A model generated the notes under the pieces. It had not been told where the DNA came from. It worked only from the letters and a program-made list of their open reading frames with translations, and ran no database searches. Positions 1-64,000 of a stretch of DNA of 64,000 nucleotides are shown here, piece by piece; within the stretch, counting starts at the first letter, position 1; each line of letters begins with the position of its first letter. A program made the position numbers and the translations under genes. The DNA is from Oscillibacter valericigenes (GTDB lineage: Bacteria > Bacillota > Clostridia > Oscillospirales > Oscillospiraceae), in the NCBI RefSeq assembly GCF_021531915.1, contig NZ_JAFBIV010000011.1, positions 1 through 64,000 of the forward strand, given 5' to 3'.

Positions 1-21
1 TCTTGAGACGCGTGCCGGTAT

Positions 22-70
22 TAAGCCCTTATAGGGCTTACTCAAGCCTCCGGCTTAGCCGGAGGTTTTG
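22..70 (+). terminator. Two hairpins at the window edge, second one terminator-like
   Basis: Two inverted repeats lie back to back. The first is at 22-40 (TAAGCCCT / AGGGCTTA). The second is a perfect 8-bp stem at 47-65 (CCTCCGGC-TTA-GCCGGAGG) followed on the + strand by TTTT. They probably end a gene to the left of the window. On the minus strand there is no T run, so it is uncertain whether they also terminate the dnaG-rpoD transcript. Confidence 0.45.
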
Positions 71-123
71 ACTGCTTTACACTTGACTTGAAAAGTCGAG
101 TTTCAAATTTTCCGGCTATGGGC

Positions 124-1575
124 CTAGTTTAGAAAATCTTTCAGCTTTTTGCTTCTGGAGGGGTGCCGCAGCTTTCTCAGGGCCTTGGCCTCGATCTGAC
201 GGATGCGCTCACGGGTGACGTTGAACTCCTTGCCCACTTCCTCCAGGGTGCGGGTGCGGCCGTCCTCGATGCCGAAGCGCAGCTTCAGCACCTTTTCCTC
301 ACGGGGCGTCAGGGTGGACAGCACGTCCATCAGCTGCTCCTTCAGCAGGGTGAAGCTGGCGGCCTCGCTGGGCTCACTGGCGCCCTCGTCGGGGATGAAG
401 TCGCCCAGATGGGAATCCTCCTCCTCGCCGATGGGGGTCTCCAGGGAGACGGGCTCCTGGGCGATCTTCAAAATTTCCCGGACCTTCTCCACGGGCATGT
501 TCATTTCGGCGGCGATCTCGTTGGGGGAGGGATCGTGGCCCAGTTCCTGCAGCAGCTGGCGGCTGACCCGGATGACCTTGTTGATGGTCTCCACCATGTG
601 GACGGGGATGCGGATGGTACGGGCCTGGTCGGCGATGGCACGGGTGATGGCCTGCCGGATCCACCAGGTGGCGTAGGTGGAGAACTTGAAGCCCTTGGTG
701 TAGTCGAACTTTTCCACGGCCTTGATCAGGCCCAGGTTGCCCTCCTGAATCAGGTCCAGGAACAGCATGCCGCGGCCAACGTAGCGCTTGGCGATGGAGA
801 CCACCAGACGGAGGTTGGCCTCGGCCAGCTTCTGCTTGGCCTTCTCACCGGATTTCAGGTCCTTTCGCCAGGCGGCCTCCTGCTCGGCGGTCACGTCGTC
901 GGTAGACTCTCCGGCCTCACGGCGGTTCTCCAGATCCGCCAGCTTTTCAGTGGCGATGTTGCCGGCGGTCAGGGCCTGGGCCAGGACGATCTCCTCATCA
1001 GGAGACAGCAGGGGGACCTTGCCGATCTCCTTCAGATACATGCGGACGGGATCGTCGATGGAGAAGTTGTTCACCAGGGAGTTGGGATCTACCAGCTCCT
1101 CTTCCTCTACGTCGGCGATCTCCTCGGCGGCGGGCTCAGCGTCGCCCAGGTCCGGCAGCAGTAGGTCCTCGCCGGTGCTGATGTCGATGTTCAGGGCCTC
1201 CAGGGAGTCATACAGCTGGTCCATCTGCTCGCCTTCCAGGTTCAGGTCGTCCACGACTTCCATCAGCTCAGAGGACTCCAGTTTGCCTTTCTTCTTTCCC
1301 TTGGCCAGAAGCTCCCGCAGCTTTTCCTGGTTGATGAGCCAGCTGGCGGCAGGCAGGGCGGCGACCTGCTTGTCATCCAGACGGACGATGCCGGCCTTCT
1401 TGGCCTCCTCATCGGTCATAATGTGGGGGGCCTCCGGTTCCGCTGCGGCGGCCTTCTTGCCAGACTTTTTGGAGGGCTTGGCAGATGCCTCCTTTTCCTT
1501 CGCCTCTGCGGCGGCCAGCAGAGCGTCTGCCTGCTGCTCCAGCTCCTCAGGAGTCAAATCTTTTTTCTTAGCCAT
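124..1575 (-). CDS. rpoD: RNA polymerase primary sigma factor SigA/RpoD
   Basis: Housekeeping sigma-70 factor of about 483 residues. After a Lys/Ala/Glu-rich N-terminus come region 1.2 ([17 protein letters not shown]), region 2 with the -10-recognition segment ([20 protein letters not shown]), region 3 ([12 protein letters not shown]) and region 4 with the -35 helix-turn-helix ([20 protein letters not shown]). The chosen start is the ATG at 1575 because CTGGAGGAAA lies just upstream; the frame stays open to 1653 but that extension has no ribosome binding site. The start codon lies inside the last codons of dnaG, so the two are translationally linked in the classic dnaG-rpoD order. The many TTGACA/TATAAT-type promoters in the window fit this factor. 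Confidence 0.98.
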
Positions 1576-3352
1576 ACTGCTTTCCTCCAGTACCCTTCTT
1601 GTCTTTGTATTTTTCTGTGGCAGCCAGCAGGGGGTCGATATCTTTGCCGGCACGTTTTTTTGCTTCGGTTTTCACAATGTGTATGTAATCCGCCAGAGCC
1701 CGCTGTGCGTTCTGGGACGATTCGGGCTGTTGACAGATCGCGGCGATGTGACTGGCCTCCTCGGTGCCCAAGGCACCGGACAGAAGCCCGGGCGACATGG
1801 GGCGCCCTTCCTGATGGGCTGCCCACAGCAGGGCAAAAGCCCGGCCCAGCAGGGGAGAGGAGAACTCCTCTTCCTTTAGAGGCGATTCCTCCGGAAACAG
1901 GCTGTCATCCATCATCAGAAGCCGCAGGATGCCCTCCTCCGCACGGGCGGAACGAAGGTTATCATAGCGCAGGGACCGCTCCTTGGGCTGCAATTGCGCC
2001 GCCGGGTTCAGATCCTTCCGCAGCTCAGCCCGTTTCTCCCGGGCCATCCGCCGCTTGAAGGCCCGCTGGACCTCCAGCTTCATGGCCTCCGGCGTGATCC
2101 TGGCCAACTCGGCGGCGCGGGCGGAATAGATCTCCCTCTCCACCGCATTTGGCAGGGAGGACAGCAGTCCGCTGATCTCCTCACAATAGGTCACCCGGGC
2201 TTCGTCACTGGCGAGGTCGTATTTCCCGGCCACCTGGGCCATGCGGAACTCGATGCCGTTCTCACTGCCGGTCAGCAGCCGCTCAAAGGCGTCAGCCCCC
2301 TGGAATTTGATGAAGTCATCGGCGTCCTGCTTTACGTATTCTCCGTCCACCAGCCGCCGGGGCAGCTGCAGAACCTTTACGGAGAACTCGGAATTGTTCA
2401 GAATCTGCAAAGCCCGCTCCGTGGCGATCTTGCCGGCGTTGTCGTTGTCGTAGCACAGCACCAGCTCTTTCGTAAAACGGCTCAATAGCCGGGTCTGTTC
2501 CACCGTCAGGGCGGTGCCCATGGAGGCCACGGCGTTGTCGAATCCCGCCTGGTGGAGGGTGACAATATCCAGGTTGCCCTCGCAGAGGATGATGTTGGGC
2601 CGCTTGGTCTTCTTGGCCAGATTCAGACCGTACAGCACCCGCCGCTTGGAGTATACCGGCGTCTCCGAGGAGTTCATATACTTGGGCTCGGATTTGTCCA
2701 GCACCCGGCTGCCGAAGGCCACCACGTCGCCCCGGGTGTCGATCACCGGCAGCATGAGGCGGTTGCGGAACTTGTCGTAGAAGCCGCCGTTCTTGTTCTG
2801 GACGATCAGGCCCGCCGCCAGCAGCTCTGCCTTGGTGTAGCCCTTTTTGGTCATGGCGTTCAGCAGCGTATCCCAGGAATCCAGGGAGGCACCCATGCCG
2901 AATTTCACGGCGGTGGACTTTTTGATCTGGCGCTTGTCCAGATAGGCCTGCACCGCCCGGCCCTCCGGCTGCTGGAGCAGCTGGTAGTAAAAGCGGGCGG
3001 CGTCCCGGTTCAGGTCCAGCAGACGCTGCCTGCGGCGGCTGGCCTCCCGGTCACCCTCTTCCTCGGGGACCTCCATGCCGGCCCGCTTGGCCAGGAAGCG
3101 GATGGCGTCGGGGTAGGTGAGGTTTTCCTCTTCCATAATGAAGTTGACCACGCCGCCGCCCTTTTTGCAGCCGAAGCAATAATAGATCTGCTTGTCCGGG
3201 GACACGGAGAAGGAGCCGGTCTTTTCACTGTGAAAGGGGCACAGGCCGAAGAGGTTGGCGCCCTTGCGGGTCAGCTGCACATAACTGCCCACCACGTCCA
3301 CGATGTCACTGCGAGCCATCAGCTCGTCCAGAAATTGTTGGGGGAATGCCAT
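1568..3352 (-). CDS. dnaG: DNA primase DnaG
   Basis: Synthesises RNA primers at the replication fork with the replicative helicase. The N-terminal CHC2 zinc ribbon is visible ([14 protein letters not shown], then [10 protein letters not shown]). A catalytic core with a TOPRIM fold follows ([32 protein letters not shown]), then a C-terminal helicase-interaction region of low conservation. The start is placed at the ATG at 3352 because AAAGGAGG sits 8-10 bases upstream of MAFPQQFL; an upstream in-frame ATG at 3385 would put that motif inside the gene. About 594 residues, normal for the family. First gene of the dnaG-rpoD operon. Confidence 0.97.
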
Positions 3353-3577
3353 GGACGCGGGCCTCCTTTCGGTCAGTTTAGCCAAGATTCCCGTTTCCCA
3401 TACAAGAAAAAAGGGCCTTGGACGGGTCCTTCGGGTGAACGATATTTAGTTATACCCCGCAGATTTTGAAAATCCTCTTTTTTTTCACAAAAATTTTGAA
3501 AAAATTTTGTCAGGATGATTCATTTACAGGATCAGGAACATCTCATACAATAAAATTTTACGAGAGGGGGGAGCAGA

Positions 3578-4171
3578 ATGGCCGTCAACTTGTGGGCTGC
3601 ACACTTCAACCGGACCATGGGACCGGGGGAGATGCAGCGCTTACTGCCCTTGCTGCCGCCGGAGCGGCGGGAGCGGCTGCTGCGTCTCCCGGCGGAGAAA
3701 CGGCGGGAGCCGCTGTGTGCCTGGCTGCTACTGCGGCTGGCCCTGCGGGAATCATTCGGCTGGACGGAGCTGCCCCCTGTGGCTCTGACGGACCGGGGCA
3801 AGCCCTTTTTCCCGGACCATCCGCAGGTGCAGTTCAACTTGAGCCATACGGAGGGCGCCGTGCTGGCTGGAGTTTCGGATTGTCCCATCGGAGTGGACAT
3901 CGAACGGATTCGCCCTGTAGCTCCCCGGCTCATGGAACAGATGGGAGCCGATACGGAAGAAGCATTTTTTAGGACCTGGGTCCGGCGGGAGGCCCGGACC
4001 AAGTGTAGCGGCTGGGGCATCGGCGCCATGCTGCGGCAGGAGCCGCCTCTGGAGTCGGGAGAGTGCTGCCGGGAACTGGATATTTTTTCGGGCTATGCCG
4101 CCTGCGCGGCCAGCCGGGGCGGGCCGATCCCCGAAACCGTGCGCATCTGCTCTGTAGAGGAGCTGCTGTGA
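3578..4171 (+). CDS. 4'-phosphopantetheinyl transferase, Sfp type
   Basis: Transfers phosphopantetheine from CoA to a serine of carrier proteins. The family core is visible: GKPFF around residue 78, FNLSHTEGAVLAGVSD, then the magnesium-binding GVDIERI and downstream FFRTWVRREA, matching the W-x-x-KEA motif but with RREA instead of KEA. Length (197 residues) is typical of compact Sfp-like enzymes. A GAGAGGGGGGAG site precedes the ATG. The gene stands alone between divergent dnaG and convergent gdhA. No carrier protein, polyketide or nonribosomal peptide gene is nearby and no AcpS was seen in the window, so it may serve the housekeeping acyl carrier protein; that is inference. Confidence 0.85.
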   Translation: MAVNLWAAHFNRTMGPGEMQRLLPLLPPERRERLLRLPAEKRREPLCAWLLLRLALRESFGWTELPPVALTDRGKPFFPDHPQVQFNLSHTEGAVLAGVSDCPIGVDIERIRPVAPRLMEQMGADTEEAFFRTWVRREARTKCSGWGIGAMLRQEPPLESGECCRELDIFSGYAACAASRGGPIPETVRICSVEELL

Positions 4172-4227
4172 GCACATACCGCCGCAGATATGCAGTGCAA
4201 GTCCGGTACAGGACGAAACGGACAGAA

Positions 4228-4261
4228 AGCCACCGGGCGGGATATTTCCCGCCCGGTGGCT
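4228..4261. terminator. Strong hairpin between convergent genes
   Basis: A near-perfect stem of about 15 bp (AGCCACCGGGCGGGA / TTCCCGCCCGGTGGCT) with a very short loop lies between the ends of the phosphopantetheinyl transferase gene and gdhA. On the minus strand it is followed by TTTCTGTCCGTTT, so it best fits the end of the gdhA transcript, and it may act in both directions. Confidence 0.7.
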
Positions 4262-4301
4262 GGATTCATATAGGTGGTTGAATTTATAAAAAGTGAAGGG
4301 A

Positions 4302-5651
4302 TCAGAAGATGCCCTGGGCCATCATGGCGTCGGCTACCCGCTGGAAGCCTGCGATATTGGCTCCGGCCACCAGGTCGTAGCCCAGACCGTACCGTTCTGC
4401 CGCCTCCACGCTCTGCTGGTAGATGGTGTTCATAATGCGGTGCAGCTGGGTGTCCACCTCCTCGGCGGTCCAGACCAGCCGCTCACTGTTCTGGGCCATC
4501 TCCAGGGCGGAGGTGGCCACGCCGCCGGCGTTGACGGCCTTGCTGGGGGCCACGGTGATGTGGGGCTGGGCCATAAGGAATTTCAAGGCGTCGTTGGTGG
4601 TGGGCATATTGGCAACTTCAATGTAGTATCTGGCGCCGCTGGCCGCGATCTGCTTGGCCTGCTCCATGTGAACGTCGTTCTGCATGGCGGAGGGCATGCA
4701 GATGTCCACCGGCACCGCCCAGGGCTTCTGACCGGGGAAGAACTCCACGCCGAACTTATCCGCGTAGTCCTGGACCCGGTCACGGCCGCTGGAGCGCATT
4801 TTCAGCAGGTATGCGATCTTTTCTTCCGTCGCCACGCCGTCAGGGTCATAGATATAGCCGTCGGGACCGGAGAGGGTCACGACCTTGGCGCCCAGCTGGG
4901 CGGCCTTTTTGCAGATGCCCCAGGTGACGTTGCCGAAGCCTGCGCAGGCAATGCGTTTGCCTGCGATGTCCTCCCCATCGTGGCGCAGGACGTTCTGCAG
5001 ATAGTAGACGGCGCCGTAGCCCGTGGCCTCGGGCCGGATACGGGAACCGCCAGAGGCAAAGTCCTTGCCGGTGAGCACGCCGTTCTCCCAAACGCCCTTC
5101 AGGTGGCGGTATTCGCCGAAGAGGTAGCTGATTTCCCGGATACCGACGCCCACATCCCCGGCGGGCACGTCCACATCGGGACCGATGTAGCGGTAGAGGG
5201 ACCGCATGAAGCTCTGGCAGAAGCGCATGATCTCGGCGTCGGATCTGCCGGTGGGGTCGAAGTCGCTGCCGCCCTTGCCGCCGCCGATGGGCAGACCGGT
5301 GAGGGCGTTTTTGAAGGTCTGCTCGAAGGCCAGGAATTTCATGCTGCCAAGGTCTACGCTCCGGTGGAAACGCAGGCCGCCCTTATAGGGGCCGATGGCG
5401 CCGTTGAACTGGCAGCGGTAGCCGGTGTTGGTGTGCCAGGAGCCGTCGTCCGCCATCCAGCAGACGCGGAAAACAAAGGTCCGTTCCGGCTCCACCATGC
5501 GATTGAGAAGGTCTGCTTGTTCATACTCGGGATGCTGTGCAATGACGGGTTCCAGGGAAGAAAATACCTCTTCAACGGTCTGAACGAATTCAGGCTCGTG
5601 GGCGCTGCGCGCTTTGACGCTTTCGATCACACTGGCAAGGTACGCGTTCAT
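4302..5651 (-). CDS. gdhA: NADP-type glutamate dehydrogenase
   Basis: Interconverts glutamate and 2-oxoglutarate plus ammonia, the main ammonia-assimilation enzyme in many gut Clostridia. The family signature is present: the substrate pocket around KGGLRFHRSV, the catalytic-lysine segment PIGGGKGGSDFDP, and the Rossmann domain from about residue 200 (RIACAGFGNVTWG). The C-terminal SKAVNAGGVATSALEM is also characteristic. Length of about 449 residues matches hexameric GdhA. Two adjacent ATG codons exist; the second (5651) has the better spacing to AAGGAGG. It is transcribed alone, convergent with the upstream gene. Confidence 0.96.
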   Translation of the reverse strand: MNAYLASVIESVKARSAHEPEFVQTVEEVFSSLEPVIAQHPEYEQADLLNRMVEPERTFVFRVCWMADDGSWHTNTGYRCQFNGAIGPYKGGLRFHRSVDLGSMKFLAFEQTFKNALTGLPIGGGKGGSDFDPTGRSDAEIMRFCQSFMRSLYRYIGPDVDVPAGDVGVGIREISYLFGEYRHLKGVWENGVLTGKDFASGGSRIRPEATGYGAVYYLQNVLRHDGEDIAGKRIACAGFGNVTWGICKKAAQLGAKVVTLSGPDGYIYDPDGVATEEKIAYLLKMRSSGRDRVQDYADKFGVEFFPGQKPWAVPVDICMPSAMQNDVHMEQAKQIAASGARYYIEVANMPTTNDALKFLMAQPHITVAPSKAVNAGGVATSALEMAQNSERLVWTAEEVDTQLHRIMNTIYQQSVEAAERYGLGYDLVAGANIAGFQRVADAMMAQGIF

Positions 5652-5868
5652 CATCCATCCTCCTTGTTATGAAGTTGTCAGACAGTCTGGGTCCGGTGGT
5701 GGTTCCTCCTGATTTGATTGTAGCATTTGTCCATATGGGAAACAACAGAAAACGGAGAAATGTCCACTTTCCACTCTCAGAAAAAAGGGCGACCTTTTTG
5801 TGCAGTTCGACGGAAAAGGTTGACCTTTTTTGCGGGGCGCCAAAAAAGGGGAAGCGGGGCACGGATGA

Positions 5869-5896
5869 TTGACTTTATCGTCAGAATCGGTATAAT
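5869..5896 (+). promoter_or_regulatory. Sigma-A promoter of the phosphoribosyltransferase gene
   Basis: TTGACT at 5869-5874 and TATAAT at 5891-5896 with a 16-bp spacer. A short hairpin (AGCCC-CTG-ATGGGCT) lies in the roughly 50-base leader before the gene. The rest of the 5652-5868 gap holds the upstream region of gdhA with no other feature that I could support. Confidence 0.75.
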
Positions 5897-5949
5897 GTTT
5901 TTGGAATCATTAGCCCCTGATGGGCTTATATTTAAGGGAGGCGTTTTAT

Positions 5950-6510
5950 ATGCATACCTATTCGATGAACATTGCCGGTCTGGAACGGGAACTTCCCATC
6001 TGCAAGGTCACCGATGACCTGTACATCGGCGCGTTCATTTGCTTCGGCGACGCAGAGCTGACGGTGGCCTGTGCCCGGGAGCTTTTAAAGCTGGTCCCGG
6101 CAGACAGCTATGACTATCTCTTTACGGCGGAGGCCAAGAGCATTCCCCTGATCCACGAGATGGCCCGCCAGTCCGGTGCCAAGAAGTACTTCATCGCCCG
6201 GAAGGGTCCCAAGGCCTATATGCCCGACCCCATCCATGTGGAGGACCAGTCCATCACCACCGCGGGAGTCCAGAAGCTGTATCTGGGCCGGGACGACGCG
6301 GACCTGATCCGCGGCAAGCGCATCCTCATCATGGACGACGTGATCTCCACCGGCGGCTCTCTGCTGGCTATGGAGGCCCTGGTGAAGCAGGCCGGCGGCA
6401 TTGTGACCGGCAAGGTGGCGGTCCTGGCGGAGGGCGACGCCCAGAAGCGGGACGACATCAAGTTCCTGGCTCCGCTGCCCCTGTTCAACGCGGACGGAAC
6501 TGTAAAGTAA
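5950..6510 (+). CDS. Phosphoribosyltransferase, adenine/xanthine type
   Basis: Type I phosphoribosyltransferase of about 186 residues. The PRPP-binding loop is clear (RILIMDDVISTGGSL, around residues 123-137). The N-terminal part has the purine-PRTase layout with a pyrophosphate-loop region (FTAEAKSIPLIHEMA) and a flexible hood region. It most resembles adenine phosphoribosyltransferase-like proteins that salvage a purine base with PRPP, but the base specificity cannot be read from the sequence. AAGGGAGG lies 8 bases before the ATG at 5950; an in-frame ATG at 5920 lacks a binding site. It is a single-gene transcript with its own promoter and terminator. Confidence 0.8.
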   Translation: MHTYSMNIAGLERELPICKVTDDLYIGAFICFGDAELTVACARELLKLVPADSYDYLFTAEAKSIPLIHEMARQSGAKKYFIARKGPKAYMPDPIHVEDQSITTAGVQKLYLGRDDADLIRGKRILIMDDVISTGGSLLAMEALVKQAGGIVTGKVAVLAEGDAQKRDDIKFLAPLPLFNADGTVK

Positions 6511-6525
6511 TTATACATAACAGTG

Positions 6526-6563
6526 AAAAAACGGCGCATCCCTGACCGGGCGCGCCGTTTTTT
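6526..6563 (+). terminator. Rho-independent terminator
   Basis: AAAAAACGGCGC paired with GCGCCGTTTTTT across a 14-base loop, directly after the phosphoribosyltransferase stop codon. Confidence 0.9.
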
Positions 6564-6589
6564 ATCCGGTTGTTTTAGGAGAGGGAGTT

Positions 6590-8008
6590 ATGAAAAAGAA
6601 AACGGTATATTGGGTGCCAAAGATCGGCGTCCTGACGGTCCTGGCAGCGTTGTTCATGGCGGCCTCCGCCGTGCTGCGCCTGATTTGGGCCGGGGGAGAG
6701 ACCGGGGTGACCAGGGGACTGTTCTGGTTCCAGATCGTGCTGCCCCTGCTGGCCAACGTGAGCTTTGAGATCATTCTGTTCCGGGATGGCCGGGACCGCC
6801 TGTACCGCACCGCTGTTCCGGTATGGCTGGGCTGTGTGTTCTTTGCTGTAAAGGCACTGGGCTTTCCGTCCATGATCCACACCATCCTGTGCCTGTGCCT
6901 CTATGCCCTGGTGGCCTTCCTGTTTACCGCCACGGTGACCGGGTATGTGGGGACCCAGAAGCTGCTGTGGCCCCTGTTCGGCCTGCCCATGCTGTACCAT
7001 ATTTTTGTGGAGGACACCCAGAAGGTGGGCTGGCCTCTCCATGACTGGCTGCCGGAGCTCAGTGTGCTGTGCTGCATGGCGGCGCTGCTGTGCCTGTCCC
7101 TGGCTATGAAAAAGAAGCCGGTGGAGGAAGGGGAATACCTGAAGCGCTTCGGTGACCGGAACGATGGTCGCCGCCTGCGGGGCTTGTCTCCCATCTTCGC
7201 CGTGTCTCCCTACCTGATGAAGACCCGCAACACCTCCCAGAATTTCATCGAGGACCATATGGAGATCTCGGCGGTGGAGCGATATATCGTGGAAAAGCGG
7301 AAGGCCGGCATGAAGTATTTCGGCATCCTCCACGTGCTGCTGGCGGCCTACGTCCGCACCTGCGCCCGGTATCCGGGGCTGAACCGATTTATCGCGGGCC
7401 AGAAGATCTTCACCCGGGACCGGGAGATCGAGGTCAATATGACCATTAAAAAGGAGATGTCCACGGATTCTCCCGACACGGTCATCAAAGTGACCTTTGA
7501 TCCCGCCGATACCCCGGAGGCGGTCTATGAGCGCTTCAACGAAAAGGTGCGGGAGGTAAAGGACGCTCCGGCGGATACCGGCTTCGACAAGCTGGCGGGG
7601 GGCTTCAATCTGATCCCCGGCCTGCTGCTGAAGTTCTTCGTGTTCCTGCTGCAGGCGATGGACTATTTCGGCCTGCTGCCCCGGTTCCTGACCAAGCTGT
7701 CCCCCTTCCACGGGTCCCTGTACATCACCTCTATGGCGTCCCTGGGCATCCCGCCTATCTACCACCACCTGTACGATTTCGGCAATGTGCCGGTGTTCTG
7801 CTCCTTCGGCAAGAAGCGCCGGGTGTGGGAGATGAAGCGGGACGGCAGCCCGGTGCTGCGGAAGTACATCGACTGCAACTTCGTCACCGACGAGCGCATC
7901 GTGGACGGCTTTTACTTTGCGTCTGCTCTGCGGTATCTCCACAATCTGATGGATGACCCCTGGCAGCTGGATGAACCGGCTGCGGAGATCGTTCGGGATG
8001 AAAACTGA
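6590..8008 (+). CDS. Membrane protein with a degenerate CAT/E2-type acyltransferase domain
   Basis: A 472-residue protein with about five or six hydrophobic segments in the first 165 residues (for example VLTVLAALFMAASAVLRLIW). A soluble domain with the chloramphenicol acetyltransferase / dihydrolipoamide acyltransferase fold follows. The fold is suggested by the VTDERIVDGFYFASAL segment near the C-terminus, which matches the E2 active-site stretch (DHRxxDG) except that the catalytic His is a Glu. A paralogue without the membrane part lies at 60531-61361 and shares LSPFHxSLxIT and VxDERI. Ordinary acyl transfer is therefore doubtful; the role is unknown. It has GGAGAGGGAG before the ATG and its own terminator. 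Confidence 0.75.
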   Translation: MKKKTVYWVPKIGVLTVLAALFMAASAVLRLIWAGGETGVTRGLFWFQIVLPLLANVSFEIILFRDGRDRLYRTAVPVWLGCVFFAVKALGFPSMIHTILCLCLYALVAFLFTATVTGYVGTQKLLWPLFGLPMLYHIFVEDTQKVGWPLHDWLPELSVLCCMAALLCLSLAMKKKPVEEGEYLKRFGDRNDGRRLRGLSPIFAVSPYLMKTRNTSQNFIEDHMEISAVERYIVEKRKAGMKYFGILHVLLAAYVRTCARYPGLNRFIAGQKIFTRDREIEVNMTIKKEMSTDSPDTVIKVTFDPADTPEAVYERFNEKVREVKDAPADTGFDKLAGGFNLIPGLLLKFFVFLLQAMDYFGLLPRFLTKLSPFHGSLYITSMASLGIPPIYHHLYDFGNVPVFCSFGKKRRVWEMKRDGSPVLRKYIDCNFVTDERIVDGFYFASALRYLHNLMDDPWQLDEPAAEIVRDEN

Positions 8009-8011
8009 AAC

Positions 8012-8046
8012 AAGGACCGTTCTCCGATGTGGAGAACGGTCCTTTT
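8012..8046. terminator. Bidirectional terminator
   Basis: A 14-bp perfect stem (AAGGACCGTTCTCC / GGAGAACGGTCCTT) with T runs on both strands. It lies between the acyltransferase-fold gene and the convergent chromate-transporter pair. Confidence 0.9.
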
Positions 8047-8054
8047 GATATGGT

Positions 8055-8588
8055 TCAGCGGATCAGCACCAGGCCCAGCAGGGCGGAGGCTGCGATGACG
8101 ATGGGGATGCTGACCTTCCATTTCAGCAGCGCTGCCAGGGCAGCGGTGCCGATGACCAGGGCGGGCAGGCTGACACCGCCGGCAGGGGCGGCGTAGTTGG
8201 TCATGGACAGGGAACACACAACCGCTAGGATCAGACCCAGGCAGATGGGCCGGATACCGGACATGGCCTTCTGCATGAAGGAGGAGTCCCGGAACTTCTC
8301 AAAGGCCACGGCGGCCGCGGCGCAGAGCAGGAAGGTGGGGGAGAGGACCCCCAGGCTGGCGGAGAGCGCGCCCAGGAAGCCGGCCACCCGGGTGCCGGCA
8401 AAGGTGGCGCAGTTCAGCCCCAGGGGGCCGGGGGTCATCTCCGCGATGGCCACGATGTCGCTGACCTCGGAGAGGCTCATCCAACCGTGGGAGAGCATCT
8501 CGTGATTGATGAGAGGTACCATGCTGAGCCCGCCGAAGCTGGTAAAGCCAATCTTGCAGAAGGACCAGAACAGTTCAAGGAGTACCAT
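8055..8588 (-). CDS. Chromate transporter family protein, second half of a pair
   Basis: A short CHR-family membrane protein of about 177 residues. It has the family motif region near the N-terminus (FGGLSMVPLINHEML) and the conserved TPGPLGLNCATFAG stretch. The ATG at 8588 is preceded by AAAGGAGGG. It overlaps the upstream partner by 14 bases, so the two are co-translated. Short CHR proteins act as heterodimers in characterised cases, equal to one long ChrA. The true substrate in a gut anaerobe is uncertain; chromate efflux is a family label, not something the sequence proves. Confidence 0.85.
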   Translation of the reverse strand: MVLLELFWSFCKIGFTSFGGLSMVPLINHEMLSHGWMSLSEVSDIVAIAEMTPGPLGLNCATFAGTRVAGFLGALSASLGVLSPTFLLCAAAAVAFEKFRDSSFMQKAMSGIRPICLGLILAVVCSLSMTNYAAPAGGVSLPALVIGTAALAALLKWKVSIPIVIAASALLGLVLIR

Positions 8589-9174
8589 CAAAGGACCCTC
8601 CTTTCCGCCGCTCCCGCCAGGTGCTCCACAGGAAGCCCAGCAGGCCGCCCAGCAGGACGATGGTGATGCAGTTCATACCGAAGAACAGATACAGCACAAA
8701 GCCCAGCAGCAAAACGACATAGCCGAAGCGGTCCGTCAGGGCGGCCTTCCGCAGACCCAGGGCTGCGGAGGCGATGATGGGGGCCACCGCCGCCCGGACG
8801 CCCACCATGGCCCGGCTGACGTAAACGTTGTCCTTTACCTGGGCATAGCACCAGGTGACGACCGTCAGGATCAGCAGGGGCGGGATGCACATACCCGCCA
8901 CACAGGCAAGGGCGCCGGGGAAGCCCGCCGCATGATAGCCGAACAGGTAGGACACGTTGCCGATCATCAGGCCCGGCAGGCTGCGGCCCACGCTGGTGAT
9001 GTCCAGCAGCTCCTCCTCCGTAAGCCACTCCCGTTTCTGCACATATTCCTTCTGTATCTGGGCCACAATGGGCCAGCCGCCGCCGAAGGTATAGCAACCG
9101 AATTTGAAAAATTGCCAGAACAGGCCGGGGACCCGGCCCTTCCGGTGAGCCTTTGTCTCTTGTGGTGTTTCCAT
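8575..9174 (-). CDS. Chromate transporter family protein, first half of a pair
   Basis: A 199-residue CHR-family membrane protein. It carries FGGGWPIVAQIQKEYV near residue 30 and the matching RSLPGLMIGNVSYLFG motif in place of the usual PGPxxN. It has about five or six hydrophobic helices. It overlaps the downstream partner gene and follows ruvX by only 10 bases, so ruvX and the transporter pair are one transcription unit. The sequence shows two separate half-size genes rather than a fused full-length ChrA. Confidence 0.85.
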   Translation of the reverse strand: METPQETKAHRKGRVPGLFWQFFKFGCYTFGGGWPIVAQIQKEYVQKREWLTEEELLDITSVGRSLPGLMIGNVSYLFGYHAAGFPGALACVAGMCIPPLLILTVVTWCYAQVKDNVYVSRAMVGVRAAVAPIIASAALGLRKAALTDRFGYVVLLLGFVLYLFFGMNCITIVLLGGLLGFLWSTWRERRKGGSFDGTP

Positions 9175-9184
9175 GATATGCCTT

Positions 9185-9601
9185 TCAGTGGTTCTTTTTA
9201 TAGGTGAGGTATCCCTCCAGGATCAGGGAGGCCGCCACGGCGTCCACAACCTTTTTCCGCTTTTTGGCGTTTTTGCCGCTGCTGAATAAGATTTGGTGGG
9301 CATCGATGGTGGTGCGGCGCTCATCCCAGAGGACCACGGGCAGGGAGGTGGTCTCCTCCAGCAGAGTCTTCATGGCCCGGGCCTTTTCCGACCGGGGACC
9401 ACGGGTGCCGTCCATGTTGATGGGGTGGCCCAGCACCAGCTCCTCCACGCCGTGCTCCTTTGCAAGGGCGGCGATGCGGTCCGCCACCACCTCGGGGCGG
9501 TAGGCGTCGATAACGGTGGTGAAGCCCGCCAGAAAGCCGGTGGGGTCGGAGATGGCGATGCCGGTGTGTGCGTCGCCGTAGTCGATAGCCATGATGCGCA
9601 T
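9185..9601 (-). CDS. ruvX: Putative pre-16S rRNA nuclease / Holliday junction resolvase RuvX (YqgF)
   Basis: RNase H-fold protein of 138 residues. The first acidic residue lies in MAIDYGDAHTGIAIS, the central acidic strand in ELVLGHPINMDG, and the C-terminal motif in DERRTTIDAHQIL with DAVAASLILEGYL. YqgF proteins are reported to act in 16S rRNA 5' maturation and were first named as Holliday junction resolvases. The ATG at 9601 with GAGAGGG upstream is chosen; an in-frame ATG at 9664 adds 21 unconserved residues. In Bacillus it sits in an operon with the IreB-like and DUF1292 genes; here those lie 29 kb and 8 kb away. Confidence 0.92.
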   Translation of the reverse strand: MRIMAIDYGDAHTGIAISDPTGFLAGFTTVIDAYRPEVVADRIAALAKEHGVEELVLGHPINMDGTRGPRSEKARAMKTLLEETTSLPVVLWDERRTTIDAHQILFSSGKNAKKRKKVVDAVAASLILEGYLTYKKNH

Positions 9602-9712
9602 AAAAATGCCCTCTCTTTTTCGTTTGTTCCCCCGCAGAATATCATATTTTGAACAGGGGTGCAAGGGCGTGAGCGGGACGCAAAAAATGTAAAAATTTTT
9701 CTGAAAAAGCGG

Positions 9713-9741
9713 TTGACCTTCCGTTTGACTTATGGTACAAT
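9713..9741 (+). promoter_or_regulatory. Promoter of the rpmG-secE-nusG-rplK-rplA operon
   Basis: TTGACC at 9713-9718 and TACAAT at 9736-9741 with a 17-bp spacer. The leader to rpmG is about 140 bases. It contains an imperfect hairpin (GTATCC near 9838 pairing with GGATAC near 9859) and no other recognised element. Confidence 0.75.
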
Positions 9742-9887
9742 CTCTCTTACCTGTGAAAAAGGGCTTTCTTGTTGTGCGCTTTTTTCGCTTTTCAGGCCAC
9801 GGCGGAAGGAACCTTACAGAAGGCAGGGAGGCAGTCGGTATCCCCGGCGCAGCCGAGAGGATACCAATAATAAGGAGGTGCCGTTAG

Positions 9888-10037
9888 ATGCGCGTAAAAG
9901 TGACCCTGAGATGCAACGAGTGCAAGCAGAGAAACTACAATACGATGAAGAACAAGAAGAATACCCCGGACAAGCTTGAGCTGAATAAGTATTGCCCCTT
10001 CTGCAAGAAGCACACGCTCCACACCGAGACCAAGTAA
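9888..10037 (+). CDS. rpmG: 50S ribosomal protein L33, zinc-binding form
   Basis: A 49-residue protein with the L33 layout. It starts [17 protein letters not shown], has a basic middle, and ends with [15 protein letters not shown]. The two CxxC pairs (CNEC and CPFC) mark the zinc-containing paralogue, as opposed to the Cys-free form some bacteria switch to in zinc shortage. AAGGAGGTG precedes the ATG by 8 bases. It opens the secE-nusG-ribosomal protein operon, the usual Firmicute position. Confidence 0.97.
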
Positions 10038-10069
10038 TGGTCAAAACGATTAAGAAAGGCGTGTAAAGT

Positions 10070-10285
10070 ATGGCAGAAGAAGTCAAGAAGAAGAGAGACC
10101 GCGGTCTCTGGTTCCGTGAGATGAAAAGCGAACTGAAAAAGGTCGTGTGGCCCAACAAGCAGACGGTGCTGAAGAATACCGGCACGGTGCTGCTGTGCTC
10201 CTTGGCCATCGGTGCCTGCATCTGGATCTTCGATTTCGTGGCGACCTCCGCCGTCCAGATGATCCTGAACGTGTTCGGTGCTTAA
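10070..10285 (+). CDS. secE: Preprotein translocase subunit SecE
   Basis: A 71-residue single-spanning membrane protein. The conserved amphipathic helix (FREMKSELKKVVWPNKQTV) is followed by one transmembrane helix (TGTVLLCSLAIGACIWIFDF). It clamps the SecY channel of the general secretion pathway in the cytoplasmic membrane. It lies between rpmG and nusG with short spacers, as in most bacteria. Confidence 0.97.
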   Translation: MAEEVKKKRDRGLWFREMKSELKKVVWPNKQTVLKNTGTVLLCSLAIGACIWIFDFVATSAVQMILNVFGA

Positions 10286-10297
10286 GGAGTAGCGGAT

Positions 10298-10822
10298 ATG
10301 TCAGACAGCGCGAAGTGGTATGTGATCCATACCTATTCCGGCTATGAAAATGCCGTCAAGACCAGCATTGAGAAGTTCGTCACCGGCCGCGGCATGGAGG
10401 ATATGATCCTGCGGATGGAGATCCCCATGGAAACGGTCACTGAGGTCACCGATTCCGGCGCCACCAAGGAAGTGGAGCGGAAGGTGTTCCCCGGCTATGT
10501 GCTGATCAAGATGGTCATGACCGACGACACCTGGCATCTGGTGCGGAATGTCCGCGGCGTCACCGGCTTTGTCGGCAGCGCCAACAAGCCCATCCCCCTG
10601 ACGGAGGAAGAGGTGCTTGCCATGGGCATGGAAAAGCACGAGATCGTGGTCAAGTACAATGTGGGCGACCATGTGAAGATCGTGGACGGCCCACTGGCCA
10701 GCTTCACCGGCGTGGTCGAGGAGATCGAGCCCGAGAAGAACCGGGTCAGCGTGATGGTCTCCATGTTCGGCCGCGAGACGCCCGTGGACCTGGAGCTGGA
10801 TCAGGTCGAGGTCCAGAACTGA
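10298..10822 (+). CDS. nusG: Transcription termination/antitermination protein NusG
   Basis: A 174-residue protein with the N-terminal NGN domain (KWYVIHTYSGYENAVKTSIE; VFPGYVLIKM; VRNVRGVTGFVG) and a C-terminal KOW domain (GDHVKIVDGPLASFTGVVEE). It binds RNA polymerase, affects pausing and couples transcription with translation. It is 12 bases after secE. Followed by a 109-base spacer rich in hairpins before rplK. Confidence 0.98.
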   Translation: MSDSAKWYVIHTYSGYENAVKTSIEKFVTGRGMEDMILRMEIPMETVTEVTDSGATKEVERKVFPGYVLIKMVMTDDTWHLVRNVRGVTGFVGSANKPIPLTEEEVLAMGMEKHEIVVKYNVGDHVKIVDGPLASFTGVVEEIEPEKNRVSVMVSMFGRETPVDLELDQVEVQN

Positions 10823-10834
10823 GTAAGCAAACGC

Positions 10835-10900
10835 GCCGGACGCTTCCGGCACAAGTGGGAGGGACCCTCCGGTCCCGCCAAGGACGGACCTTCGTCCGCC
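10835..10900 (+). promoter_or_regulatory. Three consecutive hairpins between nusG and rplK
   Basis: Three short stems follow each other: GCCGGA/TCCGGC at 10835-10850, GGGACC/GGTCCC at 10861-10876 and GGACG/CGTCC at 10882-10897. None has a T run, so they are not standard terminators. They could be an L11/L1 feedback site, an mRNA-processing site or a pause signal. The L1 operator normally mimics the L1-binding site of 23S rRNA; I cannot confirm that match by eye. Confidence 0.4.
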
Positions 10901-10931
10901 ACCACATTTATGATTTAGGAGGTGCTACTCC

Positions 10932-11357
10932 GTGGCACAGAAAATTACTGGTTATGTGAAACTGCAGATCCCCGCAGGCAAGGCAACTCCCGCTCCCCCC
11001 GTTGGTCCCGCTCTGGGCCAGCACGGCGTGAACATTGCCGCCTTCACCAAGGAATTCAATGAGCGCACCAAGAACGATGTGGGCATGATCATCCCCGTCG
11101 TCATCACCGTGTACGCCGACCGTTCCTTCTCCTTCATCACCAAGACTCCCCCCGCGGCTGTCCTGATCAAGAAGGAGTGCAACATCGAGTCCGGCTCCGG
11201 TGTTCCCAACAAGACCAAGGTTGCCACCATTTCCAAGGCTTCCATCCAGAAGATCGCTGAGATCAAGATGAAGGACCTGAACGCTGCCAACCTGGAGTCC
11301 GCCATGAGCATGATCGCCGGTACCGCCCGTTCCATGGGCGTTGTCGTTGGCGACTGA
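10932..11357 (+). CDS. rplK: 50S ribosomal protein L11
   Basis: A 141-residue L11 with the N-terminal [20 protein letters not shown] segment and the C-terminal RNA-binding domain ending [10 protein letters not shown]. It forms the GTPase-associated centre with 23S rRNA and L10-L12. The start codon is GTG at 10932, placed by the spacing to TTAGGAGGTG and by the family's usual N-terminus. It shares the rpmG operon and precedes rplA. Confidence 0.98.
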
Positions 11358-11450
11358 TCCCTGACTATCAACAGCGGAGCGGCATCCATGCCGCTTCATA
11401 CAGTGGGAGGAACTTAGAGTCCGAAGAACCACTATGAGGAGGAAATAACA

Positions 11451-12143
11451 TTGTTTAGAGGCAAGAAATATCAGGAGAGCGCCAAGCAGATCGACAAGAA
11501 CACTCTGTACGAGGCTGCTGATGGCATGGCTCTCATTTGCAAGACCGCCAGCGCCAAGTTCGACGAGACCGTCGAGCTGCACGTGAAGCTGGGCGTTGAC
11601 TCCCGTCACGCTGACCAGCAGGTCCGTGGCGCCATCGTGCTGCCCCACGGCACCGGCAAGACTGTTCGCGTGCTGGTGTTCGCCAAGGGCGACAAGGCCG
11701 ACGCTGCCCGCGAGGCCGGTGCCGACTATGTTGGCGATATGGATCTGGTTGAGAAGATCCAGAAGGAAAACTGGTTTGAGTTCGACGTGGTCGTCGCCAG
11801 CCCCGACATGATGGGCGTGGTCGGCCGCCTCGGTAAGGTCCTGGGCCCCAAGGGTCTGATGCCCTCTCCCAAGGCCGGTACCGTGACTCCCGATGTTGCC
11901 AAGGCTGTGAAGGAAGTCAAGGCCGGTAAGATCGAGTACCGTCTGGACAAGACCAACATCATCCACTGCCCCATCGGCAAGGTGTCCTTCGGCCCCGAGA
12001 AGCTGACCGAGAACTACAACGCTCTGATCGGCGCCATCTTGAAGGCCAAGCCCGCCGCCACCAAGGGCCAGTATATCCGCAGCTGCGTCGCCGCCTCCAC
12101 CATGGGCCCCGGCGTGAAGTTCAGCACCGCTAAATTGGTCTGA
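11451..12143 (+). CDS. rplA: 50S ribosomal protein L1
   Basis: A 230-residue L1 protein. It shows [19 protein letters not shown] near the start, the [19 protein letters not shown] segment, [19 protein letters not shown] in domain II, and a conserved C-terminus. It forms the L1 stalk and represses its own mRNA in many bacteria. Its start is TTG at 11451, 8 bases after AGGAGG, with no in-frame ATG nearby. It ends the first ribosomal operon; rplJL downstream has its own promoter. Confidence 0.97.
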
Positions 12144-12200
12144 TGACCAGCCCCTTTCCCGGATTTGCGGGAATTCGGGCGAAAAATGTATATAAAAGTG

Positions 12201-12229
12201 TTGACATTTTTCCAATACTTTTATATAAT
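12201..12229 (+). promoter_or_regulatory. Consensus promoter for rplJ-rplL
   Basis: TTGACA at 12201-12206 and TATAAT at 12224-12229 with an exact 17-bp spacer, a full consensus sigma-A promoter. It separates rplJL expression from rplKA. Confidence 0.92.
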
Positions 12230-12239
12230 ACCAGATGCG

Positions 12240-12355
12240 TTCCAAAGACAGCAGGTGAGGGGAGACTCTCGTAAGTCCTGCCGAGGGCGGCAAAGTTGAT
12301 TTGCTATCCGTCCTTGTGTGTCTTTGCGCACAAGGACGGTTTCCTTTTTTGAACG
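12240..12355 (+). promoter_or_regulatory. Ribosomal protein L10 leader with attenuator
   Basis: The leader between the promoter and rplJ has the L10(L12)4-binding layout: a kink-turn region with AGTCCTGCCGAGGG and a strong terminator (CCGTCCTTGTG at 12308-12318, CACAAGGACGG at 12329-12339, then a T-rich run to 12350). In characterised Firmicutes, excess L10-L12 complex binds this leader and favours termination before rplJ. Here position and sequence are seen; regulation is inferred from the known family. Confidence 0.85.
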
Positions 12356-12387
12356 CACCTACAAATTTCCTGGAGGTGAAACCTAGA

Positions 12388-12921
12388 ATGCCTAACGCAA
12401 AGGTCTTATCTGAAAAGCAGGCAATCGTTGCCCAGCTGACTGAGAAGATCCAGAATGCCACCGCCGGCGTCCTCGTCGACTACAAGGGCATCACCGTTGA
12501 GGAAGACACTGCTCTGCGTAAGGAGTGCCGCGAGAACGACGTGGATTACGCCGTTGTCAAGAACACCCTGCTGCGCTTTGCCCTCAACAACACTGGTCTC
12601 AGCGAGCTGGACGACCTGCTGAACGGCACCACTTCTCTGGCTCTGTGCTCTGACCCCGTGGCTCCCGCCCGTGTCATGGCCGACTACGCCAAGAAGCTCA
12701 ACGGCAAATTCGAGATCAAGGGTGGTTTCATGGACGGCAAGGCTGTCGACCTGAACACCATCAACTCTCTGGCTTCCATTCCCCCGCTGCCTATCCTGCA
12801 GGCTCAGGTCCTGGGCACCATGCTGGCCCCCATCACCGGTCTGGCTGTTGTCCTGAAGCAGATCGCCGAGAAGAACGGCGCTTCTGCCGAGGCTGCCGAA
12901 GAGGCTCCCGCCGCCGAATAA
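12388..12921 (+). CDS. rplJ: 50S ribosomal protein L10
   Basis: A 177-residue L10. It starts MPNAKVLSEKQAIVAQLTEK and carries the conserved DYKGITVEEDTALRKECREN and VKNTLLRFAL segments. It anchors L7/L12 dimers to the ribosomal stalk. The ATG at 12388 is preceded by TGGAGGTGA. The frame is open to 12301, but that stretch is the attenuator hairpin of the leader, not coding sequence. Confidence 0.98.
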   Translation: MPNAKVLSEKQAIVAQLTEKIQNATAGVLVDYKGITVEEDTALRKECRENDVDYAVVKNTLLRFALNNTGLSELDDLLNGTTSLALCSDPVAPARVMADYAKKLNGKFEIKGGFMDGKAVDLNTINSLASIPPLPILQAQVLGTMLAPITGLAVVLKQIAEKNGASAEAAEEAPAAE

Positions 12922-12970
12922 TCAGACGGCAACACACTTATTTAAATTTAACAATTAGGAGGCAAATACA

Positions 12971-13342
12971 ATGTCTGAGAAGATTACCGCTATGATCGAA
13001 GAGATCAAGGGCCTGACCGTTCTGGAGCTGTCCGAGCTGGTCCACGCTCTGGAGGAAGAGTTTGGCGTTTCCGCCGCCGCTATGGCCGCTCCCGCTGCTG
13101 GCGCTGCTGCTCCCGCTGCTGAGGAGAAGACCGAGTTTGACGTGGTCCTGACCGGCTTCGACGCCGCTGCCAAGATCAAGGTCATCAAGGCTGTCCGTGA
13201 GATCACCGGCCAGGGTCTGGCCGAGGCCAAGGCTACCGTCGAGGGTGCTCCTTCCACTCTGAAGGAAGGCATCTCCAAGGACGACGCCGAGGCTCTGAAG
13301 AAGCAGCTGGAAGAGGCTGGCGCCAAGGTCGAGTTGAAGTAA
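12971..13342 (+). CDS. rplL: 50S ribosomal protein L7/L12
   Basis: A 123-residue L7/L12 with its three usual parts. The N-terminal dimerisation helix ([20 protein letters not shown]) is followed by an Ala/Pro hinge and a C-terminal domain ([20 protein letters not shown]). It recruits translation GTPases. TTAGGAGGC precedes the ATG. Two terminators follow directly, so the usual run-on into rpoB and rpoC is absent. Confidence 0.98.
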
Positions 13343-13359
13343 TTTACTTCATCTGTCTG

Positions 13360-13394
13360 AAAAATCCCTGTCCGTTCTGGACAGGGATTTTTTT
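13360..13394 (+). terminator. Terminator of rplJ-rplL
   Basis: AAAATCCCTGTCC paired with GGACAGGGATTTTTTT, a strong stem with a long T run just after rplL. Confidence 0.93.
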
Positions 13395-13403
13395 ATACGA
13401 ATG

Positions 13404-13432
13404 AAAAAGAGCCGCTTTCGCGGCTCTTTTTA
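13404..13432 (-). terminator. Terminator of the tcdA-DUF554 transcript
   Basis: AAAAAGAGCCGC-TTTC-GCGGCTCTTTTT sits just beyond the DUF554 stop codon. It is symmetric and probably works in both directions. Confidence 0.85.
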
Positions 13433-13433
13433 T

Positions 13434-14171
13434 TCACATGAACATGCACAGCAAAATGGGCAGGAAGATAGCCGGGACCAGGTTCATGACCTTGATCTTG
13501 GTCAGGTCCAGCATGTTCAGGCCCAGGGCCACGATCAGCAGCGAACCCACGCAGGTCATCTCCGCAATGACCGCATCCCCCAAGAAGGGGGAGAGGAAGG
13601 AGGCTGCCAGGGCGATGACGCCCTGGTACAGAAACACTGCCACAGCGGAAAAGGCTACGCCGACGCCCAGAGAGGCGGCAAAGACGATGGAACTGATACC
13701 GTCCAGCAGGGACTTGGCGAAAAGGGTGGCGTGGTCGCCGGTAAGGCCGTCCTGCAAAGCACCTACGATGGCCATGGCGCCTACACAGAACAGCAGGCTT
13801 GCCGTAACAAAGCCATCAGAGATGGAGGGACCGGCGCTGCCGTTTTTTACAAGATGCTCCGTCTTTTTCTGGACCCAGTCGCCCAGGTGGCGCATCCGCT
13901 TGTCCAGGTCCAGCAGCTCGCCGATAATGGCGCCGATGACCATGGATAGAATGGCGATCAGGGTGTTGCTGCCCTTGAAGCTGCCGCTGATGCCGATATA
14001 CAGCACGCACAGGGCTACGCCCTGCATGATGATGGTTTGGAGCCGCTGGCCCAGGGAGGCGCTTCCGGCGGGGAGGCGGCTGGAGAAGCGGCCGGCCAGC
14101 CACTTCAGCAGCAATCCTGCCGCGGAGCCTGCCAGAACGGCCAGGGCGTTGACGATGGTACCTGTCAGCAT
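13434..14171 (-). CDS. DUF554 family membrane protein
   Basis: A 245-residue integral membrane protein with about seven hydrophobic helices. The family signature includes the N-terminal GTIVNALAVLAGSAAGLLLK and the ISGSFKGSNTLIAILSMVIGAIIGELLDL region. The family has no assigned function; a transporter or channel role is often supposed. Its start overlaps the tcdA stop by 7 bases, so the two are co-expressed, although no functional link is known. Only a weak GAGAG lies ahead of the ATG, which fits translational coupling. Confidence 0.85.
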   Translation of the reverse strand: MLTGTIVNALAVLAGSAAGLLLKWLAGRFSSRLPAGSASLGQRLQTIIMQGVALCVLYIGISGSFKGSNTLIAILSMVIGAIIGELLDLDKRMRHLGDWVQKKTEHLVKNGSAGPSISDGFVTASLLFCVGAMAIVGALQDGLTGDHATLFAKSLLDGISSIVFAASLGVGVAFSAVAVFLYQGVIALAASFLSPFLGDAVIAEMTCVGSLLIVALGLNMLDLTKIKVMNLVPAIFLPILLCMFM

Positions 14172-14899
14172 AAAGGTGTTCTCTCTTTCTCAAGGATATC
14201 GCGGACCACGGCGCTGCCCAGCAGCAGTCCCGCCGTGGCGGGGACCCAGGGATTGCTGGCCGGGACACTACGGCGGCCCGGGGGAGGAGTTTCCAGCTGG
14301 ATAGTGGGTGCGGGCTCCTCGGGGCTGAATACCACCTTCTGATGGTGGATACCCCGGTTTCGAAGTTCCTTCCGCATAACCCGCGCCAGAGGGCATCCGT
14401 AGGTCTCAGAGATGTCCGCCAGCCGCAGTTGGGTGGGGTCCAGCTTGTTGCCGGTGCCCAGGGCCATGATCAGGGGAATGTTCAGCCGCTGGGCGGTGTC
14501 CAGCAGGTCCAGCTTGCAGCTCACCAGGTCAATAGCGTCCACAATATAGTCGTAATGGCAGCCATTGGGGAAAAACCGGTCCCGGTGGTCGGCGTCGTAC
14601 AGCTCCTGAATGGGATGCAGCACGGCATCGGGGTTGATGTCCCGGATACGGGCTGCCACGGCGTCGGCCTTTGCCATTCCCACCGTGGAGGTGGTGGCCT
14701 CCAGCTGGCGGTTGATATTGGTGACGGATACGGTATCACTGTCTACCAGGGTCAGTTCACCGATGCCGGAGCGGGCCAGGCATTCCGCTGTGTAGCTGCC
14801 TACGCCCCCCAGTCCGAACAGGATCACGTGGGAAGCAGCTAGTCGCTCCTGGCCCTCCTGGCCCCACAACATTTCGTTGCGCAGAAATCGCTGGTCCAT
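14165..14899 (-). CDS. tcdA: tRNA threonylcarbamoyladenosine dehydratase (ThiF/E1-like)
   Basis: A 244-residue E1-superfamily adenylating enzyme. The nucleotide-binding glycine motif (VILFGLGGVGSYTAE) lies near residue 25, DSDTVSVTNINRQ at about 53, and VDAIDLVSCKLDLL with MALGTGNKLDPT further on. TcdA cyclises t6A37 of ANN-reading tRNAs to the hydantoin form ct6A using ATP. The short length and absence of a rhodanese or ThiS partner nearby favour TcdA over ThiF or MoeB. It is the first gene of a two-gene unit with DUF554. Confidence 0.88.
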   Translation of the reverse strand: MDQRFLRNEMLWGQEGQERLAASHVILFGLGGVGSYTAECLARSGIGELTLVDSDTVSVTNINRQLEATTSTVGMAKADAVAARIRDINPDAVLHPIQELYDADHRDRFFPNGCHYDYIVDAIDLVSCKLDLLDTAQRLNIPLIMALGTGNKLDPTQLRLADISETYGCPLARVMRKELRNRGIHHQKVVFSPEEPAPTIQLETPPPGRRSVPASNPWVPATAGLLLGSAVVRDILEKERTPLC

Positions 14900-14911
14900 A
14901 GAGTCCTCCTG

Positions 14912-14943
14912 GGAGAAAAGGAGGCGGCCTGAAAGCCGCCTCC
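14912..14943 (-). terminator. Terminator of the parvulin foldase gene
   Basis: On the minus strand GGAGGCGGC pairs with GCCGCCTCC and is followed by TTTTCTCC. It lies between the foldase stop codon and tcdA. Confidence 0.8.
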
Positions 14944-14965
14944 CTTGGTATGATAATTGGGGGGA

Positions 14966-16531
14966 TCAGCCCACGAACTTCATGCCGAAGTCATGGCGCT
15001 CAATAGTGCTGTCAGCGGAGATGCCCTCCAGCCACTCGCTGTAATCAGCGTCCCGCAGGTCGGCGACCACGTTGGACTTCCAGACGGGGAGCTGCTCGCC
15101 CACGAAGTACATGACGTGGGCGCCGTATTCGCTCTCCACCACGCCGGTGTCGCCGGGCTTGCGGCTGGCGTCCAGGCACCAGTTCTTGAAGGACTCCACC
15201 AGGCTGGAATCCGGGGTGATGCTGTCGATCAGGCCGCCGGTGTACTTGGAGCCGTCGGCGGATTCCTGCATGGCCAGGGCGGAGAAGGAAGCCTCAGTGG
15301 CCTCGCCGGCCTGCCACTGGGCCAGGATATCCTCGGCCTTGGCCTTGGCGTCAGCCTTCAGCTGGGCCTGCTCGGCCTCGTAGCCCTCGTCGCCCTCACT
15401 GAGCGTGCCAACCGCAGGCTGGATCAGAATGTGGCGGACGTCAATCTCGGGGGTCTCGTCCCGGAAACGATCCAGGAACACGGCCACATAGTAAGTGGAA
15501 TTGTAATCCAGAACGGCGGAATCGCCTGCCTTGCGGGCGTTGTCGAACAGCCACTCAGTGACCACATCGCCGGAGTAGGCACCGTTGTCCTTCTTGGTGT
15601 AGACATAGGACTCGTCGGCCTTGGACAGAGTTTCCAGCTTCTGGCCGGCGCGGTAGTCAGCCAGCATCTGGTCGGCGGACTTCTTGGCCTGCTCCAGTGC
15701 GGCGGCGGATTCCTCCTCGGTGGGCTCCACCTCGTTGCCATCGGCATCGGTGGTACTCTCAGCGGTGCCGGGGATGCCAACGATCTCGTAGGACACCAGG
15801 TCGTACTTATTGGTATCAGCCTTGTAGGTATCGTTGATCTTGCTGTCGTCGTAAGTCAGGCTGTCGTAGTGGCTGCTGGCGTAATCGTCGTACTGCAGCA
15901 TCCGCATCAGCTGAGTAGCGTAGACCTTCTCGGTCATCTGGGCACCCATGTTGTTCTTCAGAAGCTGGGAGACGGAAACGCTGTTGGCCTCGGCAGACTT
16001 CTTCAGGGCGGCCATGGAGTCATCATACTGGGCCTGGACGCCGGCGGAGTAGGTGTAACCCTCTGCCTTGGCGGTGTTCAGGACGGACTGGACAGTAGCC
16101 ATTTGGTCCAGGGCCTGGCCCAGGAAGTAATCTTTCCAAGTCTGACCGGCTTCGGCGCCGATCCAGGAGGCGGCAGTCTCGTTGACGGTCTGGCTGTCCA
16201 GGGAGGCATTGGTGTTCAGGCCCATGTAGGACAGCAGATAGGAATAGTTGCTGACAAAATTCTGGTAGACATTCTGATAATAGAAGCTCACTTCAGCTGC
16301 GGTGTACTTCTCTCCGTCGATGGTGGCGGCGGTGGCGTTCTTGGGGATTACGTTGGAACGCCAGATGCCGGCGGCGATGACGGCGATGAGGAACAGGGCG
16401 GCGATGGTGCCGTACAGGATGTTGCTGCGCTTTTCCTTTTTGCACTGCTCCTGTTCACGGACAACCTTGGGGTCCACCCAGCCGGAGCTGGCCTGTTCCT
16501 GACGGATCTGCTTTTCTCTTGATGCGCTCAT
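14966..16531 (-). CDS. Membrane-anchored parvulin-type peptidylprolyl isomerase
   Basis: About 521 residues. A charged cytoplasmic N-terminus of some 45 residues is followed by one transmembrane helix (ILYGTIAALFLIAVIAAGIW), then a large extracellular region. That region begins with a SurA/PrsA-like helical chaperone part and ends with a parvulin domain (IDVRHILIQPAVG, TGGLIDSITPDSSLVESF, VESEYGAHVMYF). It likely folds exported proteins on the outer face of the membrane. It is anchored by a helix rather than by the lipid of classic PrsA. The ATG at 16531 (MSASREKQ) is chosen over 16573, which lacks a binding site. It has its own promoter. Confidence 0.88.
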   Translation of the reverse strand: MSASREKQIRQEQASSGWVDPKVVREQEQCKKEKRSNILYGTIAALFLIAVIAAGIWRSNVIPKNATAATIDGEKYTAAEVSFYYQNVYQNFVSNYSYLLSYMGLNTNASLDSQTVNETAASWIGAEAGQTWKDYFLGQALDQMATVQSVLNTAKAEGYTYSAGVQAQYDDSMAALKKSAEANSVSVSQLLKNNMGAQMTEKVYATQLMRMLQYDDYASSHYDSLTYDDSKINDTYKADTNKYDLVSYEIVGIPGTAESTTDADGNEVEPTEEESAAALEQAKKSADQMLADYRAGQKLETLSKADESYVYTKKDNGAYSGDVVTEWLFDNARKAGDSAVLDYNSTYYVAVFLDRFRDETPEIDVRHILIQPAVGTLSEGDEGYEAEQAQLKADAKAKAEDILAQWQAGEATEASFSALAMQESADGSKYTGGLIDSITPDSSLVESFKNWCLDASRKPGDTGVVESEYGAHVMYFVGEQLPVWKSNVVADLRDADYSEWLEGISADSTIERHDFGMKFVG

Positions 16532-16674
16532 TTGTAATTTCAGTCCTCTCAAGTATTTCATGCTGGAATCCACAAAGCATCAGGATCACGCTGACGCTTC
16601 CGTCGCTATATATGCGTTGGATTCCCGGTATGCGGCAGCCGGAACGGCTCTGCTGTCATTTTACGCACTTTGAT

Positions 16675-16703
16675 ATTATACCGAACATCGGCATATTGTG
16701 CAA
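16675..16703 (-). promoter_or_regulatory. Promoter of the parvulin foldase gene
   Basis: On the minus strand TTGCAC (16703-16698) and TATAAT (16680-16675) are separated by 17 bp. The leader to the start codon is about 140 bases. I see nothing recognisable in it. Confidence 0.85.
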
Positions 16704-16814
16704 GGGGTAAATCGGAAAAGCCTGTTGGAAATTCCTGATTTTTCAGCCGTCACGGAGGAACCGTACCTCAGCTGCCGCGGTGCGGCGGATACGATCCATG
16801 ATACAGAAAACAGC

Positions 16815-16857
16815 TGAAAAGAAACTGAAAGCAGGAGGAAGATCCCTCTGCTTTCAG
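16815..16857 (-). terminator. Terminator downstream of the 6S-like RNA
   Basis: On the minus strand CTGAAAGCAG pairs with CTGCTTTCAG and is followed by TTTCTTTTC. No gene ends here, so it supports a non-coding transcript coming from the right. Confidence 0.8.
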
Positions 16858-16865
16858 GATATGGG

Positions 16866-17012
16866 CAAAAACGTGCCCCGCGATGGCCGTGTAGACCTCG
16901 TTATAACCTGCACCTTTACGGACAGGTGGGTCGCCTCCAGATCGCTTTACCGCTTCCAACTTCCAACCGCAGGGTGGCAGTCGGGAGGCCTGCGAACCAC
17001 GAACTGATCCGG
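16866..17012 (-). ncRNA. ssrS: Candidate 6S RNA (SsrS)
   Basis: A structured stretch in a 520-base gap with no credible protein gene. Its ends pair: CGTGGTTCGCAGGCC near 17001-16987 with GGCC-ATCGCGGGG-CACG near 16888-16872, forming a long closing stem followed by TTTTT. The interior contains GGAGGCGACCCACCTGTCC and AAAGGTGCAGG, resembling the GCGAC...CACCT...AAGG pattern of 6S RNAs. A TTATAC-like -10 lies just upstream and a terminator follows at 16857-16815. 6S RNA binds sigma-A RNA polymerase in stationary phase. About 147 nt is short for the family, so the exact 3' end may be the downstream terminator. Confidence 0.55.
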
Positions 17013-17093
17013 CATCCCGTATAACGAAATGTGGGTTAAAAAAAGATCTATCACGAACCCCGCAGGGCATTTCATTTTTTGATAAGAGACGGA

Positions 17094-17378
17094 TCATTCC
17101 TCTTCGTCGCTGAACAGAAGCTCCATAAACTGCTCGTAGACTGCCTCCAGCTCCTCGTCGGAGTCCAGGGTGGACAGCAGGTCCTCGCCGTCTTCGTGGA
17201 TGGTCTTCAGGATCACCAGACCAGCGTCGGGGTCTTCCTCCTCACCCTCTGTCTCCGCGGGGAAAAAGGCCTGGTACATCTGGCCGTTGTACTCCAGGGC
17301 GTCTACAAATTCCAGGACGATCTCCTTGCCGTCCTCGTCCGTGACAGTGATGAAAGTGGGGCCGAAATCTTCACTCAT
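17094..17378 (-). CDS. DUF1292 family protein (YrzB-like)
   Basis: A 94-residue, very acidic protein. The DUF1292 core is visible (FITVTDEDGKEIVLEFVDAL, then YQAFFPAE and GLVILKTIHEDGEDLLSTL), followed by an acidic tail ending SDEEE. Function is unknown. In many Firmicutes this gene sits next to ruvX and the ireB/yrzL gene, but here it is alone, upstream of the 6S-like RNA. AAAGGAGACC lies before the ATG. Confidence 0.88.
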   Translation of the reverse strand: MSEDFGPTFITVTDEDGKEIVLEFVDALEYNGQMYQAFFPAETEGEEEDPDAGLVILKTIHEDGEDLLSTLDSDEELEAVYEQFMELLFSDEEE

Positions 17379-17670
17379 GGGAGAGGTCTCCTTTCTTTGG
17401 CTAATCGTATTTTACACGAAGACGAAGGCGATTGCAAGGGAAGAAGAAGTCAAAAAGGCGAAAAGATCGTCTCCCAGGAGGTGTATATCTTGCCCGAAAA
17501 GAAAAATATCATGCAAACAGAGAACTTTTTTTCAAGGAAATACGACATTTTCAGTGTTGACAGGGGATGATACAATAGTAAGTATTCTGGTGTACTATGT
17601 ACTGATGGAAAGAAGCGGATATCCCGCTGCTTTCTGAACCCTATTCAAAAGAAAGAAGGAGGTGTCTCCT

Positions 17671-20349
17671 GTGGAACGAGATAACAGACAGCCCGCCCAG
17701 CGGCAGCCCGGGCGGGAGAAGCGAAGACGGGGCAGCGTGGTCGGAAAGATTTTCTTCTGCCTCTTTACGCTGATACTGATCGGCGTTCTGACCTGCGGCA
17801 TGATCGCCGGTATTTTTATGAAATATGCAGAGACCAATATCATGCCTGTGGTGCAGGTCAAAGCGGAAGATTACACCATGAACCTCAGTTCTATCGTCTA
17901 TTATCACGATGATCAGGTGGCGGAAAATGACGGTTGGGTGGAATACCAGACCATCCACGGTACGGAGAACCGCATCTGGGTGGATATCGAAGAGATGCCG
18001 GATGCCCTGTGGCAGGCCGTGGTGGCCATCGAGGACCAGCGGTTCTTCCAGCACAACGGCGTGGACTGGAAGCGTACCGGCGGCGCCGTGCTGAATATGT
18101 TCATCGGTATGCGCAATACCTTTGGCGGTTCCACCATCACCCAGCAGGTATTGAAGAACATGACGGAGGACAACGCCGGCACCGTCAACCGCAAGGTGCG
18201 GGAGATCTTCCGGGCGCTGGAGTTTGAGAAAAACTACACCAAGGCCCAGATCCTGGAGTTGTACCTGAACACCATCTATCTGGGTCAGGGCTGCTACGGC
18301 GTCCAGACGGCGGCGCAGTTCTATTTTGGTAAGGATGTGTCGGAGCTGACCGTTGCGGAGTGCGCCAGCCTCATCGCCATTACCAACAACCCGTCGCTGT
18401 ACGGTCCCATGTATAACATTACCTACACCCGGGAGGATGGCACTACCGTGACGCCCCGGGAGTTGAACAAGCAGCGGCAGGCAAACATCCTGAACAAGAT
18501 GTGCGACGCGGATGACGAGGGCGTGGTAGGCCCTGCCACCCTGGCCGACATCGGCAGCGATCCCAAGACCTGGGGCCCCTATCTCACAAAGGAGGAGGCC
18601 GAGGCTGCCAAGGCAGAGGTCCTGCAGTTCACCGACGGCTCCACCTCCGCGGACGATATCGCGGCGGCTGCCTCCGGCGGCATCAAGATCAACAACTGGT
18701 TCGTGGACCAGGTGATCTGGGATGTCTCCAAGGACCTGGCCTCCAAGATGGAGATCTCCGAGAAGGAAGCTCGTATCCTCATCAACAACAGCGGCTACCG
18801 CATCTATACCACCATGGACCTGCGGATCCAGGAGATCGCCGAGTCGGTCTATGAGGACCGCAGCAATCTGGACCTGACCAGCCGGGACGGCCAGCCTATC
18901 CGCTCCGGTATCACCATCATCGCCCCCTACACCGGCAACGTGGTGGCCACGGTGGGCGATCTGGGGGAGAAGGAGGGCAACCTGCTGACCAGCTATGCCA
19001 TGGACAAGCGGCAGCCCGGCTCCTCCATCAAGCCTCTGACGACCTATGCCCCGGCCATTGACTCCGGCAAGGTAACGCCCGCCACCACCTTTGATGATTA
19101 TCCCGTTCAGCTTTTGAACGAGAACCCCTGGCCCAAGAACTCCCCCAACAAGTACCGCGGCTGGACCACTGTACGGACCGGCGTCCAGCACTCCATCAAC
19201 ACCATCGCCGTGCAGACGCTGCAGGCTGTGGGTGTTGCGGATGCTTACGCCTTTGCCACGGAGAACCTGAACCTGAGCTTGGTGCCTGATGATATGGGCC
19301 TCAGCCCCCTGGGCATGGGCGGCCTGACCTACGGCCTGAACACCCGGGAGATGGCGGCGGCCTATGCCTCCTTCGCCAACATGGGCGTCTACAATTCCCC
19401 CAGGACCTACCTGCGGGTGGAGGACGCCAACGGCAACGTCATTCTGGAGAACGAGGGCGAGAGCCACGCGGCCATGAAGGAGACCACGGCCTACCTGATG
19501 AATGAGATGCTGAAGAACGCAGTGAATGCCGGTACCGGCACCTCCGCCAAGTTCAGCGGCATGACCATCGCCGGCAAGACCGGTACCACCAGTGACAACT
19601 ACGACCGCTACTTCGTGGGCTACACCCCCTACTATGTAGCGGCGGTGTGGACAGGCTATAAGTACAACGCCAAGATCAGCTACAGCGGCAACCCGGCCAT
19701 CACACTGTGGAAGAAGGTCATGCAGCAGGTCCACGAGGGCCTTGAGAACAAGGACTTCCAGAAGCCCTCCAGCGGGTTGGAGACCATCACTGTCTGCGCG
19801 GACAGCGGTCTGCTCTGTACCGACGCCTGCCACGCGGACCTGCGGGGCGACCGGGCCATCACCATGACGGTGGCCAAGGGCACAGGTCCCACCGAGACCT
19901 GCACCATGCATGTGTTCCGGGATTACTGCACGGAGGGCAAGTGCCTGGCCACCGCCACCTGCCCCGAGGGTACTGTGACCCAGGTGGGCGTGCTGGACTA
20001 TGTCCGTGAGAACTACGGACCTTCCATTGCGGCGGAAGACAGCGCCTACACCGTCCAAAAGATGGAGCAGGCCATCGGTCTGCAGCCTATCATCGCCGAG
20101 GATGGATCGGAGGTCTATCCGGATATCGTGGGCTGTCCCGTCCATGTGGGCGGCTTTGTTGACCCGGACCTGCCCATCGTGGACCCGGATGATCCCAACT
20201 ATATTCCGCCCGGCCCCGGCGGTGAGGAACCCGAGACTCCCACGCACCCTGTGGAGCCACCTCCCACAACACCCACCACACCCGCGGAACCTGAGGTTCC
20301 CACAGAGCCGGAGGACCCAACCGGCGATATAGACTGGAGTATTGGATAA
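17671..20349 (+). CDS. Class A penicillin-binding protein (PBP1A type)
   Basis: Bifunctional peptidoglycan synthase of about 892 residues. A basic cytoplasmic tail (REKRRRGS) precedes one membrane helix (around 30-53). The glycosyltransferase-51 domain has EDQRFFQHNGVDW, TITQQVLKN and ELYLNTIYLGQGCYGV. The transpeptidase domain has SSIK (in QPGSSIKPLTTYAPA), SIN (QHSINTIAVQ) and KTGTT. The C-terminus carries four cysteines (LLCTDACHADL and following) and a Pro/Thr/Glu-rich tail. The start is GTG at 17671; the GTG at 17662 overlaps the AAGGAGG site and is unlikely. TTGACA (17557) and TACAAT (17571) lie upstream with abnormal spacing, so the promoter is not assigned. Confidence 0.94.
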   Translation: MERDNRQPAQRQPGREKRRRGSVVGKIFFCLFTLILIGVLTCGMIAGIFMKYAETNIMPVVQVKAEDYTMNLSSIVYYHDDQVAENDGWVEYQTIHGTENRIWVDIEEMPDALWQAVVAIEDQRFFQHNGVDWKRTGGAVLNMFIGMRNTFGGSTITQQVLKNMTEDNAGTVNRKVREIFRALEFEKNYTKAQILELYLNTIYLGQGCYGVQTAAQFYFGKDVSELTVAECASLIAITNNPSLYGPMYNITYTREDGTTVTPRELNKQRQANILNKMCDADDEGVVGPATLADIGSDPKTWGPYLTKEEAEAAKAEVLQFTDGSTSADDIAAAASGGIKINNWFVDQVIWDVSKDLASKMEISEKEARILINNSGYRIYTTMDLRIQEIAESVYEDRSNLDLTSRDGQPIRSGITIIAPYTGNVVATVGDLGEKEGNLLTSYAMDKRQPGSSIKPLTTYAPAIDSGKVTPATTFDDYPVQLLNENPWPKNSPNKYRGWTTVRTGVQHSINTIAVQTLQAVGVADAYAFATENLNLSLVPDDMGLSPLGMGGLTYGLNTREMAAAYASFANMGVYNSPRTYLRVEDANGNVILENEGESHAAMKETTAYLMNEMLKNAVNAGTGTSAKFSGMTIAGKTGTTSDNYDRYFVGYTPYYVAAVWTGYKYNAKISYSGNPAITLWKKVMQQVHEGLENKDFQKPSSGLETITVCADSGLLCTDACHADLRGDRAITMTVAKGTGPTETCTMHVFRDYCTEGKCLATATCPEGTVTQVGVLDYVRENYGPSIAAEDSAYTVQKMEQAIGLQPIIAEDGSEVYPDIVGCPVHVGGFVDPDLPIVDPDDPNYIPPGPGGEEPETPTHPVEPPPTTPTTPAEPEVPTEPEDPTGDIDWSIG

Positions 20350-20359
20350 GCCTTACAGA

Positions 20360-20387
20360 AAGCGCCCGGATCTCCGGGCGCTTTTCT
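20360..20387 (+). terminator. Terminator of the class A PBP gene
   Basis: AAGCGCCCGGA-TC-TCCGGGCGCTT followed by TTC, directly after the stop codon. Confidence 0.88.
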
Positions 20388-20407
20388 TGATCCGGTTGAG
20401 CCGGGCC

Positions 20408-20436
20408 TTGACGCGGAAGTACGTCAGTGTTATTCT
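20408..20436 (+). promoter_or_regulatory. Promoter of yqeC-yqeB
   Basis: TTGACG at 20408-20413 and TATTCT at 20431-20436 with a 17-bp spacer, about 30 bases before the yqeC start. Confidence 0.7.
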
Positions 20437-20465
20437 ATAAAAAATAGAACGAAAGGGGGCGCACC

Positions 20466-21131
20466 ATGCTGGCAGACCTGTTGGAGATCCGAACGGGTGT
20501 GACAGCGGTCATCGGCGGCGGCGGAAAGACCACTCTGCTGCGAACCTTGGGCGGCGAGCTGTCCCGGGACCATACCGTGCTGCTGTGCACCACCACGAAA
20601 ATATTCCCCTTTCCGGATCTGCCGTGTGCCGGGACGGAAGAGGAGCTGGCGCGTCTGCGGAAAAGATGCCGTCTGCTGTGCGCCGGACAGGAGGTGCCCG
20701 GCACCGGCGGAAAGCTGACGGCGCCCCCGGTGCCCATGGCCCGGCTGGCGGAGTGGTTCGATTATGTGCTGGTGGAGGCGGACGGCTCCGCCCACAGGCC
20801 CATGAAGGCCCACGCGCCCCATGAGCCGGTGATCCCGCCGGAGGCAAACCAGACCATCTGTGTAGTGGGGGCCTCCGGGTTTGGACGGCCCATCCGGGAC
20901 GCCGCCCACCGGCCGGAGCTGTATGCCCGGCTGGCAGAGGTGGATGAAAGAGCACCTATCACACCGGAAACGGAGGCTGCCGTGCTGAAAGCCGAGAGCC
21001 TGCACCACCGCCTGTTTGTCAATCAGGTAGACACCCCAGAGAACATGAAAACCGTAAAACAGCTGGCGACCCTGATGGATGGTCCCATCCTGGCTGGGAG
21101 CCTGCAAAAAGGAGCGTATTTCAAATGCTAG
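20466..21131 (+). CDS. yqeC: Selenium-dependent hydroxylase accessory protein YqeC
   Basis: A 221-residue protein. It has a P-loop-like nucleotide-binding start (TAVIGGGGKTTLLRTLGGEL), the TTTKIFPF motif and YVLVEADGSAHRPMKAHAP, all typical of YqeC. By genome correlation the family goes with selenium-dependent molybdenum hydroxylases such as xanthine dehydrogenase or purine hydroxylase. The precise step is not known to me; cofactor maturation is inferred. AAAGGGGGCGC lies before the ATG. It overlaps yqeB by 7 bases, and selD follows. Confidence 0.9.
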   Translation: MLADLLEIRTGVTAVIGGGGKTTLLRTLGGELSRDHTVLLCTTTKIFPFPDLPCAGTEEELARLRKRCRLLCAGQEVPGTGGKLTAPPVPMARLAEWFDYVLVEADGSAHRPMKAHAPHEPVIPPEANQTICVVGASGFGRPIRDAAHRPELYARLAEVDERAPITPETEAAVLKAESLHHRLFVNQVDTPENMKTVKQLATLMDGPILAGSLQKGAYFKC

Positions 21132-21919
21132 TCGTGATTCGAGGCGCCGGAGATATTGCCACCGGCATTGCCCTGCGGCTGTGGCGGGCCCACATGCAGA
21201 TCGTGATGACGGAAATCGAACGGCCCACGGCCATCCGCCGTACCGTCTGCTTTTCCCAGGCTGTGGTCCACGGAGAGACTGAGGTGGAGGGCGTGACGGC
21301 CAAGCGGGCGGAGAGCCCTGCGGAGGCCCTGCGTATTCTGGAAAGCGGCTGCATCCCTGTGCTGCCGGACCCGGAGGGAGCCTGTGTTTTGGCGCTGAAG
21401 CCCGATGCAGTGGTGGATGCCATTCTGGCCAAGAGAAACTTGGGCACCAGGATCACCGACGCCCCGGTGGTCATCGGGGTAGGCCCTGGCTTTACGGCGG
21501 GGGTGGACTGCCATGCGGTGGTGGAGACCATGCGGGGCCACTATCTGGGCCGCGTCATCCATGAGGGGACTGCCATCCCCAATACCGGCATCCCCGGTCT
21601 CATCGGCGGCTTTGCCGGGGAGCGGGTGCTGAGGGCCCCTGCCGACGGCGTGTTCCACCAGCTTCTGGAAATCGGCGCCCAAGTGAAGATGGGCGATGTG
21701 GCGGCCACCGTCAACGGAGAGCCTATGGTATGCACCCTGGATGGTGTCCTGCGGGGCATCCTGGCCGACGGTACGCCGGTGTTCAAGGGCATGAAGTCCG
21801 GTGACATCGACCCCCGGTGCAAAATCGAACACTGCTACTGCGCCAGCGACAAGGCCCTGGCAGTTGGCGGCGGTGTGCTGGAAGCGATACTGGACCTGAC
21901 TGGAGCGCTGAAAAAATGA
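21125..21919 (+). CDS. yqeB: Selenium-dependent molybdenum hydroxylase system protein YqeB (EF2563 family)
   Basis: A 264-residue protein with a Rossmann-type start (VVIRGAGDIATGIALRLWRA). The family segments DAPVVIGVGPGFTAGVDCHAVVET, HEGTAIPNTGIPG and CKIEHCYCASDKALAVGGGVLE are present in shortened form here. Together with YqeC and SelD it marks genomes that insert a labile selenium into molybdenum hydroxylases. It is co-translated with yqeC (7-base overlap). The hydroxylase subunits themselves are not in the window. Confidence 0.92.
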   Translation: MLVVIRGAGDIATGIALRLWRAHMQIVMTEIERPTAIRRTVCFSQAVVHGETEVEGVTAKRAESPAEALRILESGCIPVLPDPEGACVLALKPDAVVDAILAKRNLGTRITDAPVVIGVGPGFTAGVDCHAVVETMRGHYLGRVIHEGTAIPNTGIPGLIGGFAGERVLRAPADGVFHQLLEIGAQVKMGDVAATVNGEPMVCTLDGVLRGILADGTPVFKGMKSGDIDPRCKIEHCYCASDKALAVGGGVLEAILDLTGALKK

Positions 21920-22047
21920 TGTACCGTCCGCCCAATGATGTGATCTTCCACAGCTTGAAATACCAGAACTTATGAGATGCGACAGGAGAGAGTGCTTGGC
22001 GCAGCGCTTTAGAAGCGCAACTGTCGTGTATGAAAAGGAGAAACACC

Positions 22048-23088
22048 ATGCCTGAAAATGAAGTAAAGCTGACGAAACTGGCCAAGTGCGCCGGCTGTGG
22101 TGCCAAGGTGGGCGCCGGTGTCCTGGCCCAACTGCTGGACGGCATCAAGGTCCATCAGGACCCCAACCTGCTGGTGGGCTTTGACAAGAGCGACGACGCC
22201 AGCGTCTACAAGGTCTCCGAGGACCTGGCCCTGGTGCAGACGGTGGATTTCTTCCCGCCTATTGCCGACGACCCCTATCTCTTCGGCCAGATCGCGGCCA
22301 CCAACGCCCTCAGCGACGTGTACGCCATGGGCGGCGAGCCCAAGCTGTGCCTGAACATCATGGCCATCCCGGCGGATATGCCCAAGGACGCTGTCCACCA
22401 GCTGCTGCGGGGAGGCTATGACAAGGTCTACGAGGCCGGAGCCCTCATTACCGGCGGCCACAGCATCCTGGACGAGGAGCCTAAGTACGGCCTGGCGGTG
22501 ACGGGCTTCGTTCACCCGGACAAGGTGCTGACCAACTCCGGGGCCAAGCCGGGGGATGTGCTGCTGTTCACCAAGCCCATCGGCATCGGCGTCATCACCA
22601 CAGCTGCCAAGGCAGATATGGCTTCCCAGGAGAGCATTGAATTTGCACAGAAGATGATGACTACCCTGAACAAGTCCGCACGGGACGCCATGGTGAAGTA
22701 CCGCATCCACGCTTGCACGGATGTGACGGGCTTCGGCATGCTGGGCCATACCTTCGAGATGGCCCAGGGCAGCGATGTGGAGATCGAGCTCCATGTGGAC
22801 CGGATCGACTTCATCCCCGAGGCCCTGGAACTGGCCCGCATCGGCATCCTGCCGGAGGGCATGTACCGCAACCGCACCTTTGCGGAGGCTGGCGTGGACG
22901 CGGGGGAGACGGAGCTCTGCAAACAGGATCTCCTTTACGACCCCCAGACAGCAGGCGGTCTGCTGATGGCCGTGGACCCGGCGGACGCGGACGCCCTGCT
23001 GAAGGAGCTGGAGGGCTGTGTCCCCAGCGCCCGTCGCATCGGTGTGGTCCGGGACTACCGGGGCGGCAAACGCATTTTCCTGCGATGA
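22048..23088 (+). CDS. selD: Selenide, water dikinase SelD
   Basis: Makes selenophosphate from selenide and ATP. The N-terminal catalytic segment reads KCAGCGAKVG, with the conserved Cys and Lys, so this is the Cys form and not a selenocysteine form. Further motifs are QTVDFFPPI, GQIAATNALSDVYAMGG, GGHSILDEEPKYGLAVTG and CTDVTGFGMLGH. Length of 346 residues is normal. The ATG at 22048 has AAAAGGAG in front; an in-frame ATG at 22030 precedes that motif. No selA, selB or tRNA-Sec is visible in the window, so selenophosphate may serve the yqeBC pathway. Selenoprotein synthesis elsewhere in the genome cannot be excluded. Confidence 0.96.
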   Translation: MPENEVKLTKLAKCAGCGAKVGAGVLAQLLDGIKVHQDPNLLVGFDKSDDASVYKVSEDLALVQTVDFFPPIADDPYLFGQIAATNALSDVYAMGGEPKLCLNIMAIPADMPKDAVHQLLRGGYDKVYEAGALITGGHSILDEEPKYGLAVTGFVHPDKVLTNSGAKPGDVLLFTKPIGIGVITTAAKADMASQESIEFAQKMMTTLNKSARDAMVKYRIHACTDVTGFGMLGHTFEMAQGSDVEIELHVDRIDFIPEALELARIGILPEGMYRNRTFAEAGVDAGETELCKQDLLYDPQTAGGLLMAVDPADADALLKELEGCVPSARRIGVVRDYRGGKRIFLR

Positions 23089-23094
23089 AGATCA

Positions 23095-23127
23095 AACCCC
23101 TCGGCGCGGACAGCGCCGAGGGGTTTT
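23095..23127. terminator. Bidirectional terminator between selD and serpin genes
   Basis: AACCCCTCGGCGC paired with GCGCCGAGGGGTTTT; the two convergent genes end on either side. Confidence 0.9.
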
Positions 23128-23129
23128 GC

Positions 23130-24356
23130 TCATTCCAGAGTGGTTATGGTGCCGATGAAGACGGGGAACTGTTCCCGGCAGTCGATCAGCAGGTAGAGGA
23201 AGGGGCGGTTCAGGAGGACTTCCTTTGGATCCGATGGCGCTTCGGCTGGCTCTTCTACCACCGCTGTGGCGGCTCCGGCCTTGGTGCCCTTTTCATCCAC
23301 CGCGATGCGGGCCTTGTGGAGAACCTGGCTGATGGTGAGGTTCCCCTCCGTGGAGCTGCCGATGCCGGAGAAGTCCGCCAGCTGTCCGTCGAAGGCGTCC
23401 GTCATACCCAGGGCTTCCAAAGTATCGCAAAGATTTGTTTCGTATGTGCTCTCGAATTTGGGGATGCCGGCCCAGACCTCCACTGACTCCGGGCTTGCCA
23501 GCAGGTCATGAAGCTGCTCCCCGGTGAGAGAATCAACGAAGTCCGCCAGGGAAATACCCTCCTTGGGCAGCAGGGCCGCAAAGGCGCAGTTTCCTCCGGC
23601 ATAGGATTTCAGAAAGCCTGTGGCGGTCCCGGTCTCCAGATAGCGGTATTCCTTGGAGTACATCATGGGCACGGTCTGCTGCTGTCCATCCTCCGTGGTG
23701 AACACGCCGTCCCGGATGCTGGCTTCCTGGTAGATGGTTTGCCATTCCGCCTCAAAGGACAGGGCGTTGATGAGATACATGGCGGCATCCGGTGATATCT
23801 CCTGGAGAATTTCCGGGATCATGCCGCCGGTCTTCTTGCGCACCCAATCGTTGATGGCCTTGCAGGCGGCGCTGTTAAAGGGAAGCTGATAGAGGTCTGC
23901 GTCATACCAGGCGGCGTTGGTTTGCAGAAAATCCTTCTCCACCGTGAGGGAGCCGTCATCCCGGAACCAGATGGAATTGGCCAGGGAGACCTGGCACTTT
24001 TTTTCGTCAGGGAGGGTCTTTCGGCAGGCCAGCAGATAGGCGTTCAGGGATTCCACCGGCAGCCCCAGGACCTGCTCCATCTGGGCAAGGGTCTCGCCTC
24101 TGGCGCCGTTGGCCGTCATGGACAGGGCGCAGAGAATGGACAGGGGGGACAGCAGGACATTTTCTCCATCTTCCATCTCCTGCCGCAGCAGCCGGAGGGA
24201 CAGCCCGGAGGCTACCCCGGCTCCATCGGCGGGGGCGGCTATGTCGGAGACAACGGCGGGGGTGACGCCCTGCATCAGGTCCCGTTTCCCGCCGCAGCCG
24301 GAGAGGGTCCCTGCCAGCAAGCAGACGCAGAGAAACAGTGGCAGCAGCTTTTTCAT
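23130..24356 (-). CDS. Serpin-family protease inhibitor, predicted lipoprotein
   Basis: About 408 residues. The signal peptide MKKLLPLFLCVCLLAGTLSGC ends in a lipobox Cys, so it is probably anchored outside the membrane. The serpin body shows NVLLSPLSILCALSMTANGA, SLANSIWFRDD, YLINALSFEAEW and a C-terminal NRPFLYLLIDC. The reactive-loop hinge DEKGTKAGAATAV matches the inhibitory consensus (Gly at P15, Thr at P14, small residues P12-P8). Counting from the hinge as in alpha-1-antitrypsin puts P1 at an Ala, with the loop about three residues longer; that is only an estimate. The ATG at 24356 follows AAAGGAGGC; frame to 24584 lacks support. Confidence 0.93.
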   Translation of the reverse strand: MKKLLPLFLCVCLLAGTLSGCGGKRDLMQGVTPAVVSDIAAPADGAGVASGLSLRLLRQEMEDGENVLLSPLSILCALSMTANGARGETLAQMEQVLGLPVESLNAYLLACRKTLPDEKKCQVSLANSIWFRDDGSLTVEKDFLQTNAAWYDADLYQLPFNSAACKAINDWVRKKTGGMIPEILQEISPDAAMYLINALSFEAEWQTIYQEASIRDGVFTTEDGQQQTVPMMYSKEYRYLETGTATGFLKSYAGGNCAFAALLPKEGISLADFVDSLTGEQLHDLLASPESVEVWAGIPKFESTYETNLCDTLEALGMTDAFDGQLADFSGIGSSTEGNLTISQVLHKARIAVDEKGTKAGAATAVVEEPAEAPSDPKEVLLNRPFLYLLIDCREQFPVFIGTITTLE

Positions 24357-24528
24357 AGGGCAGCCTCCTTTTTTGTCGATATACGAAAAGGCGTTGGGAA
24401 GGTTGTCATCATTTGTTCCCATTATACACTTTTTTGACACCATTTGTATCCGAAAATGCCACGACATTCCGGAAAAATTTTCATAGGATGGTCTCAGAGA
24501 AAAATCCTTGGAGGGTGGAGAAAGTCCT

Positions 24529-25380
24529 ATGAAAAAAATACTCTTGGCGCTGCTGATGCTTGTGTCGCTCAATCTCCGGGGCACGGTGATCCCGGCCCGG
24601 TCCGTTCAGATGGACCCGCAGCCGGCAGAAACGGCACCCACTGTTACCGTCCTGCCCAATCCCTTCCAGCCGGAAGCGGCAGGACCGGAGGAGACCGGAA
24701 AAGTGACCGAGTCTCCGGTCCGGACCGTGGACCCCAGCTGCCCCATGGTGGCCCTGACCTTTGATGACGGTCCCCATCCGGTCTACACGGACCAGCTTCT
24801 GGACATCCTGGAGGAAAACGGGGCTGTGGCTACCTTCTTTGAAGTGGGACAGAAACTGTCCGGTGCCCCGGAGGTTGTCCGTCGGGCCGAAAAGCTGGGC
24901 TGTGAGATCGGCAGCCATTCCAATCGTCACGCCAACCTGGGGAAGCTGGACCCCGAGGCCCTGGAGGCGGACCTGACGGCAGCGGATGCCGCCTTTGAAG
25001 AAGTGCTGGGCGCCGCACCCACTCTGCTGCGTCCGCCCTACGGTGCCACCAGCAAGGCACTCAAAGAGGAATCCGGCCGCAGCATCGTCACCTGGTCCGT
25101 GGACCCCCAGGACTGGAAGTCCCGGGACGCGGAGCAGGTAGTGGCCCATATACAGGGGGCCGGTGATCTGGATGGACAGGTGATTTTGCTTCACAGCCCC
25201 TATGAGAGCTCCGTGGAGGCCGCCCGGACCCTGGTCCCCTGGCTGCAGGCGCAGGGCTACCAGCTGGTGACGGTGTCGGAGCTCATCACGCTCCGGTTCG
25301 GGGATACCCTGGAGCCCAACCGGCTCTACAATTATGATTACTTCCGCCGCCCGCCGGCCCTGCCGGAGTCCGCAGCATGA
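24529..25380 (+). CDS. Secreted polysaccharide (peptidoglycan-type) deacetylase
   Basis: About 283 residues. An N-terminal signal segment (KKILLALLMLVSLNLRGTVI) and a Pro/Glu-rich linker precede a NodB-type CE4 domain. Its metal and catalytic motifs are visible: TFDDGPHPVYTDQLL, the HSNRH histidines, RPPYGATSKAL and ILLHSPYESSVEAA. The enzyme removes acetyl groups from wall or chitin-like sugars; the exact substrate is not clear. The start at 24529 has GGTGGAG eight bases ahead. It is divergent from the serpin gene with a shared upstream region. Confidence 0.9.
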   Translation: MKKILLALLMLVSLNLRGTVIPARSVQMDPQPAETAPTVTVLPNPFQPEAAGPEETGKVTESPVRTVDPSCPMVALTFDDGPHPVYTDQLLDILEENGAVATFFEVGQKLSGAPEVVRRAEKLGCEIGSHSNRHANLGKLDPEALEADLTAADAAFEEVLGAAPTLLRPPYGATSKALKEESGRSIVTWSVDPQDWKSRDAEQVVAHIQGAGDLDGQVILLHSPYESSVEAARTLVPWLQAQGYQLVTVSELITLRFGDTLEPNRLYNYDYFRRPPALPESAA

Positions 25381-25414
25381 AGTCTCTTGTTCATAGAGAC
25401 GGAATCCGGACAAA

Positions 25415-25456
25415 AAGGTTCCCGTGAAAATGAAGCATTTTCACGGGAACCTTCTG
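25415..25456. terminator. Bidirectional terminator
   Basis: An 18-bp stem (AAGGTTCCCGTGAAAATG / CATTTTCACGGGAACCTT) between the deacetylase gene and the convergent reductase gene, flanked by AAAAA and TTCT. Confidence 0.85.
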
Positions 25457-26374
25457 TCAATATGCAGCCTCCATGGCCTGGATCTGTTCATAGAGCCAAT
25501 CGTTGACGGGGACGGCGATATTGTGCTTTGCCGCCAGGCGGCGGACGGTGCCCGCGAACAGCTCCACCTCGCTTTTCCGGTGGGCCAGGCTGTCCTGCCG
25601 CATGGAGGTCATTCCATCCGGTGGGAAGCTGTCGATGATGGACACCCAGCTCTCCACATCCCGCTCCGACAGGGGGATGCCCTCGGCGTTGGCGACAGCC
25701 AGCACCTCCCGCATGGCGCCCAGCATGGTATCCCGGGCTTTGCCGGGAACCTGCAGGCCGCCGTAGCCGCACTGGAACACCATGGTAGTCTGGTTGCAGC
25801 CGGTGTTGCACAGCAGCTTGCTCCAGAGGTGGGTGCGGATGTCGGCGGGCAGGGAATAGGGAAAGCGGATGCGGTCGAAGAAGGCCGTCAGCCGCTCCAG
25901 GTGGGCCGGGTCCGTTCCGGTAGGGACACCCAGAGCCAACTCACCCAGGGGATCTGCTTCCGCATGATTGCCCTCCTTGCGGGCGGACATTTTCTGGGCC
26001 ACGCACCAGACCACCTGCTCCGGGGAGAAAGCCTCTCCCAGTCTGGGTTCGCTGGCAATGCCGTTGAGGACCGAGATCAGGGTGGTCTCCGGCCCCACCA
26101 GATGGCGGCAGGAGGCGATGGCGTTCTCCAGTCCGCCGAATTTCACGGCAAACAGCAGCAGGTCCACCGGCTCCGTCACGGAGGCGGCGTCGGTATAGTT
26201 GAAGTCACAGAGCTGGCCGTTGAAGGTGATACCCTCCCGGCGGTAGCGCTCCACCCGGTCCCGGTCCGCCAGTACCAGCACGTGTTCCCGGCCCAGGCCC
26301 TCTGTCAGCAGATGGGCATACAGGGTGCCCAGGGCACCCAGGCCGATGACACCCACGGTTTTGATTTCTTTCAT
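25457..26374 (-). CDS. panE: 2-dehydropantoate 2-reductase (ketopantoate reductase) family protein
   Basis: NADPH-dependent reductase of 305 residues. The N-terminal Rossmann motif (VGVIGLGALGTLYAHLL), the LLLFAVKFGG segment and the catalytic-lysine stretch (HLWSKLLCNTGCNQTTMVF) are present, with a helical C-terminal domain. In pantothenate synthesis PanE reduces ketopantoate to pantoate, but the ApbA/PanE family is broad. No panB or panC is nearby, so the pathway role is a family inference. CAGGAGGC precedes the ATG. Confidence 0.82.
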   Translation of the reverse strand: MKEIKTVGVIGLGALGTLYAHLLTEGLGREHVLVLADRDRVERYRREGITFNGQLCDFNYTDAASVTEPVDLLLFAVKFGGLENAIASCRHLVGPETTLISVLNGIASEPRLGEAFSPEQVVWCVAQKMSARKEGNHAEADPLGELALGVPTGTDPAHLERLTAFFDRIRFPYSLPADIRTHLWSKLLCNTGCNQTTMVFQCGYGGLQVPGKARDTMLGAMREVLAVANAEGIPLSERDVESWVSIIDSFPPDGMTSMRQDSLAHRKSEVELFAGTVRRLAAKHNIAVPVNDWLYEQIQAMEAAY

Positions 26375-26390
26375 AATAAGCCTCCTGATG

Positions 26391-26421
26391 AAAAAAGCGG
26401 CGGAATGCTCCGCCGCTTTTC
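26391..26421 (-). terminator. Terminator of the radical SAM gene
   Basis: On the minus strand AAAAGCGGCGGAGC / GCTCCGCCGCTTTTTT style stem with T run, between the radical SAM gene and panE. Confidence 0.88.
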
Positions 26422-26427
26422 AAAAAA

Positions 26428-27312
26428 TCAGACTCTTTCCAGCCACTTCAGGTCGTAGGGCTCGAAAACGACCTTTTCGTAGGCGTCCACATCCATCATC
26501 ACGCCGGTCCAGTCGGAGTGGATATCGCCGTTCTGCTTGATAAGGATATCGTACAGAATGTCGTAGGTCACGCCGTCCTTAGGGTCCGTCTCCACGATGG
26601 TGGAATAGGGCAGGGTCTTGTGGTAGGTCAGCTCCATGCCTTTGTAATCAAAGTGGAAGCCGCAGCGCATCCGGCAGCCATCCAGGCCGGTATACCGGGC
26701 CACCTGCTTCAGATCGTGGAGGATCTTGTCTCCCTCCTCGTCGTAGAGGTTCTCGGGAGTGGTGGCGGTGTAGTCAAACCGGAACTGGATGGAGGCGCCG
26801 GGGAGCTTCAAAAACCGCTCCATATAGGGCACCAGGCCCTCGGCGGGGTAGTTCTTGTACAGCACGCAGTTGACCCGGAAGGGCACCGGCAGCCGGGCCA
26901 GCAGGTCGTCGTTGGACTCCACCACGTACTTCTGCATGTGGCGGGAGACGTTGATGCAGGTGATCTTATGCTTGTTGCGCTCGGCAAAGGCTAGGATGTC
27001 CTCCTCAGACTGGTTGGCGGATACCGGCAGGGTGGTGTTGATGTAGACCTTGTGGGTGGTGGGGATCTGGTCCAGCATGGTCTGGAGCTTTTCAATGTCG
27101 GCAAAAGGCTCGCCGCCGGTAAACACAAAATCGCAGTAAGGGGTGATGGCGTCCATCCGGCGGATGCTCTGGCAGATCTTTTCCAGAGAGAAGCCCGTCA
27201 GGTCCGCGTACTCGCCTTTGTTGATGCAGAAGGGGCAGTGGTTATTGCAGTCATACGGGACAAAAACAGTCACCGTAGCGCCGCCTTCACGCGTCTTGTA
27301 GGGATGTTTCAT
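26428..27312 (-). CDS. Radical SAM protein of unknown function
   Basis: About 294 residues. The [4Fe-4S]/SAM motif CNNHCPFC (Cx3Cx2C) lies near residue 23, followed by the SAM-binding GGEP stretch (FVFTGGEPFADIEKL) and further barrel strands (KVYINTTLPVS, ITCINVSRHMQKY). No second cluster-binding domain or SPASM signature is visible; the C-terminal half has only scattered cysteines (GCRMRCGFHF). The substrate is unknown and neighbours give no lead. I chose MKHPYKT at 27312; the upstream frame to 27381 has no ribosome binding site, and even the chosen start has only a weak one. Confidence 0.8.
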   Translation of the reverse strand: MKHPYKTREGGATVTVFVPYDCNNHCPFCINKGEYADLTGFSLEKICQSIRRMDAITPYCDFVFTGGEPFADIEKLQTMLDQIPTTHKVYINTTLPVSANQSEEDILAFAERNKHKITCINVSRHMQKYVVESNDDLLARLPVPFRVNCVLYKNYPAEGLVPYMERFLKLPGASIQFRFDYTATTPENLYDEEGDKILHDLKQVARYTGLDGCRMRCGFHFDYKGMELTYHKTLPYSTIVETDPKDGVTYDILYDILIKQNGDIHSDWTGVMMDVDAYEKVVFEPYDLKWLERV

Positions 27313-27539
27313 GATGATCGATCGGCCTTTCGTAATATATATGGGGAGACGGTGCGCTGCACCGCCTGCGATATTGCACACCTAATTAGTTTAATGGATT
27401 TTGTACGGCAGGTCAAGAGAAAAAGTGAAATTTCGCCGCACTTTTGTGCCACTTTTTGTATATAGATGGCGGAACACTGTACACAGAGAGGAAAAAGTGC
27501 TATACTAACTCTAATTTTTGAAAAAAGGAGGCTGTGGGT

Positions 27540-29360
27540 ATGGAACTGATCACGGCGCCTTTGCAGGCGGCGCTGGATACCGTGACGGCATGGCTGGCAG
27601 CCAATCCCCTAGCGGGCGCCTGGTATACGGCCATCGTCCGTTTTTTGTTCCCGGTGCTGGCTGTGCTGATCCTGTACCGGGCCGTGCGGTCCCTGCTGCG
27701 GATGCCCCACACGCCGGAGACCTGGGGGCAGCTGAGCCTGCCCAACGGTGCGCCGCTGCTGCTGACCCACTGGGAGAATATCATCGGACGGGGAAAGACG
27801 GCGGACGTCTATCTGAATTACCCCAGCGTTTCCCGGCAGCACGCCGCTCTATGTCGGGGAGAGAACGGAGAGTGGACGGTGTATGACCTGGGCTCCAAGG
27901 GCGGCACTTTGGTGAATGGGGAGGCCGTGGAGGGCTCCGCTCAGGTGAAGCTGGGAGACACCATCACCCTGGGGGGCGTCCCCCTGGTGTTCCTGCCCCA
28001 GACGGTGGCGGAGCGGGAGGAGCTGGAGAAGAAGCGAAAGGCGGAGCGGCCCGCCGCCATGTGGCCCTCTTTCCTGTGGCTGACAGTGTTTCAGGTACTG
28101 ACCTGCCTGCAGCTGGTCATTGCGGAGGGGACAGAGGCCAGCGTGTGGGTGCCGCTGTCCTTCCTGGGCCTGACGGCGGTCATGTGGCTGTACGCCATCA
28201 TTCTGCGGTGCACCCGCTGCGTGGGCTTTGAGATGGAGACCATCGCTTTTTTCCTCTCCACCCTGTCCCTGGCGGTGACGGCCTCCAGCGCGCCGGGGAG
28301 TTTGCTCAAGCAGTTCGCCGCCATCGTACTGGGGCTGGTGCTGTTTCTGGTGCTGGGCCTGTTCCTGCGGGACCTGGGTCGGGTGCGGAAGAGCCGCTGG
28401 TGGATGGCGGCCGCCGCTATCGGCCTGCTGGGCATCACGCTGGTGCTGGGTAATGCCAAATACGGCGCCGTCAACTGGATCTCCATTGGGGGACTGTCCT
28501 TTCAGCCCTCGGAGATTGCCAAGATCTGCTATATCTTTGCCGGCTCTGCCACCCTGGAGCGGCTGTTTCACAAGCGCAACATCACCCTGTTCATCCTGCT
28601 GACCGGCGTGTGCATCGGCCTGCTGGGGCTCATGAGCGACTTCGGCACAGCAGCTATCTTTTTCGTGACCTTCCTGGTGATCGCCTACCTGCGGTCCGGG
28701 GACTGGGCCACCCTGACCCTGATCTGCGGCGGCGCGGTGTTCGGTGCGGGCATCATCGTGACCTTCAAACCCTATATTCTCAGCCGCTTTGCCTCCTGGG
28801 GCCACGCCTGGGAGGCGGCTTCCACCACCGGCTACCAGCAGACCCGCACCATGTCCGCGGCGGCTTCCGGCGGCCTGCTGGGCATGGGCGGCGGCAACGG
28901 CTGGCTCCACCGCATCCCCGCAGCGGACACGGACCTGGTGTTTGGCATGCTGTGTGAGGAGTGGGGACTGCTGATCGCCGTGCTGGCGGTAGTGAGCATC
29001 ATCACCCTGGCAGTCTTCGCGGTGCGGGCCTGCCGGGTGGGCCGCAGCAGCTATTACATCATTGCCGCCTGTGCGGCAGGGTCCCTGCTGGTGTTCCAGA
29101 CCTGCCTGAATGTGTTCGGCTCCGTGGATCTGCTGCCACTGACCGGCGTGACCTTCCCCTTTGTGTCCAACGGCGGCTCCGCCATGATGTCCGCCTGGGG
29201 CCTGCTGGCCTTCCTGAAGGCCACGGATACCCGGGAGAACGCCAGCTTCGCCATCCAGCGGAAGCCTCAGCGGCAGCTGACGGAGCAGGCCCGCCATATG
29301 GCAGAGGCCGTGGACGATCCTTTCGGAGGAGAAGAGGAGGTGGACCATGAAAAAGATTGA
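27540..29360 (+). CDS. FHA-domain SEDS protein (FtsW/RodA/SpoVE family)
   Basis: A 606-residue membrane protein. One N-terminal helix is followed by an FHA domain (IIGRGKTADVYLNYPSVSRQH, then YDLGSKGGTLVNG). A SEDS polymerase domain of about ten helices comes next, with the characteristic late motifs ASGGLLGMGGGNGWLHRIPA, ADTDLVFGMLCEEWG and GVTFPFVSNGGSAMM. SEDS proteins polymerise glycan strands with a partner class B PBP, which is the next gene (14-base overlap). The FHA domain binds phosphothreonine, suggesting control by a Ser/Thr kinase. The ATG at 27540 has AGGAGG eight bases before. Confidence 0.92.
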   Translation: MELITAPLQAALDTVTAWLAANPLAGAWYTAIVRFLFPVLAVLILYRAVRSLLRMPHTPETWGQLSLPNGAPLLLTHWENIIGRGKTADVYLNYPSVSRQHAALCRGENGEWTVYDLGSKGGTLVNGEAVEGSAQVKLGDTITLGGVPLVFLPQTVAEREELEKKRKAERPAAMWPSFLWLTVFQVLTCLQLVIAEGTEASVWVPLSFLGLTAVMWLYAIILRCTRCVGFEMETIAFFLSTLSLAVTASSAPGSLLKQFAAIVLGLVLFLVLGLFLRDLGRVRKSRWWMAAAAIGLLGITLVLGNAKYGAVNWISIGGLSFQPSEIAKICYIFAGSATLERLFHKRNITLFILLTGVCIGLLGLMSDFGTAAIFFVTFLVIAYLRSGDWATLTLICGGAVFGAGIIVTFKPYILSRFASWGHAWEAASTTGYQQTRTMSAAASGGLLGMGGGNGWLHRIPAADTDLVFGMLCEEWGLLIAVLAVVSIITLAVFAVRACRVGRSSYYIIAACAAGSLLVFQTCLNVFGSVDLLPLTGVTFPFVSNGGSAMMSAWGLLAFLKATDTRENASFAIQRKPQRQLTEQARHMAEAVDDPFGGEEEVDHEKD

Positions 29361-30714
29361 GCGGCGGGCGGTGGTCTGCGCCGTGCTGGCTTTGCTGCTG
29401 GCGGCAGGCCTGGGATGCTTCCTGGTGAGGTATTTCCTGGACGGCGGCAGTTGGGCCTCCTCTGCCTTCAACCGGCACCTTTACGATACCAACGGCGTCC
29501 TGGCGGCGGGGACCGTGCTGGACCGGGATGGAGATGTGCTGTCCGAGGTGAAGAACGGCAAGCGCACCTACTATGAGAACGAGACCGTCCGGAAGGCCAC
29601 CCTCCATGCGGTGGGCGACCTACAGGGCAGCATCGGCACCGGCGCCCTCAACGCCTTTGCCGACAAGCTGACGGGATACAGTCTGTTGAACGGCACCTTC
29701 GGTGCGGAGCGGGGCTCGGAGCTGTACCTTACCATCGACGCCCGGTACAATTACGAGGCATATCAGGCCCTGAACGGTCACGCGGGCACCGTGGCGGTGT
29801 ACAACTACAAGACCGGCGAGGTCCTGTGCATGGTCTCCGCCCCCAGCTACGACCCGCTGCACGTTCCGGCGGATATCGAGATCAACGACCGCTACGAGGG
29901 CGCCTATCTGAACCGATTTTTGTCCTCCAGCTTCACTCCCGGCTCCGTCTATAAGACCGTGACTCTGGAGGCGGCGCTGCAGGAGATCCCGGACATCCAG
30001 GACCGCACCTGGACCTGCCAGGGCAGCGTCCAGATCGGGGATGAGACCATCATCTGCTCCGGCACCCACGGGGAGCAGCATATCGGCGACGCCTTTGCCA
30101 ATTCCTGCAATGTGGCCTTTGCCCAGATCGCCGTGGAGCTGGGGGCGGATACCATGAAGAAATATACGGAAAAAGCCGGACTGACGGACAGCTATTCCGT
30201 GGATGGCCTGCCCACCGCCAAAGGCTCCTTCTCCTGGGAGAATATCACGGACGGCTCTCTGGGTTGGGCCGGCGTGGGTCAGTATAAGGACCAGGTGAAT
30301 CCCTGCGCCTTGATGGTCTACATGGGTGCCATTGCAAACGGCGGCAGGGCGGCGGAGCCGTATCTGATCGGAAAGACCGTCAATTCTCTGGGACTGCCGT
30401 CTTTGCCCCATCTGACCCGAAAGACCGGGACGTTGATCTCGGGTAAGATCGCCGACACCCTGGCGGACATGATGGCGGACAACGTGGAGAAGACTTACGG
30501 CACCAAGCGGTTCCCCAATATGGAACTCTGCGCCAAGTCCGGCACCGCCGAGGTGGGGGAGGGTAAGACGCCCCACGCCTGGTTTGCCGGGTTCCTGCGG
30601 AACGAGGACGCCCCCTACGCCTTTGTGGTGCTGGTGGAAAACGGCGGCGGCGGAAGCTCCGTGGCCGGCACCGTGGCGGGCCGTGTCCTGGATATCATGG
30701 TCAATGGCTATTAA
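29347..30714 (+). CDS. Class B penicillin-binding transpeptidase (PbpA type)
   Basis: A 455-residue protein with one N-terminal membrane helix and a compact transpeptidase. The motifs are SxxK in FTPGSVYKTV, SxN in NSCNVAFAQ and KSG in CAKSGTAEVGEGK. The short non-catalytic part resembles actinobacterial PbpA rather than long PBP2. It overlaps the FHA-SEDS gene by 14 bases, so the glycan polymerase and cross-linker are made together. This is a complete SEDS-bPBP synthase pair, distinct from the class A enzyme at 17671. Confidence 0.92.
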   Translation: MKKIERRAVVCAVLALLLAAGLGCFLVRYFLDGGSWASSAFNRHLYDTNGVLAAGTVLDRDGDVLSEVKNGKRTYYENETVRKATLHAVGDLQGSIGTGALNAFADKLTGYSLLNGTFGAERGSELYLTIDARYNYEAYQALNGHAGTVAVYNYKTGEVLCMVSAPSYDPLHVPADIEINDRYEGAYLNRFLSSSFTPGSVYKTVTLEAALQEIPDIQDRTWTCQGSVQIGDETIICSGTHGEQHIGDAFANSCNVAFAQIAVELGADTMKKYTEKAGLTDSYSVDGLPTAKGSFSWENITDGSLGWAGVGQYKDQVNPCALMVYMGAIANGGRAAEPYLIGKTVNSLGLPSLPHLTRKTGTLISGKIADTLADMMADNVEKTYGTKRFPNMELCAKSGTAEVGEGKTPHAWFAGFLRNEDAPYAFVVLVENGGGGSSVAGTVAGRVLDIMVNGY

Positions 30715-30717
30715 AAA

Positions 30718-30749
30718 ACAGCCGCTGCGCACAGGACGCAGCGGCTTTG
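30718..30749 (+). terminator. Terminator of the SEDS-PBP operon
   Basis: AGCCGCTGCG paired with CGCAGCGGCT and followed by TTGC, just after the stop codon. The T run is short. Confidence 0.65.
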
Positions 30750-30779
30750 CACAAAAAATCTCAAACATTTTCGTCGCGG

Positions 30780-30999
30780 ACACAGTGCGTCTCCTCGCGG
30801 CATAGCCGCTGTGGCCTTCGCTAAAAAACATGCCACTGGCATGTTTTTTAACGCTGCGGCGTGGCGAAAATACCCTGACTCAGCCGCCTGGGGCGGCGGC
30901 ACCAGTCCGCAGACTGGTGGGGGGTTCAGCCCAAAAGAGAGAGGAGCCATCTGGCCCCTCTCTCTTTTGGGTGTCTAAGGGGGATGAAATCCCCCTTGG
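30780..30999. repeat. Modular hairpin repeat, type II copy A
   Basis: A run of hairpins fills the gap between two convergent genes. They are a 12-bp stem AAAAAACATGCC/GGCATGTTTTTT at 30824-30850, GCCGCC/GGGCGGC near 30882, ACCAGT/ACTGGT near 30901, a long perfect stem at 30930-30970 (CCCAAAAGAGAGAGG and complement) and AAGGGGGAT/ATCCCCCTT at 30977-30997. The order and partial sequence (AAAATACCC, CAGCCGCC, CACCAGT, GGTGGGGG, AAGGGGGA) recur at 42073-42278. The long stems may also terminate metQ on the minus strand. No protein gene is present. Confidence 0.7.
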
Positions 31000-31001
31000 A
31001 G

Positions 31002-31838
31002 TTAAAATGCGGGCACCACGGCACCGGCGTACTTCTCGTTGATGAAGTCGCGGACGTCCTCAGAGTGCAGGGCTTCCACCAGAGCCTGAACGGCGGGGTT
31101 GTTCTCGTTGCCTTCCTTGACCACCAGGATGTTCACATAGGGAGAGTCAGCATCCTCGATGGCCAGGGCGTCCTCCACGGGGTTGAAGCCGGCTTCCAGT
31201 GCGTAGTTGACGTTGATGACAGCGATGTCGACCTCGGTCAGGGCGTTGGGGACCATGGCAGCCTCCAGCTCGGTGAAGGTCAGGTTCTTGGGGTTCTCCA
31301 CGATGTCATTGGGCGTGGCGTCCAGACCGGCGTCATCGCTGAGCTTGATCAGACCCTGGGCCTCCAACAGCAGCAGGGCGCGGGCCTCGTTGGTCACGTC
31401 GTTGGGGACGGCCACGGAAGCGCCGTCAGCCAGCTCCTCCAGAGAGGCGGTCTTACCGGCGTAGATACCCATGGGCTCAATGTGGACGCCGGCCACGCTC
31501 ACCAGGTGGGTGCCGTTCTCAGCGTTGAAGTTGTCCAGATAGGGGACATGCTGGAAGTAGTTGGCGTCCTCGGCGCCCTCTTCCACGGCGGTGTTGGGGA
31601 CCACATAGTCGCCGTAGACGTTGATCTTCAGGTCGATGCCCTGCTCGGCCAGGATGGGAACGCAGACTTCCAGGATCTCGGCGTGGGGGGTTGCGGAAGC
31701 GGCCACGTTCAGGACAGTGGTCTCGGCGGGGGTCTCAGCGGGCTTCTCGGTCTGAGCGGGGGTCTCCTTGGAGCCGCCGCAGGCGGCCAGGGACAGGCAC
31801 AGCACCAGGGCCAGTGCCAGAGTCAGCAGTTTCTTCAT
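31002..31838 (-). CDS. metQ: Methionine ABC transporter substrate-binding lipoprotein
   Basis: A 278-residue NlpA/MetQ-type lipoprotein. The signal peptide ends in LSLAACGG (lipobox). The mature part has the family's ASATPHAEILE, GDYVVPNTAVEEG, NYFQHVPYLDNF and INVNYALEAGFNP. It captures methionine outside the membrane for MetNI. The start MKKLLTL at 31838 follows AGGAAAAGAAC. It is last in metN-metI-metQ, and the Met T-box upstream supports methionine as substrate. Confidence 0.94.
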   Translation of the reverse strand: MKKLLTLALALVLCLSLAACGGSKETPAQTEKPAETPAETTVLNVAASATPHAEILEVCVPILAEQGIDLKINVYGDYVVPNTAVEEGAEDANYFQHVPYLDNFNAENGTHLVSVAGVHIEPMGIYAGKTASLEELADGASVAVPNDVTNEARALLLLEAQGLIKLSDDAGLDATPNDIVENPKNLTFTELEAAMVPNALTEVDIAVINVNYALEAGFNPVEDALAIEDADSPYVNILVVKEGNENNPAVQALVEALHSEDVRDFINEKYAGAVVPAF

Positions 31839-31927
31839 GTTCTTTTCCTCCAATACTTTTCGGGATTTTTTATTTCATACGGCTGTCCAAGATTCCGAAG
31901 ACAGGCGGTGAAACCGGTAAAATGAAA

Positions 31928-32671
31928 TTACTTGGTGTGAGTGAACCGGGCCCACAATTCCAGGGGGGCAAAGCCCTTCTTGTGTCCGCTGTCCAGCCGC
32001 TTGTCGATGCGGGCCGACACATGGCTGAAAACGGATTGAATGAGCTGCACCAAGACGACCAGGAAAATGACCGTTACCAGCAGCATGGGGGGATAGCGGC
32101 GCTGGTAGCCGTACCGGATGGCCAGGTCGCCCAGGCCGCCCGCGCCAATGGCACCGGCGATAGCGGTGTAGGCCAGGATGGTGACGATGGAGATGGCACC
32201 ACCCAGCACCAGGGAGGGCTTCGCCTCCGGCAGATAGACCTTCCAGACGATCTGGAAGGTGGACGCGCCCATGGACTGGGCCGCCTCCACCACGCCGGCA
32301 TCCACCTCCGAAAGGGAGGTCTCCACCATGCGGGCGATGAAGGGAGCCGCGGAGACCACCAGGGGGACAATGGCGCCCCGGACGCCGATCTTGGTGCCCA
32401 CGATCAGCTTGGTGAAGTCCATGATGGCCACCATCAGGATGATGAAGGGGAGGGACCGGCCCACGTTGATGATCCAGCCCAGGACCTTGTAGATCACGTT
32501 ATTGGGGCGGATACCGTGGGGCTGGGTCAGGATGAGAGCCACGCCCAGAGGCAGACCCAGCAGGTAGGCGAACACCGTGGAGATACCGGTCATGACCAGG
32601 GTGTCGATGGTGCCCTCCAGCAGCAAGGGACCGTATTTGGCCCAGAATTCGGCGGTGATCAGATCAACCAT
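31928..32671 (-). CDS. metI: Methionine ABC transporter permease
   Basis: A 247-residue permease with about five or six helices. The coupling loop that contacts the ATPase is visible (VVEAAQSMGASTFQIVWKVYLPEA), and the typical C-terminal AYTAIAGAIGAGGLGDLAIRYGYQR is present. A C-terminal tail of about 25 residues is more charged than usual. Its start overlaps the metN stop by 8 bases, showing translational coupling. Confidence 0.95.
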   Translation of the reverse strand: MVDLITAEFWAKYGPLLLEGTIDTLVMTGISTVFAYLLGLPLGVALILTQPHGIRPNNVIYKVLGWIINVGRSLPFIILMVAIMDFTKLIVGTKIGVRGAIVPLVVSAAPFIARMVETSLSEVDAGVVEAAQSMGASTFQIVWKVYLPEAKPSLVLGGAISIVTILAYTAIAGAIGAGGLGDLAIRYGYQRRYPPMLLVTVIFLVVLVQLIQSVFSHVSARIDKRLDSGHKKGFAPLELWARFTHTK

Positions 32672-33716
32672 GGTATTCCACCTCCTCGGCAGTGACGTTG
32701 GGCTGGGAGCGGATGTAGCTCAGGGCCTTGGCGGCCTCGTTGGGGTCGTCGGGGAGCCCCAGCAGCATGGTGCCGAAGGCCTTGCCGTCGATGTTGCGGG
32801 TGTCGGCGCCCAGAATGTTCACCTTCACGCCGCAGTCAATGGCGAGAGAGGCAATCAGGGGCTGGTAGGCAGTGCCGCCGTTGAAGGCCACCCGGACCGC
32901 GTGAGTGCCGACGGGGTACTGCTGGACGCTGGCGCCGCCGGGATACACCAGACGGCGGGCCGCGTCGGTCTTGGGATTGGAGAAAATCTCCTCCACATCG
33001 CCCTGCTCCGCCACTACGCCGCCGTCCAGAATGGCGACCCGGGAGCAGATCTCCTCAATGACGCTCATCTGGTGGGTGATGACCACCACGGTCACCCCCA
33101 GCTTCTGGTTCAGGTCCTTCAGCAGGGCCAGAATGGAAGCGGTGGTGGTGGGGTCCAGGGCGGAGGTAGCCTCGTCGCACAGGAGCACCTTGGGATCCGT
33201 GGCCAGGGCCCGGGCAATGGCAACACGCTGCTTCTGGCCGCCGGAGAGCTGGGAGGGATAGGCGTCCGCCTTGTCGGCCAGACCCACGATCTCCAGCAGC
33301 TCCAAAGCCCGCTTTCTGGCCTGGGCGGCGGGGGTGCCGCACAGCTCCATGGGGAAGCAGACGTTTTTCAGGCAGGTGCGCTGCATCAGCAGGTTGAAGC
33401 TCTGGAAAATCATGGTGATGTTCCGGCGGGCCAGCCGCAGCTCCTTTTCACTGACCTGGACCGGGTTTTCTTTTTCACCGTCCTGCTCCATCCAGGCCAG
33501 ACGCTGACCGTCTACGATGACGGTGCCGGAGGTAGGCCGCTCCAGCAGGTTCATGCACCGGACCAGGGTGCTTTTGCCTGCGCCGGACAGGCCAATGATG
33601 CCGAAGATCTCACCCTGTTTGATATCCAGATTGATGTCCTCCAGGGCGTGAACGGCGGTGTCGCCGCTGCCAAAGGTCTTGTTCAGATGCTGGATTTGAA
33701 TGATCGATTCGCTCAC
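32664..33716 (-). CDS. metN: Methionine ABC transporter ATP-binding protein
   Basis: A 350-residue ATPase. It carries Walker A (GLSGAGKST), the LSGGQKQRVAIARAL signature, Walker B (VLLCDEATSALD) and the switch His (VVVITHQM). A C-terminal NIL/ACT-type regulatory domain (about residues 265-350) is where MetN proteins bind methionine to inhibit transport. The likely start is GTG at 33716 with AAAAGGAG ten bases ahead. The frame continues to 33806, but that stretch is the T-box terminator region, not coding sequence. Confidence 0.95.
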   Translation of the reverse strand: MSESIIQIQHLNKTFGSGDTAVHALEDINLDIKQGEIFGIIGLSGAGKSTLVRCMNLLERPTSGTVIVDGQRLAWMEQDGEKENPVQVSEKELRLARRNITMIFQSFNLLMQRTCLKNVCFPMELCGTPAAQARKRALELLEIVGLADKADAYPSQLSGGQKQRVAIARALATDPKVLLCDEATSALDPTTTASILALLKDLNQKLGVTVVVITHQMSVIEEICSRVAILDGGVVAEQGDVEEIFSNPKTDAARRLVYPGGASVQQYPVGTHAVRVAFNGGTAYQPLIASLAIDCGVKVNILGADTRNIDGKAFGTMLLGLPDDPNEAAKALSYIRSQPNVTAEEVEYHG

Positions 33717-33751
33717 AGTATCAAAACTCCTTTTCGGATAAATTAAGCAAC

Positions 33752-34040
33752 AAAAAAGCCCTTGAAGCCAATGCTCCAAGGACGAGTCGGAAACCCGTGG
33801 TACCACCTTGATTTGCGCACTTTCTCACGAAAGCGGCCTTGCGGAGTGCCAGCACACTCCTGCGCTGTGACGTGCGCACACGTCGTGACCTATGCGTCCG
33901 CGGTCGGCCACGCAACTCCAAGACCATGTTCGGCAAGCCCTTCCGTGCCTCTTTCCACCAGTCAAGGCTCTCTGTGACGTATCTGCCTGCGTACTCTTCT
34001 CTTCATCGTCTTTGCGGTATGAACTTGTTTGGTTATCTAT
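33752..34040 (-). promoter_or_regulatory. T-box leader, methionine-specific
   Basis: Read on the minus strand. It ends with the T-box sequence AAGGTGGTACCACGGG (33809-33792) and a terminator (CCTTGGAGC / GCTTCAAGG then TTTTTT, to 33752). The Stem I region contains GAACATGGTCTTGGAG, placing an ATG methionine codon (33927-33925) where the specifier is expected. Uncharged tRNA-Met would stabilise the antiterminator and switch on metNIQ. Specifier placement is by motif, not by a folding calculation. Confidence 0.9.
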
Positions 34041-34045
34041 ATTGC

Positions 34046-34074
34046 AGTTTACACGTTATCGGTTTTTGTGTCAA
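34046..34074 (-). promoter_or_regulatory. Promoter of the metNIQ T-box transcript
   Basis: On the minus strand TTGACA (34074-34069) and TAAACT (34051-34046) with a 17-bp spacer, just upstream of the T-box leader. Confidence 0.85.
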
Positions 34075-34183
34075 CAGATAAAAAGGCCAGAGAACAGCGA
34101 ATTTGAAACGCAGAATTTGTGTGATTTTGACAACTCCTGTAAAAATGCTGATAAAAATTTACATATTGAGCTCCGGTATGGGA

Positions 34184-34212
34184 TTGTAAGGCCGGGGCAA
34201 AACTGCTATTAT
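34184..34212 (+). promoter_or_regulatory. Promoter of the DUF368 gene
   Basis: TTGTAA at 34184-34189 and TATTAT at 34207-34212 with a 17-bp spacer, about 40 bases before the start codon and divergent from the metNIQ promoter. Confidence 0.6.
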
Positions 34213-34253
34213 ATGTGGAATGTGAAAGGGAAAACCGGAAGGAAGGCGGACAG

Positions 34254-35090
34254 ATGGCAGTACGTCGGGATCAAAATTTCATCATTCGCTGGCTGCGAGA
34301 CCTGCTGTGCGGCTTCCTGATCGGCGCGGGAGCTATTTTGCCCGGTGTCTCCGGTGGCGTGCTGGCGGTGGTGTTTGACATCTACCGTCCCTTCATGGAG
34401 GTTCTCACCCGGCCCCGGACTGCCATCCCCAAGTACTGGAGGTGGTTCCTGCCCATTGCCCTGGGCTGGTGCGTGGGCTTTCTGGGCTTCGCCAAGGGCA
34501 TTGCGGCGGCCATCAGTCTCTCCAATACCGTGACCACCTGGCTGTTTATCGGCCTGATCGTGGGAACGGTGCCCTCCCTGTTCCGAGAGGCCGGGAAGGA
34601 GGGGCGGACCGCCGCCTCCTGGGGGAGCCTGCTGCTGTGCGCGGGTGCGGTGTTCGCGGGGCTTTTTTATGTGAGCCGCATTGCGGAGGTCACCGTGGAG
34701 CCAAACTTCTGGTGGTATAATTTCTGCGGTGTCCTCTGGGGCATGAGCATCGTGATCCCCGGTATGACCTCGTCTTCCGTCATGATGGCCCTGGGACTGT
34801 ATCAGCCCATGCTGGAGGGACTGGCCCGGCTGGACCTGCTGGTACTGTCCGCCAGCCTGCCGGGGATGGTGCTGGCCATTGCCCTGCTGGCCCGGCTGGT
34901 GAGCTGGTTCTTCCGGCGCCATTACGCCGTGGCCTTCCACGGTATCCTGGGCTTTGTACTGGCATCCACCTTGGTCATTATCCCCACGGAATACGGGCCC
35001 GGAGAGCCGTTGCTGTCAGCCCTCTGCTGTGTCGGCGGCTTTTTGCTGGCGTTCCTGTTAGCCCGTCTGGACAAAAAAATTCAAACATAA
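34254..35090 (+). CDS. DUF368 polyprenyl-phosphate transporter (PopT-like)
   Basis: About 278 residues with some eight to ten hydrophobic helices. The repeated family motif appears twice: GAGAILPGVSGGVLAVVFDIY near the N-terminus and GMSIVIPGMTSSSVMMALGLY in the second half, indicating an inverted-repeat transporter fold. DUF368 proteins were shown to recycle undecaprenyl phosphate across the membrane for wall synthesis. That role fits the many peptidoglycan genes in the window, although this gene is transcribed alone. GGAAGGAAGGCGG precedes the ATG at 34254. Confidence 0.9.
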   Translation: MAVRRDQNFIIRWLRDLLCGFLIGAGAILPGVSGGVLAVVFDIYRPFMEVLTRPRTAIPKYWRWFLPIALGWCVGFLGFAKGIAAAISLSNTVTTWLFIGLIVGTVPSLFREAGKEGRTAASWGSLLLCAGAVFAGLFYVSRIAEVTVEPNFWWYNFCGVLWGMSIVIPGMTSSSVMMALGLYQPMLEGLARLDLLVLSASLPGMVLAIALLARLVSWFFRRHYAVAFHGILGFVLASTLVIIPTEYGPGEPLLSALCCVGGFLLAFLLARLDKKIQT

Positions 35091-35116
35091 AAGGAGCTCT
35101 TTCGAGCTCCTTTTTC
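35089..35116. terminator. Bidirectional terminator
   Basis: AAAAGGAGCTC-TTT-CGAGCTCCTTTTT between the DUF368 gene and the convergent PLP enzyme gene. Confidence 0.9.
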
Positions 35117-36406
35117 TTATGTCTCGGGCAGGGTGGCAAGGTCGGCTTCCACCAGCTTCTGCAGACTCATGAGGATGCCCAGCTTGGCGTGATACCAGGT
35201 GAGCCCGCCCTGGAAATAGACAGCGTAGGGCTCCCGGATGGGACCGTCAGCGGACAGCTCGATGCTGCTGCCCTGGACGAAGGCACCTGCCGCCATGATG
35301 ACGTCGCTGTCGTAACCCGGCATGGCCCAGGGCTCCGGGGTCACGTAGCTGTCCACAGGGGCCGCCGCCTGAATGCCCCGGCAGAAGGCCACCATGGCCT
35401 CCCGACTGCCCAAGGTGACGGCCTGAATGATATCGTGACGGCTCTCCGTGGCATTGGGTACGCAGGCAAAGCCCAGCTTTTCATAGATGTTGGCGGCAAA
35501 GACCGCGCCCTTCAGGGCTCCGGCCACCACCGTGGGGGACAGGAACAGGCCCTGATAGAAGGCGGGCATCAACCCCAGGTTGGCGCCCACCTCCTGGCCC
35601 AGACCGGGGGCAGAGAGCCGGTAGGCGCACCGCTCCACACACTCACGGGTGCCGCAGATGTAGCCGCCGATGGGGGCCAGGCCGCCGCCGGGGTTTTTGA
35701 TGAGACTGCCCACCACCATGTCGGCTCCCATGTCGGAGGGCTCCAGCCGCTCCACGAACTCGCCGTAGCAGTTGTCCACCATCACCTTCACGTCGGGCTT
35801 CACAGATTTACAGAAGGCGATCAGCTCACCGATCTGGGCCACGGAGAAGGAGGGACGCGTGGCATAGCCTTTGGACCGCTGGATGGTGATGAGCTTGGTG
35901 CGGTCGTTGACTTTCTCCCGGATAGCGTCGTAGTCAAAGGAGCCGTCGGGCTTCAAATCGGCCTGGGCGTAGGTGACACCGTACTCCTTCAGGGAGCACT
36001 TGCTCTCCCGGATGCCGATGACCTCCTCCAGGGTGTCGTAGGGAGCGCCCACGGGGGACAGCAGCTCGTCGCCGGGCAGCAGGTTGGCGGAGAGGGCCAC
36101 TGTCAGGGCGTGGGTGCCGCAGGTGATCTGGGGCCGCACCAGGGCGGCCTCCGTGTGGAACACATCGGCGTAGACCCGTTCCAGGTTGTCCCGGCCCTCG
36201 TCATCGTAGCCATAGCCGGTGGTGGCGGCGAAGTGGGTGGCGTTGACCCGATTTTTCTGCATGGCAGCCAGGACCTTGCCCTGGTTGTACTCTGCCGTCT
36301 GGTCAATGGCGTTAAACCGCTCCCGCAGGTCCCGCAGCACCGCTTCACCGTATTCATAGACAGCCCGGCTGACGCCCAGCTGTTCATACATCTTCTCAAT
36401 TTCCAT
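35117..36406 (-). CDS. PLP-dependent methionine gamma-lyase family protein (YnbB type)
   Basis: About 429 residues of the Cys/Met-metabolism PLP fold, in the branch annotated as methionine gamma-lyase or aluminium resistance protein. Visible are RPQITCGTHALTVALSANL, the cofactor-Asp region (VKVMVDNCYGEFVE) and the Schiff-base lysine in VVGSLIKNPGGGLAPIGGYI. The true reaction is uncertain; carbon-sulfur bond cleavage is the family expectation. AAAAGGATG lies ahead of the ATG at 36406; the frame runs to 36439 without a binding site. Confidence 0.85.
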   Translation of the reverse strand: MEIEKMYEQLGVSRAVYEYGEAVLRDLRERFNAIDQTAEYNQGKVLAAMQKNRVNATHFAATTGYGYDDEGRDNLERVYADVFHTEAALVRPQITCGTHALTVALSANLLPGDELLSPVGAPYDTLEEVIGIRESKCSLKEYGVTYAQADLKPDGSFDYDAIREKVNDRTKLITIQRSKGYATRPSFSVAQIGELIAFCKSVKPDVKVMVDNCYGEFVERLEPSDMGADMVVGSLIKNPGGGLAPIGGYICGTRECVERCAYRLSAPGLGQEVGANLGLMPAFYQGLFLSPTVVAGALKGAVFAANIYEKLGFACVPNATESRHDIIQAVTLGSREAMVAFCRGIQAAAPVDSYVTPEPWAMPGYDSDVIMAAGAFVQGSSIELSADGPIREPYAVYFQGGLTWYHAKLGILMSLQKLVEADLATLPET

Positions 36407-36501
36407 GGTTTTCATCCTTTTTACGTATTTCTTGCACAAGTGCTGATTATAGCAGGCAAGGAGAAAAATAGCAAGTAAAACTGCCCAGTTGGGATGGAAT
36501 A

Positions 36502-36530
36502 TTGCAATTAGCAGGGAAAACCGCTACAAT
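36502..36530 (+). promoter_or_regulatory. Promoter of the CAT-fold gene
   Basis: TTGCAA at 36502-36507 and TACAAT at 36525-36530, 17-bp spacer, 30 bases before the start codon. Confidence 0.8.
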
Positions 36531-36560
36531 GAGGGCAAAAAGCGGAGAGGGTGGAATACA

Positions 36561-37199
36561 ATGAACTGTCGTGTGATCAATATGGAACAGGATCCCCGGA
36601 AGGAACAGTACGCCTATTTCCGGAACTTCGCCAACCCCTATGTGGGGCTGACGGTGAATGTAGACATCACCGGCTTGATGACCAGAAAGGTGCGGGGGGA
36701 GAGCTTGTTCCTCCTGACGCTTTATGCCGTATCCCGGGCGGCCAACAGCGTGCCGGAACTGCGGCGGCGCATCCGGGGAGACCAGGTGGTGGAGTATGAT
36801 TGGTGTCCTACCTCTCACACGGAAGCCCTGGACAACGGCGCTTACTGCTATTGCCGCCTGTCGGCGGATATGCCCCTGGAGGACTTCCTTCCTTATGCCA
36901 AAGCGGCCCAGGAGGGGGTAAAGGAAGCTCCCTCCCTGGATGATGGGGAGGAGGGGGAGAGCCTGTTCTTCGTCTCCTGCGTACCCTGGGTCAGCTATAC
37001 GGCCATGGTCCAGCCGGTGCCCTCTCCGGCGGACAGCAATCCCCGCATCACATGGGGAAGGTATTTTCAACAGGAGGGGAGGACCCTGCTGCCAGTAACC
37101 CTGCTGGCCAACCACGCACTGGTGGACGGCCTTCATATTGCCCGGTTTTATGAGGCCCTGGACCGGGAATTGGCGGCTATCGGGACGGAAGAAACGTAA
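36561..37199 (+). CDS. Chloramphenicol acetyltransferase-like protein
   Basis: A 212-residue CAT-fold protein. The trimeric CAT family's N-terminal segment (YFRNFANPYVGLTVNVDIT), the central FFVSCVPWVSYTAM strand and the catalytic motif LANHALVDGLHIARFYEAL are visible, with the catalytic His and Asp of HxxxDG retained. It should be able to transfer acetyl groups, but real chloramphenicol resistance cannot be concluded: many chromosomal CAT-like proteins act on other substrates. It is transcribed alone with its own promoter and terminator. Two further CAT/E2-fold proteins in the window have lost the His. Confidence 0.85.
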   Translation: MNCRVINMEQDPRKEQYAYFRNFANPYVGLTVNVDITGLMTRKVRGESLFLLTLYAVSRAANSVPELRRRIRGDQVVEYDWCPTSHTEALDNGAYCYCRLSADMPLEDFLPYAKAAQEGVKEAPSLDDGEEGESLFFVSCVPWVSYTAMVQPVPSPADSNPRITWGRYFQQEGRTLLPVTLLANHALVDGLHIARFYEALDRELAAIGTEET

Positions 37200-37231
37200 A
37201 AAAGCGGCACGCTTGCGCGTGCCGCTTTTGC
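37198..37231. terminator. Bidirectional terminator
   Basis: AAAAAAGCGGCACGC-TTG-CGCGTGCCGCTTTTG between the CAT-fold gene and the convergent NlpC/P60 gene. Confidence 0.9.
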
Positions 37232-37241
37232 TATGTAGCGC

Positions 37242-38153
37242 TCAGACGTGGATACCGCCCACGAAATAGGTGTTGTAATAGCCGCTGGTCAGGTCACTGA
37301 TGATGACGCCGTTGCTGCGGGAGGAAGAGGAATGGATATGCTGACCATTGCCGATGTAGATGCCCACGTGGGAGCAGGCCTTGCCGGCGTTGCGGCTGGG
37401 ATCATTGAAAAGCACTAAATCACCGGGCTGCAGCTCGGAAATGGAATAGACCCGGGTGCCGATGCCGCTCTGCCACTGACCGGTGGCGGTGTGGGGCAGG
37501 GAGTAGCCGAACTGCTTGTAGATATACATGGTGAAGCCGGAGCAGTCAAAGCCGCTGGGGGAAGCGCCGCCGTAAACATAGTGGGTACCCAGGAACTGCT
37601 TGGCGGTCTCCACAATGGAATTGCCGGTGGCGGAGGTAGTGGTGGCGGTATTGGAAGCGGTCAGATCCAGGAAATCACTGCGGATATAGCCTTCCGTGCC
37701 GTATTTGCAGGTGACATCATACCAGCCGTCTTCGAAGCCGTTGACGGTGACGATGGTGCCGCTGTTCACGCTGGCCAGGACCTCGGATTCCGTGGAGGGG
37801 CCGGAGCGAACGTTGATGCCGTCGCCATTGGCGCGGCCATAGGTGGTGAAAATGTTGTCCTGATCAATGACCAGGTAGTCGGCGGAGACATAGCCGGTCT
37901 TGCCGTTGTAAGCGATCCGGTACCAACCGTCGATGCTGTTGTCCAGCACAGCCACAGCCACACCCTTGTCCAGGGTGGTGACAATAGAGGCAGAAGTGGA
38001 GGGCTCTTCCCGAAGTCTCAGAGAGGAGCCGGTGGTGGCGCCCACGGCAACGGCCTGTTCAGACTCAGCCGCCGCAGCAAAGCCCGCCAGCAACAGTACC
38101 GTGATGGCAGAGAGCAGGAGCACGCGGGTCATCTTACCTGCGAAGTGTGTCAT
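37242..38153 (-). CDS. Secreted NlpC/P60 endopeptidase with two SH3b domains
   Basis: A 303-residue cell-wall hydrolase. After a signal peptide (TRVLLLSAITVLLLAGFAAA) come two bacterial SH3 domains (SSLRLREEPSTSASIV... and DGINVRSGPSTESEVL...). The C-terminal NlpC/P60 domain has the catalytic Cys in GFDCSGFTMYIYKQFG, the first His in CSHVGIYIGNGQHI and a final HIHSSSS. It likely cuts within peptidoglycan stem peptides outside the cell. AAAGGATG precedes the ATG at 38153. Confidence 0.93.
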   Translation of the reverse strand: MTHFAGKMTRVLLLSAITVLLLAGFAAAAESEQAVAVGATTGSSLRLREEPSTSASIVTTLDKGVAVAVLDNSIDGWYRIAYNGKTGYVSADYLVIDQDNIFTTYGRANGDGINVRSGPSTESEVLASVNSGTIVTVNGFEDGWYDVTCKYGTEGYIRSDFLDLTASNTATTTSATGNSIVETAKQFLGTHYVYGGASPSGFDCSGFTMYIYKQFGYSLPHTATGQWQSGIGTRVYSISELQPGDLVLFNDPSRNAGKACSHVGIYIGNGQHIHSSSSRSNGVIISDLTSGYYNTYFVGGIHV

Positions 38154-38185
38154 GGGTGTACATCCTTTCGTTGATCTTTGGCGGC

Positions 38186-38488
38186 TTACTTCTCTTTCAG
38201 AGCCCGCTCCAGCCAGATGGCGGCAATGTCCATCGCGGCGTAGAGGCTGTCCTTTTCACTCTTTTTCACTACGCGGTCACGGGATTTCAGGTCAGGGTCC
38301 GTCAGCTGCAGCTGAATGGAGACCTTGGTGGCCACGTCCAGGTCCTGGTCCTTTTTGGTCTCCAGAATCTGCATCATGATGATATATTTCTCGGCCATCG
38401 TTCCGTAATAGATCAGATTGTCGATCCGGCGGAGAGGGTGGCCTTTGTACATCAGGCCTTCCGCTTTCGCGGTCTTGGGTTCTGCCAT
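38186..38488 (-). CDS. Conserved hypothetical protein, 100 residues
   Basis: A small, probably cytoplasmic, highly charged protein. The start is the ATG at 38488 with AAAGGAG nine bases before; the open frame extends to 38692, but that part covers a terminator. Visible features are a Lys-rich start (MAEPKTAKAEGLMYKGHPLR), a central helix (YIIMMQILETKKDQDL) and a C-terminal Ala-rich helix (YAAMDIAAIWLERALKEK). I do not recognise a family. It lies 32 bases upstream of the NlpC/P60 gene on the same strand and may share its transcript. Confidence 0.7.
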   Translation of the reverse strand: MAEPKTAKAEGLMYKGHPLRRIDNLIYYGTMAEKYIIMMQILETKKDQDLDVATKVSIQLQLTDPDLKSRDRVVKKSEKDSLYAAMDIAAIWLERALKEK

Positions 38489-38597
38489 GGAAACACTCCT
38501 TTGAAAAATTGTAACCAAATTGTAACACATTTTTTCCGGATTGTCAACATTCCCGGAAAAGAGGTGGGAAAGGCAATTTATACCAAGGCTGAAGTGC

Positions 38598-38636
38598 AAA
38601 AAAAGCCCCCGGGGACCGTGGCCCTCGGGGGAAAAA
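38598..38636 (-). terminator. Terminator of ireB
   Basis: On the minus strand CCCCCGAGGGCC / GGTCCCCGGGGG with TTTTTTT after it, directly after the ireB stop codon. Confidence 0.9.
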
Positions 38637-38639
38637 TCC

Positions 38640-38894
38640 TTATTGTCCCAGATACCGGCGGACCAGGACCTGCAGCAGCTCGTCGCGGTCAATCTTGCGG
38701 ATCAGGGTTCGGGCGTTGTTGTGGTTGGTGATATAGGTGGGGTCCTCGGAAAGGATGTAGCCCACGATCTGGTTGATGGGGTTGTAGCCTTTCTCCTCCA
38801 ATGCCTGATAGACGGCGGTGAGGATCTGATGGATCTCCGCATCCTTATCTGTGGCGATTTTAAACTTCCGGGTATAATTATCCAAGCTGCCCAT
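38640..38894 (-). CDS. ireB: IreB family regulatory phosphoprotein (DUF965)
   Basis: An 84-residue protein. The family pattern is visible: [39 protein letters not shown] and [14 protein letters not shown]. In Enterococcus IreB is phosphorylated on threonines by the PASTA-type kinase IreK and affects cephalosporin tolerance. Threonines near the N-terminus ([13 protein letters not shown]) fit such sites. A kinase was not seen in the window. The start at 38894 follows GGAAAGGTGG. Confidence 0.92.
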
Positions 38895-38982
38895 ACAGAC
38901 ACCACCTTTCCTCAATATTTATATAGTATACTCGATTTTTGGAAAACTGTAAAGCCCTCGGCCGAGAAAAATGCGAAAGATT

Positions 38983-39028
38983 TTTACTGGGCGGAGCCAA
39001 AGTTATGCTTCGGCTCCGCCCAGTATGG
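38983..39028 (-). terminator. Hairpin after the pheT 3'-end copy
   Basis: A perfect 13-14 bp stem (ACTGGGCGGAGCC / GGCTCCGCCCAGT) with a 12-base loop. It follows the displaced copy of the pheT end, not the functional stop codon, and so may be the original pheT terminator. The T run on the minus strand is poor. Confidence 0.5.
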
Positions 39029-39035
39029 TTTTCCT

Positions 39036-39108
39036 TTAACGCAGGACCGCGCCCAGCTCGGAAGCCAGCAGGTCCAGGATGCTCTTCACGTCCTCGTCAG
39101 CTGCCTCC
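39036..39108 (-). pseudogene. Duplicated 3' end of pheT
   Basis: A second copy of the last 20-odd codons of pheT, with its stop (TAA at 39038-39036). It reads ADEDVKSILDLLASELGAVLR, identical in protein to the real C-terminus from Ala-Asp onward. The four nucleotide differences in that part are all synonymous (for example CGT for CGG, GGC for GGT). It has no start or ribosome binding site. It lies 191 bases downstream of the functional end, separated from it by a hairpin repeat. Confidence 0.9.
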
Positions 39109-39226
39109 CATTTGATGCAGGCATCAAATGGGGCCCCAAGGGCATTGAAATGCTCGGCGGAAATGAATTCCGCCTGCGCCAAGGTTTTGCTCCGCAAAAC
39201 GCTTGTACGCGCTGAAGCGCGCCAGC
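39109..39226 (-). repeat. Modular hairpin repeat, type I copy E1
   Basis: Starts one base after the pheT stop codon. On the minus strand four hairpins follow: GGCGCGCTTCAGCGCG; CAAGCGTTTTG/CAAAACCTTG; GGCGGAA/TTCCGCC; and CCCATTTGATG/CATCAAATGGG. The second hairpin is almost identical to those at 48180 and 49205 on the other strand. The others keep position and pairing but not sequence. Confidence 0.85.
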
Positions 39227-41917
39227 TTACCGCAAGACCGCACCCAGCTCGGAAGCCAGCAGGTCCAGGATGCTCTTCACGTCCTCATCAGCTTCCTGGG
39301 CAGTGAGGCTGCGGTCGTCAGCCCGGAGGGTCAGGTTGAAGGCCACGCTCTTCTTGCCCTCGGGGATGCCGGTGCCGGTATAGATGTCGAACAGTGCCAC
39401 ATCTTTCAGCAGGCCCTTGGCGCCCCGACGGATGCAGTCCTCCAGAGCGCCCACGGTGACGGCCTTGTCACAGACCACGGCGATATCCCGGGTGACGGCG
39501 GGGAACTTGGGCAGGGGCTGGTAGACGGGGTCCTCTCCACGGGCGGCAAACAGGGCGTTGAAGTCCAGCTCGGCGCAGTAGAAGTCCGCATCCACATCGT
39601 AATTCCGGGCCACCAGGGGATGGATCTGGCCGAACACGCCGATGCGGGTGTCGCCGCACCAGACGGTGGCGCAGCGGCCGGGATGATAAGAGGGATCGTC
39701 GCCGCAGGCCACAAAGCGGACATCCTTGGCGCGGATCTCGCCCAGAATGGCCTCAATGACGCCCTTCATGGCGAAGAAGTCCATGTCGGGACCGTAGGCG
39801 CCGATGGACAGCACCTTGTTCTCCACAGCCAGACCGTCCTCGCCGCCCAGCTGATAGGTGCGGCCGATCTCATAGAGCTTGGCGGACTTGTTGCGGAAGT
39901 TGTAGTTCCGGGTCAGGATCTCCAGCATGGAAGGCAGGACCGTAGTCCGCATGATGGAGGTGTCCTCGCCCAGGGGGTTCAGAATCTTGAAGGACTCCCG
40001 GCGGGGATCATCCGCGGCCCAGCGGATCTTGTCGTAATAGGTGGGGGAGATGAAGGAGTAGGTGATGATCTCATCGTAACCGCAGGTGCGGCACACGGAG
40101 CCCAGCAGCTGCTCCAGCTTCTGCTCGGGGGAGTAACCGCCCTGAGTGGTCTCACCGGACACCAGGGTGCAGGGGATGTTGTTGTAGCCGTGGAACCGGG
40201 CCACTTCCTCCGCCAGGTCCGCCATCCGCAGCACGTCGCCGCGCCAGGAGGGGACCGTCACCTGGTCGCCGTCCACCTGGAAGTCCAGCTTCTTCAGGAT
40301 GCGGACCATCTCGTCGGCGTCCACGTCGGTGCCCAGCAGGGCGTTGATCTTCTCAGGTTCCAGCTTCAGGACGGTGGGCTGGGGCACATAGTTGAGAATG
40401 TCGATGACGCCGTCCACCACTTCGCCGGCGCCCAGCAGTTCCACCAGCTCGCAGGCGCGGTTGACAGCGGGCAGGGTGTTGAGGATATCCAGGCCTTTCT
40501 CAAATTTGGCAGAGGCCTCGGTGCGCATACCCAGGGACAGGGCGCCCTTGCGGATGCAGGTGCCATTGAAGTTGGCGGACTCGAACACCACGTCCACGGT
40601 GTCCGCCACGATCTCGCTGTTCAGACCGCCCATGATGCCCGCCAGGCCCACGGCGCGGGTGTCGTCGGCAATGACCAGGTGGTCGTGGGTCAGCTTGCGG
40701 ACGTTGCCGTCCAGAGTGGTCAGCTCCTCGCCTTCCTCGGCGCGGCGGACGATGATCTTGCCGCCCTTCACATAGCGGTAGTCAAAGGCGTGCATGGGCT
40801 GGCCATATTCCAGCATGACGTAGTTGGTGATGTCCACGATGTTGTTGATGGGGCGGACGCCCATGGCCCGCAGCCGCTCCCGCATCCACTTGGGGGAGGG
40901 AGCGATCTTCACGTTCCGCACCATGCGGGCGGTGTACCGGGGGCACAGGTCGGCGGCGGGAGTCTCCACGTCCAGCAGTTCCATCAGGTTGCCTTCCGCG
41001 CCGCCCTTCACCACGGGCTCGTGGAGCCGCAGGTCGGCGTCAAAGGTAGCGGCGGCCTCTCGGGCCAGACCGATGATGCTCAGGCAGTCGGGGCGGTTGG
41101 GAGTGATCTCAAACTCCACCACGTGGTCATCGGCGCCGATGACGGGCTTGATGTCCTGGCCCAGGGTCAGGCCTTCCTCATGCAGGATGAAGATGCCGTC
41201 GGGGATGCAGTGGGGGAATTCGGCCTTCTCCGCGTGGAGGTCGGCCAGGGTGCAGATGGTGCCGGACTTGGTGTTAAAGGCCACCAGGTCTTCCGCATGG
41301 AGGTTCTGGCAGGGAGTGACCACCTCGGTGACGGCCTTGCCGTCATCCAGAGCGCACTTCCACAGATTGACGCCGGCGTTTTCCACAGCGGTGACCTTGG
41401 CGGCCACCACGGGACCGTAGATCTTGTGGCCCGGCTGGATGTCAGCGGGGATGGAGGGCTTCTCGGGGTCCAGAGGCTTGTAGTCTCCCAGAATGGCAGC
41501 GGCCACCACCGCGGCGTAGGGGAAGTCCCGCTCGTCCAGATTCAGCTCGTACAGGCCGCACAGCATGCCGTTGGATACCACGCCACGCAGCTTGCCCTTT
41601 TCGATCTTCTTGCCGCCGGGCAGGGTGGACTTGTGCTTGGCCACGGGGACCAGATCGCCCTCGTGGATGTTCCATGCACCGGTGCAGATCTGCAGCAGCT
41701 CCTCGCCGCCCACGTCGATCTGGCAGATCCACATGTGGTCGGAGTTGGGATGGCGCTCCAGAGAGACGATCTTGCCCACCACCACGTTGGAGATCTCGGC
41801 GCCCAGGTCCTCGGTGGTCTCCACCTTGGAGCCGGACAGGGTCATAGCCTCGGCAAATTCTTTATCATTGACCTCAACGGTGACAAATTCGTTGAGCCAT
41901 TTTCTGCTTAAATTCAT
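39227..41917 (-). CDS. pheT: Phenylalanyl-tRNA synthetase beta subunit
   Basis: An 896-residue? here 896-codon beta subunit including all usual domains. The N-terminal tRNA-binding OB domain (VVVGKIVSLERHPNSDHM), the B3/B4 editing domain, B5 (PTVLKLEPEKINALLG), the pseudo-catalytic core and the C-terminal FDX-ACB domain (PKFPAVTRDIAVVCD) are visible. It charges tRNA-Phe with PheS. AGGAGGATC precedes the ATG. It is separated from pheS by 365 bases of hairpin repeat instead of the usual few bases, and its 3' end is duplicated downstream. Confidence 0.97.
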   Translation of the reverse strand: MNLSRKWLNEFVTVEVNDKEFAEAMTLSGSKVETTEDLGAEISNVVVGKIVSLERHPNSDHMWICQIDVGGEELLQICTGAWNIHEGDLVPVAKHKSTLPGGKKIEKGKLRGVVSNGMLCGLYELNLDERDFPYAAVVAAAILGDYKPLDPEKPSIPADIQPGHKIYGPVVAAKVTAVENAGVNLWKCALDDGKAVTEVVTPCQNLHAEDLVAFNTKSGTICTLADLHAEKAEFPHCIPDGIFILHEEGLTLGQDIKPVIGADDHVVEFEITPNRPDCLSIIGLAREAAATFDADLRLHEPVVKGGAEGNLMELLDVETPAADLCPRYTARMVRNVKIAPSPKWMRERLRAMGVRPINNIVDITNYVMLEYGQPMHAFDYRYVKGGKIIVRRAEEGEELTTLDGNVRKLTHDHLVIADDTRAVGLAGIMGGLNSEIVADTVDVVFESANFNGTCIRKGALSLGMRTEASAKFEKGLDILNTLPAVNRACELVELLGAGEVVDGVIDILNYVPQPTVLKLEPEKINALLGTDVDADEMVRILKKLDFQVDGDQVTVPSWRGDVLRMADLAEEVARFHGYNNIPCTLVSGETTQGGYSPEQKLEQLLGSVCRTCGYDEIITYSFISPTYYDKIRWAADDPRRESFKILNPLGEDTSIMRTTVLPSMLEILTRNYNFRNKSAKLYEIGRTYQLGGEDGLAVENKVLSIGAYGPDMDFFAMKGVIEAILGEIRAKDVRFVACGDDPSYHPGRCATVWCGDTRIGVFGQIHPLVARNYDVDADFYCAELDFNALFAARGEDPVYQPLPKFPAVTRDIAVVCDKAVTVGALEDCIRRGAKGLLKDVALFDIYTGTGIPEGKKSVAFNLTLRADDRSLTAQEADEDVKSILDLLASELGAVLR

Positions 41918-41989
41918 AGAATGATCCTCCTATTTTGATTAGGAAAGCGAAACAAACGTCCCGCAGAATTTCCGCCTCCGACGGAAACA

Positions 41990-42280
41990 TGTCAAATTAT
42001 TTTTGTCAGGACAGAAGGTGAATTGCCGCAAAGCGGCAAGAGAGGCCGCCCTGGGGCGTGTGCCTGACAAAAATACCCCGACCCAGCCGCCTTGGGCGGC
42101 GTTCACCAGTGACCGACCCAAGAGGTCCCCGCCGAAGCCCAGCGAAGCGGATTCGGTGGGGAAAGGAAGAACAAGCGGAGCGGTGTGAGCTTTCTCCGAA
42201 GACGGAAGCGAATGAAGCGCAGCTTGCTCTGACGCGGTGGTGGGGGATTCTCAAGGGGGAGCCTGCTCCCCCTTGACCTC
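41990..42280. repeat. Modular hairpin repeat, type II copy B, between pheS and pheT
   Basis: The gap holds a long-range stem (ATTTTTGTCAGG at 41999 with CCTGACAAAAAT at 42063) around TGCCGC-AAA-GCGGCA. Then come GCCGCC/GGGCGGC near 42086, CCCCGCCGAA/TTCGGTGGGG at 42127-42161 and TCAAGGGGGAG/CTCCCCCTTGA at 42252-42277. The left and right modules match copy A at 30.9 kb. The CCCCGC...GTGGGG module matches the last hairpin of the type I repeats at 48.2 and 48.5 kb. It lies within the pheS-pheT transcript. No protein gene was found. Confidence 0.75.
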
Positions 42281-42282
42281 TG

Positions 42283-43308
42283 TCAGAACTGCTCCAGGAA
42301 CCGCACATCGTTCTCAAAGATCAGCCGCAGGTCGGCGATCTTGAAGCGGCGCATAGCGGTGCGCTCCAGGCCCATACCGAAGGCCCAGCCGGAGTAGACC
42401 TCCGGATCGATGCCGGCCATCTCCAGCACCTTGGGATGCACCATGCCGGCGCCCAGCAGCTCGATCCAGCCCTCGCCCTTGCAGGTGGGGCAGCCCACGC
42501 CGCCGCACTTGTGGCACTGGACGTCCATCTCGCAGGAGGGCTCGGTGAAGGGGAAGTGATGGGGGCGGAAACGGGTCTTGGTGCCCTCGCCGTACAGCTT
42601 TTCCACCACGGTGTTCAACGTGCCCTTCAGGTCGGCCATGGTGACGTTCTTGTCGATGACCATGCCCTCCACCTGATGGAACATGGGGGAGTGGGTGGCG
42701 TCCACCTCATCCTTGCGGTACACCCGGCCCGGGGCGATGATGCGGATGGGCAGCTCCATGGTCTCCATGGCCCGGACCTGCATGGGGCTGGTCTGGGAGC
42801 GCAGCATCACGCGGCTGTCCTCGTCGAAATAGAAGGTATCGGACCAGTCACGGGAGGGATGGCCCTCCTCGGCGTTCAGCTTGTCGAAGTTGTAGGTGGC
42901 CAGTTCCACCTCGGGGCCGTCCAGCACGGTGAAGCCCATGCCCACGAAGATGTCCTTGATTTCATCCAGAGCCAGGTACATGGGGTGCTTGTGGCCGATC
43001 TTCACTTCCTTGCCGGGGATGGTCACATCCAGGGTCTCGGCGGCCAGCTTGTCAGCCAGAGCCTTTTCCGCCAGAACAGCGGACTGGGACTCAATGGCGC
43101 TCTCCAGAGCGGCCCGGACTTCGTTGGCCATCTGGCCCATGACGGGGCGCTCCTCGGGGCTGAGCTTGCCCATCTGCTTCAGAACGGCGGTCAGCTCGCC
43201 CTTCTTGCCCAGATACTGGACCCGGACGGCGTCCAGCTCCGCTGTGGTCTGAGTGCCGTTGATGGCATCCAGCGCAGCGCTGCGAATAGCTTCCAGTTGT
43301 GCTTTCAT
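42283..43308 (-). CDS. pheS: Phenylalanyl-tRNA synthetase alpha subunit
   Basis: About 341 residues. An N-terminal coiled coil precedes the class II catalytic core. Motif 2 region FRPHHFPFTEPSCEMDVQC, a Cys-rich insertion (CHKCGGVGCPTC) and motif 3 GWAFGMGLERTAMRRF are visible. The start is placed at the ATG at 43308 (MKAQLEAI); an ATG six bases upstream sits too close to AAGGAG. The long open frame to 43581 is the T-box leader. It is the first gene of the pheS-pheT transcript. Confidence 0.97.
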   Translation of the reverse strand: MKAQLEAIRSAALDAINGTQTTAELDAVRVQYLGKKGELTAVLKQMGKLSPEERPVMGQMANEVRAALESAIESQSAVLAEKALADKLAAETLDVTIPGKEVKIGHKHPMYLALDEIKDIFVGMGFTVLDGPEVELATYNFDKLNAEEGHPSRDWSDTFYFDEDSRVMLRSQTSPMQVRAMETMELPIRIIAPGRVYRKDEVDATHSPMFHQVEGMVIDKNVTMADLKGTLNTVVEKLYGEGTKTRFRPHHFPFTEPSCEMDVQCHKCGGVGCPTCKGEGWIELLGAGMVHPKVLEMAGIDPEVYSGWAFGMGLERTAMRRFKIADLRLIFENDVRFLEQF

Positions 43309-43346
43309 AGTCATGCTCCTTATATAAATGTTCTTTTGAGGCAAAT

Positions 43347-43580
43347 AAAAAAGCCCCTCGCCCCTTGATTGGGACGAAAGGCCGGTCCTTCCGCGGTACC
43401 ACCCAAATTCACGCCGGTATGGCGTGCGCTTGAAGCCCCTGTAACGGAGGGCATCCGGCCATGTCTCCATGGCGGCTCCCGGGCGAACCAAACCGGGCGT
43501 CCGCAGTCTGGCTTGCAGCCGGTGACCAGACCTCTCTTGGCGGCGTGTCGCGGTTATTTTCCCGTTCATCGCTGATAACA
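43347..43580 (-). promoter_or_regulatory. T-box leader, phenylalanine-specific
   Basis: Read on the minus strand. The T-box GGGTGGTACCGCGG (43404-43391) is followed by a terminator with a 12-bp stem (GCCTTTCGTCCC / GGGGCGAGGGGC) and TTTTTT down to 43347. In Stem I the stretch GGTTCGCCCGGGAG places a TTC phenylalanine codon (43487-43485) at the specifier position, in line with the downstream pheS. Uncharged tRNA-Phe should promote readthrough. Confidence 0.9.
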
Positions 43581-43587
43581 ACTAACA

Positions 43588-43616
43588 TTTATACCATATA
43601 AAATAAAGAAATGCAA
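43588..43616 (-). promoter_or_regulatory. Promoter of the pheS-pheT transcript
   Basis: On the minus strand TTGCAT (43616-43611) and TATAAA (43593-43588) with a 17-bp spacer. Confidence 0.85.
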
Positions 43617-43621
43617 GAGGG

Positions 43622-43661
43622 AAAAGCCCCTTTCCCACCGAATTTCGGTGGGAAAGGGGAG
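43622..43661 (-). terminator. Terminator of the HTH membrane protein gene
   Basis: On the minus strand CCCCTTTCCCACCGAAATTCGGTGGGAAAGGGG style 15-bp stem followed by CTTTTCCC, just upstream of the pheS promoter. Confidence 0.8.
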
Positions 43662-43670
43662 GGAAATCGG

Positions 43671-44567
43671 TCAGTCCTCGCCCTTGTAGGGGTCCAGCGC
43701 CACGCTCGCCACGCCGCAGAGGATGCCGCCCACCGCGAAGACCCACCAGGCAGTGCCCCAGGTGTTCCGGGTGAGCCCCAGGCCCACGTAGATGGCAGTA
43801 GCCAGCAGCATGATGACGCCGCAGGCGGCGCCGATGAGGTTCAGCCGCTTTTTGGCCTCCGGGTCCGGGTTGTTGTCCCGGTTGTACTTCCAGATCTTGT
43901 ACTTGTCCTCCTGCATGCCGCCGTAAATGAAGGAGAATACCGCCCCGGCGATCAGCAGCAGGAAGCAGGCGGCTGCGAAGGACTCGTAGGGCTCCCGCTC
44001 CGGCAGGAAAGCAAAGGTCAGGATCAGCAGCACCAAGCCGAAGAGGATGGCACCCACACCGCCGGCGATGTACCACACGAATTTCTGATGGAAAGCATCC
44101 TTTTCCTCCTCGGTATAAAAGTCCTGGATGACGGGATGTTTTTTGCGGAAGTTGTCGTGCTGGATGCCGCCGGCCACCATGACCACCACGGAGATGGTGA
44201 GGATCAGCATAAACACCGCCGTGGACAGCATCTCGGGCAGGCCCAGAGTGTTCAGCAGGATCATCAGGGCAATACCGGCGATGATAGAAAAGACTGGCAG
44301 GGCAATCTGCAGGGTGAAGCGGTTCATGTGATCGTCATACCGGGCGGTATCGCTGACCCGGCTCTCCTCCACGCTGCCCCGCAGCAGGGTGTCCATATTG
44401 ACGTCATAGAGATCGCAGATGCGCAGCAGGGTGTCCATTTCCGGGAAGCTGGCGCCGCTCTCCCACTTGCTGACAGACTGACGGGAAACCTCCAGCTGTT
44501 CCGCCAGCTGCTCCTGGGTAACGCCTGCCTGGGCACGGATGTATTGCAGATTATTTGAAAAAGCCAT
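43671..44567 (-). CDS. XRE-family HTH regulator with membrane domain
   Basis: A 298-residue protein. The first 60 residues are an HTH_3 domain (IRAQAGVTQEQLAEQLEVSR, then QSVSKWESGASFPEMDTLL). About six hydrophobic helices follow in two groups (FTLQIALPVFSIIAGIALMI onward). A short charged cytoplasmic loop (YTEEEKDAFHQKF) lies between helices. Such HTH-membrane fusions are common in Firmicutes; their targets are mostly unknown. GGAGGTTTTTACC precedes the ATG. It is divergent from the nnr-alr cluster. Confidence 0.85.
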   Translation of the reverse strand: MAFSNNLQYIRAQAGVTQEQLAEQLEVSRQSVSKWESGASFPEMDTLLRICDLYDVNMDTLLRGSVEESRVSDTARYDDHMNRFTLQIALPVFSIIAGIALMILLNTLGLPEMLSTAVFMLILTISVVVMVAGGIQHDNFRKKHPVIQDFYTEEEKDAFHQKFVWYIAGGVGAILFGLVLLILTFAFLPEREPYESFAAACFLLLIAGAVFSFIYGGMQEDKYKIWKYNRDNNPDPEAKKRLNLIGAACGVIMLLATAIYVGLGLTRNTWGTAWWVFAVGGILCGVASVALDPYKGED

Positions 44568-44719
44568 GGTAAAAACCTCCTGTGTTTGATGGCCTCATCC
44601 TACCGGAGCAGGCGTGTCAATGCCAGCGATTTGGTGTTGCGTTTGAAGAAAATGATGTAACGTTTCGGTTGCGAAGCCTATTATACCAGGGTTTTCCGGA
44701 CTTTGGAAGAAAAATCGAA

Positions 44720-44748
44720 TTGCATTGGAGCGGTGTACCTCTTATAAT
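44720..44748 (+). promoter_or_regulatory. Promoter of the nnr-lipoprotein-alr cluster
   Basis: TTGCAT at 44720-44725 and TATAAT at 44743-44748, 17-bp spacer, 30 bases ahead of nnr. Confidence 0.85.
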
Positions 44749-44777
44749 GAGGAAAAACGACACGGGAGGCATGGACC

Positions 44778-46319
44778 ATGAAGCTGGCGACAGCCGCGCA
44801 GATGCGGGAACTGGACAGACAGGCCATCCAGGAGCGGAAGATCCCCTCCATCGACCTGATGGAGCGGGCGGCGGAAGGAGTGGCGGAAACGGCGCTGGAG
44901 CTGCTGCCCCTGCGGCCAGGGAAGTGTCGGGCGGCGGTGTTCTGCGGCTCCGGCAACAACGGTGGAGACGGCATCGCGGCGGCCCGGCTGCTGTTTTTGA
45001 AGGGCGTCCGGGTACGGGTGTTCCTGGTGGGCAGCTATGAAAAGATGACGCCAGATGCCCTGGAGGAGACCCGGCGGCTCAGCGAGTGCGGCGTGGAGCT
45101 GGAGCGGTTCGACCCGGAGGATCTGACACAGAGCACCTGGGCCAGAGGCAGCCACGTGCTGATCGACGCCGTGTTCGGCGTGGGGCTTTCCCGGGAAATT
45201 ACCCCGGACTCGGTCTATGCGGCCGCTATCCACCTGATAAACGAATGCTCCGGCGCCGTGGTGGCGGCGGATATCGCCAGCGGCGTGGAAGCGGATACCG
45301 GTCGGGTCCTGGGTTATGCGGTCGAGGCTGACAAGACCATTACCTTTACATTCAAAAAGTTGGGGCAGGCCGTTGGGAACGGCGCATTGCTGTCCGGAGA
45401 TGTGACTGTCTGGGACATCGGGATACCGGAGGACCTGCAAAACGGCATAGTCTGTGCCGCACAGACGGTGGAGCGGGACTTTGCCAAGATTGCCCTGCCG
45501 CCCCGGAAAGTGGACGGCCACAAGGGGACCTTCGGAAAGCTGCTGGTAGTAGGCGGTTCCGTGGGTTTCACCGGGGCGCCCTACCTGACAGCAACTGCTG
45601 CGGTGCGCTCCGGCTGCGGGCTGGTGTACCTGGGGGTGCCCCAGGAGATCTGGGCTGTGGAGGCCGCCAAATGTGTCTCCGCCATGCCCTTTCCGTTGGC
45701 GGATAAAAACGGCCTGTTAAGCTATAAGGCTTTACAGACTATTAAAGAAAAGCTGGCGTGCTGTGATGTGCTGGCCCTGGGGCCGGGACTGGGCCGGAGC
45801 CCTCACACAGAGCGGCTGGTGTGCGAACTGCTGGAGCGGACGGAACAGCCGGTGGTGCTGGACGCCGACGGCATAAACGCGCTGGCGGGACATATAGATG
45901 TGTTGGACCGGCGGAAGGGCCGGGTCACCATACTGACGCCCCATGACGGGGAATTTGCCCGCATCGGCGGCGATTTGTCCCATGGCGACCGTGTCCGTGC
46001 TGCCCGGGAGTTTGCGGTGCAGCATGGCTGTGTGCTGGTACTGAAGGGGCACCGGACCGTGACGGCCACACCCGAGGGGAATGTGATGGTGAACACCACG
46101 GGGAATTCCGGCCTTGCCAAGGGCGGCAGCGGCGATGTGCTGACCGGCATTATCGCGGCGCTGCTGGCCCAGGGCTGTACGGCGGCCCGGGCCGCGGCCC
46201 TGGGCGTCTGGCTCCATGGGCGGGCTGGGGACCTGGCTGCGGAGCGGCTGACGGAGTACGCCATGACGCCGGAGGATGTGATGGGTGCCCTGCTGGGTGC
46301 CTTCCGGGAACTGATATAA
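44778..46319 (+). CDS. nnr: Bifunctional NAD(P)H-hydrate repair enzyme (epimerase/dehydratase)
   Basis: A 513-residue fusion. The N-terminal YjeF_N epimerase domain spans about 1-215 (FCGSGNNGGDGIAAARLL; VLIDAVFGVGLSREI; VVAADIASGVEADTG). The C-terminal YjeF_C dehydratase domain spans about 225-505 (LLVVGGSVGFTGAPYLTATAA; LALGPGLGRSP; GGSGDVLTGIIAALLAQG). It repairs hydrated NADH/NADPH: the epimerase interconverts R and S forms and the dehydratase restores the cofactor. It leads a cluster with a lipoprotein gene and alr, the same order as in many Clostridia where acpS often precedes it. Confidence 0.95.
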   Translation: MKLATAAQMRELDRQAIQERKIPSIDLMERAAEGVAETALELLPLRPGKCRAAVFCGSGNNGGDGIAAARLLFLKGVRVRVFLVGSYEKMTPDALEETRRLSECGVELERFDPEDLTQSTWARGSHVLIDAVFGVGLSREITPDSVYAAAIHLINECSGAVVAADIASGVEADTGRVLGYAVEADKTITFTFKKLGQAVGNGALLSGDVTVWDIGIPEDLQNGIVCAAQTVERDFAKIALPPRKVDGHKGTFGKLLVVGGSVGFTGAPYLTATAAVRSGCGLVYLGVPQEIWAVEAAKCVSAMPFPLADKNGLLSYKALQTIKEKLACCDVLALGPGLGRSPHTERLVCELLERTEQPVVLDADGINALAGHIDVLDRRKGRVTILTPHDGEFARIGGDLSHGDRVRAAREFAVQHGCVLVLKGHRTVTATPEGNVMVNTTGNSGLAKGGSGDVLTGIIAALLAQGCTAARAAALGVWLHGRAGDLAAERLTEYAMTPEDVMGALLGAFRELI

Positions 46320-46341
46320 AATTATAAGGAGGAACCATTGG

Positions 46342-46944
46342 GTGCGTAAAGGAGTTTGCGTACCAACGATAGCCCTGTGCCTGCTGCTGACAGCCTGCGG
46401 CGGCGCGGGAGAGGAGCCGGCCAATAATCTGCGGGATCTGTATCATGACATGACCGGCTGTACCATGGAGGCCACGGTCACCTGCGATCAGGAGGACCTG
46501 GAGTGGGAGGCGACCCTGCGGTGCGACTATGTCCCGGAGGGGGAGACCGTGGTGGAGGTGCTGGCCCCGGAGACCATTGCCGGGGTGAAGGCGGTAGTGC
46601 GCGGATCGGACTGGCAGCTGGAGTATGAGGGAGAGCGCCTCAACGCCGGTGCCCTCAGTCAGGAGGAGATCAGCCCGGCTCTGTGCCTGCCCCGGCTGAT
46701 GGACGCCCTGCGGGACGGTTGGCTTCTGGAGGAGAATCAGGAGAAATGGAACGATATTCCCTGCCTGCGGCTCTGCGTGGACCAAACTGGCCTCCAGGAT
46801 GGCAAGATTATCTCTACCGTCTGGCTGCGGCAGGAGGATGGCACGCCTGTGCGGGGAGAGATCGCCGTGGATGGAGAAATAATTTTGACGGCGGAGTTTA
46901 CGAGTTTTGCCTTTTGTGATACAATAAAATCTCAGGAAAACTGA
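46342..46944 (+). CDS. Predicted lipoprotein, YdcC-like position
   Basis: A 200-residue secreted lipoprotein. A short signal peptide ends in LLLTACGG (lipobox). The mature part is acidic and beta-rich (TMEATVTCDQEDLEWEATLR; TVVEVLAPETIAGVKAVVRG), suggesting an outer-face binding or chaperone-like fold similar in layout to DUF4367/LolA-type proteins. I do not recognise it further. The start is GTG at 46342, nine bases after AAGGAGG. In Bacillus the lipoprotein YdcC sits in the same place directly upstream of alr, so this is probably its counterpart. Confidence 0.75.
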   Translation: MRKGVCVPTIALCLLLTACGGAGEEPANNLRDLYHDMTGCTMEATVTCDQEDLEWEATLRCDYVPEGETVVEVLAPETIAGVKAVVRGSDWQLEYEGERLNAGALSQEEISPALCLPRLMDALRDGWLLEENQEKWNDIPCLRLCVDQTGLQDGKIISTVWLRQEDGTPVRGEIAVDGEIILTAEFTSFAFCDTIKSQEN

Positions 46945-46972
46945 CGGCTGTTTCTGCGAAAGAAGGAGACCC

Positions 46973-48145
46973 ATGGAAATGGAAGATACGATCCTGCGGC
47001 GCACCTGGGCGGAGATCGACCTGGACGCGCTGGCGCATAACTATCAGCAGGCCCGGCGGCTCACCGGCCCGTCGGTGAAGTACCTGGGAGTGGTGAAAGC
47101 GGATGCCTACGGTCATGGTGCGGTCCAGGTCTCCCGGAAGCTGGAGGCTCTGGGGGCCGACTACCTGGCGGTGTCCAGCCTGGACGAGGCCCGGGAGCTG
47201 CGGCACGGCGGCATCCAGGCCCCCATCCTGATCCTGGGCCACACGCCGCCGGACATGGTGCCGGAGCTGATCCGGTACCACATTACCCAGACGGTCTCCG
47301 CAAAAGCCAAGGCGGAGGAGTACAGCGCCGCCGCCTCCGGCTGCGGCGGGACCCTGAAGGTTCACATCAAGGTGGATACCGGCATGTCACGACTGGGCTT
47401 TCTGGTGCGGGACGGCCATTTTGAAGGCGGCGTGGAGGCCATCGTCCAGTCCTGCGCCCTGCCCAATCTGGAGGCGGAGGGCATCTTCACCCACTTTGCC
47501 GTTTCTGACGAGGACGACGAGCCCAGCGAGGCCTATACCCGGCAGCAGTTTGGTGTGTTTACCCGGGTGATCGATGCCCTGAAAGAGCGGGGGATAACCT
47601 TTGCTATCCGCCATTGCGCCAACAGCGGCGCCCTGGCCCGCTATCCGGAGATGTATCTGGATATGGTGCGTCCCGGCATTGCCCTTTACGGCGCCGGGGA
47701 TGACGCGGAGCGTCTGGGGCTGCGGCCGGTGATGACCTTGAAGTCCTGCGTGTCCACCATCAAGGTCTTTGACCCCGAGACGGATATCAGCTACGGACGG
47801 ACCTTCCACACGGCAGCCCGGACCCGGGTGGGCGTGCTGCCCATCGGCTATGCGGATGGCCTGTTCCGGGGACTTTCCAACCATATTGCGGTCCAGACGG
47901 ACCAGGGTCCGGCGCCCATCCGCGGGCGCATCTGCATGGATATGACCATGGTGGATCTGACGGACAAGCCGGAGGTCCATGTGGGGGATGCCGTGGAGCT
48001 GTTCGGACCCCGCCAGAGCGTGGATGCACTGGCAAAGATCCTGGACACAATTCCCTATGAGCTGACCTGCGCGGTCAGTAAGCGGGTGCCGAGATTGTAC
48101 ATGGAGAACGGCGAAGTCGTGGAGCGAAGCCTGCGGCTGCTGTGA
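46973..48145 (+). CDS. alr: Alanine racemase
   Basis: PLP enzyme of 390 residues that makes D-alanine for peptidoglycan. The Schiff-base lysine lies in VVKADAYGHGAV. IKVDTGMSRLGF, RHCANSGALARYPE and the C-terminal catalytic Tyr segment (DISYGRTFHTAARTRVGVLPIGYADG) are typical. It is third in the cluster, 28 bases after the lipoprotein gene. The last 87 bases, including the stop, occur a second time at 48294-48380 after a hairpin repeat. Confidence 0.97.
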   Translation: MEMEDTILRRTWAEIDLDALAHNYQQARRLTGPSVKYLGVVKADAYGHGAVQVSRKLEALGADYLAVSSLDEARELRHGGIQAPILILGHTPPDMVPELIRYHITQTVSAKAKAEEYSAAASGCGGTLKVHIKVDTGMSRLGFLVRDGHFEGGVEAIVQSCALPNLEAEGIFTHFAVSDEDDEPSEAYTRQQFGVFTRVIDALKERGITFAIRHCANSGALARYPEMYLDMVRPGIALYGAGDDAERLGLRPVMTLKSCVSTIKVFDPETDISYGRTFHTAARTRVGVLPIGYADGLFRGLSNHIAVQTDQGPAPIRGRICMDMTMVDLTDKPEVHVGDAVELFGPRQSVDALAKILDTIPYELTCAVSKRVPRLYMENGEVVERSLRLL

Positions 48146-48148
48146 CAG

Positions 48149-48293
48149 CGCAGGTCAGCTCGCCGCCGCACATGCGGCGTTCAAGCGTTTTGCGAAGCAA
48201 AACCTTGAAATCGGCGGGATTCATTCCCGACGATTTGAGTGAGATCGAGGGGCCCCCGCTGTGACACAAGCGAAGCGGGTCACAGTGGGGAGA
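48149..48293 (+). repeat. Modular hairpin repeat, type I copy E2
   Basis: Directly follows alr. Four hairpins in order: GCCGC(CGC)ACATGCGGC near 48163; CAAGCGTTTTGC-GAA-GCAAAACCTTG at 48182-48207; AATCGGCGGGA/TCCCGACGATT near 48209-48237; and CCCCGCTGTGAC/GTCACAGTGGGG at 48254-48290. GATTTGAGTGAGATCGAG lies between the third and fourth. The same order is found at 48397-48535, 49109-49446 and, inverted, at 39109-39226. Confidence 0.85.
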
Positions 48294-48380
48294 CTGACCT
48301 GCGCGGTCAGCAAACGTGTGCCGAGGTTGTATATGGAGAACGGCAAGGTGGTGGAGCGGAGTCTGCGGCTGCTGTGACAG
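48294..48380 (+). pseudogene. Duplicated 3' end of alr
   Basis: An 87-base segment aligned without gaps to 48062-48148, covering the last 27 codons, the stop and CAGC. There are 10 differences, 9 of them at third codon positions; the only amino-acid change is Glu to Lys. No start or ribosome binding site is present, so it is not expressed as a protein on its own. The pattern shows that this copy evolved as coding sequence before it became separated. Confidence 0.92.
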
Positions 48381-48396
48381 CATTTCGAACGCAAAG

Positions 48397-48535
48397 CGTG
48401 AGCCGCCGCGAAAGCGGCACCAAGTGTTTTGACGGAGTCAAAACCTTGAAACAGGCGGACTTTGCCTGCCTGTTTGAGTGAAATGAAGGGGTCCCCGCTG
48501 TGTCGCTAAGACACAGTGGGGGGAAAATTGGTTCA
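48397..48535 (+). repeat. Modular hairpin repeat, type I copy E3
   Basis: Follows the displaced alr end. Hairpins: GCCGC-CGCGAAA-GCGGC; CAAGTGTTTTGAC-GGA-GTCAAAACCTTG; AAACAGGCGGA.../TGCCTGTTT; and CCCCGCTGTGTC-GCTA-GACACAGTGGGG. Compared with E2, stem bases differ on both arms so that pairing is kept (for example GCGAAGC against GACGGAGTC in the second hairpin). Confidence 0.85.
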
Positions 48536-48687
48536 CATCATCCTGTCCGCCGCATAGGATAGTGCGGGGCGGAGACGCCGGAATTTTGCGCGGAGCGTAT
48601 AAATTCCGGAACTGCGTGGGAGAATGAAAGTGGCCTCACCGAAGGTGCTTCGGTGACGGGTACTTCTTTCGGCGGAGTGTGAACTTT
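48536..48687 (+). other. Leader of mazF with three further hairpins, no antitoxin gene
   Basis: The 150 bases before mazF hold TCCGCCGCA/TGCGGGGCGGA near 48553, CCGGAATTT/AAATTCCGG at 48583-48611 and TCACCGAAG-GTG-CTTCGGTGA near 48636. No open frame of antitoxin size with a ribosome binding site occurs between alr and mazF. I could not identify a promoter with both boxes. Confidence 0.6.
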
Positions 48688-49056
48688 GTGGATACGAGTG
48701 TCAAGCGCGGTGATATTTACTATGCCGATCTCTCCCCGGTGGTGGGCAGCGAGCAGGGCGGCGTCCGGCCGGTTCTGATCATCCAGAACGACACCGGAAA
48801 CCGTTACAGCCCCACCGTGATCGCGGCGGCCATTACCTCTCAGACGGGAAAGGCCCGGCTGCCCACACATATCGACCTTCCCGTGGACCAGAGCTGCGGC
48901 CTGAGCCGGGATTCCGTGGTCCTGCTGGAGCAGGTGCGGACTCTGGACAAAAAGCGCCTGCGGGAGCGGATGGGCCATGTGGAGGAGCATGTGATGAACA
49001 AGGTGGATACAGCCATAGCGGTGAGCTTTGGGCTGCCCCACGACCAGTTGGTTTGA
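48688..49056 (+). CDS. mazF: MazF/NdoA-type mRNA interferase
   Basis: A 122-residue PemK/MazF-fold endoribonuclease. [39 protein letters not shown] and [15 protein letters not shown] closely follow the Bacillus NdoA pattern, including residues of the active site region. Bacillus NdoA cuts RNA at UACAU. The likely start is GTG at 48688, ten bases after GGCGGAG; a GTG nine bases earlier is too close to that site. Gene order alr then mazF matches Bacillus, but the antitoxin gene normally between them is missing and hairpin repeats occupy the space. Confidence 0.93.
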
Positions 49057-49061
49057 ATGAA

Positions 49062-49090
49062 TCCCCCCGGAAGGGTGACCTTCCGGGGGA
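49062..49090 (+). terminator. Hairpin after mazF
   Basis: TCCCCCCGGAAGG / CCTTCCGGGGGA with a GTGA loop, beginning 6 bases after the mazF stop. There is no T run, so termination is uncertain. Confidence 0.45.
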
Positions 49091-49108
49091 CAGCCATGGG
49101 AAATGAGC

Positions 49109-49446
49109 GGCGATTTGAGTCAAAAGAAAAGGGCTCCCGCAGGGACAGCAAAGCTGTCGCTGTGGGGCGAGGGCAGGGCCGAGCCGCCGCGGAAGCGGCG
49201 CCAAGCATTTTGCGGAGCAAAATCTTGAAATCGACGGAATTCATTTCCGGCGATTTGAGTCAAAAGAAAAGGGCTCCCGCAGGGACAGCGAAGCTGGCAC
49301 TGTGGGGCGAGGGCAGGGCCGAGCCGCCGCGGAAGCGGCGCCAAGCATTTTGCGGAGCAAAATCTTGAAATCGACGGAATTCATTTCCGGCGATTTGAGT
49401 CAAAAGAAAAGGGCTCCCGCAGGGACAGCAAAGCTGTCGCTGTGGG
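49109..49446 (+). repeat. Tandem array of 140-bp hairpin repeats (type I)
   Basis: The unit beginning CGATTTGAGTCAAAAG occurs at 49111, 49251 and 49391, an exact 140-base period. There are two full units and a partial third that runs into the ribosome binding site of the next gene. Each unit contains GCCGC-CGCGGAA-GCGGC, CAAGCATTTTGC-GGA-GCAAAATCTTG, GACGGAA/TTCCGGC and CCCGCAGGGACAGC.../GCTGTCGCTGTGGGG. The middle unit differs from its neighbours in the last stem (GCGAAGCTGGCAC for GCAAAGCTGTCGC). No open frame here is credible. Confidence 0.92.
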
Positions 49447-49459
49447 AAAGGAGGTACAT

Positions 49460-49966
49460 ATGAAAAAGAACAGATGGTTTCTGCGTATGATGGTATTGCT
49501 GCTGCTCAGCGGCATTCTGAGCATGACGATCGCCCTGGCGGCAGAGCCGGGCTCCGACGGGGACCCGCTGGTGACGCTGAGTTATCTGAACGACACCTTT
49601 ATGAAGAGCGTGATGGACAAGGTGGACCAGAAGATCTCTGCCCGGAACAGCCAGCTGGCCCAGCAGCTGGGCGGTCAGATCAGCGGCGGTACCGGCACGG
49701 CTGCCACCTTCACTGTGGTGACCCTCTCCAATGGACAGGTTTTGAAGGGGGATATCGGCTGTGAGGTGATGCTGCGGGTTGGCACGGCTGTCTGCGTGTC
49801 TCCCTCCAATCCGGGCCTGATCGACGAGAGCAGCGCTGCCACCCTGAACAACGGCGGGGCGCTGGCGCAGAATCACCTGTACATGATGACCATTGAGGGC
49901 CGGGGTGTGAAAGCCACTGCGGCAACCACCAAGCTGCTGGTGCGGGGAACCTACACTGTGGCCTGA
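49460..49966 (+). CDS. Exported hypothetical protein
   Basis: A 168-residue protein with a signal peptide (KKNRWFLRMMVLLLLSGILS, cleavage likely after ALAA). The mature part starts with PLVTLSYLNDTFMKSVMDKV, a predicted helix with Lys-Val-Asp-Gln heptads, then a Gly/Thr-rich linker and a beta-rich region with LSNGQVLKGDIGCEVMLRVG. Function unknown. AAAGGAGG precedes the ATG. The repeat array immediately upstream occupies its whole leader, so its expression signals must lie within or beyond the repeats. Confidence 0.75.
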   Translation: MKKNRWFLRMMVLLLLSGILSMTIALAAEPGSDGDPLVTLSYLNDTFMKSVMDKVDQKISARNSQLAQQLGGQISGGTGTAATFTVVTLSNGQVLKGDIGCEVMLRVGTAVCVSPSNPGLIDESSAATLNNGGALAQNHLYMMTIEGRGVKATAATTKLLVRGTYTVA

Positions 49967-49979
49967 GAAGCGGGTATGA

Positions 49980-50024
49980 AACAACCCGCCTGCGCATAGG
50001 ATTGCGCAGGCGGGTTGTTTTTTT
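49980..50024 (+). terminator. Terminator of the exported protein gene
   Basis: AACAACCCGCCTGCGCA / TGCGCAGGCGGGTTGTT followed by TTTTTT, a 17-bp stem. Confidence 0.95.
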
Positions 50025-50039
50025 GAGGAGGCATGGTGT

Positions 50040-50570
50040 ATGGACAAGTTTCCGCTGCTGTGGAAGAAAAACTCCCTGGGAGAACTGACAACGGAGCGGG
50101 AGGCGCTGTACACCTGGTTCACAGCCCGCTGCCGCCTGCCCGGAAAGGGGCTCTGGTGCGCTTGGGCAGTAGGGGCGCAGGGAGAACTGCGCATTGGGGT
50201 GCTGGAACCAGTGGGAGACCAAGCGGTCATCCGCCGAAGATTTTCTGACCGCATGACAGCACCTTTGGGAAAGCTCCTGCGAGGCGAGCTTCGGCCTGCT
50301 TCCTGTGAAGCTGTTGCCTGGGAGCCGGTTCCTGAGCCAGCGCGGCTGTTTCATACACCATGGCTTCAAAAACAGCTGCGGGGGGCGGAGGGCCCCCTGC
50401 TGCGGCGGGAGGGAGTGCGCCGCTCTTTGGCACTTCCGTTTGACAAGGAAAAGCCTTTTCCATTGAGTGCCCTGTTTTGCTTCGCACAGATCATCAGCAT
50501 CAGGGGGCAGCTCTATGCCGTCTACAGTTTTGACGAAAAGGAATGGCCGGTATTCCCCAGCGAGGCTTAG
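50040..50570 (+). CDS. Hypothetical protein
   Basis: A 176-residue, probably cytoplasmic protein that I do not recognise. It has an Arg/Leu/Pro-rich composition with aromatic-rich ends (MDKFPLLWKKNSLGELTTER; QIISIRGQLYAVYSFDEKEW). No signal peptide, membrane helix or clear motif is visible. GAGGAGG lies eight bases before the ATG at 50040. The gene lies between a strong terminator and the nrdR promoter region, so it appears to be a single-gene unit driven from within the upstream terminator region or by readthrough. Confidence 0.6.
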   Translation: MDKFPLLWKKNSLGELTTEREALYTWFTARCRLPGKGLWCAWAVGAQGELRIGVLEPVGDQAVIRRRFSDRMTAPLGKLLRGELRPASCEAVAWEPVPEPARLFHTPWLQKQLRGAEGPLLRREGVRRSLALPFDKEKPFPLSALFCFAQIISIRGQLYAVYSFDEKEWPVFPSEA

Positions 50571-50695
50571 ACCGGAGCTGACATAAAGAAAAACTTTGAA
50601 ATTCGAAAAATTTTGATACCATATTTAGCGGTCCTGTGTTATAATGACCACAAGTATACCCGCCGGAGTCCCGGTGGAAAACGGGAGGAAACTTT

Positions 50696-51151
50696 ATGAA
50701 GTGTCCGTTTTGCGGTTATGGCGAGAGCAAGGTCATTGATTCCCGTCCGGCGGAGGAGGGCACCAGCATCCGCCGCAGAAGAGAGTGCCTCTCCTGCGGA
50801 AAGCGCTTCACCACCTACGAGACGGTGGAGAGCCTGCCCATGGTGGTGGTGAAGAAGGACGGCAGCCGGCAGAGCTTTGACCGGCAGAAGGTGCTGGGCG
50901 GCATGATCCGTGCCTGTGAGAAGCGGCCGGTGCCTCTGGCTGATTTGGAGAAGATCGCCGAGGAGATCGAGCAGGATCTGCAGAATTCCATGGAGCGGGA
51001 GATCAGCACCGAGGACATTGGCGAGAAGGTCATGGACCGACTGCGGACCGTGGACCAGGTGGCCTACGTCCGCTTCGCCTCCGTATACCGCCAGTTCAAG
51101 GATATCGACACCTTCATGGCAGAGCTGAACAAGCTGCTGGCTGAGAAGTAA
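50696..51151 (+). CDS. nrdR: Transcriptional repressor NrdR
   Basis: A 151-residue regulator of ribonucleotide reductase genes. The N-terminal zinc ribbon has [15 protein letters not shown] and CLSCGKRF, and the ATP-cone domain follows ([20 protein letters not shown]). It senses ATP/dATP and represses nrd operons at NrdR boxes. No nrd gene is in the window. GGGAGGAAACTTT precedes the ATG; a TATAAT lies at 50640-50645. Confidence 0.97.
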
Positions 51152-51158
51152 AACACCT

Positions 51159-51542
51159 TTACAGCACGTTTTTGATGCTGAACCGCTCCATTTCCGCCAG
51201 CAGCCGCAGCTGGTCCCGCAGGTCCGCCAGCTCGGCCCGCAGCTCGCTGGATTCCCGGGCGGCGGCAAAAGCCATGGCCCGACGGTACATGGCCTCGGCA
51301 TCGTCCACGGCATCGTGCTCGGAGACGATGTGGAGCCAGGTTTGGTGTTGGGACCAGTCCTCGTAGCTCTTTGTCAGAGCGGCCACCGTGTCCGGCCAGT
51401 TTTCAGCCTGCATCAGTGCATCCGCCTGCTGCAGCTGGCTCCGCCAGCGATCGGTGCCGGCGGTCATGGCATGGCTGTTCCACAGGGAAAAAGCAAGGAT
51501 GGCGGCCAGCACGGCGATGGGCGGCAGAAAGATTTTTTTCAT
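51159..51542 (-). CDS. DUF4363 family protein
   Basis: A 127-residue protein with one N-terminal membrane helix (IFLPPIAVLAAILAFSLW) and an extracytoplasmic helical part. The helices pair like four-helix bundles of substrate-sensor type (RWRSQLQQADALMQAENWPD; SSELRAELADLRDQLRLLAE). Function unknown. It overlaps the DUF421 gene by 4 bases, a pairing widespread in Clostridia, so the two probably form one complex. Confidence 0.82.
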   Translation of the reverse strand: MKKIFLPPIAVLAAILAFSLWNSHAMTAGTDRWRSQLQQADALMQAENWPDTVAALTKSYEDWSQHQTWLHIVSEHDAVDDAEAMYRRAMAFAAARESSELRAELADLRDQLRLLAEMERFSIKNVL

Positions 51543-52222
51543 GGGGCGGACTCCTTTTTGACGCAGAATACCTGGCCCTGCTCATCCAGGGTCAGAAGAA
51601 ATGCGTCCTGGGGGGAGGACAGGCCCTCCCGTTTCAGTGTCTTCCGGAGCCAGGTGTCATCTTTTCCGCAGATCTTGAGGTTTTTATGAAGGACCCGCCC
51701 GTCATTGATCAGGATGACGGGCAGCGTGACATCGTCCTCCAGGTCCAGCCCCATTTGGGCGGCGGTGGGCGGCTGCTGGCGGGTCCAGGGGAGGACTGAA
51801 AGCTGCCCCGAGTTTTCCAGAACGGCGTATTTTACATCAGCGATGCCGGAAAAACCCTGTGTCCGCAGCTCCTCCAGCAGCTCGTCCAGAGTATAGCGGT
51901 TTTTGCGCATGGTCTCCTGCTGCAGCTGGCCGTTCCGGATCAGGACGGCGGGTTTGCCGCAGACCAGCTCCCGGAAGCGGAGGTTATACAGCGACAGCTG
52001 GCTCAGCAGCATGGACAGGGCCAGCAGCGTCAGAATGGGGATGACGCCCGCCAGCAGCGGGATGCCGAAGTCCTGCATGGGCACCGTGGCCAGGTCGGAG
52101 ATCATCATGGTCAGCACCAGCTCACTGGGCTCCAGCTCGCCGATCTGCCGTTTGCCCATGAGCCGGAGCCCCAGCATAATGAGAAAATAGAGGATCACGG
52201 TGCGGGCGGAAGCGGTCATCAT
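51539..52222 (-). CDS. DUF421 family membrane protein (YetF type)
   Basis: About 227 residues. Three N-terminal membrane helices (TVILYFLIMLGLRLMGKRQI onward) precede a cytoplasmic two-part domain with the family motifs LVCGKPAVLIRNGQL and ENSGQLSVLPW. Three ATG codons lie close together (52228, 52222, 52219); GGAGGG spacing favours 52222. It is co-translated with the downstream DUF4363 gene. A second DUF421 gene at 62750 has no such partner. DUF421 proteins have been linked to sporulation and stress in Bacillus, but the mechanism is unknown. Confidence 0.85.
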   Translation of the reverse strand: MMTASARTVILYFLIMLGLRLMGKRQIGELEPSELVLTMMISDLATVPMQDFGIPLLAGVIPILTLLALSMLLSQLSLYNLRFRELVCGKPAVLIRNGQLQQETMRKNRYTLDELLEELRTQGFSGIADVKYAVLENSGQLSVLPWTRQQPPTAAQMGLDLEDDVTLPVILINDGRVLHKNLKICGKDDTWLRKTLKREGLSSPQDAFLLTLDEQGQVFCVKKESAP

Positions 52223-52366
52223 AAGCATCCCTCCGTTGAAACAGTGTTTGACGGCGCGGGATTTTTTATGCGGATACGACTCCCCAGGGGGAGTTTTATC
52301 ATATACTAACGCAGTAACAGAAATCGCAGAGGTGAAAGGAGGATCATGGGCCAGGACCCATCATAA

Positions 52367-52550
52367 GCGCCAGTGCCCGGGAGCGGACGACTCTCCGGGA
52401 CGACGAGGAGAGGGGAGCGTCAGAGCGAATCTGCTCTGCGATCGAAGATTTCGGCGGATGCCCCTCCGTGTCCGTGGGCATGTGACACAGTCAGCAAATA
52501 CGCGGGCGACCGCGGAACAGAGGGACTGTGACCACGGGGAAAGCGGCAAA
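52367..52550 (+). ncRNA. glmS ribozyme-riboswitch
   Basis: The leader of glmS carries the conserved core: AGCGCC at the cleavage site (between A52366 and G52367), CGGACGAC, GACGACGAGGAGAGGGGAG and AAGATTTCGGCGGATGCCCC. P3-P4-type stems follow (CACGG, GGGACTGTGACC). In the known class, glucosamine-6-phosphate acts as a coenzyme for self-cleavage, which destabilises the glmS mRNA. P1 and its loop are extended by a GC-rich stem (GTGCCCGGGAG...). Boundaries are approximate. Confidence 0.93.
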
Positions 52551-52605
52551 TGACTGCGCATTTGTCCTTTTGAATGGAAATCAATTCAGGAGGATTATCA
52601 TCGCT

Positions 52606-54444
<1,839 letters not shown>

Positions 54445-54450
54445 AGCACG

Positions 54451-54482
54451 ACCTCCCGCACCGAAAGGCGCGGGAGGTTTTT
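54451..54482 (+). terminator. Terminator of glmS
   Basis: ACCTCCCGC / GCGGGAGGT followed by TTTTTC. Confidence 0.88.
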
Positions 54483-54494
54483 CAAAATTCCCCC

Positions 54495-54525
54495 TTGACT
54501 CTCCCATAGTGGCAGGGCGTATGCT
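54495..54525 (+). promoter_or_regulatory. MerR-type promoter with 19-bp spacer
   Basis: TTGACT at 54495-54500 and TATGCT at 54520-54525 are separated by 19 bp. That over-long spacing is the hallmark of promoters twisted into activity by MerR-family activators. The spacer CTCCCATAGTGGCAGGGCG has an imperfect dyad. It lies about 40 bases before a MerR-family gene, so autoregulation is likely. Confidence 0.75.
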
Positions 54526-54566
54526 GTACCTGAGCTCAAGATCACATCGATGTGGAGGAACCGACT

Positions 54567-55382
54567 ATGCTGAAGATCGGCGAATTTTCAAAACTGTCCA
54601 GGATCAGCATCCGTATGCTGCGCTATTACGATGAAATGGGCCTTCTGACCCCGGAGACCATCGACCCCTTCACCGGATACCGCTATTACAGTGAATCCCA
54701 GCTCTTCACGGCGGGACGCATCACCGCCCTGAAGGACATGGGCTTCAAGCTCTGCGACACGGCGGAGCTGCTGAAACGCTGGGAGGACCGGGAGATACTG
54801 GAGCAGCGTTTGCTGGCTCAGCAGGAAGCAGCCCGGCTTCAGGCGGAGGAATCGGCGCGGCGGCTGCGGCTCCTGGATACAGCCATCGAACGGCTGAGAA
54901 AGGACGAACTTATGAATTACGATGTGACTGTCAAGACCATCCCGGAGCGGCGGGTTGCCAGCGTCCGGCAGATCATTCCCTGCTATGAGCGGGAGGGGGA
55001 TCTTTGGGGCATTCTGATGCAGGAAACTGCCAGGATGCATATTCAGGACGGAGATCCCTGCCTGTGCTCCGCCACCTTCCATGACGGAGAGTACAAGGAA
55101 TCCAATGTGGATGTGGAGGTTCAGAAGACCGTGCGGGGTGATTATCCCGACACGGAGCACGTGAAGTTCAAGACCATGCCGGCTGTCCAGGTGGCCTCCG
55201 CCGTCTGCAAGGGCAGCTATGACCAGCTGAATGAGGCAACCGCTGCTGTGGTTTCCTGGGTAGAGTCCAACGGCTACGTTTTCGACGCCCCCTCCTTCTT
55301 CATCTACCATGTCAGTCCCCATGAGACCAACGACCCTGAGAAATTTGTGACCGAGCTTTGCTATCCGGTGCGGAAAAAGTAA
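54567..55382 (+). CDS. MerR-family regulator with GyrI-like effector domain
   Basis: A 271-residue regulator. The N-terminal MerR helix-turn-helix is clear (KIGEFSKLSRISIRMLRYYD, then YYSESQLFTAGRI). A dimerisation coiled coil (QQEAARLQAEESARRLRLLD) and a C-terminal GyrI/BmrR-type ligand-binding domain (YDVTVKTIPERRVASVRQII to the end) follow. Such proteins sense hydrophobic or cationic compounds and activate multidrug exporters. Only its own gene follows the MerR-type promoter here. The start at 54567 follows TGGAGGAACC. Confidence 0.9.
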   Translation: MLKIGEFSKLSRISIRMLRYYDEMGLLTPETIDPFTGYRYYSESQLFTAGRITALKDMGFKLCDTAELLKRWEDREILEQRLLAQQEAARLQAEESARRLRLLDTAIERLRKDELMNYDVTVKTIPERRVASVRQIIPCYEREGDLWGILMQETARMHIQDGDPCLCSATFHDGEYKESNVDVEVQKTVRGDYPDTEHVKFKTMPAVQVASAVCKGSYDQLNEATAAVVSWVESNGYVFDAPSFFIYHVSPHETNDPEKFVTELCYPVRKK

Positions 55383-55417
55383 ACAGGCGGGCGGGGGAGA
55401 CCCCGCCCATTTCCCTC

Positions 55418-55462
55418 TTGACATATATAGATTACCGATATATTATATAGACAATCTATATA
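55418..55462 (+). promoter_or_regulatory. Promoter and operator of the padR operon
   Basis: TTGACA at 55418-55423 and TATTAT at 55441-55446 with a 17-bp spacer. A palindrome TATATAGA-CAA-TCTATATA at 55444-55462 covers the expected start site. ATATAGATT at 55425-55433 repeats one arm of it further upstream. This fits a PadR operator, with repression by its own product. Confidence 0.75.
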
Positions 55463-55475
55463 TGGAGGCACTGAC

Positions 55476-55817
55476 ATGGAGATCGACAAGAGCCTGGTCA
55501 GCGGCAGCATGGCGCTGCTGGTGCTGAAGCTGCTGGAGGACGGGGACAAGTACGGCTACCAGATGATCGAGGAGCTGAAGCGGCGCAGCGACGACACCTT
55601 TCATTTGAAAGCGGGGACTCTGTATCCCTTGCTGCACGGCCTGGAAGAGAAGGGCTTCGTCACCGCCTATGAGCGGGAGGCCGCGGCGGGAAAGCCCCGG
55701 CGGTATTATCATCTGACAAAAGAGGGAAGCACCGCCCTGCGGGAGAAAGAGGAATCCTGGAACGCCTATGCCTATGCCGTGGGCCGGGTGCTGAAAGGGG
55801 GCGCCTGCTTTGGCTGA
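55476..55817 (+). CDS. PadR-family transcriptional regulator
   Basis: A 113-residue winged-helix regulator. LVLKLLEDGDKYGYQMIEEL, LKAGTLYPLLHGLEEKGFV and AGKPRRYYHLTKEGSTAL are the family core, with a short C-terminal dimerisation helix. It likely represses its own operon through the palindrome over the promoter. It overlaps the downstream membrane protein gene by 8 bases. PadR genes next to membrane proteins with a permease-prefix domain are a recurrent Firmicute pairing. Confidence 0.92.
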   Translation: MEIDKSLVSGSMALLVLKLLEDGDKYGYQMIEELKRRSDDTFHLKAGTLYPLLHGLEEKGFVTAYEREAAAGKPRRYYHLTKEGSTALREKEESWNAYAYAVGRVLKGGACFG

Positions 55818-57246
55818 TACCATCCGGGAATATCTGGATACGGTGCAGGAGCAGATCCGGTGGAAGCGGGCCCGCCCGGTGGTGGTCCGGGAACTGGAGC
55901 AGCACTTAACCGACCAGCGGGACGCTTTTCTGGAAGAGGGGAATACCCCGGAGACGGCGGAGCGCCTGGCCGTGGAGGAGATGGGCGACCCGGTGACTAT
56001 CGGCACGGAGCTGGACCGGGTACACCGGCCAAAGCCACAGTGGGGACTGTTGGCGGCTACTGTGGCTCTTGCACTGCTGGGCGGCTTTCTGCGGGTGTGG
56101 CTGACCGCCTCCGGGGCGGATATGTACGAGAATATTTCTCCGTTCCGCACAGCCATTGCCTTGGCTTTGGGCACCGTCTGCCTGTTGGGGGCTTACTTCC
56201 TGGACTATACCTGGCTGACCCGTCATGCCCGGTGGGTATACATCGGTGCGCTGGTGCTGGGTGTCCTGTCCCTGTGGCTGTCGCCGCTTCGGAACCATGC
56301 CCCCTATTTTACCCGTTATGTGGTACTGCTGTATCCGACGGTATATGCCATTTGGCTGTATCGCTGCCATGGAAAAGGATGGAAAGGTATTTTCCTTGCC
56401 ATATTTGGAGCCGTTCCGCTGGCGGCCATAGGACTGCAGGCGCCTTATTTGCTTGGCATTTTGCTGCTGGTGGTAACGGGTTTCGTGCTGCTTCTCGCTG
56501 CTGCCGGGACAGACTGGTTCGGCGTGGGCCGGGGAAAAACCGCGGCGGCGGTGCTGGGGCTGACAGGCGCGACCGCCGGGAGCATGGTGTGGCAGGTCTG
56601 GAAGAATGGCTGGTATCAGGAGCGTCTGCTGATGTTCCTGCACCCGGAACTGGACCCATTGGGTAATGGGTATCAGGCCATGTCAGTCCGAAATGCACTT
56701 TCGGTTTCTCAATGGGTGGGAATGGGAAACTGGAGCGAGATCGGTTCCATGTTTCCCTTTGAGCGGTCAGTGCCGGATTGGACCCTGGATTTTCTGCCGA
56801 CCACGGTCATCTACAAGCTGGGCTGGTTGCCGTTCCTGCTGCTGGTGCTGGCGGTGGCAGGACTGTTGGTGTGGCTCCTCTGGAAATGCCTGCGGCAGAA
56901 GAATCAGGTGGGGAGGCTGGTGGCTTTGTCAGTCATCGTGCCTCTGGCCTTGCAGACGGTGTTCAGCGTGATGCAGAATTTGGGCTATATTCTGTTCTCC
57001 GCCTCCATGCCGCTGGTGACGGGCAACCTGCCTACGGTGGTGACCATGGGGCTCATCGGCCTGGCCCTGTCGGTGTTCCGGGAGGAGCCCATTGCCCGGG
57101 AGAACAGCCTGGTACACAGCTCAGTTTCCCATATCCGGATGTCTTTGCGGAATGAGAAAGATGTACAAAACGGGGACCGTGTTTTGGGCGTTTCGCTGGT
57201 TATTTCCCGGGATGGAACAAAAGCGGCGGAAGGTTCGTCTTTATAA
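55810..57246 (+). CDS. Permease-prefix domain fused to a divergent SEDS (FtsW/RodA) protein
   Basis: A 478-residue membrane protein. The first 70 residues form a soluble permease-prefix-like domain (VVVRELEQHLTDQRDAFLEE; AERLAVEEMGDPVTIG). About ten hydrophobic helices follow. The late region resembles SEDS proteins: DPLGNGYQAMSVRNALS, GMGNWSEIG and VPDWTLDFLPTTVIYKLGWL stand where RodA has its GYQ...IGSGG...TDFIF motifs. Several conserved SEDS positions are changed, so polymerase activity is uncertain. The start codon is TTG at 55810, after AAAGGGGG. It is co-translated with padR and has no PBP partner. Confidence 0.78.
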   Translation: MADTIREYLDTVQEQIRWKRARPVVVRELEQHLTDQRDAFLEEGNTPETAERLAVEEMGDPVTIGTELDRVHRPKPQWGLLAATVALALLGGFLRVWLTASGADMYENISPFRTAIALALGTVCLLGAYFLDYTWLTRHARWVYIGALVLGVLSLWLSPLRNHAPYFTRYVVLLYPTVYAIWLYRCHGKGWKGIFLAIFGAVPLAAIGLQAPYLLGILLLVVTGFVLLLAAAGTDWFGVGRGKTAAAVLGLTGATAGSMVWQVWKNGWYQERLLMFLHPELDPLGNGYQAMSVRNALSVSQWVGMGNWSEIGSMFPFERSVPDWTLDFLPTTVIYKLGWLPFLLLVLAVAGLLVWLLWKCLRQKNQVGRLVALSVIVPLALQTVFSVMQNLGYILFSASMPLVTGNLPTVVTMGLIGLALSVFREEPIARENSLVHSSVSHIRMSLRNEKDVQNGDRVLGVSLVISRDGTKAAEGSSL

Positions 57247-57319
57247 TGCAATGAAGTTCGGATATCATTTCTCTGCGGTAAAGGTGACATAATATTTTCG
57301 GAAAATCCGGAGTCAGATA

Positions 57320-57348
57320 TTGACCGCAGTGGAAATCTCCGGTATAAT
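57320..57348 (+). promoter_or_regulatory. Promoter of the SLH-GH25 gene
   Basis: TTGACC at 57320-57325 and TATAAT at 57343-57348, 17-bp spacer. Confidence 0.85.
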
Positions 57349-57379
57349 AGCGGCAGGCGCTGTTATTGAGGTGACATAA

Positions 57380-57411
57380 CACCGCAGCCCGGTGGGGCTG
57401 CGGTGTTTTTC
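57380..57411 (+). terminator. Intrinsic terminator inside the GH25 leader
   Basis: ACACCGCAGCC-CGGTG-GGGCTGCGGTGT followed by TTTTTC. It lies 30 bases downstream of a good promoter and 40 bases upstream of the gene, so it can only act on the transcript of that gene (or end a readthrough from upstream). Confidence 0.8.
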
Positions 57412-57451
57412 TGTGATACGCTTCGACAATTACCGACAGAAAGGAACTGCC

Positions 57452-59095
57452 ATGAAACGATTTCAACTGCCGAAATGGCTGGCCTGCGGGGCACTGGCCA
57501 CGGGACTGCTGCTGACCACCGCCGGGGCTTTTTCCGACACGGAAGGCCACTGGGCGGAGGGAGCCATCAACAAATGGAGCCAGGAATACAGTATCATCCA
57601 GGGCTATGAGGACGGGACCTTCCGGCCGGACGCCTCCATTACCCGGGGCGCTTTCGCCGGCATCATGGACCGATTCCTCCATTTCCAGGCGGTCTCCCCG
57701 GTGAACACCTTCTCGGACATCAAGGGCAACTATTGGGAAGAGGCCATTTTGAAGCTGAACGCCGCCGGTGTGTATCTGGGCAATAACGGCAAAGCTCTGG
57801 CGGGGGACACCATTACCCGCCAGCAGGCGGTCACCATGATCGCCCGGGCTTTCCACATTGACGCGGAGACCACCTCGCTGCCCTACGGAGACGCGGACCA
57901 GATTTCGGAGTATGCCCGTGCATCCGTGGCGGAGATGACGCTCCGGGGCTATGTGAACGACGCTATGGACGGCAATTTCCGTCCTACGGACCCCATTACC
58001 CGGGCGGAGATCGTCAACATCCTGGGCAATATGATCCAGACCCTGGTCCAGACCGCGGAGCCGTACAGGGAAGATGTATACGGCACCCTGATGGTCAGCA
58101 GTCCTGACGGCGCCACGCTGTCCGGCATGACCATCATGGGAGACCTGATCCTGGCACCGGGCGTCCAGGGGGAGGTGGTCCTGGAAAATGTGGTTCTGGA
58201 GGGCAGCATCCGGAATTTCAGCAAAGTGGAGCCCACCTGGCGGAAAACCCAGCAGGGGACACCGGAACAAAAACCGGCGGAGGAAGAAAAGCCCGGTCTC
58301 AAGCCGGAGGAGGTATATGTCCCCGGCAAGACCAACGGGACGTTTACATACAGCGGTAAAGAGATCCCCATTTACAAAGGCGTGGAGAAGAGCCGTCTGT
58401 ATGAGGGGGACTTCGCCTGGAACGGGGACCGGCTGGAGTACCTGGGCGGGGATTTTGACACTCGCTTCGGCATTGATGTCTCTGCCTACCAGAACCGGGC
58501 CAGTGAGAACAACACCATCGACTGGGAGGCTGTGGCGGCTGACGGCGTGGAGTTCGTGATGGTCCGCATTGGCCTGCGGGGTACCTCCACCGGAGAGATC
58601 TACGCGGACCAGTATTACCGGGAGAACATTCAGGGCGCCATGGCGGCGGGGATCGAGACCGGCGTCTACTTCTTTGCCCAGGCCATCACTGTGGAGGAGG
58701 CCATGGAAGAGGCGGACTTCGTGCTGAGCCTGCTGGAGGACCTGGAGATCGACGGCCCCGTGGCCTACGACTGGGAGATGCACGATTCCACCTACCGGGT
58801 CTACGGCACCGCCCCTGAGATGGCCACGGCCTGCGCGGTGGCGTTCTGCCAGCGCATTGAAGAGGCCGGGTATCAGGCCATGGTCTATGCGGGACAGTAC
58901 GTCAGCTACATCAAATATGACCAGGGGGCCATTGAGCCCTACCTGGCCTGGTATCCGGAGTACAAGAGCGAGAAGTCCGAGAGCCTGTGTCCTTCCTTCT
59001 ATTATCAGATGGACTACTGGCAGTTCTCCAGCAGCTGCTCCGTTGCGGGCATCGGCGGCCGGGTGGACGCGAATCTGCAGTTCATTCCCCGATAA
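57452..59095 (+). CDS. SLH-domain GH25 lysozyme
   Basis: A 547-residue secreted wall hydrolase. After a signal peptide come three SLH modules (FSDTEGHWAEGAINKWSQEY; FSDIKGNYWEEAILKLNAAG; YGDADQISEYARASVAEMTL), which anchor proteins to secondary wall polymers. A linker rich in Pro/Glu/Lys follows (about 265-300). The C-terminal GH25 lysozyme has the catalytic Asp/Glu region FGIDVSAYQ and GPVAYDWEMHDSTYR. It cuts the glycan strand. GAAAGGAAC precedes the ATG at 57452. Confidence 0.93.
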   Translation: MKRFQLPKWLACGALATGLLLTTAGAFSDTEGHWAEGAINKWSQEYSIIQGYEDGTFRPDASITRGAFAGIMDRFLHFQAVSPVNTFSDIKGNYWEEAILKLNAAGVYLGNNGKALAGDTITRQQAVTMIARAFHIDAETTSLPYGDADQISEYARASVAEMTLRGYVNDAMDGNFRPTDPITRAEIVNILGNMIQTLVQTAEPYREDVYGTLMVSSPDGATLSGMTIMGDLILAPGVQGEVVLENVVLEGSIRNFSKVEPTWRKTQQGTPEQKPAEEEKPGLKPEEVYVPGKTNGTFTYSGKEIPIYKGVEKSRLYEGDFAWNGDRLEYLGGDFDTRFGIDVSAYQNRASENNTIDWEAVAADGVEFVMVRIGLRGTSTGEIYADQYYRENIQGAMAAGIETGVYFFAQAITVEEAMEEADFVLSLLEDLEIDGPVAYDWEMHDSTYRVYGTAPEMATACAVAFCQRIEEAGYQAMVYAGQYVSYIKYDQGAIEPYLAWYPEYKSEKSESLCPSFYYQMDYWQFSSSCSVAGIGGRVDANLQFIPR

Positions 59096-59096
59096 A

Positions 59097-59136
59097 CAAA
59101 ACAACACGCAGGTCAATGACCTGCGTGTTGTTTTTT
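59097..59136. terminator. Bidirectional terminator overlapping the EamA stop codon
   Basis: AAAACAACACGCAGGTCA / TGACCTGCGTGTTGTTTTTT, an unusually long stem. The EamA stop codon (59115-59113 on the minus strand) lies in its loop-proximal part, so the hairpin includes the last codons of that gene. Confidence 0.9.
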
Positions 59137-60006
59137 CGGTACCCGCTGGGCCACTACCACACCGGCAGTGATGAGAGCCGCGCCCACCAGGGCCAGAGGG
59201 GAGATGGGCTCCCTCAGAAACAGCCAGCCCACCAGGATGGTGACGAAGGGCTGAATATAAATGAAAGAATTGGTGGTGACCACGCCCAGGTAATAGAAGG
59301 CTCGGTTCCACAGCACATAGCAGAGACAGCTTCCGATAAGGCCCAGGAAGAGGAAGTTGCCGGCAACGGTGGGGGACAGCAGGGCCCCCGTCGGGTAGGG
59401 CCGTCCCTCCAGCAGCACCAGGGGCAGGGCAGTGAGGATACCCCAGAAAAGAGTCCGCCGGGTGATCAGAAGGGGGTCCAGTCCGTCGTCCAGGCAGCGG
59501 ATCAGCACGGAATAGACGGCCCAGCAGGCGGCAGCTCCCAGAGCCAGCAGGTCGCCCCGGGGATTCAGCTTCAGTACGAAGGTGCCGTTGCACACCACCA
59601 GAATGACACCGGAGAAAGCCACCAGAAAGCCCAGCAGCGTACCGGAGCGGAACCGCTCTACCCCGGCAATGTGAGCCAGGACGGCGGTGAAGATGGGAGC
59701 CGCGGCCACGATGATGCTGACATTGGAGGCCAGGGTGTAGGTCAGGGCCGAATTCTCAGTATAGAAGTAAAGAGAACAGCCGGAGAGGCCCAGCAGCAGG
59801 AAAGTGAGCTCTGTTTTCCGGGGAAGGGACAGCTTCCGGGGGCGCACCAGCCAAAGGGCGCCGTAGGCCAGAAGAAAGCGGGTCAGCATGATCTGGGCAG
59901 GGGAGTAGAGGGTCAGGAGCTTTTTGCTGGAAATGAAGGTGGAGCCCCAGATGACAATGGTAAAGGCGGCACAGAGGCAGCCGATGAGCTTTTTCTGGTT
60001 TTTCAT
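59113..60006 (-). CDS. EamA/DMT-family transporter
   Basis: A 297-residue drug/metabolite transporter with ten predicted helices in two EamA halves (IGCLCAAFTIVIWGSTFISS at the start; LLALGAAACWAVYSVLIRCL in the middle). Typical motifs are NSALTYTLASNVSII and FIYIQPFVTILVGWLFLREP. The substrate is unknown. The start is the ATG at 60006 (MKNQKKLIG), after GCGAGGAAAA; the open frame extends to 60549 only because it runs antisense to the small peptide gene region. Confidence 0.9.
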   Translation of the reverse strand: MKNQKKLIGCLCAAFTIVIWGSTFISSKKLLTLYSPAQIMLTRFLLAYGALWLVRPRKLSLPRKTELTFLLLGLSGCSLYFYTENSALTYTLASNVSIIVAAAPIFTAVLAHIAGVERFRSGTLLGFLVAFSGVILVVCNGTFVLKLNPRGDLLALGAAACWAVYSVLIRCLDDGLDPLLITRRTLFWGILTALPLVLLEGRPYPTGALLSPTVAGNFLFLGLIGSCLCYVLWNRAFYYLGVVTTNSFIYIQPFVTILVGWLFLREPISPLALVGAALITAGVVVAQRVPKKQHAGH

Positions 60007-60140
60007 TCGGATTTTCCTCGCATAAATGGGATCACATCGGGGGATAGAATAGCAGATATGGGAGAAAGATGCAAGGAAAACCGGAAAACGGGATGCTTTG
60101 AGGGGTAGATACAGTCGCCGTTCCATAAACAGGAACAAGG

Positions 60141-60179
60141 AAAAACACGCGGCGGGCTGTCGTGCCTGCCGCGTGTTTT
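60141..60179 (-). terminator. Terminator of the small Asn/Gln-rich gene
   Basis: On the minus strand ACACGCGGCAGGC / GCCCGCCGCGTGTTTTTCC, just beyond the stop codon of the 40-residue gene. Confidence 0.88.
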
Positions 60180-60202
60180 GAAAGAGGAAAAGAGGAAGAA
60201 CG

Positions 60203-60325
60203 TTACTTGCGGTTTTCCTTCTGGTTGCGCTGGTCCTGCTGATTCTGCTGCTTGTTGTCACGCTGGTTCTGGTTACGCTCATTCTGGTTGCGCTCGTTCT
60301 GGTTATTTTCACGGTTGTTCTGCAT
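60203..60325 (-). CDS. Small Asn/Gln-rich peptide, 40 residues
   Basis: A short gene with a very strong ribosome binding site (AAAGGAGGTG, seven to eight bases before the ATG at 60325) and its own terminator. The product is 13 Asn, 11 Gln, 6 Arg, 4 Glu, 3 Lys, 2 Asp and one Met, with no hydrophobic residue after the start. It begins MQNNRENNQNERNQNERNQ and repeats an N-Q-N-E-R unit. It must be disordered and soluble. I know no function; spore-associated small proteins are one guess. Confidence 0.8.
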   Translation of the reverse strand: MQNNRENNQNERNQNERNQNQRDNKQQNQQDQRNQKENRK

Positions 60326-60429
60326 GAGGAACACCTCCTTTCGGCTTGGCTGCGTACAGGGCTATTGTTGACAGTCCCGCAGGAAAATATACAGAAAAAA
60401 TCAAGTCTGGAGAAGAAGGGCAAAAATGG

Positions 60430-60458
60430 TTGCTTCTTAACAAATTCTAAACTATAAT
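60430..60458 (+). promoter_or_regulatory. Promoter of the acyltransferase-fold/ClC unit
   Basis: TTGCTT at 60430-60435 and TATAAT at 60453-60458, 17-bp spacer, about 70 bases before the gene. Confidence 0.8.
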
Positions 60459-60530
60459 GAACATGTGTGTGCAGTGACCCGGTTAGGTGTTCTTCCGGGT
60501 CGGATTTTAAAAAGAGCAAGGAGAAACCGT

Positions 60531-61361
60531 ATGAGAGCAGACGGAACACGGGTCAAGGAGCTTACCCCCATCGTGCAGGCCCTGCCCTATATCATGCCAA
60601 AGCGCTTCGACGCCATGAACTGGGCCAGCGACTCTGTAGACGAAGAGATCATGAAGACCTTCATCCGCCAGAAACGGCGGGAGGGTCACCGGGTGACCCA
60701 CATGAGCGTCCTGATCGCCGCCTACTACAAGGCGGCACTGGAGAATCCCAAGGTGAACTATTTCATCATGAACCGGAAGGTGTACAAGCGGAACCACTTC
60801 TGCGTCAGCTTCGTGATCCTCAAGACCCGGGCGGACGGCACCCCCGACGAGACCACCCTGAAAATTTACCTGAACCCCGAGGACGACGTGTTCACCATCA
60901 GCCAGCGCATCCAGGAGCACATTGACCGGAACATGGAAGCCGTCCATAACAACAGCACGGATAAATTTGCCAACATCGCCTTCTCCATCCCGGGATTGGC
61001 GCGGTTTGTGTTCTGGCTAGCTTACCACCTGGATCTCCATGGCCTGCTGCCGAAGAAGATCATCGACCTGAGCCCCTTCCATACCAGCCTGTTCATCACA
61101 AATCTGGCTTCCATCAACACCAGCTATATTTTCCACCATTGCTATGAGTTCGGCACCACCAGTGTCTTTGTCTGCATGGGCAAGCCGGTGAAGGACCCCT
61201 TCGCACCGGAGGGCACTCACAGGAAGCGGATGCCCCTGGGCGTGGTGATGGACGAGCGCATTGCCACCGGTATCGAGTACTCCCGCTTCTTCGCGGCCTT
61301 TGAGCGGTATCTGAAGAAGCCGGAGCTGCTGGAGACCCGCCTGGACGGCAAGGCGGAGTAA
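60531..61361 (+). CDS. Soluble CAT/E2-fold protein lacking the catalytic His
   Basis: A 276-residue protein related to the C-terminal domain of the protein at 6590-8008. Shared stretches include HMSVLIAAYYKAALENPKVN near residue 60, LSPFHTSLFITNLASINTSY and VMDERIATGIEYSRFFAAFE. The last aligns with the E2 motif DHRxxDG, but His is Glu and Asp is Thr, so the normal transferase chemistry is not possible at this site. One hydrophobic patch (ARFVFWLAYHLDLHGLL) is too short and mixed for a clear membrane helix. It is followed by the ClC gene after 12 bases. Function unknown. Confidence 0.72.
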   Translation: MRADGTRVKELTPIVQALPYIMPKRFDAMNWASDSVDEEIMKTFIRQKRREGHRVTHMSVLIAAYYKAALENPKVNYFIMNRKVYKRNHFCVSFVILKTRADGTPDETTLKIYLNPEDDVFTISQRIQEHIDRNMEAVHNNSTDKFANIAFSIPGLARFVFWLAYHLDLHGLLPKKIIDLSPFHTSLFITNLASINTSYIFHHCYEFGTTSVFVCMGKPVKDPFAPEGTHRKRMPLGVVMDERIATGIEYSRFFAAFERYLKKPELLETRLDGKAE

Positions 61362-61373
61362 GGGGGCATTCTC

Positions 61374-62693
61374 TTGAAACGCGAAACCTCGTTCCCGGGG
61401 TGGCTGTCCCACATCGGGCTGTACATCCGTGCGCTGGCCAAGTGGCTGGCGCTGGCGGCGGTGATCGGCGCCCTCTGCGGCGTCATCGGCTCCGCCTTTC
61501 ACATCGGCGTCCACCACGCCACAGAACTGCGGAGGGAGTACCCCTGGCTGCTGTGGTGCCTGCCCCTGCTGGGCCTTGTGATCGTGGGATTTTACAAGCT
61601 GACGAAGACGGAGGGCCAAGGAACCAACGATATCATTGACGTGGTCAGTCGGGGCAAGGGCCTGTCCCTTTGGCTGCTGCCCGCCATCTTCCTGGGCACG
61701 GTGCTGACGCATCTGGGCGGCGGCTCCGCCGGCCGGGAGGGCGCGGCCCTCCAGATGGGCGGCACCATCGGCTACCATACCGGCCGCCTGTTCCGGCTGG
61801 ATGACCGGGATATGCGCACCGCTACCATGGCAGGCATGGCAGCCTTTTTCTCCGCCCTGTTTGGCACGCCCCTGGCGGCCACGGTATTTGCAATGGTGGT
61901 CATCAGCATCGGCGTTATGTACCACGCAGCCTTCATCCCCTGCCTGACAGCCTCTCTGGTAGCTTTCGGTGTCTCTCTGATGATGGGGGTAGAGCCTACC
62001 CGCTTCACGGTGGGTATGCCTGCCCTGGAGGTGGGACTGCTGCTGCGGGTGGCGGTGCTGGCAGTGCTGTGCGCCCTGGTGTCCGTCCTGTTCTGCCGGA
62101 CCATCCACTTTGCGGAGCACCAGATGCAAAAGCGCATCTCCAACGCCTGGGTCCGGGTTGTGGTCGGCGGTGTGGCCATTGTGGCGCTGACCTACCTCTG
62201 CGGCACCACGGATTATAACGGCGCCGGCATGGACGTGGTCACTGCCGCCGTGGAGCAGGGGATTGCCCGCCCGGAGGCATTCCTGCTGAAGCTGCTGTTC
62301 ACCGCCGTCACCCTGTCCGCCGGATTCAAGGGCGGCGAGGTGGTGCCCTCCTTCTTCGTGGGAGCCACCTTTGGGTGTGTGGTGGGCCCACTGCTGGGGA
62401 TTCCCTCCGGGTTTGCGGCGGCTCTGGGCCTGATCGGCGTGTTCTGCGGCGCCACCAACTGCCCCATTGCTTCCATTTTCCTGGCGGTAGAGCTGTTCGG
62501 CGACGGCGGATTGCTGTACTTCGCCCTGGTCTGCGGCGTCAGCTACATGCTCTCTGGCTATAACGGCCTTTACTCCAGCCAGACCATTCTGTATTCCAAG
62601 CTGAAGGCGGAGTACATCAACGTCCACACCAATGCCTACCATGCAGGAGACCCCCATGCGGCCCCGCCTACCAAAGGCAGCGTAAAGGAATAA
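61374..62693 (+). CDS. ClC-family chloride channel or antiporter
   Basis: A 439-residue membrane protein with more than ten helices. The gating-glutamate region reads GGGSAGREGAALQMGGTIG (Glu of GREGP kept), and later motifs include AGFKGGEVVPSFFVGATFGC and GVFCGATNCPIASIFLAVEL. ClC proteins move chloride, fluoride or other anions; the motif does not settle which. The start is TTG at 61374, about eight bases after AAGGGGG. It forms a unit with the acyltransferase-fold gene upstream. Confidence 0.9.
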   Translation: MKRETSFPGWLSHIGLYIRALAKWLALAAVIGALCGVIGSAFHIGVHHATELRREYPWLLWCLPLLGLVIVGFYKLTKTEGQGTNDIIDVVSRGKGLSLWLLPAIFLGTVLTHLGGGSAGREGAALQMGGTIGYHTGRLFRLDDRDMRTATMAGMAAFFSALFGTPLAATVFAMVVISIGVMYHAAFIPCLTASLVAFGVSLMMGVEPTRFTVGMPALEVGLLLRVAVLAVLCALVSVLFCRTIHFAEHQMQKRISNAWVRVVVGGVAIVALTYLCGTTDYNGAGMDVVTAAVEQGIARPEAFLLKLLFTAVTLSAGFKGGEVVPSFFVGATFGCVVGPLLGIPSGFAAALGLIGVFCGATNCPIASIFLAVELFGDGGLLYFALVCGVSYMLSGYNGLYSSQTILYSKLKAEYINVHTNAYHAGDPHAAPPTKGSVKE

Positions 62694-62697
62694 AAGA

Positions 62698-62747
62698 AAA
62701 CCTCCCGTGGCAAACTGTCCGCAACAGACTTTGCCCCGGGAGGTTTT
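62698..62747 (+). terminator. Terminator whose 3' arm carries the next gene's ribosome binding site
   Basis: AACCTCCCGTGGCAAA pairs with TTTGCCCCGGGAGGTT, followed by TTTT. The GGGAGG of the 3' arm is the only ribosome binding site for the DUF421 ATG at 62750. Confidence 0.85.
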
Positions 62748-62749
62748 TT

Positions 62750-63454
62750 ATGGGAGAACTACTGAACCAGGTCGGTATGACAGGACTGACCACCCTGCTG
62801 TCCATCGTGGTCATCTTTTTACTGGCGAAGCTCATGGGCACCAAGCAGGTGTCCCAGATGACCATGTTCGACTATGTGGTGGGCATCACCATCGGCTCCA
62901 TCGCGGCGGAGCTGGCCACAGAGCTGGAGGAGCCTGCCAAGCCCCTGACAGCCCTGATCCTGTACGGCCTGATCGCCGTGCTGATCTCAGTGCTGACCAA
63001 CAAATCCATCAAGGTGCGGACCATGGTGACGGGCAAGCCCCTGATCCTGCTGGAAAACGGCGTCATCTACCGGGAAAACCTGAAAAAAGCACGGTTGGAC
63101 CTGAACGAATTTCTGACCTACTGCCGCATCGGCGGATGGTTCGACCTGAACCAGCTGCAGTCAGCGGTGCTGGAGCACAACGGGGTGGTCAGCTTCCTGC
63201 CCAAGGAGACGGACCGCCCCGCCACGCCCACGGACCTGAATTTGAATCCCAAACAGTCCCAGGTCCAGGTGCCCTTCGTCATGGACGGCGTCCTCCTGGC
63301 GGACAACATCCACCAGGCAGGGAAGGAGGAGAGCTGGGTGCAGCGCAGCCTCCTGCGGCAGGGCTACAAGGACGAGAAAAACGTGCTGCTGGCCCTGTGG
63401 GACGGCGGCGAGAAGCTGACGGTGTTCCCCATGGACCCGCTGGCAAAGCCGTAG
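62750..63454 (+). CDS. DUF421 family membrane protein (second copy)
   Basis: A 234-residue paralogue of the gene at 51539. Three membrane helices (LTTLLSIVVIFLLAKLMGTK and following) precede a cytoplasmic domain with MVTGKPLILLENGVIYRENL and LQSAVLEHNGVVSFLPKE, the family motifs. It has no DUF4363 partner. Its ATG directly follows the T run of a terminator, and the ribosome binding site is in the terminator stem, so translation depends on readthrough and on the hairpin being open. Confidence 0.85.
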   Translation: MGELLNQVGMTGLTTLLSIVVIFLLAKLMGTKQVSQMTMFDYVVGITIGSIAAELATELEEPAKPLTALILYGLIAVLISVLTNKSIKVRTMVTGKPLILLENGVIYRENLKKARLDLNEFLTYCRIGGWFDLNQLQSAVLEHNGVVSFLPKETDRPATPTDLNLNPKQSQVQVPFVMDGVLLADNIHQAGKEESWVQRSLLRQGYKDEKNVLLALWDGGEKLTVFPMDPLAKP

Positions 63455-63473
63455 GACACCATTGTTGACGCAG

Positions 63474-63512
63474 AAAGCCCCGAACGCCAAAAATCAGGCG
63501 TTCGGGGCTTTT
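63474..63512. terminator. Bidirectional terminator
   Basis: AAAGCCCCGAACGCC / GGCGTTCGGGGCTTTT between the second DUF421 gene and the convergent csaB-like gene. Confidence 0.92.
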
Positions 63513-63513
63513 A

Positions 63514-64000
63514 TCACAGCTCCAGCAGCCGACGGGCCACTTCCACGTTTTTCTGCTCCATCTCCCGCAGCCGCTTCACGGCGGCCTCCTGGGTCTCCGG
63601 ATGGGCGGACCGGGCCACCGCCTGGTCGATCATGACCTGCAGATTTTCCTCTGTCAAAGCGTCCAGGTCCGTGAACAGGTCCTGGCCGATATACCGCAGG
63701 AAAGCGGAGACCTTGGGGTCGTAGACCACGCCTGCCAGAGGAATGCCCTGTCCGGCGGCAAAGATCAGGGCGTGGAGCCGCATGGACACCACTGCCTCCA
63801 TGCGGCTGAGAGCACCAATGATGGTGCCGGCGCCGCCGGCATCGTCCAGGAAGTAGTGGGGGATATCCAGCCCCCGGGCGGCCAGCTGATTGGCGACCGG
63901 GTCCTGGTGCTTTTCCACCGCCACAAACACGGGCGTCAGGCCGTAGGTCTCATAGGCGTATCTGGCGGCCCGCCCAAACAGGGGGGCCTTTTCCTCAAAG
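63514..64000 (-). CDS. csaB: Polysaccharide pyruvyl transferase family protein CsaB, 3' part
   Basis: The C-terminal 160-odd residues of a gene that runs off the right edge of the window; the frame is open from 64000 to the stop at 63516-63514. Visible are LFGRAARYAYETYGLTPVFV, SMRLHALIFAAGQGIPLAGV and YDPKVSAFLRYIGQ, matching the C-terminal half of pyruvyl transferases. CsaB pyruvylates the secondary wall polymer to which SLH domains bind. That matches the SLH-lysozyme at 57452. Confidence 0.85.
   Translation of the reverse strand, partial: FEEKAPLFGRAARYAYETYGLTPVFVAVEKHQDPVANQLAARGLDIPHYFLDDAGGAGTIIGALSRMEAVVSMRLHALIFAAGQGIPLAGVVYDPKVSAFLRYIGQDLFTDLDALTEENLQVMIDQAVARSAHPETQEAAVKRLREMEQKNVEVARRLLEL

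What the first reader, a model, noticed from the sequence alone, without database searches (positions are those of the whole stretch)
39109..49446. A dispersed family of modular hairpin-array repeats with compensatory stem changes
Type I elements (39109-39226, 48149-48293, 48397-48535, 49109-49446) share one order: a GCCGC-type hairpin, a CAAG-TTTTG/CAAAA-CTTG hairpin, a GGCGG-type hairpin, GATTTGAGT, and a CCCCGC...GTGGGG hairpin. Between copies the stems change on both arms and still pair, for example TTTTGC-GAA-GCAAAA against TTTTGAC-GGA-GTCAAAA, and GCTGTGAC/GTCACAGT against ATTTGATG/CATCAAAT. Such covariation indicates selection on folded RNA or DNA structure. I do not recognise the family. 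It could be a structured RNA, a target for a REP-type nuclease, or a mobile non-coding element.
Basis: partly seen in the sequence, partly recalled or inferred. Interest (0 to 1): 0.85.

Follow-up and report, generated by a model that had tools for sequence, protein, structure and literature searches.

The report
Self-targeting hairpin cassettes at gene ends
Gut bacteria related to Oscillibacter carry dozens of short non-coding inserts, most of them holding a copy of the end of the gene they sit in and many also a short stretch complementary to their own insertion site, next to a string of hairpins, which suggests an undescribed kind of self-targeting mobile DNA.

Summary
The hairpin arrays are real and their stems covary. 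They are only part of the story. In this genome (20 copies) and across the family (89 of 300 genomes sampled) most copies examined sit between two copies of a gene end: gene body | T1 (intact end) – hairpin array – T2 (orphan copy of the same end, usually starting 0-6 nt after the last hairpin). T was found at 142 of 171 copies vs 4 of 168 controls. T1 and T2 differ mostly synonymously (253 vs 55, pN/pS 0.07, like functional orthologues), so T2 is not an old decaying duplication. Between T1 and the hairpins many copies hold ~14 nt antisense to the insertion site, across the junction (exact match >=9 nt: 46 of 113 vs 8 of 1114; second set 20 of 28 vs 15 of 756), starting ~78 nt from the junction. 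I read this as a non-coding, guide-carrying mobile cassette of ~218 bp that inserts near gene ends and restores the gene. Closest analogue: C-terminus-replacing mobile ORFs of fungal mitochondria, but without an ORF. Reverse transcriptase, Y1, IS110, TnpB and IscB genes do not track it; the machinery is unknown.

The parts
48056..48069 (+). target site S in alr; insertion point p lies between 48061 and 48062 (GAG|CTGACCTGC)
48062..48149 (+). T1: intact alr 3' end with stop TGA at 48143-48145
   Evidence: direct repeat; codon comparison
48148..48161 (+). antisense (guide-like) segment GCGCAGGTCAGCTC, exact reverse complement of 48059-48072
48157..48293 (+). hairpin array e1: GCCGC-type, CAAG/TTTTG-CAAAA/CTTG, GGCGG-type, terminal CCCC..GGGG hairpin (to 48290) and AGA
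   Evidence: CM match 48157-48279; sequence to 48293
48294..48381 (+). T2: orphan copy of the alr end, 89% identical, 9 synonymous and 1 non-synonymous change in 27 codons
48397..48521 (+). second hairpin array e2, no gene-end copy found after it
39227..39297 (-). T1: intact pheT 3' end (TAA at 39227-39229)
39107..39226 (-). hairpin array at pheT; no convincing antisense segment here (longest match 5 nt)
   Evidence: CM match 39107-39228
39036..39106 (-). T2: orphan copy of the pheT end, 93% identical, 3 synonymous and 1 non-synonymous change in the 21 codons aligned
49108..49446 (+). tandem array downstream of mazF: remnant 49108-49166 and two full arrays 49178-49306, 49318-49446, 140-bp period, without T copies; the last one abuts the RBS of the next gene

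Best explanation
The copies are a family of short non-coding mobile cassettes. One cassette (junction to junction about 218 bp, 5-95% range 186-250) is: a ~78-nt copy of the target's downstream flank (T1, usually a gene's 3' end with its stop codon, less often a gene's 5' end in antisense), a ~14-nt segment antisense to the insertion site (about -6 to +8 around p), and a conserved array of four or five hairpins. It sits at p, 3' of a GGR-like motif. The resident gene end is pushed downstream as T2; T1 restores the gene, so insertion near the end of an important gene is tolerated. Inferred, not shown: the antisense segment works as a guide that brings the folded strand (RNA or single-stranded DNA) to the cognate site in other alleles, so the cassette homes from strain to strain into the same site and, when repeated, stacks as T-e-T-e arrays. 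The machinery (a trans-acting enzyme or host recombination) is unknown.
For: T flanks: 142 of 171 copies vs 4 of 168 controls; T2 starts 0-6 nt after the model end in 138 of 142; 34 of 39 in a second set. Of 139 copies with T score >=60 a called gene runs out of T on the element's 5' side in 95, on the 3' side in 0, 44 undecided. Nearest upstream gene within 150 nt for the 142: sense 95, antisense 15, none 32. T1 vs T2 over 93 gene ends: 253 synonymous, 55 non-synonymous, pN/pS 0.07; between-species T1-T1 0.08; free decay of T2 expects 64% non-synonymous, seen 18%. Antisense segment; second set 20 of 28 vs 15 of 756, and 20 of 23 matches of >=7 nt span p. Spacing: 57 segments, p to segment start median 78, 55 of 57 within 69-93; nine antisense or uncalled loci alike. 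Covariation with the target between species: of 73 differing target positions 33 compensated, 18 kept by G:U, 22 not. GGR 5' of p. Same p in the same gene across species in 15 of 18 hand-picked gene groups. Nearest relative of an element is the same gene in another genome for 90 of 173, another gene elsewhere for 68, another gene in the same genome for 15.
Against: No enzyme found: RVT_1, Y1, IS110, TnpB and IscB-type families are each missing, at the cut-offs used, from several high-copy genomes, and all five from this one (most are incomplete assemblies). No strain-level pair of empty and filled sites could be compared, so movement is inferred. Of 113 tested copies 67 have no exact antisense match of 9 nt, including the pheT copy in the window; at the weaker cut-off controls pass too (87 of 113 vs 88 of 558). 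Where the target is the same between species the segment still differs at 135 of 811 positions. T1 and T2 of alr are equally close to relatives (T1 closer 16, T2 closer 15 of 40 loci, several genomes counted twice), so which end is foreign is not shown. T2 is slightly less constrained between species (0.12 vs 0.08). Mismatches under the segment: 18 G:U, 13 A:C, 45 other, no clear RNA signature. Where T1 and T2 differ under the segment it matches T1 12 times, T2 4, neither 2. 29 of 171 copies have no T at the cut-off. In three of 18 gene groups, pheT among them, the junctions do not align between species. In the second set the first G of GGR is not enriched (10 of 28).
Confidence: 0.55

Rival explanations
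1. Only the antisense segment plus hairpins is the element; it inserts with a roughly fixed ~78-bp target-site duplication made by two staggered cuts. T1 and T2 start identical and later become different alleles by homologous recombination between strains.
For: Spacing near 78 nt; 23 of 142 copies have 100% identical T1/T2; a copy inside a U32 peptidase gene (L101) has a short duplication (32 nt, 91%, score 49, just under the cut-off) although T1 cannot rescue a gene end there.
Against: Needs recombination to replace T1 in most loci before T2 decays: pN/pS is 0.06-0.07 in all three identity classes. No known bacterial element is recalled to leave a ~78-bp duplication.
Confidence: 0.22
2. Replication slippage: hairpins and the pairing of site and antisense segment bring p next to the element's 3' end and polymerase jumps create and delete T-e tandem units; no mobility.
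For: Tandem T-e arrays are common; junctions lie at p and the element end.
Against: Copies made inside one genome would let the non-functional ones drift, but T1-middle, T1-last and middle-last comparisons give pN/pS 0.07, 0.06, 0.08 (16, 18 and 16 comparisons; a single middle-middle pair gives 0.17); does not explain presence at many different genes.
Confidence: 0.1
3. A cis-acting 3' UTR structure: the antisense segment pairs with the mRNA to close T1 in a long stem for stability or regulation; T2 is debris.
For: Segment-target covariation; mostly sense orientation.
Against: 15 of 110 oriented copies are antisense to the gene, at its 5' end, and antisense or uncalled loci show the same spacing; T2 begins in the middle of the paired site; T2 is constrained as coding.
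Confidence: 0.08
4. T1-e is an intron-like segment removed from RNA, so that T2 is the real gene end.
For: Antisense segment spans the junction like an internal guide sequence (recalled); T2 is constrained.
Against: In L101 the insert is 186 nt (62 codons) in frame without stop inside a gene, as expected if translated; no Rfam match; copies antisense to genes exist.
Confidence: 0.05

Closest known systems
Mobile ORFs (mORFs) of fungal mitochondrial genomes that replace gene C-termini (Glomus atp6, atp9, cox2, nad3; Allomyces atp6), PMC3630166
   Same: Inserted within the gene, bring a foreign C-terminus, leave the native C-terminus downstream; for atp6 a gene end differs from that of a close relative only synonymously (passages read).
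   Different: They encode an endonuclease; here ~218 bp, non-coding, with hairpins and an antisense segment, in bacterial chromosomes, dozens per genome.
IS110 elements with bridge RNA (PMC11208160)
   Same: A structured non-coding RNA base-pairs with the target at the insertion point.
   Different: Bridge RNA uses two guides pairing with opposite strands in an internal loop (passages read); here one contiguous antisense stretch outside the hairpins, a ~78-nt flank copy, and no IS110 gene found in several high-copy genomes.
IS200/IS605 and REP/RAYT (recalled)
   Same: Guide stretch at the foot of a hairpin, single-strand structure.
   Different: Guides of 4-5 nt, no flank copy (recalled); Y1 genes not found in eight high-copy genomes.
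Home-and-rescue gene drives (engineered; PMC7968924, start of abstract in a listing only; details recalled)
   Same: Guide against an essential gene; a rescue for that gene travels with the drive.
   Different: Engineered, Cas9-based; here natural, no nuclease known.

Membership tests
MITE / IS-derived non-autonomous element | terminal inverted repeats and short target-site duplication (recalled) | tested here: not met
   Flanking repeat is a gene end of tens of nt; no common terminal inverted repeats noticed in the copies printed (looked at by eye, no dedicated search)
REP/RAYT or IS200/IS605 | Y1 transposase in the genome | tested here: not met
   PF01797 at E<=1e-6 in 29 of 86 genomes, not in G000, G046, G057, G018, G013, G049, G050, G059
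IS110 bridge-RNA element | IS110 recombinase in the genome | tested here: not met
   PF02371 at E<=1e-6 in 31 of 86 genomes, not in G000, G046, G024, G059, G004, G077, G049
TnpB/IscB guide-RNA element | TnpB or IscB gene in the genome | tested here: not met
   PF07282 in 28 of 86 and PF14239 in 4 of 86 genomes, neither in G000
Retroelement (TPRT / group II intron) | reverse transcriptase in the genome | tested here: not met
   PF00078 at E<=1e-10 in 33 of 86 genomes, not in eight genomes with 19-34 copies
Known structured RNA | Rfam match at gathering score | tested here: not met
C-terminus-replacing homing element (mORF type) | foreign gene end upstream, native end displaced downstream | tested here: inconclusive
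   Topology and synonymous divergence met; which end is foreign not resolved
C-terminus-replacing homing element (mORF type) | encodes a homing endonuclease | tested here: not met
   Unit of ~218 bp made of a gene end, the antisense segment and hairpins; too short for an endonuclease gene
RNA-guided system | guide is expressed and directs site choice | not testable with these tools
   needs RNA-seq and an insertion assay

The most novel reading that the evidence does not exclude
A natural, non-coding home-and-rescue element of bacteria: a ~218-bp cassette that finds its site by a ~14-nt programmable guide, inserts in conserved coding sequence near the ends of essential genes, replaces the gene end with its own copy and stacks up with each new allele, using an unknown enzyme.
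Probability: 0.4. Interest if true: 0.97.

Novelty: categorically new. Interest (0 to 1): 0.88.

Why it matters
If true it is a guide-carrying mobile element without any gene of its own, common in gut Oscillospiraceae, that rewrites the ends of essential genes and keeps a stacked record of past alleles. It points to an unknown programmable insertion machinery, and it explains a class of gene-end duplications that an annotator would take for junk. Even if the insertion model is wrong, the constrained orphan gene ends and the antisense segment at a set distance need an explanation.

Tried and rejected
Simple target-site duplication with neutral decay: rejected by codon pattern. Retrotransposition by a resident RVT_1 enzyme, Y1, IS110, TnpB, IscB: no co-occurrence. 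Guide in the TnpB geometry (T2 start as guide with T1 recoded against it): T1/T2 mismatches are not enriched next to p (0.028 in the first 6 nt, 0.01-0.07 further on; the low first bin is partly an alignment edge). Asking which of T1/T2 of alr is native: no answer. RNA splicing: disfavoured by L101. Recent transposition within a genome: elements in one genome at different genes are no more alike (0.687) than between genomes (0.683). G:U excess under the segment: none clear. Gene calls by longest ORF failed in this GC-rich DNA and were replaced by codon-usage calls trained on five window genes. Paper searches showed no description of this element in the titles and abstract starts listed; they are word searches of an open-licence library with capped lists, so a description elsewhere is not excluded.

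Rows left out: of 201 model hits I carried 179 into (repeats of the same place in other loci, contig-end and weak hits dropped by eye), 173 distinct, 171 with enough flank. The 113 copies are the first of each array with T score >=60 and enough sequence before p. The antisense segment was sought only between the end of T1 and the first hairpin, so its distance from p is bounded by that window. Gene groups for (18, 10 and 20 groups) were picked by hand; pairs of species are not independent, so one change can count more than once; one search used only copies with a segment score >=7. Second set: of 43 hits I carried 39 (four were the same places in L292 and L307) from other genera of the family plus three copies on two viral contigs; the 26 segments include L101 of the first set. 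The 28 elements that trained the model are also part of the first set.
Full report
WHERE. The window is contig C2 of a 2.49-Mb, 97.7% complete genome. The nearest alr relatives with titles are MAGs called uncultured Clostridia, Oscillibacter, Dysosmobacter and Oscillospiraceae.

OBSERVATION. The order is as described, and stems change on both arms and still pair. On 28 copies aligned without structure, 17 of 28 pairs show double-sided changes, covariation 0.397 vs 0.139 in shuffles and at most 0.104 with slid partners; the number of further pair types is not above shuffles. On 132 copies aligned to the model it is 26 of 28 pairs. The four Rfam matches in the window at gathering score lie elsewhere.

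GENE-END DUPLICATION. In the window the 3' ends of pheT and alr occur twice, on either side of an element. Of 171 copies from this genome, five other high-copy genomes and single loci of further ones, 142 are flanked by a direct repeat T (local alignment score >=50), against 4 of 168 mismatched pairs. T2 starts 0-6 nt after the model end in 138 of the 142, 2-4 nt in 93. Among the 139 scoring >=60 a called gene runs out of T on the element's 5' side in 95, on the 3' side in none, with 44 undecided. The nearest upstream gene within 150 nt is sense in 95, antisense in 15, absent in 32; in an antisense case such as L010 T holds the 5' end of an amino acid kinase gene. Other hosts in this genome are release factor, phosphorylase, LepA, EF-Tu, response regulator, IMPDH and IF-2 genes. 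The structure is also in single-contig genomes (G038, G163, G289), which speaks against an assembly artefact. In alr the sequence after T2 of L018 resumes the intergenic sequence found after the single gene end in species without an element (by eye).

BOTH ENDS EVOLVED AS CODING SEQUENCE. Over 93 sense gene ends (1840 codons) T1 and T2 differ by 253 synonymous and 55 non-synonymous changes; pN/pS is 0.07 overall and 0.06 in the most diverged class; 4 loci have indels. Between species T1 vs T1 gives 0.08 and T2 vs T2 0.12 in ten gene groups. If T2 had decayed freely, 64% of changes should be non-synonymous; 18% are. In arrays, T1-middle, T1-last and middle-last comparisons give 0.07, 0.06 and 0.08, one middle-middle pair 0.17. 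So the ends diverged as working alleles, presumably in different strains, and came together later. Which one is foreign could not be told for alr. The slightly higher T2 ratio fits a short time out of use.

SITE-SPECIFIC. In the same gene T2 often starts at the same place in different species: seven response-regulator loci at 64-65 nt before the end of the stop, four alr loci at 84 nt, with a second alr site at 25-27 nt in two genomes. In 15 of 18 gene groups the junctions align within 3 nt; in three they do not. Within-genome T1-T2 difference averages 6.5% (50 loci); between species T1-T1 is 20% over 58 pairs, 18% without the three unaligned pairs. Just 5' of the junction the target shows G 0.64, G 0.70, A/G 0.82 in 105 sites. 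In the second set the last two positions agree (G 21 of 28, A/G 22 of 28) but the first does not (G 10 of 28; counted).

ANTISENSE SEGMENT. Between T1 and the first hairpin many copies hold a stretch complementary to the insertion site. At alr it is 14 nt, GCGCAGGTCAGCTC, exact reverse complement of the site across the junction. Among 113 first copies the longest exact antisense match averages 8.2 nt vs 5.2 for mismatched loci; >=9 nt in 46 of 113 vs 8 of 1114; of the 65 with >=7 nt, 54 span the junction; the sense direction averages 5.3. Allowing mismatches, score >=9 in 57 of 113 vs 6 of 558, and >=7 in 87 of 113 vs 88 of 558. In those 87 complementarity is 0.79-0.89 from -3 to +4 and fades beyond -6 and +8. 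A second set chosen afterwards, from other genera and two viral contigs, gives T in 34 of 39 copies and >=9 nt in 20 of 28 vs 15 of 756.

SPACING. From junction to segment start the distance has median 78 nt; 55 of 57 lie within 69-93. It is alike in nine antisense or uncalled loci and has more spread (42-107, 26 segments including L101) in the second set. The unit from junction to junction has median 218 in 138 units.

COVARIATION WITH THE TARGET. Comparing species at the same gene, the target differs at 73 position pairs: 33 are compensated by the segment, 18 kept by G:U, 13 unpaired in one species and 9 in both. Where the target is the same, the segment differs at 135 of 811. Non-Watson-Crick positions are not biased enough to G:U to prove RNA (18 G:U, 13 A:C, 45 other).

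DISTRIBUTION. 49 of 86 genomes of the genus and 89 of 300 of the family, in 45 of 106 genera, at E<=1e-6. Elements are locus-bound: for 90 of 173 the nearest relative is the same gene in another genome, for 68 another gene in another genome, for 15 another gene in the same genome (gene clusters there are partly chained, so these counts are rough).

MECHANISM. Shown: the anatomy, the junctions, coding constraint of both ends, the antisense segment in many copies, its spacing and covariation. Inferred: the segment is a guide in trans; cassettes move between alleles; each arrival displaces the resident end. The one-sidedness follows if the target must lie in conserved coding sequence and T must restore the gene. 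A copy inside a U32 peptidase gene, in frame over 62 codons, argues for DNA insertion rather than splicing. None of the five enzyme families tested tracks the element.

COMPARISON. The topology is that of fungal mitochondrial mORFs: foreign C-terminus plus endonuclease ORF inserted, native C-terminus downstream (PMC3630166, passages read). IS110 bridge RNAs pair with the target through two guides on opposite strands (PMC11208160, passages read). The genes that define these systems are lacking in the cassette (mORF) or were not found in this genome (IS110). I call the kind new, with the mechanism open.

Noticed in passing
window 48538-49056: The mazF (ndoA) gene with its leader is more conserved between species (mostly 80-94% over 1143-1661 of the query) than the alr part next to it (about 66-84%). 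The leader 48538-48690 holds variable stem-loops such as CACCGAAGG..CTTCGGTG; a candidate structured leader without an Rfam match at gathering score.
   Followed up: partly
L197, L199, L201, L202, L203, L205, L141, L142, L143, L112: Ten T-less copies (G046, G038, G032), seven of them sharing a longer 5' part ending CTTCTGGCCGG; 8 of the 10 loci hold tRNA genes, with the element pointing at a tRNA 3' end 10-61 nt away. Seems to be a tRNA-linked subfamily.
   Followed up: partly
window 41960-42260; L012 1393-1600: Another repeat family of hairpins (..AAGGGGCCCCCGCCGAAGCCCAGCGAAGCGGGTTCGGTGGGG..) between pheT and pheS and elsewhere in this genome, sharing the terminal-hairpin style.
   Followed up: no
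L295 1261-1383 (IMG/VR contig): A viral contig carries a full cassette with a 95-bp T (98%) and a 19-nt antisense match, a possible vehicle between hosts. Two copies on another viral contig (L294) showed no T.
   Followed up: no
L144-L162 (G050): In one genome 12 of the 19 loci fetched carry two stacked units, as if a burst of insertions hit many loci.
   Followed up: partly
L101 1416-1650 (G008): A cassette in frame inside a U32 peptidase gene, duplicating the RCAQPCRLPY motif.
   Followed up: yes
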